Source of the DNA: Nitrospinota bacterium
GTDB taxonomy: Bacteria; Tectomicrobia; Entotheonellia; J063
Assembly (NCBI GenBank): GCA_003696125.1
Contig: RFHZ01000687.1
Location: forward strand, 1 to 14,340
Direction of reading: 5' to 3'
Length of the DNA stretch: 14,340 bases
Both the position numbers and the translations under genes were made by a program. Shown piece after piece: positions 1 to 14,340 of the stretch. The notes beneath the pieces were generated by a model. The model searched no databases. It saw only the letters and a program-made list of their open reading frames with translations, and was not told the DNA's origin. How positions within the stretch are numbered: position 1 is the stretch's first letter; the number at the start of each line of letters is the position of its first letter.

Positions 1-344
1 CTATAACTCAGGTCGGTGAGTCGCAGCCAGTGCATCATGGTAATCTCGATCGTGATCATGCCCAGCGTATAGCCATTCGGCCTGGCGGTCGCCGTAGCCG
101 AGTGACCCACCACTCCTCCCCCACCGGTACGGTTCACCACCCCGACTCGCTGCCCCAAGACCTTCTCCAGGCTGACGGCCAGGGCACGCGCGGTGCGATC
201 TGTCCCTCCTCCAGGAGACCAGGGAACATTAATGGTAATGGGGCGCTCCGGGTAGGCGGCCGCAGCTTCCACCACCATCCCCACCATCAGGCCAACCCCG
301 ACGAACAGTACCATCATCCATCTGAGTATGACGGCTCCTTTCAT
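1..344 (-). CDS. Bug/TctC-family tripartite tricarboxylate transporter substrate-binding protein, partial (3' end outside window)
   Basis: The first 114 residues are visible; the gene runs off the left edge, so the C-terminal two thirds are missing. Residues 1-30 form a signal peptide: MKGAV start, hydrophobic core, then an Ala-rich cleavage region before YPERPI. The mature N-terminus carries the Bug-family opening YPERPITINVPWSPGGGTD (residues 31-49), then NRTGGGGVVG (71-80) and RPNGYTLG (88-95), the usual ligand-loop landmarks. The family consists of periplasmic receptors that bind small carboxylates and hand them to TctAB-type permeases or act as sensors. AGGAGG lies 7 bases upstream of the ATG. 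The crotonase gene lies upstream on the same strand across 175 bases, so co-regulation is plausible. The ligand cannot be inferred, and no TctA or TctB is in view. Confidence 0.9.
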   Translation of the reverse strand, partial: MKGAVILRWMMVLFVGVGLMVGMVVEAAAAYPERPITINVPWSPGGGTDRTARALAVSLEKVLGQRVGVVNRTGGGGVVGHSATATARPNGYTLGMITIEITMMHWLRLTDLSY

Positions 345-357
345 CCTCACACCTCCT

Positions 358-375
358 CAGGAAATCGCTTTCCTG
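358..375 (-). promoter_or_regulatory. Perfect hairpin abutting the Bug gene ribosome site
   Basis: CAGGAAA and TTTCCTG form a 7-base-pair stem with a 4-base loop. On the minus strand it ends directly against the AGGAGG Shine-Dalgarno at 352-357. It may shape translation or mRNA stability of the binding-protein gene. It has no T-run after it, so it is not an ordinary terminator. Confidence 0.4.
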
Positions 376-438
376 GAACAGAGTTAACACCTGACATGGA
401 GGAATACCCCTCTGGCATCCCCCATGGCCTTCTCGCCC

Positions 439-467
439 AGTATATACCACTCCCCCCGTCTCCGCAA
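439..467 (-). promoter_or_regulatory. Candidate sigma70 promoter for the Bug gene
   Basis: On the minus strand TTGCGG (462-467) and TATACT (439-444) are separated by 17 bases. The -10 matches 5 of 6 consensus positions, the -35 only 3 of 6. Predicted start near 432 gives a leader of about 90 bases. It would let the binding protein be made independently of the upstream crotonase gene. Confidence 0.35.
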
Positions 468-519
468 GTCTCTCTTCATAAAGGAAAACGTCAGGCCCCT
501 CTTTCAGCCTTATGGCCTG

Positions 520-1299
520 TCACCGGCCTTTCCACTGCGGTGCTCGCTTTTCGGCAAAGGCACGCGGGCCTTCTTTAGCATCCTCACTCTTCAGCAACTG
601 ATCGTAGAACTGGCGGCTCAAGGCGGCAAGAGAGGGTTCACTCATATCCAGACCCCGGTAAGCCAGCTCTTTAAAGTAGCGGAGGGAGAGGGGGGCATTG
701 GCCACGATGCGCCGGGCCATGTCCCTGGCTTCCTCCAGGAGGCGATCGCCCGGAACCACCTTATTGACAAAGCCGATTTCATAGGCACGCTGGGCAGTGA
801 TCGGCTCTGCGGTAAAGACCAGTTCCATGACCACCGCCATGGGGATAAGCTTGGCCAGAACAGCAGCAAAAGCGGGGAGCAGGCTCCAGCGGGCTTCGGT
901 AATCCCCAGCTTCGCCTCCTCTGCGGCGATACGTAGATCACACATCTGGGCGATGACCCACCCCCCGGCCAGGGCATAGCCGTTGATGGCAGCGATCAGC
1001 GGTTTCCAGGTCAGGCGGGGAAACATGTACACGGTTTCTGGAGCGATGCTGTCACTGGCGCGCACCTGGACACCGGCCGCATTCTCTGCAGCCCGCTCCT
1101 TGAGGTCCCGCCCGGCACAGAACGCCCGTCCTGCCCCGGTGATAATTGCCACCCGGGCCTCCTCGTCCTCATCGTAGCGCCTGAGCGCTTCCTCAAACTC
1201 CCGTTGGAGTTGACGATTAATCGCGTTTAACGCCTCTGGACGGTTGAGGGTAATGAGCACGACCTGATCGGTCTTTTCATAGAGCACTGTTGTGGCCAT
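520..1299 (-). CDS. Enoyl-CoA hydratase/isomerase (crotonase) family protein
   Basis: A 259-residue crotonase-fold protein, the usual length for the family. The open frame continues 76 codons upstream, but the ATG at 1299 has GGGAGGAG just before it and begins the typical VLYEKTDQVVLITLNRPEALNA strand (written here as residues 5-26). The first oxyanion-hole segment is AFCAGRDLKE (59-68); the second is YALAGGWVIAQMCD (108-121). Hydratases carry Glu at the position held here by Val115. The second catalytic Glu is kept (Glu135 in GITEARW). One retained Glu is the pattern of several isomerases and other crotonase branches, so classic hydration should not be assumed. Substrate is an acyl-CoA by family; which one is unknown. 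It is divergent from the Ldh2-type dehydrogenase and co-directional with the Bug gene. Confidence 0.9.
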   Translation of the reverse strand: MATTVLYEKTDQVVLITLNRPEALNAINRQLQREFEEALRRYDEDEEARVAIITGAGRAFCAGRDLKERAAENAAGVQVRASDSIAPETVYMFPRLTWKPLIAAINGYALAGGWVIAQMCDLRIAAEEAKLGITEARWSLLPAFAAVLAKLIPMAVVMELVFTAEPITAQRAYEIGFVNKVVPGDRLLEEARDMARRIVANAPLSLRYFKELAYRGLDMSEPSLAALSRQFYDQLLKSEDAKEGPRAFAEKRAPQWKGR

Positions 1300-1383
1300 C
1301 CTTCTCCTCCCTACCTGCCAAAACGGTTTACCGGAAAGCAGATCCAGAATCCAGGCCCCTGGTTGCCCAGACGATCCAGGCAT

Positions 1384-1413
1384 AGTATGCCCGATGCGAT
1401 TATCTGGTGTCAA
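1384..1413 (-). promoter_or_regulatory. Candidate sigma70 promoter for the crotonase gene
   Basis: On the minus strand a perfect -35 TTGACA (1408-1413) is followed after 18 bases by CATACT (1384-1389), which matches 4 of 6 consensus bases. Predicted start near 1377 puts a leader of about 78 bases before the ATG at 1299. This supports that ATG over the longer open frame, whose start would lie upstream of the promoter. Confidence 0.5.
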
Positions 1414-1569
1414 TGGGAAGAGTTGACCGCTCTTTGCGAATATTTGCCGAACTCTCCTTGCAAGATGGCCTGCTTTGTGGTAATCAGAGAGAGGTGTTTC
1501 TCGCTCAAGGGAAGACCGGCAGGTCATGCGTGTGCATCTGTTTATCGCCTATCCGAGAAAGGAGCAAGA

Positions 1570-2622
1570 ATGTCTTTACAGGAAGTACGGGTACCCTGGG
1601 AACCATTGAAAGCGTTTACCCAGCAGGTGTTTCAGCAAGCAGGGGTGCCTCCCCGGGATGCGGAGACCGAAGCAGAGGTACTGATTTGGGCCAACCTGCG
1701 GGGTGTTGACTCGCACGGTGTGTTGCGCATTCCCTGGTATATCGAGCTGATCGACGCGGGACAGATGAATCCCCGGCCTCATATCCAGGTCGTCAAGGAG
1801 ACTCCGGCCACCCTGCTCATCGATGCCGACTATGCCCTGGGTCCGGTCGTGACCACCTTTGCCATGCAACGCGTGATGGAAAAAGCCAGAGCGACAGGGA
1901 TCGGCTGGGGCCTGATCCGCAACACCACCCACCAGGGAGCCATGGGGTACTATGCGTTGATGGCAGCGCAGGCTGATATGGCCGGACTCGCCATCGTGTG
2001 CAGTCCACCCAACATGGCACCCTATGGGGCTAAAGCGGCAGGCGTTCATAACAGCCCCATCGCCATTGCCGTACCGGCCAACCGGCACCGGCCGCTGATC
2101 CTCGACATGGCTACCAGCGTGGTGGCGGGAGGAAAGCTACGCCTGGCCATTGATAAAGGGGTGGCCATACCCGAGGGGTGGGCCCTGGACAAAGAGGGGA
2201 ATCCGACCACCGATCCACACCAGGCGGTAACCCTGTTACCCTTTGGAGGCCCCAAAGGCTCCGGTCTGGCCCTCATGTTCGAGTGCCTTACCAGCATCAT
2301 GGTCGGCAATCCCCTCCTCGAACCGACCCTCTGGGGCCAGGAGACGGTACGGCGTCACCGGCAGAACAGTGTGGTGGCTGCCATTGCTATCGAGACCTTT
2401 ACCGATGTGGCAGGCTATAAAGACCACATCGATAAGGTGATCGATGGCCTGAAAGCCCTGCCTAAAGCCGATGGGGTGAAGGAAATCCTGGTCCCCGGGG
2501 AAGTGGAGGACCAGGTGTACCAGGACCGCATCCAACACGGGATTCCCCTTCCCGAAGGAACCGTACGCAATCTGCGGCGTGTTGCCGAGCGCTTTCACCT
2601 CCCCCTGCCACCAGGACTCTGA
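1570..2622 (+). CDS. Ldh2-family malate/L-lactate-type NAD(P)-dependent dehydrogenase
   Basis: A 350-residue protein, the standard length of the Ldh2 family, which includes malate, L-lactate, sulfolactate and ureidoglycolate dehydrogenases. Visible landmarks are RGVDSHGVLRIPWYIE (44-59, with the conserved His49), a Gly-Ile-Gly...HQGAMGYYA segment (110-129), ILDMATS (177-183), IPEGW (200-204), NPTTDPHQA (211-219) and LLPFGGPKGSGLALM (222-236). These fit the family in order and spacing. It would oxidise a 2-hydroxy acid or reduce the matching 2-oxo acid in the cytoplasm. The ATG at 1570 is preceded by AAAGGAG at good spacing; the frame is open 69 codons further upstream without a comparable site. 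It runs divergently from the crotonase gene and convergently with the HemQ-like gene 12 bases away. The exact substrate is not readable from sequence. Confidence 0.9.
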   Translation: MSLQEVRVPWEPLKAFTQQVFQQAGVPPRDAETEAEVLIWANLRGVDSHGVLRIPWYIELIDAGQMNPRPHIQVVKETPATLLIDADYALGPVVTTFAMQRVMEKARATGIGWGLIRNTTHQGAMGYYALMAAQADMAGLAIVCSPPNMAPYGAKAAGVHNSPIAIAVPANRHRPLILDMATSVVAGGKLRLAIDKGVAIPEGWALDKEGNPTTDPHQAVTLLPFGGPKGSGLALMFECLTSIMVGNPLLEPTLWGQETVRRHRQNSVVAAIAIETFTDVAGYKDHIDKVIDGLKALPKADGVKEILVPGEVEDQVYQDRIQHGIPLPEGTVRNLRRVAERFHLPLPPGL

Positions 2623-2634
2623 GGGAGAGGGGAG

Positions 2635-3351
2635 TCACATCTTGCTTTGCCAGATGGCCTTTCCGACAAAAAAGGGTCCGAGACTCTCCAGGTACTGCGA
2701 TGTCTGCCTGGTCTTGCGCATCGCCTGCACCACGGCGGAAAGCGGGTAGAGATCCGGACCCAGCAGGCCGACGACAAAGTCGTTGTCATTCTTATCCAGC
2801 CCGTAGCAGGCAAGGCGGATGTCATGCGCGTAACCGGCTCGACCAAAGGTGAAACCGATGTTCCCATGCTCCATCAGGATATCGCGTTGCTCTTCTTCCG
2901 GGAGCCGCTCGAAAGCGCCGGAACGACGCAGAGGGTACCAGATGGCCCAGGGCCAGTTCGGATTGAGCACCCTGCGGCGGGGTCGCCTCAACAGCACCTC
3001 CTCCAGATTCGACTCATAGCCGATGGCGTAGGTACGGCCAAACATCGTATATTCTGGTTTGGGAGTAAGCCCGGTAAAGGGGGGCTGGTTGAGCAGCCCC
3101 CGCAGGGAAGTCACAAAGAAGTCGGGATCCTCATGCAGGGTGAGCAGGGCCACCCCTTGCGGATCGTTGAGATCCGCGTAGAGCACCCCATCGACCCCGG
3201 CCTGCTGCAGGGTGGTTATCAGGGGAGCAGGATCCTGGCAACTCCCGTAGGCAAGCAGTTGCATGAAGAGCCGACGATTAAGCGATATCGTTTCGCCCTC
3301 TTTGCTGCGTCCTTTTTCACTCAGATCGAGCTTGGGCATCTCTGAGTTCAT
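2635..3351 (-). CDS. Chlorite dismutase/HemQ-family protein (possible coproheme decarboxylase)
   Basis: A 238-residue protein starting at the ATG at 3351, chosen because AGGAAGGAG lies just upstream; a start 17 codons earlier has no such site. The C-terminal half holds IWYPLRRSG (137-145), LMEHGNIGF (159-167) and MRKTRQTSQYLESLGPFFVG (211-230), hallmarks of the chlorite-dismutase superfamily. His162 is the expected proximal haem ligand. Tyr139 aligns with the catalytic Tyr of Firmicute HemQ (VYPM segment), though the Tyr-to-His spacing is 23 here against 27 there. The Gln seen near the haem in Firmicute HemQ is not obviously present. Family roles are coproheme decarboxylation and, in a separate clade, chlorite breakdown. 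No other haem gene is in view, so the HemQ role is an inference. Confidence 0.8.
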   Translation of the reverse strand: MNSEMPKLDLSEKGRSKEGETISLNRRLFMQLLAYGSCQDPAPLITTLQQAGVDGVLYADLNDPQGVALLTLHEDPDFFVTSLRGLLNQPPFTGLTPKPEYTMFGRTYAIGYESNLEEVLLRRPRRRVLNPNWPWAIWYPLRRSGAFERLPEEEQRDILMEHGNIGFTFGRAGYAHDIRLACYGLDKNDNDFVVGLLGPDLYPLSAVVQAMRKTRQTSQYLESLGPFFVGKAIWQSKM

Positions 3352-3420
3352 GTATACTCCTTCCTTGTGCCGAAAATTTATATCCACACCTGTTACCAAC
3401 ATACGGTTTAGGTTCTGATC

Positions 3421-3478
3421 CAGGGGGACAGCACCATCACGAACGAAGGAAAGGGGCTTTCAGGGCACAGTCCCCCTG
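3421..3478 (-). promoter_or_regulatory. Long inverted repeat in the leader of the HemQ-like gene
   Basis: CAGGGGGAC (3421-3429) and GTCCCCCTG (3470-3478) are perfect 9-base inverted arms 40 bases apart. Between them is a second perfect hairpin, GAAAG-GGG-CTTTC (3449-3461). The element lies downstream of a strong -10 and about 70-125 bases before the HemQ-like ATG, so it would be part of the leader RNA. No T-run follows on the minus strand. Confidence 0.4.
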
Positions 3479-3502
3479 CCATTCGTATGGTTCTGGGGCT
3501 AT

Positions 3503-3511
3503 ATTATAGCA
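3503..3511 (-). promoter_or_regulatory. Extended -10 promoter candidate upstream of the HemQ-like gene
   Basis: On the minus strand the bases read TGCTATAAT, a perfect extended -10 element. The -35 region is weak (GGGACG), which extended -10 promoters tolerate. A start near 3496 would give a leader of about 145 bases before the ATG at 3351, holding the long inverted repeat. It sits just after the SDR stop codon, so the HemQ-like gene could be transcribed separately from the SDR gene. Confidence 0.5.
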
Positions 3512-3532
3512 GGTTTTGCGCCTCTCGTCCCG

Positions 3533-4309
3533 CTAGTGCATGATGGATCCCCCGGCAATGGTCAAGGATTGACCGGTCATCCCTCCGGCTTCCTCCGAAG
3601 CCAGGTATACGGCCAGTGCAGCCACCTCTTCCGGCTCCAGGAGCCGCTGGATCGGGTTACGGGTCCGCTCCACCTCCTCAACCGTCATCCCGAGTCGTTC
3701 CGCTTCGAACTGGAGTCGCTTGGCCAGCATCGCGGTACGAATGGGACCAGGACAGATGGCGTTCACGGTTACCCCGGTGGCAGCCACTTCCAGGGCCGCC
3801 GTCCGGGTCAAACCGATCAGCCCATGTTTGGAAGCACTGTAGGCGCTTCCATATGGAAACCCTCTCTTGCCAGCCACAGAAGAGATGTTGATGATGCGAC
3901 CCCATCCCTGCTCCACCATTTTAGGGAGAAAGGCCTTGGTGAGGAGATAAGGGACGGTCAGATTGAGAAAGAGGGTAAGATCCCAGAAGGCATCGTCAAA
4001 TTCCATGATCGGTTTGGGGTTTTGCCCGCTGCCGATTCCGGCGTTATTGACCAGGATATGCACGCTAGGGAAATGTGAGAAGACCTGTTCCAGAAAGGCA
4101 GGGACCGCATTGCGTTGACTCAGATCGACCGGCAGGGCCACCCCTCTGCGCCCCAAGGCCTTTACCTCTGCCGCCACCTGCTCTATCTCTGTCGCTGTTC
4201 GCGCCGTAACGAGGACATCTGCGCCTTCCCGGGCAAAGGCCAGGGCGATCGCCCGACCGATACCTCTTCCTCCTCCTGTTATCACGGCCACCTTGTCTTT
4301 CAAGCGCAT
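3533..4309 (-). CDS. Classical short-chain dehydrogenase/reductase (3-oxoacyl- or 3-hydroxyacyl-type SDR)
   Basis: A 258-residue classical SDR from the ATG at 4309, which follows GAGGGGG; an ATG eight codons earlier has a poorer site. It has the full set of landmarks: TGGGRGIG cofactor loop (11-18), NNAG (88-91), Asn116, Ser144, Tyr157 and Lys161 (YSASK), and the PGPI turn after the active site. Arg37 after the second beta strand is compatible with NADP preference, but this is weak evidence. The C-terminus GMTGQSLTIAGG is typical of FabG- and hydroxyacyl-dehydrogenase-like members. Near a crotonase and an Ldh2-type enzyme it could oxidise a hydroxyacyl intermediate, but no substrate is readable. 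It is divergent from the MFS permease gene. Confidence 0.92.
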   Translation of the reverse strand: MRLKDKVAVITGGGRGIGRAIALAFAREGADVLVTARTATEIEQVAAEVKALGRRGVALPVDLSQRNAVPAFLEQVFSHFPSVHILVNNAGIGSGQNPKPIMEFDDAFWDLTLFLNLTVPYLLTKAFLPKMVEQGWGRIINISSVAGKRGFPYGSAYSASKHGLIGLTRTAALEVAATGVTVNAICPGPIRTAMLAKRLQFEAERLGMTVEEVERTRNPIQRLLEPEEVAALAVYLASEEAGGMTGQSLTIAGGSIMH

Positions 4310-4383
4310 CTTTACCCCCTCATCCGTAATCATCGTCCTGTCATCTGAACCACGTTCTGCATCGCATCACTATGCCGTCTCTG

Positions 4384-4404
4384 AAAAAACATGCCGCATG
4401 GCAT
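4384..4404 (-). terminator. Hairpin plus T-run in the SDR leader (possible attenuator)
   Basis: On the minus strand ATGCC-ATGC-GGCAT is a perfect 5-base-pair hairpin, followed after one G by six T. No minus-strand gene ends just upstream, so if active it would stop transcription inside the SDR leader, about 75 bases before the ATG. The stem is short and chance is a real possibility. Confidence 0.3.
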
Positions 4405-4475
4405 CACCTCGGCAACGATAGGCAACATACCATAAAACGGCTGCAGAGAAAAGGAGAAAGTGCGTGACGGCTCGC

Positions 4476-4504
4476 TTGACACCGGTAGCGCTCCATGGTT
4501 TAAT
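4476..4504 (+). promoter_or_regulatory. Near-consensus sigma70 promoter of the MFS gene
   Basis: TTGACA (4476-4481) and TTTAAT (4499-4504) lie 17 bases apart: a perfect -35 and a 5-of-6 -10 with ideal spacing. Predicted start is near 4511, about 60 bases before the ATG at 4572. This helps reject an in-frame GTG at 4464, which would then lie upstream of the transcript start. Confidence 0.6.
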
Positions 4505-4571
4505 ACTTCTGTTTTTGCGGTATCCAGACCGGAGAGACCCGAGAGAGTACGGAACGTCGAGATACGGAGCA

Positions 4572-5882
4572 ATGCTCTCACCCCGCGACCAGACCATGCC
4601 GACCCGACAGGCGTATCGATTTTACTATGGGTGGGTCATCGTTGCCCTCTCCTTCCTCACCCTCTTTCTCACCATCGGCATCCGCTTTTCCTTCGGCGTG
4701 TTCTATGTAGCCATTCTGGAAGAGTACGGGTGGGGACGCGGGGAAACAGCGGGAGCGTTCTCCCTGGCCCTGGTGATGCATGCGCTTTTTGCCGGTGTTA
4801 CCGGAACGCTGATCGACCGCTTTGGCCCGCGCATCCTTTTCCCGCTGGGAGCCACCCTGCTCGCCATCGGACTGGCTGCAGCCAGCCGCATCACCATGAT
4901 CTGGCAACTCTACCTCTTCTTCGGCGTGATCATGGCCATCGGGCTGAACACCCTCGGCTTTGCTCCCCACATGTCGTTGATCCCGAAATGGTTCATCCGC
5001 AAGCGAGGCCTGGCCGGGGGATTGGCCCTGGCCGGGATCGGGGCGGGAACGATGACCCTGGCCCCGGTGATCCAGGTGATGATCGATCATCTGGGATGGC
5101 GTGCTGCCTTTCTGGCCCTAGGAGGAATCGTTTTTGGGGTCGTCGTACCCACGACCGCCCTCTTCCACCGCCGTTCTCCTGCCGAGGTAGGCCAGTACCC
5201 GGATGGACTGCCCCCACCGGCAGAGAAAACAGCTCCTCCTCCCTCTTCCCTCTCCTCCCCGGGTTGGACCTTACGGACGGCGCTGCGGACCAGGGCTTTT
5301 TGGTGGATGGCGCTGGTCGTCTTCTCCCTGAGCTTCCACACCAACACCCTGGTCGTCCACCAGGCCGCCCATATCGTTGATGCCGGCTATAGCCGTATCC
5401 TCGCCGCTTCTCTGGTCGGAATGGTCGGCCTGCTCCGCTCCATCGGTGGCATTCTGGGGGGCGCCCTCTCCGATCGGGTAGGACGGGAAGTCGGGTATAC
5501 CCTGGGAAGCGGAGCCGCCTTTGTCGGTATCCTGCTCTTCCTCCTGGTGCAGGACACCTCTGCTCCCTGGATGCTCTATGCCTTTGTCCTCCTCTACGGG
5601 CTGGGGTACGGTTCCATGGGTCCCATCTACGCGGCGACCCTGGCCGATCTCTTTCCCGGCAACTCTCTCGGCCGGATCCTGGGCATACTGGAGATCGGTT
5701 TTGGACTGGGAGGGGCTGTAGGTGCCTATACCGGTGGGTACCTGTACGACCGCCTGGGAAACTATACCCTCTCTTTGCAACTACTGCTGGTCAGCGTCTG
5801 TCTCGGCGCACTCGGTATCTGGATGGCCGGTCCACGCCACCGGATAGCTTCACGCTCTCCTCTCCGCCGCCCCCTGCAGTAA
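4572..5882 (+). CDS. MFS permease of the monocarboxylate/oxalate-formate (MCT/OFA-like) type
   Basis: A 436-residue protein with about 12 hydrophobic segments in two groups of six, split by a Pro/Ser-rich hydrophilic loop near the middle. The opening RFYYGWVIVALSF followed by FSFGVFY and GWGRGETAGAFS is typical of MCT/OFA-like major facilitators. The TM2-TM3 loop holds GTLIDRFGPR (78-87), the MFS motif A, and the second half repeats a similar GGALSDRVGRE. It likely carries a small carboxylate across the inner membrane with protons or by exchange. The frame is open back to a GTG at 4464 with a good AAGGAG. However, that stretch contains a promoter and has codon use unlike the gene, so ATG 4572 is preferred; ATG 4596 is also possible. 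It ends 15 bases from the convergent pilin-operon tail. Confidence 0.9.
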   Translation: MLSPRDQTMPTRQAYRFYYGWVIVALSFLTLFLTIGIRFSFGVFYVAILEEYGWGRGETAGAFSLALVMHALFAGVTGTLIDRFGPRILFPLGATLLAIGLAAASRITMIWQLYLFFGVIMAIGLNTLGFAPHMSLIPKWFIRKRGLAGGLALAGIGAGTMTLAPVIQVMIDHLGWRAAFLALGGIVFGVVVPTTALFHRRSPAEVGQYPDGLPPPAEKTAPPPSSLSSPGWTLRTALRTRAFWWMALVVFSLSFHTNTLVVHQAAHIVDAGYSRILAASLVGMVGLLRSIGGILGGALSDRVGREVGYTLGSGAAFVGILLFLLVQDTSAPWMLYAFVLLYGLGYGSMGPIYAATLADLFPGNSLGRILGILEIGFGLGGAVGAYTGGYLYDRLGNYTLSLQLLLVSVCLGALGIWMAGPRHRIASRSPLRRPLQ

Positions 5883-5897
5883 GCGGTAAGTTAATTT

Positions 5898-6446
5898 TTA
5901 GTCACCTTCTTCCGCAACCTTTTCCTTATCGTTCTCTTTCCTATGGTCGATTCGGATAAGCCATCGCATGCCCAGGAATAAGAGGGCAGCGCTCAGAGAA
6001 GGGGTCCACAGGATGAATCCTCGCCCTAAGAGGGTAAAGCCAACGAACGTAGCGACGATACCGACCAGAAATCCGTTGTTCTCATGGAAAAACAGTCTAT
6101 CCGTTTGCTGCCACAGCGGTAACATCACTACGAAAAACCGTCCGGCCCACATACCGGTGATGCTCACCCCTAACGCAGCCAGGGGGAGTCCCAGAGGAGA
6201 GAAAGGATCGTGAACGACCAGCTCATAGACTCCATAGTAACTTATGACCCCAGAAACGATGAGAGTATCGACGGTAATCTTCTCAAACCATAAACCTGCC
6301 AGGACCCCCACCATCCAGGCTATAACAACAGTCATATAGGTAATATATGTTGAAGAAATGTTTGTTTGTAATATAAAGAAGTAACTAAACTGTACCACAG
6401 AAAAATAGAGACCGTTGAGAAAAGAGAAAATGACAAAGCTAATCAT
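5898..6446 (-). CDS. Small polytopic membrane protein, last gene of the pilin operon
   Basis: A 182-residue protein with about six hydrophobic segments and a charged C-terminal tail (HRKENDKEK). The ATG at 6446 overlaps the stop of the preceding gene by 8 bases (ATGATTAG), a sign of translational coupling; a TTG two codons earlier is an alternative. No named family is recognised. Its first two helices align without gaps to the first two of the upstream SpeE-like membrane protein. They share a Gln-Phe pair (residues 19-20 here also FSVVQF context), a GxxxG at the same distance and a following aromatic. It may therefore be a paralogue of that protein's membrane half, lacking the soluble domain. 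Base composition is AT-richer than the metabolic genes. Function is unknown; inner-membrane location is inferred. Confidence 0.8.
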   Translation of the reverse strand: MISFVIFSFLNGLYFSVVQFSYFFILQTNISSTYITYMTVVIAWMVGVLAGLWFEKITVDTLIVSGVISYYGVYELVVHDPFSPLGLPLAALGVSITGMWAGRFFVVMLPLWQQTDRLFFHENNGFLVGIVATFVGFTLLGRGFILWTPSLSAALLFLGMRWLIRIDHRKENDKEKVAEEGD

Positions 6447-7914
6447 CTTCAAAATACCTATCCATAAACCTCTCTAATCCACGTCGTAAGACCAAATCCA
6501 TTCTGTCTACGGATAGCGGTACCGCCTGGGTGAGATAGGCGTCTAGCTGGGAAGGCGTAACGATCTTTATTCTCCTTTCGTAACTCTCCCCTTTTTCCAG
6601 GAGTTCTCCTTTTCCAAAAGGGAGGTGCATCGACGCATAGGCGAAACTCCGATCAGCCTTATCACTATGTATCACCATGACCTCCCGGAATACCTGCCGC
6701 AAGGCGGCCACCACTCGGGCCGGGGTTCGGTTGTTACGCTGCAAAGGGCCGCTCAACTGGACAGCGATGACGCCATCAGGGTTCAGCCGCTTCTGTGCGA
6801 TCCGATAGAACTCAACGGTATGCAGATACGCTTCCTGTATGGTCAATGGTGAGGGGATATCCATGATGATCAAGTCATAGGTATCCCGATTTCTCCGCAA
6901 AAAATGTTTTCCGTCATCTACGTAAAGTCTCCAGTGTTTGAGAGCCCTCAGCCCGGCCGGATTGGTAAAAAACTGTTTCCCGGCAAGCAGTACCCCTGGA
7001 TCCAGCTCTACGGAGATCACCTGGTGGGAAAACTGAGAGACGCTCTGGACCGAGGAGAGGGTACCGTTGCCGATCAACAGGCTCTTTTCAGGCCGGATGA
7101 GGCTGGCGGGAAGCGTTGCAATATAGTAGTTGAGGACCGCTAAGTCGGTCGAGTTTAAATTCTCTAACCCATCGAGATAGAGGTGGCGGCCTCCTTGAGC
7201 ATCTTCTATCACTTCAACCTTCTGATAAGGGGAGTTTATGGAAAAGAGGGCCCGGGCTCCTCTTAGGCCATGCTTGTACCTGTACAGCATCGCCGTGCTG
7301 TGGAGATCTATGGTGGGCAGGAATACCCCGGTGAGGAGGGCAGTGCCGACATAGATCACCGTTAAGCCCCTGTTGGTGAGGATAAGGTGTAAGAGTATTG
7401 CCAGTATCATCCAATAGCAGAGCAGCAGATACACCAGCCTCCTGTTCCAGAGGAGACTCACCAGAAAGAAGCCGACCATGAAACCCAGAATTTCCAGCGT
7501 ATAAAAAACCTTCAGGTTCCACAAGCGCTCGGTTTCTCCATCCCGTTGTGAGATAAAACGGGGGAGGAATGTGGCAAAAATGGCATTAAAAATCAAAGCA
7601 TAGGCCAGTAGCCATGCTCCATACGCATAGCCACTCATATCCAGGGTGCTGATATAAGCTGCCAGGTAGCGATAAGAGTAAGGGAAGGTTAAATGCAAAA
7701 ACAGCGAAAGGACAAGCAGGATTTTAAATACCCGTTCGGAGAAGAGGAGCGAAAAGACATAACCGATTGATAAGCCGAAAAAAAATGAGGTGGTCACCAG
7801 GATGATGACCACCTCTTCACCGTATAATACGGTGACCAGATCCCGGATCATGATAAACTGGGCAATGCTAAGGCTTGTGCCAATGAGAAACAGCACTACC
7901 CGGTGTCTGTGCAT
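6439..7914 (-). CDS. Membrane protein with degenerate spermidine-synthase-like domain
   Basis: A 491-residue protein. Residues 6-200 contain about seven hydrophobic segments; residues 225-470 form a Rossmann methyltransferase fold like spermidine synthase (SpeE). Recognisable parts are SPYQKVEV (228-235), LYLDGLEN (245-252), the acidic ribose site VELDPGV (302-308), DDGKHF (333-338) and YDLIIMD (346-352). Several catalytic or binding signatures are altered. The GGGDGG cofactor loop is GNGTLSS (282-288), the DE-YHE polyamine motif is absent, and DSSDPxG is DIPSPLT (352-358). Aminopropyl transfer is therefore doubtful; another nucleotide or SAM-related role, or none, is possible. AAGGAGG precedes the ATG at very short spacing. 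It follows the Lys-Asp protein by 49 bases and overlaps the small membrane gene. Confidence 0.85.
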   Translation of the reverse strand: MHRHRVVLFLIGTSLSIAQFIMIRDLVTVLYGEEVVIILVTTSFFFGLSIGYVFSLLFSERVFKILLVLSLFLHLTFPYSYRYLAAYISTLDMSGYAYGAWLLAYALIFNAIFATFLPRFISQRDGETERLWNLKVFYTLEILGFMVGFFLVSLLWNRRLVYLLLCYWMILAILLHLILTNRGLTVIYVGTALLTGVFLPTIDLHSTAMLYRYKHGLRGARALFSINSPYQKVEVIEDAQGGRHLYLDGLENLNSTDLAVLNYYIATLPASLIRPEKSLLIGNGTLSSVQSVSQFSHQVISVELDPGVLLAGKQFFTNPAGLRALKHWRLYVDDGKHFLRRNRDTYDLIIMDIPSPLTIQEAYLHTVEFYRIAQKRLNPDGVIAVQLSGPLQRNNRTPARVVAALRQVFREVMVIHSDKADRSFAYASMHLPFGKGELLEKGESYERRIKIVTPSQLDAYLTQAVPLSVDRMDLVLRRGLERFMDRYFEDD

Positions 7915-7963
7915 GCCTCCTTGCCCTTCAGCCTTTCAGTAGAGTAGATAGGAGATCTTCTCC

Positions 7964-9229
7964 CTATTCGCTCTTCCAGGCAAACCGCTTTAAGGAAGAG
8001 GGAGAAGGAGTTACCCGCAGCGAGTCGACCGTATCCGGATCGTAGACGACCGCAATCCCTCCCCCGCAGCTCGACGATTCTAAGTAGATACCGCTGCCTG
8101 CCACCACGGCCCCGTTAACGTACTGTACCTCACCGTTCTTCTGTTTCTGCTCTATCTCCACAAAGTCGGGGGTGTAGACCACCCCCGAGATATTCGCCGC
8201 ATGATGAATATCCACAATCCCTCCTGAATACATTAAGGCCGGCATGTCTTCATGCTGCCCGAAAGTTTTATACCCGGCCAGAGGAACCCCTCTGGGATCC
8301 TTCGAGGCATGAGCGGTGGCGATTTCGTCCCAGGCGCTCTGGTATCCGCTCGGCCACGGGAAGGGGGCTTCAGTGCTCGTCCGTGTTGCAGCCGCTATAC
8401 TCCAGGCATCGAAGTCGGTAGGACTCAAAATCGCTGTCCCGGTCGTGGGACTGACAACTGGATTGATATTGATCGGAATTTCGATCTTTACCTTGTAAGA
8501 GGGAGACCCGTTGATCAAATCGATGACTAAAGTCCCTTTCACATTAATACTGCCCGTCTGCAGGGTCTTCTCCCCAGCGCTGGCATCGAGGGTCACATAG
8601 ACAATCCCATAGAGTTGTTCCTCGTTGACGACTCTACTCTCGAATTCACTCCAGGAAAGGGTATTATTGGTCGCTATGGCTGCGGCTTTGTACCGATTAA
8701 AATCAAACAGTTGATTTGACGGATTATCGAAGTACGTGAGCCGACCAAGCCCTCCTGGCTGTGCGAGGTCGGTATAGATCTGTTTGGTATTTTGAAATTC
8801 GGCCTGTGTTTCTGCCAGGACCCCATCGTCCCCAGGCGTATTGATCACTGTGGTGAGATTCCCCCCGGTTCTTAACGATACGTGAAGCGTTTTAGAAGCA
8901 CTCATTCCATGATCGAGCTGGTTGTTCGACCATACCGTTCCTCCCCCCTGAATCAACGAGCGAGAGGCATCCAGGGTGATCTTCCCATTGCGGTTACACC
9001 CTCCGACATCCTCTCCTCCTCCCCCTTCATCCCCATCGGTGTCCTTATCCTTATCCTTGTCCTTATCCTTGTCCTTATCCTTGTCCTTATCTTCGTCTTC
9101 GGCAAAGACCTTCTTGGTCAAGCCTTGCGGGGAAAAGGCCTGGAAAAAAGGCACCCCATGGCCAAAAGCCAAGAGAAAAACGGCGCATACAAGGGATATG
9201 AGTACAGGATGCTGCCATCTCTTCTTCAT
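7964..9229 (-). CDS. Secreted pilus-associated protein with Lys-Asp tract (unknown family)
   Basis: A 421-residue protein with an N-terminal signal peptide or anchor (residues 8-31, LISLVCAVFLLAF core). An alternating Asp-Lys tract (47-63) and an Asp/Gly-rich linker follow. The remaining 340 residues are rich in beta-type sequence, Asn, Thr and Gly. The C-terminus (about 365-410) has GVVYTPDFVEIE, NGAVVAGSGIYL and GGIAVVYDP, resembling the tail found in some PilX-like pilus proteins, where short strands stack. Two Cys (78 and one near 394) might pair. It follows the PilX-like gene by 30 bases with a purine-rich GGAGAGGGAGAG before the ATG, and occupies the operon slot usually held by the adhesin PilY1. 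No PilY1 beta-propeller motif is seen. An outer-surface or pilus-tip role is inferred only from context. Confidence 0.75.
   Translation of the reverse strand: MKKRWQHPVLISLVCAVFLLAFGHGVPFFQAFSPQGLTKKVFAEDEDKDKDKDKDKDKDKDKDTDGDEGGGGEDVGGCNRNGKITLDASRSLIQGGGTVWSNNQLDHGMSASKTLHVSLRTGGNLTTVINTPGDDGVLAETQAEFQNTKQIYTDLAQPGGLGRLTYFDNPSNQLFDFNRYKAAAIATNNTLSWSEFESRVVNEEQLYGIVYVTLDASAGEKTLQTGSINVKGTLVIDLINGSPSYKVKIEIPININPVVSPTTGTAILSPTDFDAWSIAAATRTSTEAPFPWPSGYQSAWDEIATAHASKDPRGVPLAGYKTFGQHEDMPALMYSGGIVDIHHAANISGVVYTPDFVEIEQKQKNGEVQYVNGAVVAGSGIYLESSSCGGGIAVVYDPDTVDSLRVTPSPSSLKRFAWKSE
9041..9091 (-). repeat. In-frame 6-base tandem repeat encoding Asp-Lys
   Basis: Seventeen codons alternate Asp and Lys. 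Lys is always AAG, while Asp alternates mostly GAC and GAT, so the DNA repeats with a 6-base and partly a 12-base period. Gain or loss of units would keep frame and only change the length of the charged linker. Confidence 0.9.
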
Positions 9230-9259
9230 CTCTCCCTCTCCTCTGCTTTTATGTTCTTC

Positions 9260-9781
9260 TCATGGAGCATTGTTCAACGCCCCATTGATGATGTTTGCTC
9301 CACTGGTGGTCAGGGCAAGGGTTATGTCCTTCCGATTCTTCGTGCCAGCCGGATTGCCCCGAGAATGGATATACACCAGGGTCGGGGCCTCAGACGCATC
9401 GACCCAGATGAAGGCGCGGGTGTCACCGCTGTTGACCACAATCCGGTTGTCGTCAGACCCGATGTCCTCTTTGTTCGCGAAAACCTGCAGGAAATCGATG
9501 GTGCCATCGCCGTCAAGATCGTTATCGGTATTTGCCGTATCGTTTCCATCGACTGCACCATCGCCGGTGGTATCTCCCATTTTGAAGGCGTTAAATACCT
9601 TCTCTGCTCCTGCTTCAGCGGCATAGAGCGCTTGGATACTCCCTTCATAATTCTTGGTTATCAGGCGGTCTATATCGGCGGTAAAGAAGGCCGCTGCTCC
9701 CAGCACAGCGAGGCCCGTCATGATGATCAACCCTGTGATGAGCGCTGCGCCGGCCTCATCACGTTGCCACACCTCTCTCAT
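9260..9781 (-). CDS. PilX-like minor pilin with EF-hand/dockerin-like loops
   Basis: A 173-residue protein with the PilX N-terminal layout. A short basic/acidic leader ends in EAG (9-11), then comes a hydrophobic helix AALITGLIIMTGLAVLGAAA (12-31) and the YAAEAGAEK helix (53-61) common in PilX and GspK-type proteins. There is no Glu at position 5 of the mature form, as is usual for this subgroup. Residues 70-81 (DTTGDGAVDGND) and 88-99 (DLDGDGTIDFLQ) match calcium-binding DxDxDG loops of dockerin/EF-hand type. AAAGGAGGAG lies before the ATG. The gene follows the PilW-like gene by 17 bases. By family it would be a minor component of a type IV pilus or related pseudopilus, processed by the prepilin peptidase or inserted as is. 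Confidence 0.8.
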   Translation of the reverse strand: MREVWQRDEAGAALITGLIIMTGLAVLGAAAFFTADIDRLITKNYEGSIQALYAAEAGAEKVFNAFKMGDTTGDGAVDGNDTANTDNDLDGDGTIDFLQVFANKEDIGSDDNRIVVNSGDTRAFIWVDASEAPTLVYIHSRGNPAGTKNRKDITLALTTSGANIINGALNNAP

Positions 9782-9798
9782 CTGTCTCCTCCTTTCGC

Positions 9799-10482
9799 CT
9801 ATCCCTGATTTCTTAAGAGGACCTTTGCCGTCAGGGTGATTCGCCTGTAGTGGTCTCCCAGGGTCGGGTGGGTATAGCCGTAGTCGGGTTGCCGGGTCTT
9901 TGCCGTGATGGTGATGGTCACCATCCTGATATCATGGAGCGTCCTCCCGGGAAGGCTGTTATCGGGCAACCCAACGTCTGCACTCTCTGTCCCATCAGCG
10001 TATGTATAGGTGATGGTCATACTCTCAATATTCTCGACAACACTTTGCCAGGCGCTGATCTGCCCATCAGCAGGAGAGATAAGCGCCTGTTGGAGACTAT
10101 GGGAGTTCACCCGAAAACCGAAACGCTCGTCTGCACTGTTGTCAATGCTCCCGTTTTCATTCCAGTCCGCGGTAAAATAGAGCTCACGGTCAGTAGTCAG
10201 AGCCAGCTCGGCATCATTACTCGCCAGAAAGTCGTCCCTTGTAATACCAAAGGCACGGGTCTCTAGAGGATCATAGCCAGCCACCTCCAGGGCTCTGACG
10301 AGGAGGTCAAGTCCCATTCTGGCATTCTGCTGCATCTCGACGAGCTGGTCTTGCACGGCATAGGTCTTTACCTGAGAAATACAGAAATTGTAAATGCCGG
10401 CAAGGAGCAGGAGACTGATACCCATGGCGATCAGGAGCTCTATCAGGGTAAAACCGGTGTCCTGGAGGTGATAACGTTCCAT
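9799..10482 (-). CDS. pilW: PilW-like type IV minor pilin
   Basis: A 227-residue prepilin starting at ATG 10482, two bases after the PilV-like stop; a longer open frame upstream overlaps that gene and is disfavoured. The leader MERYHLQDTG ends in the prepilin-peptidase site G10-F11, and mature Glu5 is present (FTLIE), followed by the hydrophobic helix LLIAMGISLLLLAGIYNF. The body holds a QQNARMGLDLLVRALEVAGYDP segment (about residues 54-75), strongly typical of PilW proteins, and an Asp/Asn-rich DWNENGSIDNSADE stretch that may bind calcium. No strong ribosome site precedes it, which fits translational coupling to the upstream gene. It acts at the initiation or tip complex of the pilus by family knowledge. 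Confidence 0.88.
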   Translation of the reverse strand: MERYHLQDTGFTLIELLIAMGISLLLLAGIYNFCISQVKTYAVQDQLVEMQQNARMGLDLLVRALEVAGYDPLETRAFGITRDDFLASNDAELALTTDRELYFTADWNENGSIDNSADERFGFRVNSHSLQQALISPADGQISAWQSVVENIESMTITYTYADGTESADVGLPDNSLPGRTLHDIRMVTITITAKTRQPDYGYTHPTLGDHYRRITLTAKVLLRNQG

Positions 10483-10484
10483 AG

Positions 10485-10982
10485 TTATTGATTGATCAAG
10501 GTGCGATAGGTCACGGCATGCGTCGTCGTGTCCCGCCATGTTACCGTAACGGTCAGCAGGGTCAACTGACCGGCTCCACCGGTGATCGTTACGGTCCTGG
10601 TGAATATTCCCTCCCCTGCTACCCCGTTTTCATCCAGGTTACTCTCTATGGAGTTATCGGCATCCGTGAGCGGAGTAGTCAGGGCTATCCTCTTTATCTC
10701 TTCCATTTTATTGTGCGCCAGGGTAATGGCAATGGTCCGTTTTTTACTATAATCGCCATACTTGATGACCGCTATAACCATAGAGGCCAACCCCAGGAGG
10801 GCCACGGTAAGAATGAGCAATGCAATCGTGACCTCGATCAGGGTAAACCCGCTCTCCCTTCTCCTGCCCTGGCCCTCGCAGAGATGCTTCTGTCCCCCGA
10901 GGAGTCTTACTCTCCAGATTACAGACGCATTCTGCCGCGTAGTGGTCCAGCTTTTTGACAGGATATCGACTCTCTGGTGCAT
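10485..10982 (-). CDS. pilV: PilV-like type IV minor pilin with long leader
   Basis: A 165-residue prepilin. The canonical site SGFTLIE (44-50) places cleavage after Gly45, with mature Glu5 present and helix VTIALLILTVALLGLASM. Downstream there is HNKMEEIKR, a PilV/GspI-type segment, then a short beta-rich domain. The ATG at 10982 lies only four bases after the stop of the GspH/FimT-like gene, with GAGG close by; no other ATG, GTG or TTG falls between it and the cleavage site. The resulting 45-residue cytoplasmic leader is long for this family, where leaders of 6-25 residues are more common. The call as minor pilin is firm; the V subtype is by operon position and similarity. Confidence 0.87.
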   Translation of the reverse strand: MHQRVDILSKSWTTTRQNASVIWRVRLLGGQKHLCEGQGRRRESGFTLIEVTIALLILTVALLGLASMVIAVIKYGDYSKKRTIAITLAHNKMEEIKRIALTTPLTDADNSIESNLDENGVAGEGIFTRTVTITGGAGQLTLLTVTVTWRDTTTHAVTYRTLINQ

Positions 10983-10986
10983 TGCC

Positions 10987-11436
10987 TCACTCTATCCTGA
11001 TATAGCCGGTGGGAGAGACGATAATCGATATGGTGTGCGTCCCCTGCGCATCTTGTAAAGTAATGGCTGTCCTCCCTGTTGCCGTTCCGTTGGGGTGAAA
11101 AACCGGTGCGGCTGTCACCTGTCTGAAATGCACTCTTAACGGGAGGGTGTTCGCCGTCCCTACCCTCTCCCATGTACCGGGTGACACCTCTCGCTCTACC
11201 TGATAGCTCTTGTTTTGGGTATCAAAACTGATCCGGAAAGGAGTATTTTGGGCAATCGCTTTGAGCCGAGCGAGTTGGAGTTCAGAGGCGATATCTCTGG
11301 CCGCTGAGTTCAGATTGAAGTGAGAAAGCCACCGACTCAGGCTGGGTGTGGTAAACACCGCAAGGAGTCCAACGATTATCAGGACGACTAAGAGTTCATT
11401 GGTTGTGAACGCGCTCTCCCGGCAAGAGGGGTTCAT
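10987..11436 (-). CDS. fimT: GspH/FimT-family minor pilin (first gene of the operon)
   Basis: A 149-residue prepilin from the ATG at 11436, preceded by AAGGAGGG at good spacing; a start seven codons earlier lacks this. The processing region is SAFTTNELLVVLIIVGLLA: cleavage would be after Ala9 rather than the usual Gly, with Phe at mature position 1 and Glu14 as mature Glu5. The region from about residue 36 has the FNLNSAARDIASELQLAR pattern and RLKAIAQNTPFRISFD, which are strong GspH/FimT signatures. The C-terminus ends GYIRIE, typical of GspH domains that finish with a G-x-I/V strand. It opens a tightly packed minus-strand operon of seven genes. Its role is priming or stabilising the pilus tip with the PilV, PilW and PilX partners. 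Confidence 0.87.
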   Translation of the reverse strand: MNPSCRESAFTTNELLVVLIIVGLLAVFTTPSLSRWLSHFNLNSAARDIASELQLARLKAIAQNTPFRISFDTQNKSYQVEREVSPGTWERVGTANTLPLRVHFRQVTAAPVFHPNGTATGRTAITLQDAQGTHTISIIVSPTGYIRIE

Positions 11437-11492
11437 CGTTTCCCTCCTTCCCCACACGGCTGCGTTCAGCCCACCTCCTGGCCTGAATCGCT

Positions 11493-11511
11493 CGAGGTGC
11501 TATCCACCTCG
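11493..11511 (-). promoter_or_regulatory. Perfect hairpin in the pilin operon leader
   Basis: CGAGGTG and CACCTCG pair perfectly (7 base pairs, loop CTATC). It lies about 57 bases before the GspH/FimT-like ATG and has no T-run. It may be an RNA structure or a binding site for a dimeric regulator. Confidence 0.4.
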
Positions 11512-11694
11512 TCCCTTCCTGTTGAAGAGCAGATGTTAGCAGTCCTATTTGTTAGTACTCCTATCGGCAAGTTTACGGCATCAGTTTAGAAAAAAATGGA
11601 CGTAAAGAGCACCGCTGTGAGGGAAGGCCTCGATGAAGCCTTTCCCCTCTTCCAACCGGTGAGACCTAAAAAGTCCCCTGATAGGTTTTTTTAT

Positions 11695-11722
11695 TTGCAA
11701 TGACATCATTTGATGTTATACT
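11695..11722 (+). promoter_or_regulatory. Promoter with palindromic operator-like spacer upstream of the zinc-finger regulator
   Basis: TTGCAA (11695-11700, 4 of 6) and TATACT (11717-11722, 5 of 6) are 16 bases apart. The spacer contains the perfect inverted repeat ACATCA-TT-TGATGT (11703-11716). A repressor bound there would block RNA polymerase directly. The downstream Ros/MucR-type gene is a natural candidate for autoregulation, but this is inference. The predicted start near 11729 leaves a leader of about 315 bases. Confidence 0.5.
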
Positions 11723-11837
11723 ATGGTTAGGTTAAGTAGAATTCTATTTATATGCTCTTTTAGTACACATAATCTCTCTGGAATCGAAATACCCCCAACA
11801 TCCTACAGGTTCTTACCCGAGGGATTGCTCCATTCAA

Positions 11838-11960
11838 ATGATGGCTCAGGAGGCGGTGAATAGCCCTAAAGCCCGGACGCGAGGATTTTACGATGCGGAA
11901 AACCGCACCGTGGTCGTAGAAAGGTGGATGGCTCCTGTTGCGACGAAGACAAGCAAATAA
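11838..11960 (+). other. 40-codon reading frame or structured RNA in the regulator leader
   Basis: An ATG-ATG frame encodes 40 residues ending VERWMAPVATKTSK; the frame is in fact open back to 11736, without an earlier start codon. No good ribosome site precedes it. The same bases can pair in nested fashion: CAGGAG with CTCCTG (outer, 11846-11851 and 11932-11937), TACGA with TCGTA, and GCGG-AAAA-CCGC at the centre. The octamer GATGGCTC occurs twice, at both sides. It may be a leader peptide, a structured RNA, a remnant of a larger gene, or chance. No family was recognised. Confidence 0.3.
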
Positions 11961-12043
11961 GCTCAGAGAAGAGATCCTATTCCTAAGCCGAGACAGAATC
12001 TATAGTTTGCTTTAAGACAACTTCTACAAGGAGGTAACAGATT

Positions 12044-12583
12044 ATGCCCAAGACGTTAACGGAGATGGCCCAGGAAATTGTGGTGCAACAGGCAGGAACC
12101 CGGAACATGACGGTGGAAGAGATTACGCACATGCTGAAAGAGACGTTTGCCGCCTTACAAGAGGTCAGCCGGAGTGAAGCACAATTCCTGCCCAAAGCGG
12201 AAATACCGGAAGAGGTGAAAGAGATCGTCCAGACCGACCCGCTGCGCTCTATTCAGGAGCACAGCATCACCTGTCTGGTGTGCGGACAGACCTTCAAGCA
12301 GTTGAGCGCCAAGCACCTGGCCCTGCACAACCTCACCCCCCGTGACTACCGGATCCGGTACGGTATTCCTCTCCGGCATCCCCTTTCCGCCAAGGATGTA
12401 TCTGAGAAACGAAGAGAGACGGCCATCCGCTTGAAGCTGGGACAGCGCATGGCGGCCAAGAGGCGACAAAAGCAACGCGCTTCTTCTGGAGCGGAGTCGG
12501 CTCCTGCGGAAAACCCTGCAGCGGAAGGCGAGCAGACCACCTCACGCGCTTCCAGCCGTGGCAAGACCAGGGCGGAATCGTAG
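12044..12583 (+). CDS. Ros/MucR-family zinc-finger transcriptional regulator
   Basis: A 179-residue protein with AAGGAGGT eight bases before the ATG, a nearly perfect ribosome site. The N-terminal part (5-50) is a helical region of the MucR type (TLTEMAQEIVVQQ, MTVEEITHMLKETFAAL). The centre has CLVCGQTFKQLSAKHLALHN (77-96) followed by LTPRDYRIRYGIP, the Ros/MucR zinc finger and DNA-contact helix; zinc ligands would be CxxC and HxxxH. A basic stretch (RRETAIRLKLGQRMAAKRRQ) follows, then a low-complexity Ser/Ala/Glu tail that looks disordered. Members bind AT-rich or T-A-step DNA and often control surface polysaccharide, motility or virulence. It stands between the pilin operon and a surface-protein gene, so control of one or both is plausible. 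It ends 28 bases from the convergent surface-protein gene. Confidence 0.88.
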   Translation: MPKTLTEMAQEIVVQQAGTRNMTVEEITHMLKETFAALQEVSRSEAQFLPKAEIPEEVKEIVQTDPLRSIQEHSITCLVCGQTFKQLSAKHLALHNLTPRDYRIRYGIPLRHPLSAKDVSEKRRETAIRLKLGQRMAAKRRQKQRASSGAESAPAENPAAEGEQTTSRASSRGKTRAES

Positions 12584-12611
12584 GGAGAAGACCAGCAGCA
12601 ACTCCTCTCTC

Positions 12612-14340
12612 TTACTCTGGTGCGGCCTGGGTCACGGTGGCAAAGGCCTGGCTTCCGGTGATGCGATCGGTGGCGGTGATGGTTATGGTCCTCTCCTCAG
12701 TGAGAGGATTAGCCCCTACAGTGAGGGTCACCGTTTGACCGACAAACGCCACGGTGTTTAAACTCCCGTCGTCCGAGACAACGGTGTAGCTCGTATCCGA
12801 CCCGCCGGTAACGGTAAAGTTGAAGTTTCCTCCGTCTGCCGGCACCTCACCACTGCTCGGCGTAATGGTTACCGGTTTGATGAGGGTGCGGCTGATCAGG
12901 GCCGTTGCGTCTCCATTTTCGGGTGAGGTAACCGTGATACTCAGGGTAGCGGCGATATTCTTCGTTTCTTCTGTGTCGTTGGTCCAGGTGAGACCGAAGA
13001 CGGTAAAGCCCCCCTGTACATCGGGGATGGTAACGGTGGTATCGCCAAACAGGCTCCCTGCGCTGACTTCTGCCCTGATGAGGGTTCCGGCCGTGAGCGG
13101 GTTCCCATTCTGATCGGTAACGGTATAGATAAAGTTCTGGGAGCCCTGATTGAATATGCTCCCAAACCCTCCAAACCCCTGGAAGGAATCGGCAAGGGGT
13201 ATGATCGTGATCTGGGTGTGACCGGAGAAGAGCACCGTCCCGGTGGTGAAGATGTTGTTGGTCAGGGCATTGGGGGCGGTGCCGTTGATCACCTCAAAGG
13301 TGGGGGTCGTTGGATCCAGCCTGACCACATTCCTTCCCGCCGTCCCCACGTAAACGGTACCAGGATCGGCTGCAGAAATACCGAGGGAGTAAACCCGGTT
13401 GTCAGGCAGATCATCCGGGGGGAGGGAGAGTTCACCAGCAGGGAGGGTCGGAATCCGGGTCCAGGTCACCCCGCTGTCCGTACTGATGAAGACGCCTCCC
13501 TCTGGAGCATTCCCCTCGATGCTGCGCGTCCCGTCTCCCAGGGTCGCCGCATAGAGGATGGTGGAATCGGTGGGATCGATCACGATATCGGTAACAAAGG
13601 TGTTGAGGACATCGCTGGCGTTGACATTGGTGGTAGCCGCGGTCCAGGTGGCGGCCACCCCGGTACAGTCGGTGGCTCCTCCCGAGGTGCCATCGGTGAG
13701 GAGGAAGATGCCACCCAGGGCCGTTCCCGCATACACCCGCGTGCCATCGGTGGCCAGGGTGTTGACCACACTCGCCGCCAGCCCGTCGTTCACCGGACAC
13801 CACAGGGGAACCGTATCGGTGGCGTTGAAGGTACGGAAAACCCCTCCCCCAAAGGTGCCGGCGTATACCGTGTCCTTATCCAGGGCCACCAGGGAGAGGA
13901 TGTTGAAGTTGCTCAACCCGTTGTTGATCTCTGCCCAACTGAATCCTCCATTCACCGAGCGGAAGACCCCCGCTCCCTGGGTGCCGGCATAGAGGATACG
14001 GTTGTCGGCCGGTTCGCTGACCGAGGGATCTGGATCAAGGGCTAAGGAGGTCACCCGGAAACTGGGGATAAAAGCGCCCAGATCATAGTCGACGGTGACC
14101 ACATCCCCGTCCTGGAGCCCGGCTCCTGCCAGGATCTGGATGTTCTGGCTGTCCACATAGCGGTACCGGCTGGTGGGTATGCCATTGATCCGCACCATCG
14201 TCTTGGTCCGGTTCTGATCGCTGGGAAAGTCGAGCGATTCCAGGGAGAGGGCGTTGACCACGATGTTGTCCACACCGGCCGCAGGGGGAACGTGGAAGGA
14301 AATGGTGGTATCGCTGCTGACGGTAAAGTCGGTCCCGATA
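12612..14340 (-). CDS. Large surface protein with Asp-box beta-propeller and Ig-like domains, partial (5' end outside window)
   Basis: The frame is open to the right edge; codons before the GTG at 14273 read TISFHVPPAAG, the end of an IPT/TIG-like domain, so that GTG is not the start. About 575 residues are visible. Counting from the GTG, residues 74-320 contain at least five repeats of a YAGT-x-GGVFRS type unit. Two of these end in Asp-boxes, SVNGGFSW (106-113) and STDSGVTW (264-271), as in BNR/sialidase-like propellers. Residues 350-465 resemble an invasin-type Ig-like domain (YTVTDQNGNPLTAGTLIRA). The end (466-550) resembles a BACON-type domain (ITPSSGEVPADGGNFNFTV). The protein is probably exported and on the cell surface, perhaps an adhesin or polymer-binding protein. 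No enzyme activity is claimed. The missing N-terminus could carry a signal peptide and more repeats. Confidence 0.82.
   Translation of the reverse strand, partial: IGTDFTVSSDTTISFHVPPAAGVDNIVVNALSLESLDFPSDQNRTKTMVRINGIPTSRYRYVDSQNIQILAGAGLQDGDVVTVDYDLGAFIPSFRVTSLALDPDPSVSEPADNRILYAGTQGAGVFRSVNGGFSWAEINNGLSNFNILSLVALDKDTVYAGTFGGGVFRTFNATDTVPLWCPVNDGLAASVVNTLATDGTRVYAGTALGGIFLLTDGTSGGATDCTGVAATWTAATTNVNASDVLNTFVTDIVIDPTDSTILYAATLGDGTRSIEGNAPEGGVFISTDSGVTWTRIPTLPAGELSLPPDDLPDNRVYSLGISAADPGTVYVGTAGRNVVRLDPTTPTFEVINGTAPNALTNNIFTTGTVLFSGHTQITIIPLADSFQGFGGFGSIFNQGSQNFIYTVTDQNGNPLTAGTLIRAEVSAGSLFGDTTVTIPDVQGGFTVFGLTWTNDTEETKNIAATLSITVTSPENGDATALISRTLIKPVTITPSSGEVPADGGNFNFTVTGGSDTSYTVVSDDGSLNTVAFVGQTVTLTVGANPLTEERTITITATDRITGSQAFATVTQAAPE

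Follow-up and report, generated by a model that had tools for sequence, protein, structure and literature searches.

A split membrane SpeE-like gene pair linked to exported Lys-Asp tract proteins in Nitrospinota and other bacteria: a candidate SAM-dependent transferase

We found that a pair of adjoining membrane protein genes, the larger of which encodes a spermidine synthase (SpeE)-like domain, is strongly linked to exported proteins carrying long tracts of alternating lysine and aspartate (KD tracts). Our favored reading, which we judge to have an even chance of being correct, is that the pair forms a membrane-bound SAM-dependent transferase split between two chains, and that this enzyme, probably a methyltransferase, acts upon the KD tracts of exported proteins. 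The pair lies within a 14,340-bp stretch of DNA (the window), which makes up all of contig C64 in a metagenome-assembled genome (MAG) that is fragmented into 990 contigs and has 94.8% completeness and 8.0% contamination. On the minus strand, the gene order is FimT/GspH-, PilV-, PilW-, and PilX-like minor pilins, a secreted protein, a 491-aa large membrane protein, and a 182-aa small membrane partner (Table 1), with fimT-pilV-pilW-pilX being consecutive according to the ORF list together with Pfam and other profile searches. Both the gene order and the profile matches agree with the initial annotation, which had placed the pair behind four minor pilins and a secreted protein on the same strand. 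It had also described the two membrane genes as coupled by an 8-base overlap, and indeed both ORFs are on the minus strand and the overlap ATGATTAG is present. The mechanical ORF of the small partner begins at a TTG at position 6452, its 182 residues being counted from the ATG, and a convergent MFS gene on the plus strand stops 15 bases away from the pair. The gene order is likewise compatible with the proposal that all of these genes are transcribed as one operon, which they may well be; the alternative of a separate promoter between 7914 and 7964 received no hit in a promoter scan, albeit one that yields no more sites than its own shuffled sequences. About 100 bases into the large gene (7787-7815, minus strand), a 13-pair hairpin followed by ATTTTTTTTC resembles an intrinsic terminator or attenuator, and terminator-like sites overall were no more frequent than in shuffled sequences. 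Upstream of the pilin genes are a Ros/MucR-type regulator (PF05443; 12044-12583, plus strand) and a large propeller/BACON-like protein (12612-14273, minus strand) that is truncated by the contig end.

Table 1. Features of the pair and its surroundings. Positions refer to the window unless another locus is named.
Feature	Position	Strand	Evidence or remark
Small membrane partner, 182 aa from ATG	5898..6446	-	Behind the large gene in relatives with enough sequence
8-base overlap ATGATTAG	6439..6446	-	Couples the large and small genes
Large protein, 491 aa	6439..7914	-	PF01564, 57.7 bits (cut-off 22.9), residues 265-414; NF037959 (fused MFS/SpdSyn), 44.1 bits (cut-off 40); hydropathy over 28 relatives
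SpeE-like catalytic domain, residues ~221-415	6670..7254	-	Profile alignment to PDB spermidine synthases; motif tally over 28 relatives
Secreted protein, 421 aa, (KD)n tract just past the signal region; proposed client	7964..9229	-	
Eight AAG-GAC/T units in a run	9041..9088	-	Sole (KD)6 locus of the window genome; both Asp codons used
PilX-like minor pilin	9260..9781	-	PF14341, 29.8 bits, above cut-off
PilW-like minor pilin, likely start ATG 10482	about 9799..10482	-	PF07963 above cut-off; weak PilW and gspJ matches
PilV-like minor pilin	10485..10982	-	TIGR02523, 45.8 bits, below its cut-off of 52.2; PF07963
FimT/GspH-like minor pilin	10987..11457	-	PF12019, 34.4 bits
Multiheme-lipoprotein neighbors of distant-type pairs	L042 12498-13481; L044 12031-12954; L150 3473-4198; L151 601-1314		

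The linkage was evident from a genome-wide search with the DNA pattern (AARGAY)6, which corresponds to (KD)6. Among 77 Nitrospinota genomes, a tract was detected in 17 of the 18 that carry the pair versus 2 of the 59 that lack it (Fisher p = 6e-14), and the association held when labels were shuffled within genera (p = 4e-5). For the 31 genomes of at least 90% completeness and no more than 5% contamination, the corresponding values were 9/10 and 0/21 (p = 5e-7). A broad sample of 386 genomes included seven with a tract, two of these being the two that possess a pair of the close type defined below. The exceptions to the rule likely have ordinary causes: the contig of G422 breaks off shortly after the large gene, G445 (81% complete) is also missing the KamA gene that neighbors the locus, which may simply be unassembled in this genome, and the tract hit in G458 falls in a protein that shows no evident export signal. 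It should be noted that exported KD tracts do occur without a close-type pair in a few genomes, such as G095 and G352; in the latter, a pilin-like protein carries a KD tail at its C-terminus (L112, contig C18). The KD tract of a nidogen-like protein at the Nitrospinaceae locus L034 had been taken for chance, an interpretation that was dropped once the genome-wide search revealed the association.

The initial annotation had mentioned the secreted protein of the window without commenting on its KD tract. The protein reads ...TKKVFA-EDEDKDKDKDKDKDKDKDKDKDTD..., such that the tract starts three residues past a plausible signal-peptidase site. At the Nitrospinota loci, one or two secreted proteins bearing a KD-type tract come next after the pair, and many of these loci continue with three minor pilins, one PilX-like protein, and PilM. 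Further carriers, often encoded elsewhere in the genome, include pilins of the PilV-like and PilX-like kinds, a KD-tailed membrane protein, small secreted proteins consisting almost wholly of KD, and a cytochrome of G469 that has 17 CxxCH motifs and likewise a KD tail. Most tracts mix both Lys and both Asp codons, which argues that they are maintained at the protein level rather than by slippage. In about fifteen proteins, the tract begins 0-5 residues after an AxA-like site, and thus their predicted mature N-terminus would be the KD tract itself. In a bolder reading, to which we give a level of confidence just short of even, (KD)n would serve as a client tag with a logic similar to that of a sorting tag served by a dedicated enzyme: the tag would sit close to the mature N-terminus, or else at the C-terminus, of otherwise unrelated exports (minor pilins, cytochromes, adhesin-like proteins, and pure KD peptides), and the split SAM-dependent transferase would covalently modify its lysines.

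A second phylum, that of genome G067, provided an independent view of the same arrangement. Split pairs were found in 9 of its 24 genomes, with the close type confined to G469 and G470, and exactly these two genomes have a KD tract, whereas none was found in the genomes with distant-type pairs. In G470, a single strand encodes PilX-like, PilY1 (identified by PF05567), and DUF1573 proteins, the large and small proteins, a KD protein, and PilV-like and PilW-like pilins. The G469 locus, also on a single strand, consists of a KD-rich protein, PilV-, PilW-, PilX-, and PilY1-like proteins (the last judged by appearance), a 113-aa protein, and the large and small proteins. In both phyla, the pair is found beside minor pilins and a KD protein with the gene orders shuffled. 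A lack of conservation of this neighborhood would have spoken against the module outlined in the initial annotation; it is in fact conserved in two other phyla.

Given the pilin genes at so many of these loci, the pair could instead be a pilus-assembly or pilin-modifying factor with the KD proteins as mere neighbors in a pilus gene block. Minor pilins are indeed near the pair in G469, G470, and the window, as well as in most of the Nitrospinota loci whose flanks are long enough to judge; a first impression from L034 and L041 that relatives lack pilins was wrong, as G296 has both pilins and KD genes downstream of the pair at a distance of about 9 kb. Nevertheless, we consider this explanation improbable. 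The G009 genome (98% complete) retains KamA and pilins at the locus, yet has neither the pair nor KD genes, and no remnants of either were found there. In G394, about 210 kb separate the pair from the KD genes and pilins, which are together. Moreover, several KD proteins are unrelated to pilins. From the G009 and G394 loci, we can conclude that the pair tracks the KD proteins more closely than it does the pilins, although KD proteins and pilins are themselves linked. The suggestion that the pair may modify, sense, or export something linked to the pilus survives in part: modification fits our results, but the tight correlate is the exported (KD)n proteins, some of which are encoded far from pilin genes. 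The KamA (lysine 2,3-aminomutase) gene and an ATP-grasp-like gene upstream of the pair in Nitrospinota were also considered as a beta-lysine or polyamine pathway, which was rejected as not specific to the pair: KamA occurs in 67 of 77 Nitrospinota genomes irrespective of the pair, and neither gene was found in the genome of the window. A conserved set at about 15 Nitrospinota loci (L034 5057-7942 and equivalents) comprises a divergent Lon-N-like protein, an unknown protein that resembles an ATP-grasp ligase without a Pfam match, and KamA, and this set is present without the pair as well.

Hydropathy over 28 relatives of the large protein indicates approximately seven hydrophobic segments within residues 1-200. 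The SpeE-like domain that follows was recovered in a profile search against solved structures, which matched residues about 221-386 to spermidine synthases with an E-value of about 6e-23. When aligned to these structures, the domain retains residues of the SAM fold, including E303, as well as the acid of the DDG motif (D334). Motif I reads IGNGT, with T285 in place of the acid of GGGDGG that binds decarboxylated SAM (dcSAM), and the DSxDP motif reads DIPSP, in which D352 is kept and S355 replaces the second Asp. Thus, the altered cofactor and polyamine motifs noted in the initial annotation are borne out by the profile alignment. A motif tally extended this pattern to 28 of 28 relatives, all having T or S at the acid of GxG(D/E)G and all keeping the SAM-site acid, the DDGK-type acid, and the catalytic Asp. 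An AlphaFold model built from a two-sequence alignment had a mean pLDDT of 41, too low to judge a pocket or the number of membrane segments from it. SpeD is the usual source of dcSAM. A search for it, which covered PF02675 and whose controls gave a signal in 8 of 14 cases, found it in none of the 13 genomes with a close-type pair, the window genome included. The window genome (G000) also encodes two more SpeE-like proteins without a membrane part (L030 on contig C420 and L001 on C965), both with GLGGGS where GGGDGG is expected, in the same SpeD-negative background.

Since the GxG(D/E)G acid is lost in all of the relatives and SpeD was not found in any of the 13 genomes, a canonical aminopropyltransferase is unlikely and a SAM-dependent methyltransferase would be the simplest reading. 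By the same reasoning, a true membrane-bound spermidine synthase, which would account for the PF01564 and speE model matches, seems to us very improbable indeed: the speE equivalog scores all fell far below their cut-offs (97 vs 260 bits and 77 vs 250 bits), and the second Asp is lost together with the GGGDGG acid. A transferase acting upon the KD lysines with another donor group is also quite unlikely in our estimation. Such an enzyme might add aminopropyl groups, as an extracellular polyamine-like decoration of the kind found in silaffins, or 3-amino-3-carboxypropyl groups, and it would be in keeping with the SpeE fold, the retained D352, and the promotion of silica deposition by (KD)n peptides and silaffins alike. 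The aminopropyl version conflicts with the missing dcSAM-binding acid and SpeD, and nothing specific supports the aminocarboxypropyl version.

The small partner contains a conserved F-x-ENNGF motif, and family profile searches matched it to no known family. Of 18 close-type loci that could be compared, 14, among them the window, have its ATG 8 bases before the end of the large gene, and this recurrence indicates that the overlap is not due to chance. Both genes are present at L034 with 54% and 49% identity, respectively. In a maximum-likelihood tree, a close type, comprising the window, Nitrospinota, G469, and G470, was separated from a distant type with support of 100/100. The close-type lineage spans three bacterial phyla, and the large protein of the window forms a long branch within it, taking the membership of the contig in the MAG as assigned; more distant split pairs are present in another phylum. 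The large protein is also homologous to single chains of ~760 aa (L005-L009 and others; 440 columns, hhalign E 1e-38), while the match of the small partner to the C-terminal part of these fused chains is weak (E 0.014). One further locus (L063/L064, contig C22 of G442) has a large gene that is seemingly frameshifted and split over two frames at the contig end. In another phylum, distant-type pairs adjoin a conserved multiheme c-type lipoprotein with 8-12 CxxCH motifs and the motif SWHDxYL (Table 1). No KD tracts were found in these genomes (L042, L044, L150, and L151), and the distant-type pair may therefore have a different client.

In the mechanism that we propose, the two genes would encode a split, membrane-embedded SAM-dependent transferase, with the small protein completing the membrane part. 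Its clients would be exported proteins, surface or pilus-associated, that have a long run of alternating Lys and Asp at one end or close to it. The SpeE-like domain would transfer a methyl group from SAM rather than an aminopropyl group from dcSAM, the acceptor being either the lysine side chains of the tract or an N-terminal amine, and modification would occur as the client passes the inner membrane, during or after export. The direct enzyme-substrate relation, the methyl group, the lysine acceptor, the side of the membrane, and the formation of a complex are all presumptive elements of this model. With an odd number of membrane segments (seven) and a cytoplasmic N-terminus, the SpeE-like domain would be predicted to lie outside of the membrane. 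To our knowledge, SAM does not occur outside the cell membrane, and thus this placement counts against a SAM-dependent transferase.

The co-occurring block could also be inherited jointly without any direct enzymatic relation. A non-modifying role, in which the pair belongs with the KD proteins and the pilus as a membrane export, anchoring, or sensing module, is unlikely in our view but by no means negligible, and we extend the same judgment to its corollaries, that the SpeE-like domain does no more than bind a small molecule, SAM or another, and that the KD tract is a charged surface or mineral-binding element. The co-occurrence of pair and KD tracts fits this explanation equally, as do the altered catalytic surroundings, the match to the NF037959 "fused MFS/spermidine synthase" family, and the ability of synthetic (KD)10 peptides to promote and nucleate silica deposition (PMC5459154). 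On the other hand, the retention of the three catalytic and SAM-site acids in every relative suggests that catalysis has been preserved.

Proteins that combine membrane segments with a SpeE-like domain often receive the annotation spermidine synthase or fused MFS protein, with no known substrate. The KD link would offer one lineage of them a concrete and testable client, and under our favored transferase reading, lysines of bacterial pili, cytochromes, and surface proteins would carry a modification not described so far. The link would also help to explain the conspicuous (KD)n tracts of Nitrospinota, a group that is central to marine nitrite oxidation, and possibly a route to modified poly-zwitterionic peptides. 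Literature searches on KDKDKDKD and on pilin with spermidine synthase returned no description of such a system. Membrane SpeE-like proteins and a fungal methyltransferase are known, whereas the two-gene form with a KD clientele and a pilus linkage was not found in the literature searched, and it has a genuine chance of being the first instance of a new surface-modification system.

Several known systems share parts of this arrangement. The same pilin genes as in the type IV minor-pilin operon fimT-pilV-pilW-pilX(-pilY1) are directly upstream or downstream of the pair, but PilY1 is absent from the window contig, being present in G470 and, by appearance, in G469; we know of no standard type IV minor-pilin set that includes a SpeE-like pair and a KD protein. 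With SpeE (PDB 4uoe, 1inl, 2o05), the large protein shares the Rossmann-like domain and conserved SAM-site acids; it differs in the lost dcSAM and second-Asp determinants, the added membrane part, and the lack of a detectable SpeD in the 13 genomes. The ~760-aa chains of the NF037959 type have an alignable N-terminal membrane part and SpeE-like domain in one long chain, whereas here the second membrane part is a separate gene. Another bacterial fusion of a 7TM transporter-like part with a SpeE-like domain is the 7TM-spermidine-synthase-like protein of the PspA/DUF350/DUF4178 operons (Ravi et al. 2024, PMC11237479), although none of its partners (PspA-CesT/Tir, DUF350, and DUF4178) was among the window proteins scanned with Pfam. 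The fungal N-terminal histidine methyltransferase NHMT (AN4663) combines a predicted 7TM part with a SpeE-like domain and methylates the mature N-terminus of secreted LPMOs, which offers a precedent for the mechanism proposed here, and Batth et al. 2023 separate it from spermidine synthases by the acid of GxG(D/E)G (PMC10349129). The question of SAM supply applies to NHMT as well. As in NHMT, the large protein has a non-acidic residue at this position, and the KD proteins are exported as are the NHMT clients, often with the tract at the predicted mature N-terminus. By hydropathy of the 28 relatives, seven hydrophobic regions precede the SpeE-like domain, and these may correspond to a 7TM part. 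The 7TM part of NHMT is reported as unique to fungi (PMC10349129), and the likeness described here would be one of architecture and motif. NHMT is a single gene of filamentous fungi with His1 clients, whereas the system described here consists of two bacterial genes associated with Lys-Asp tracts.
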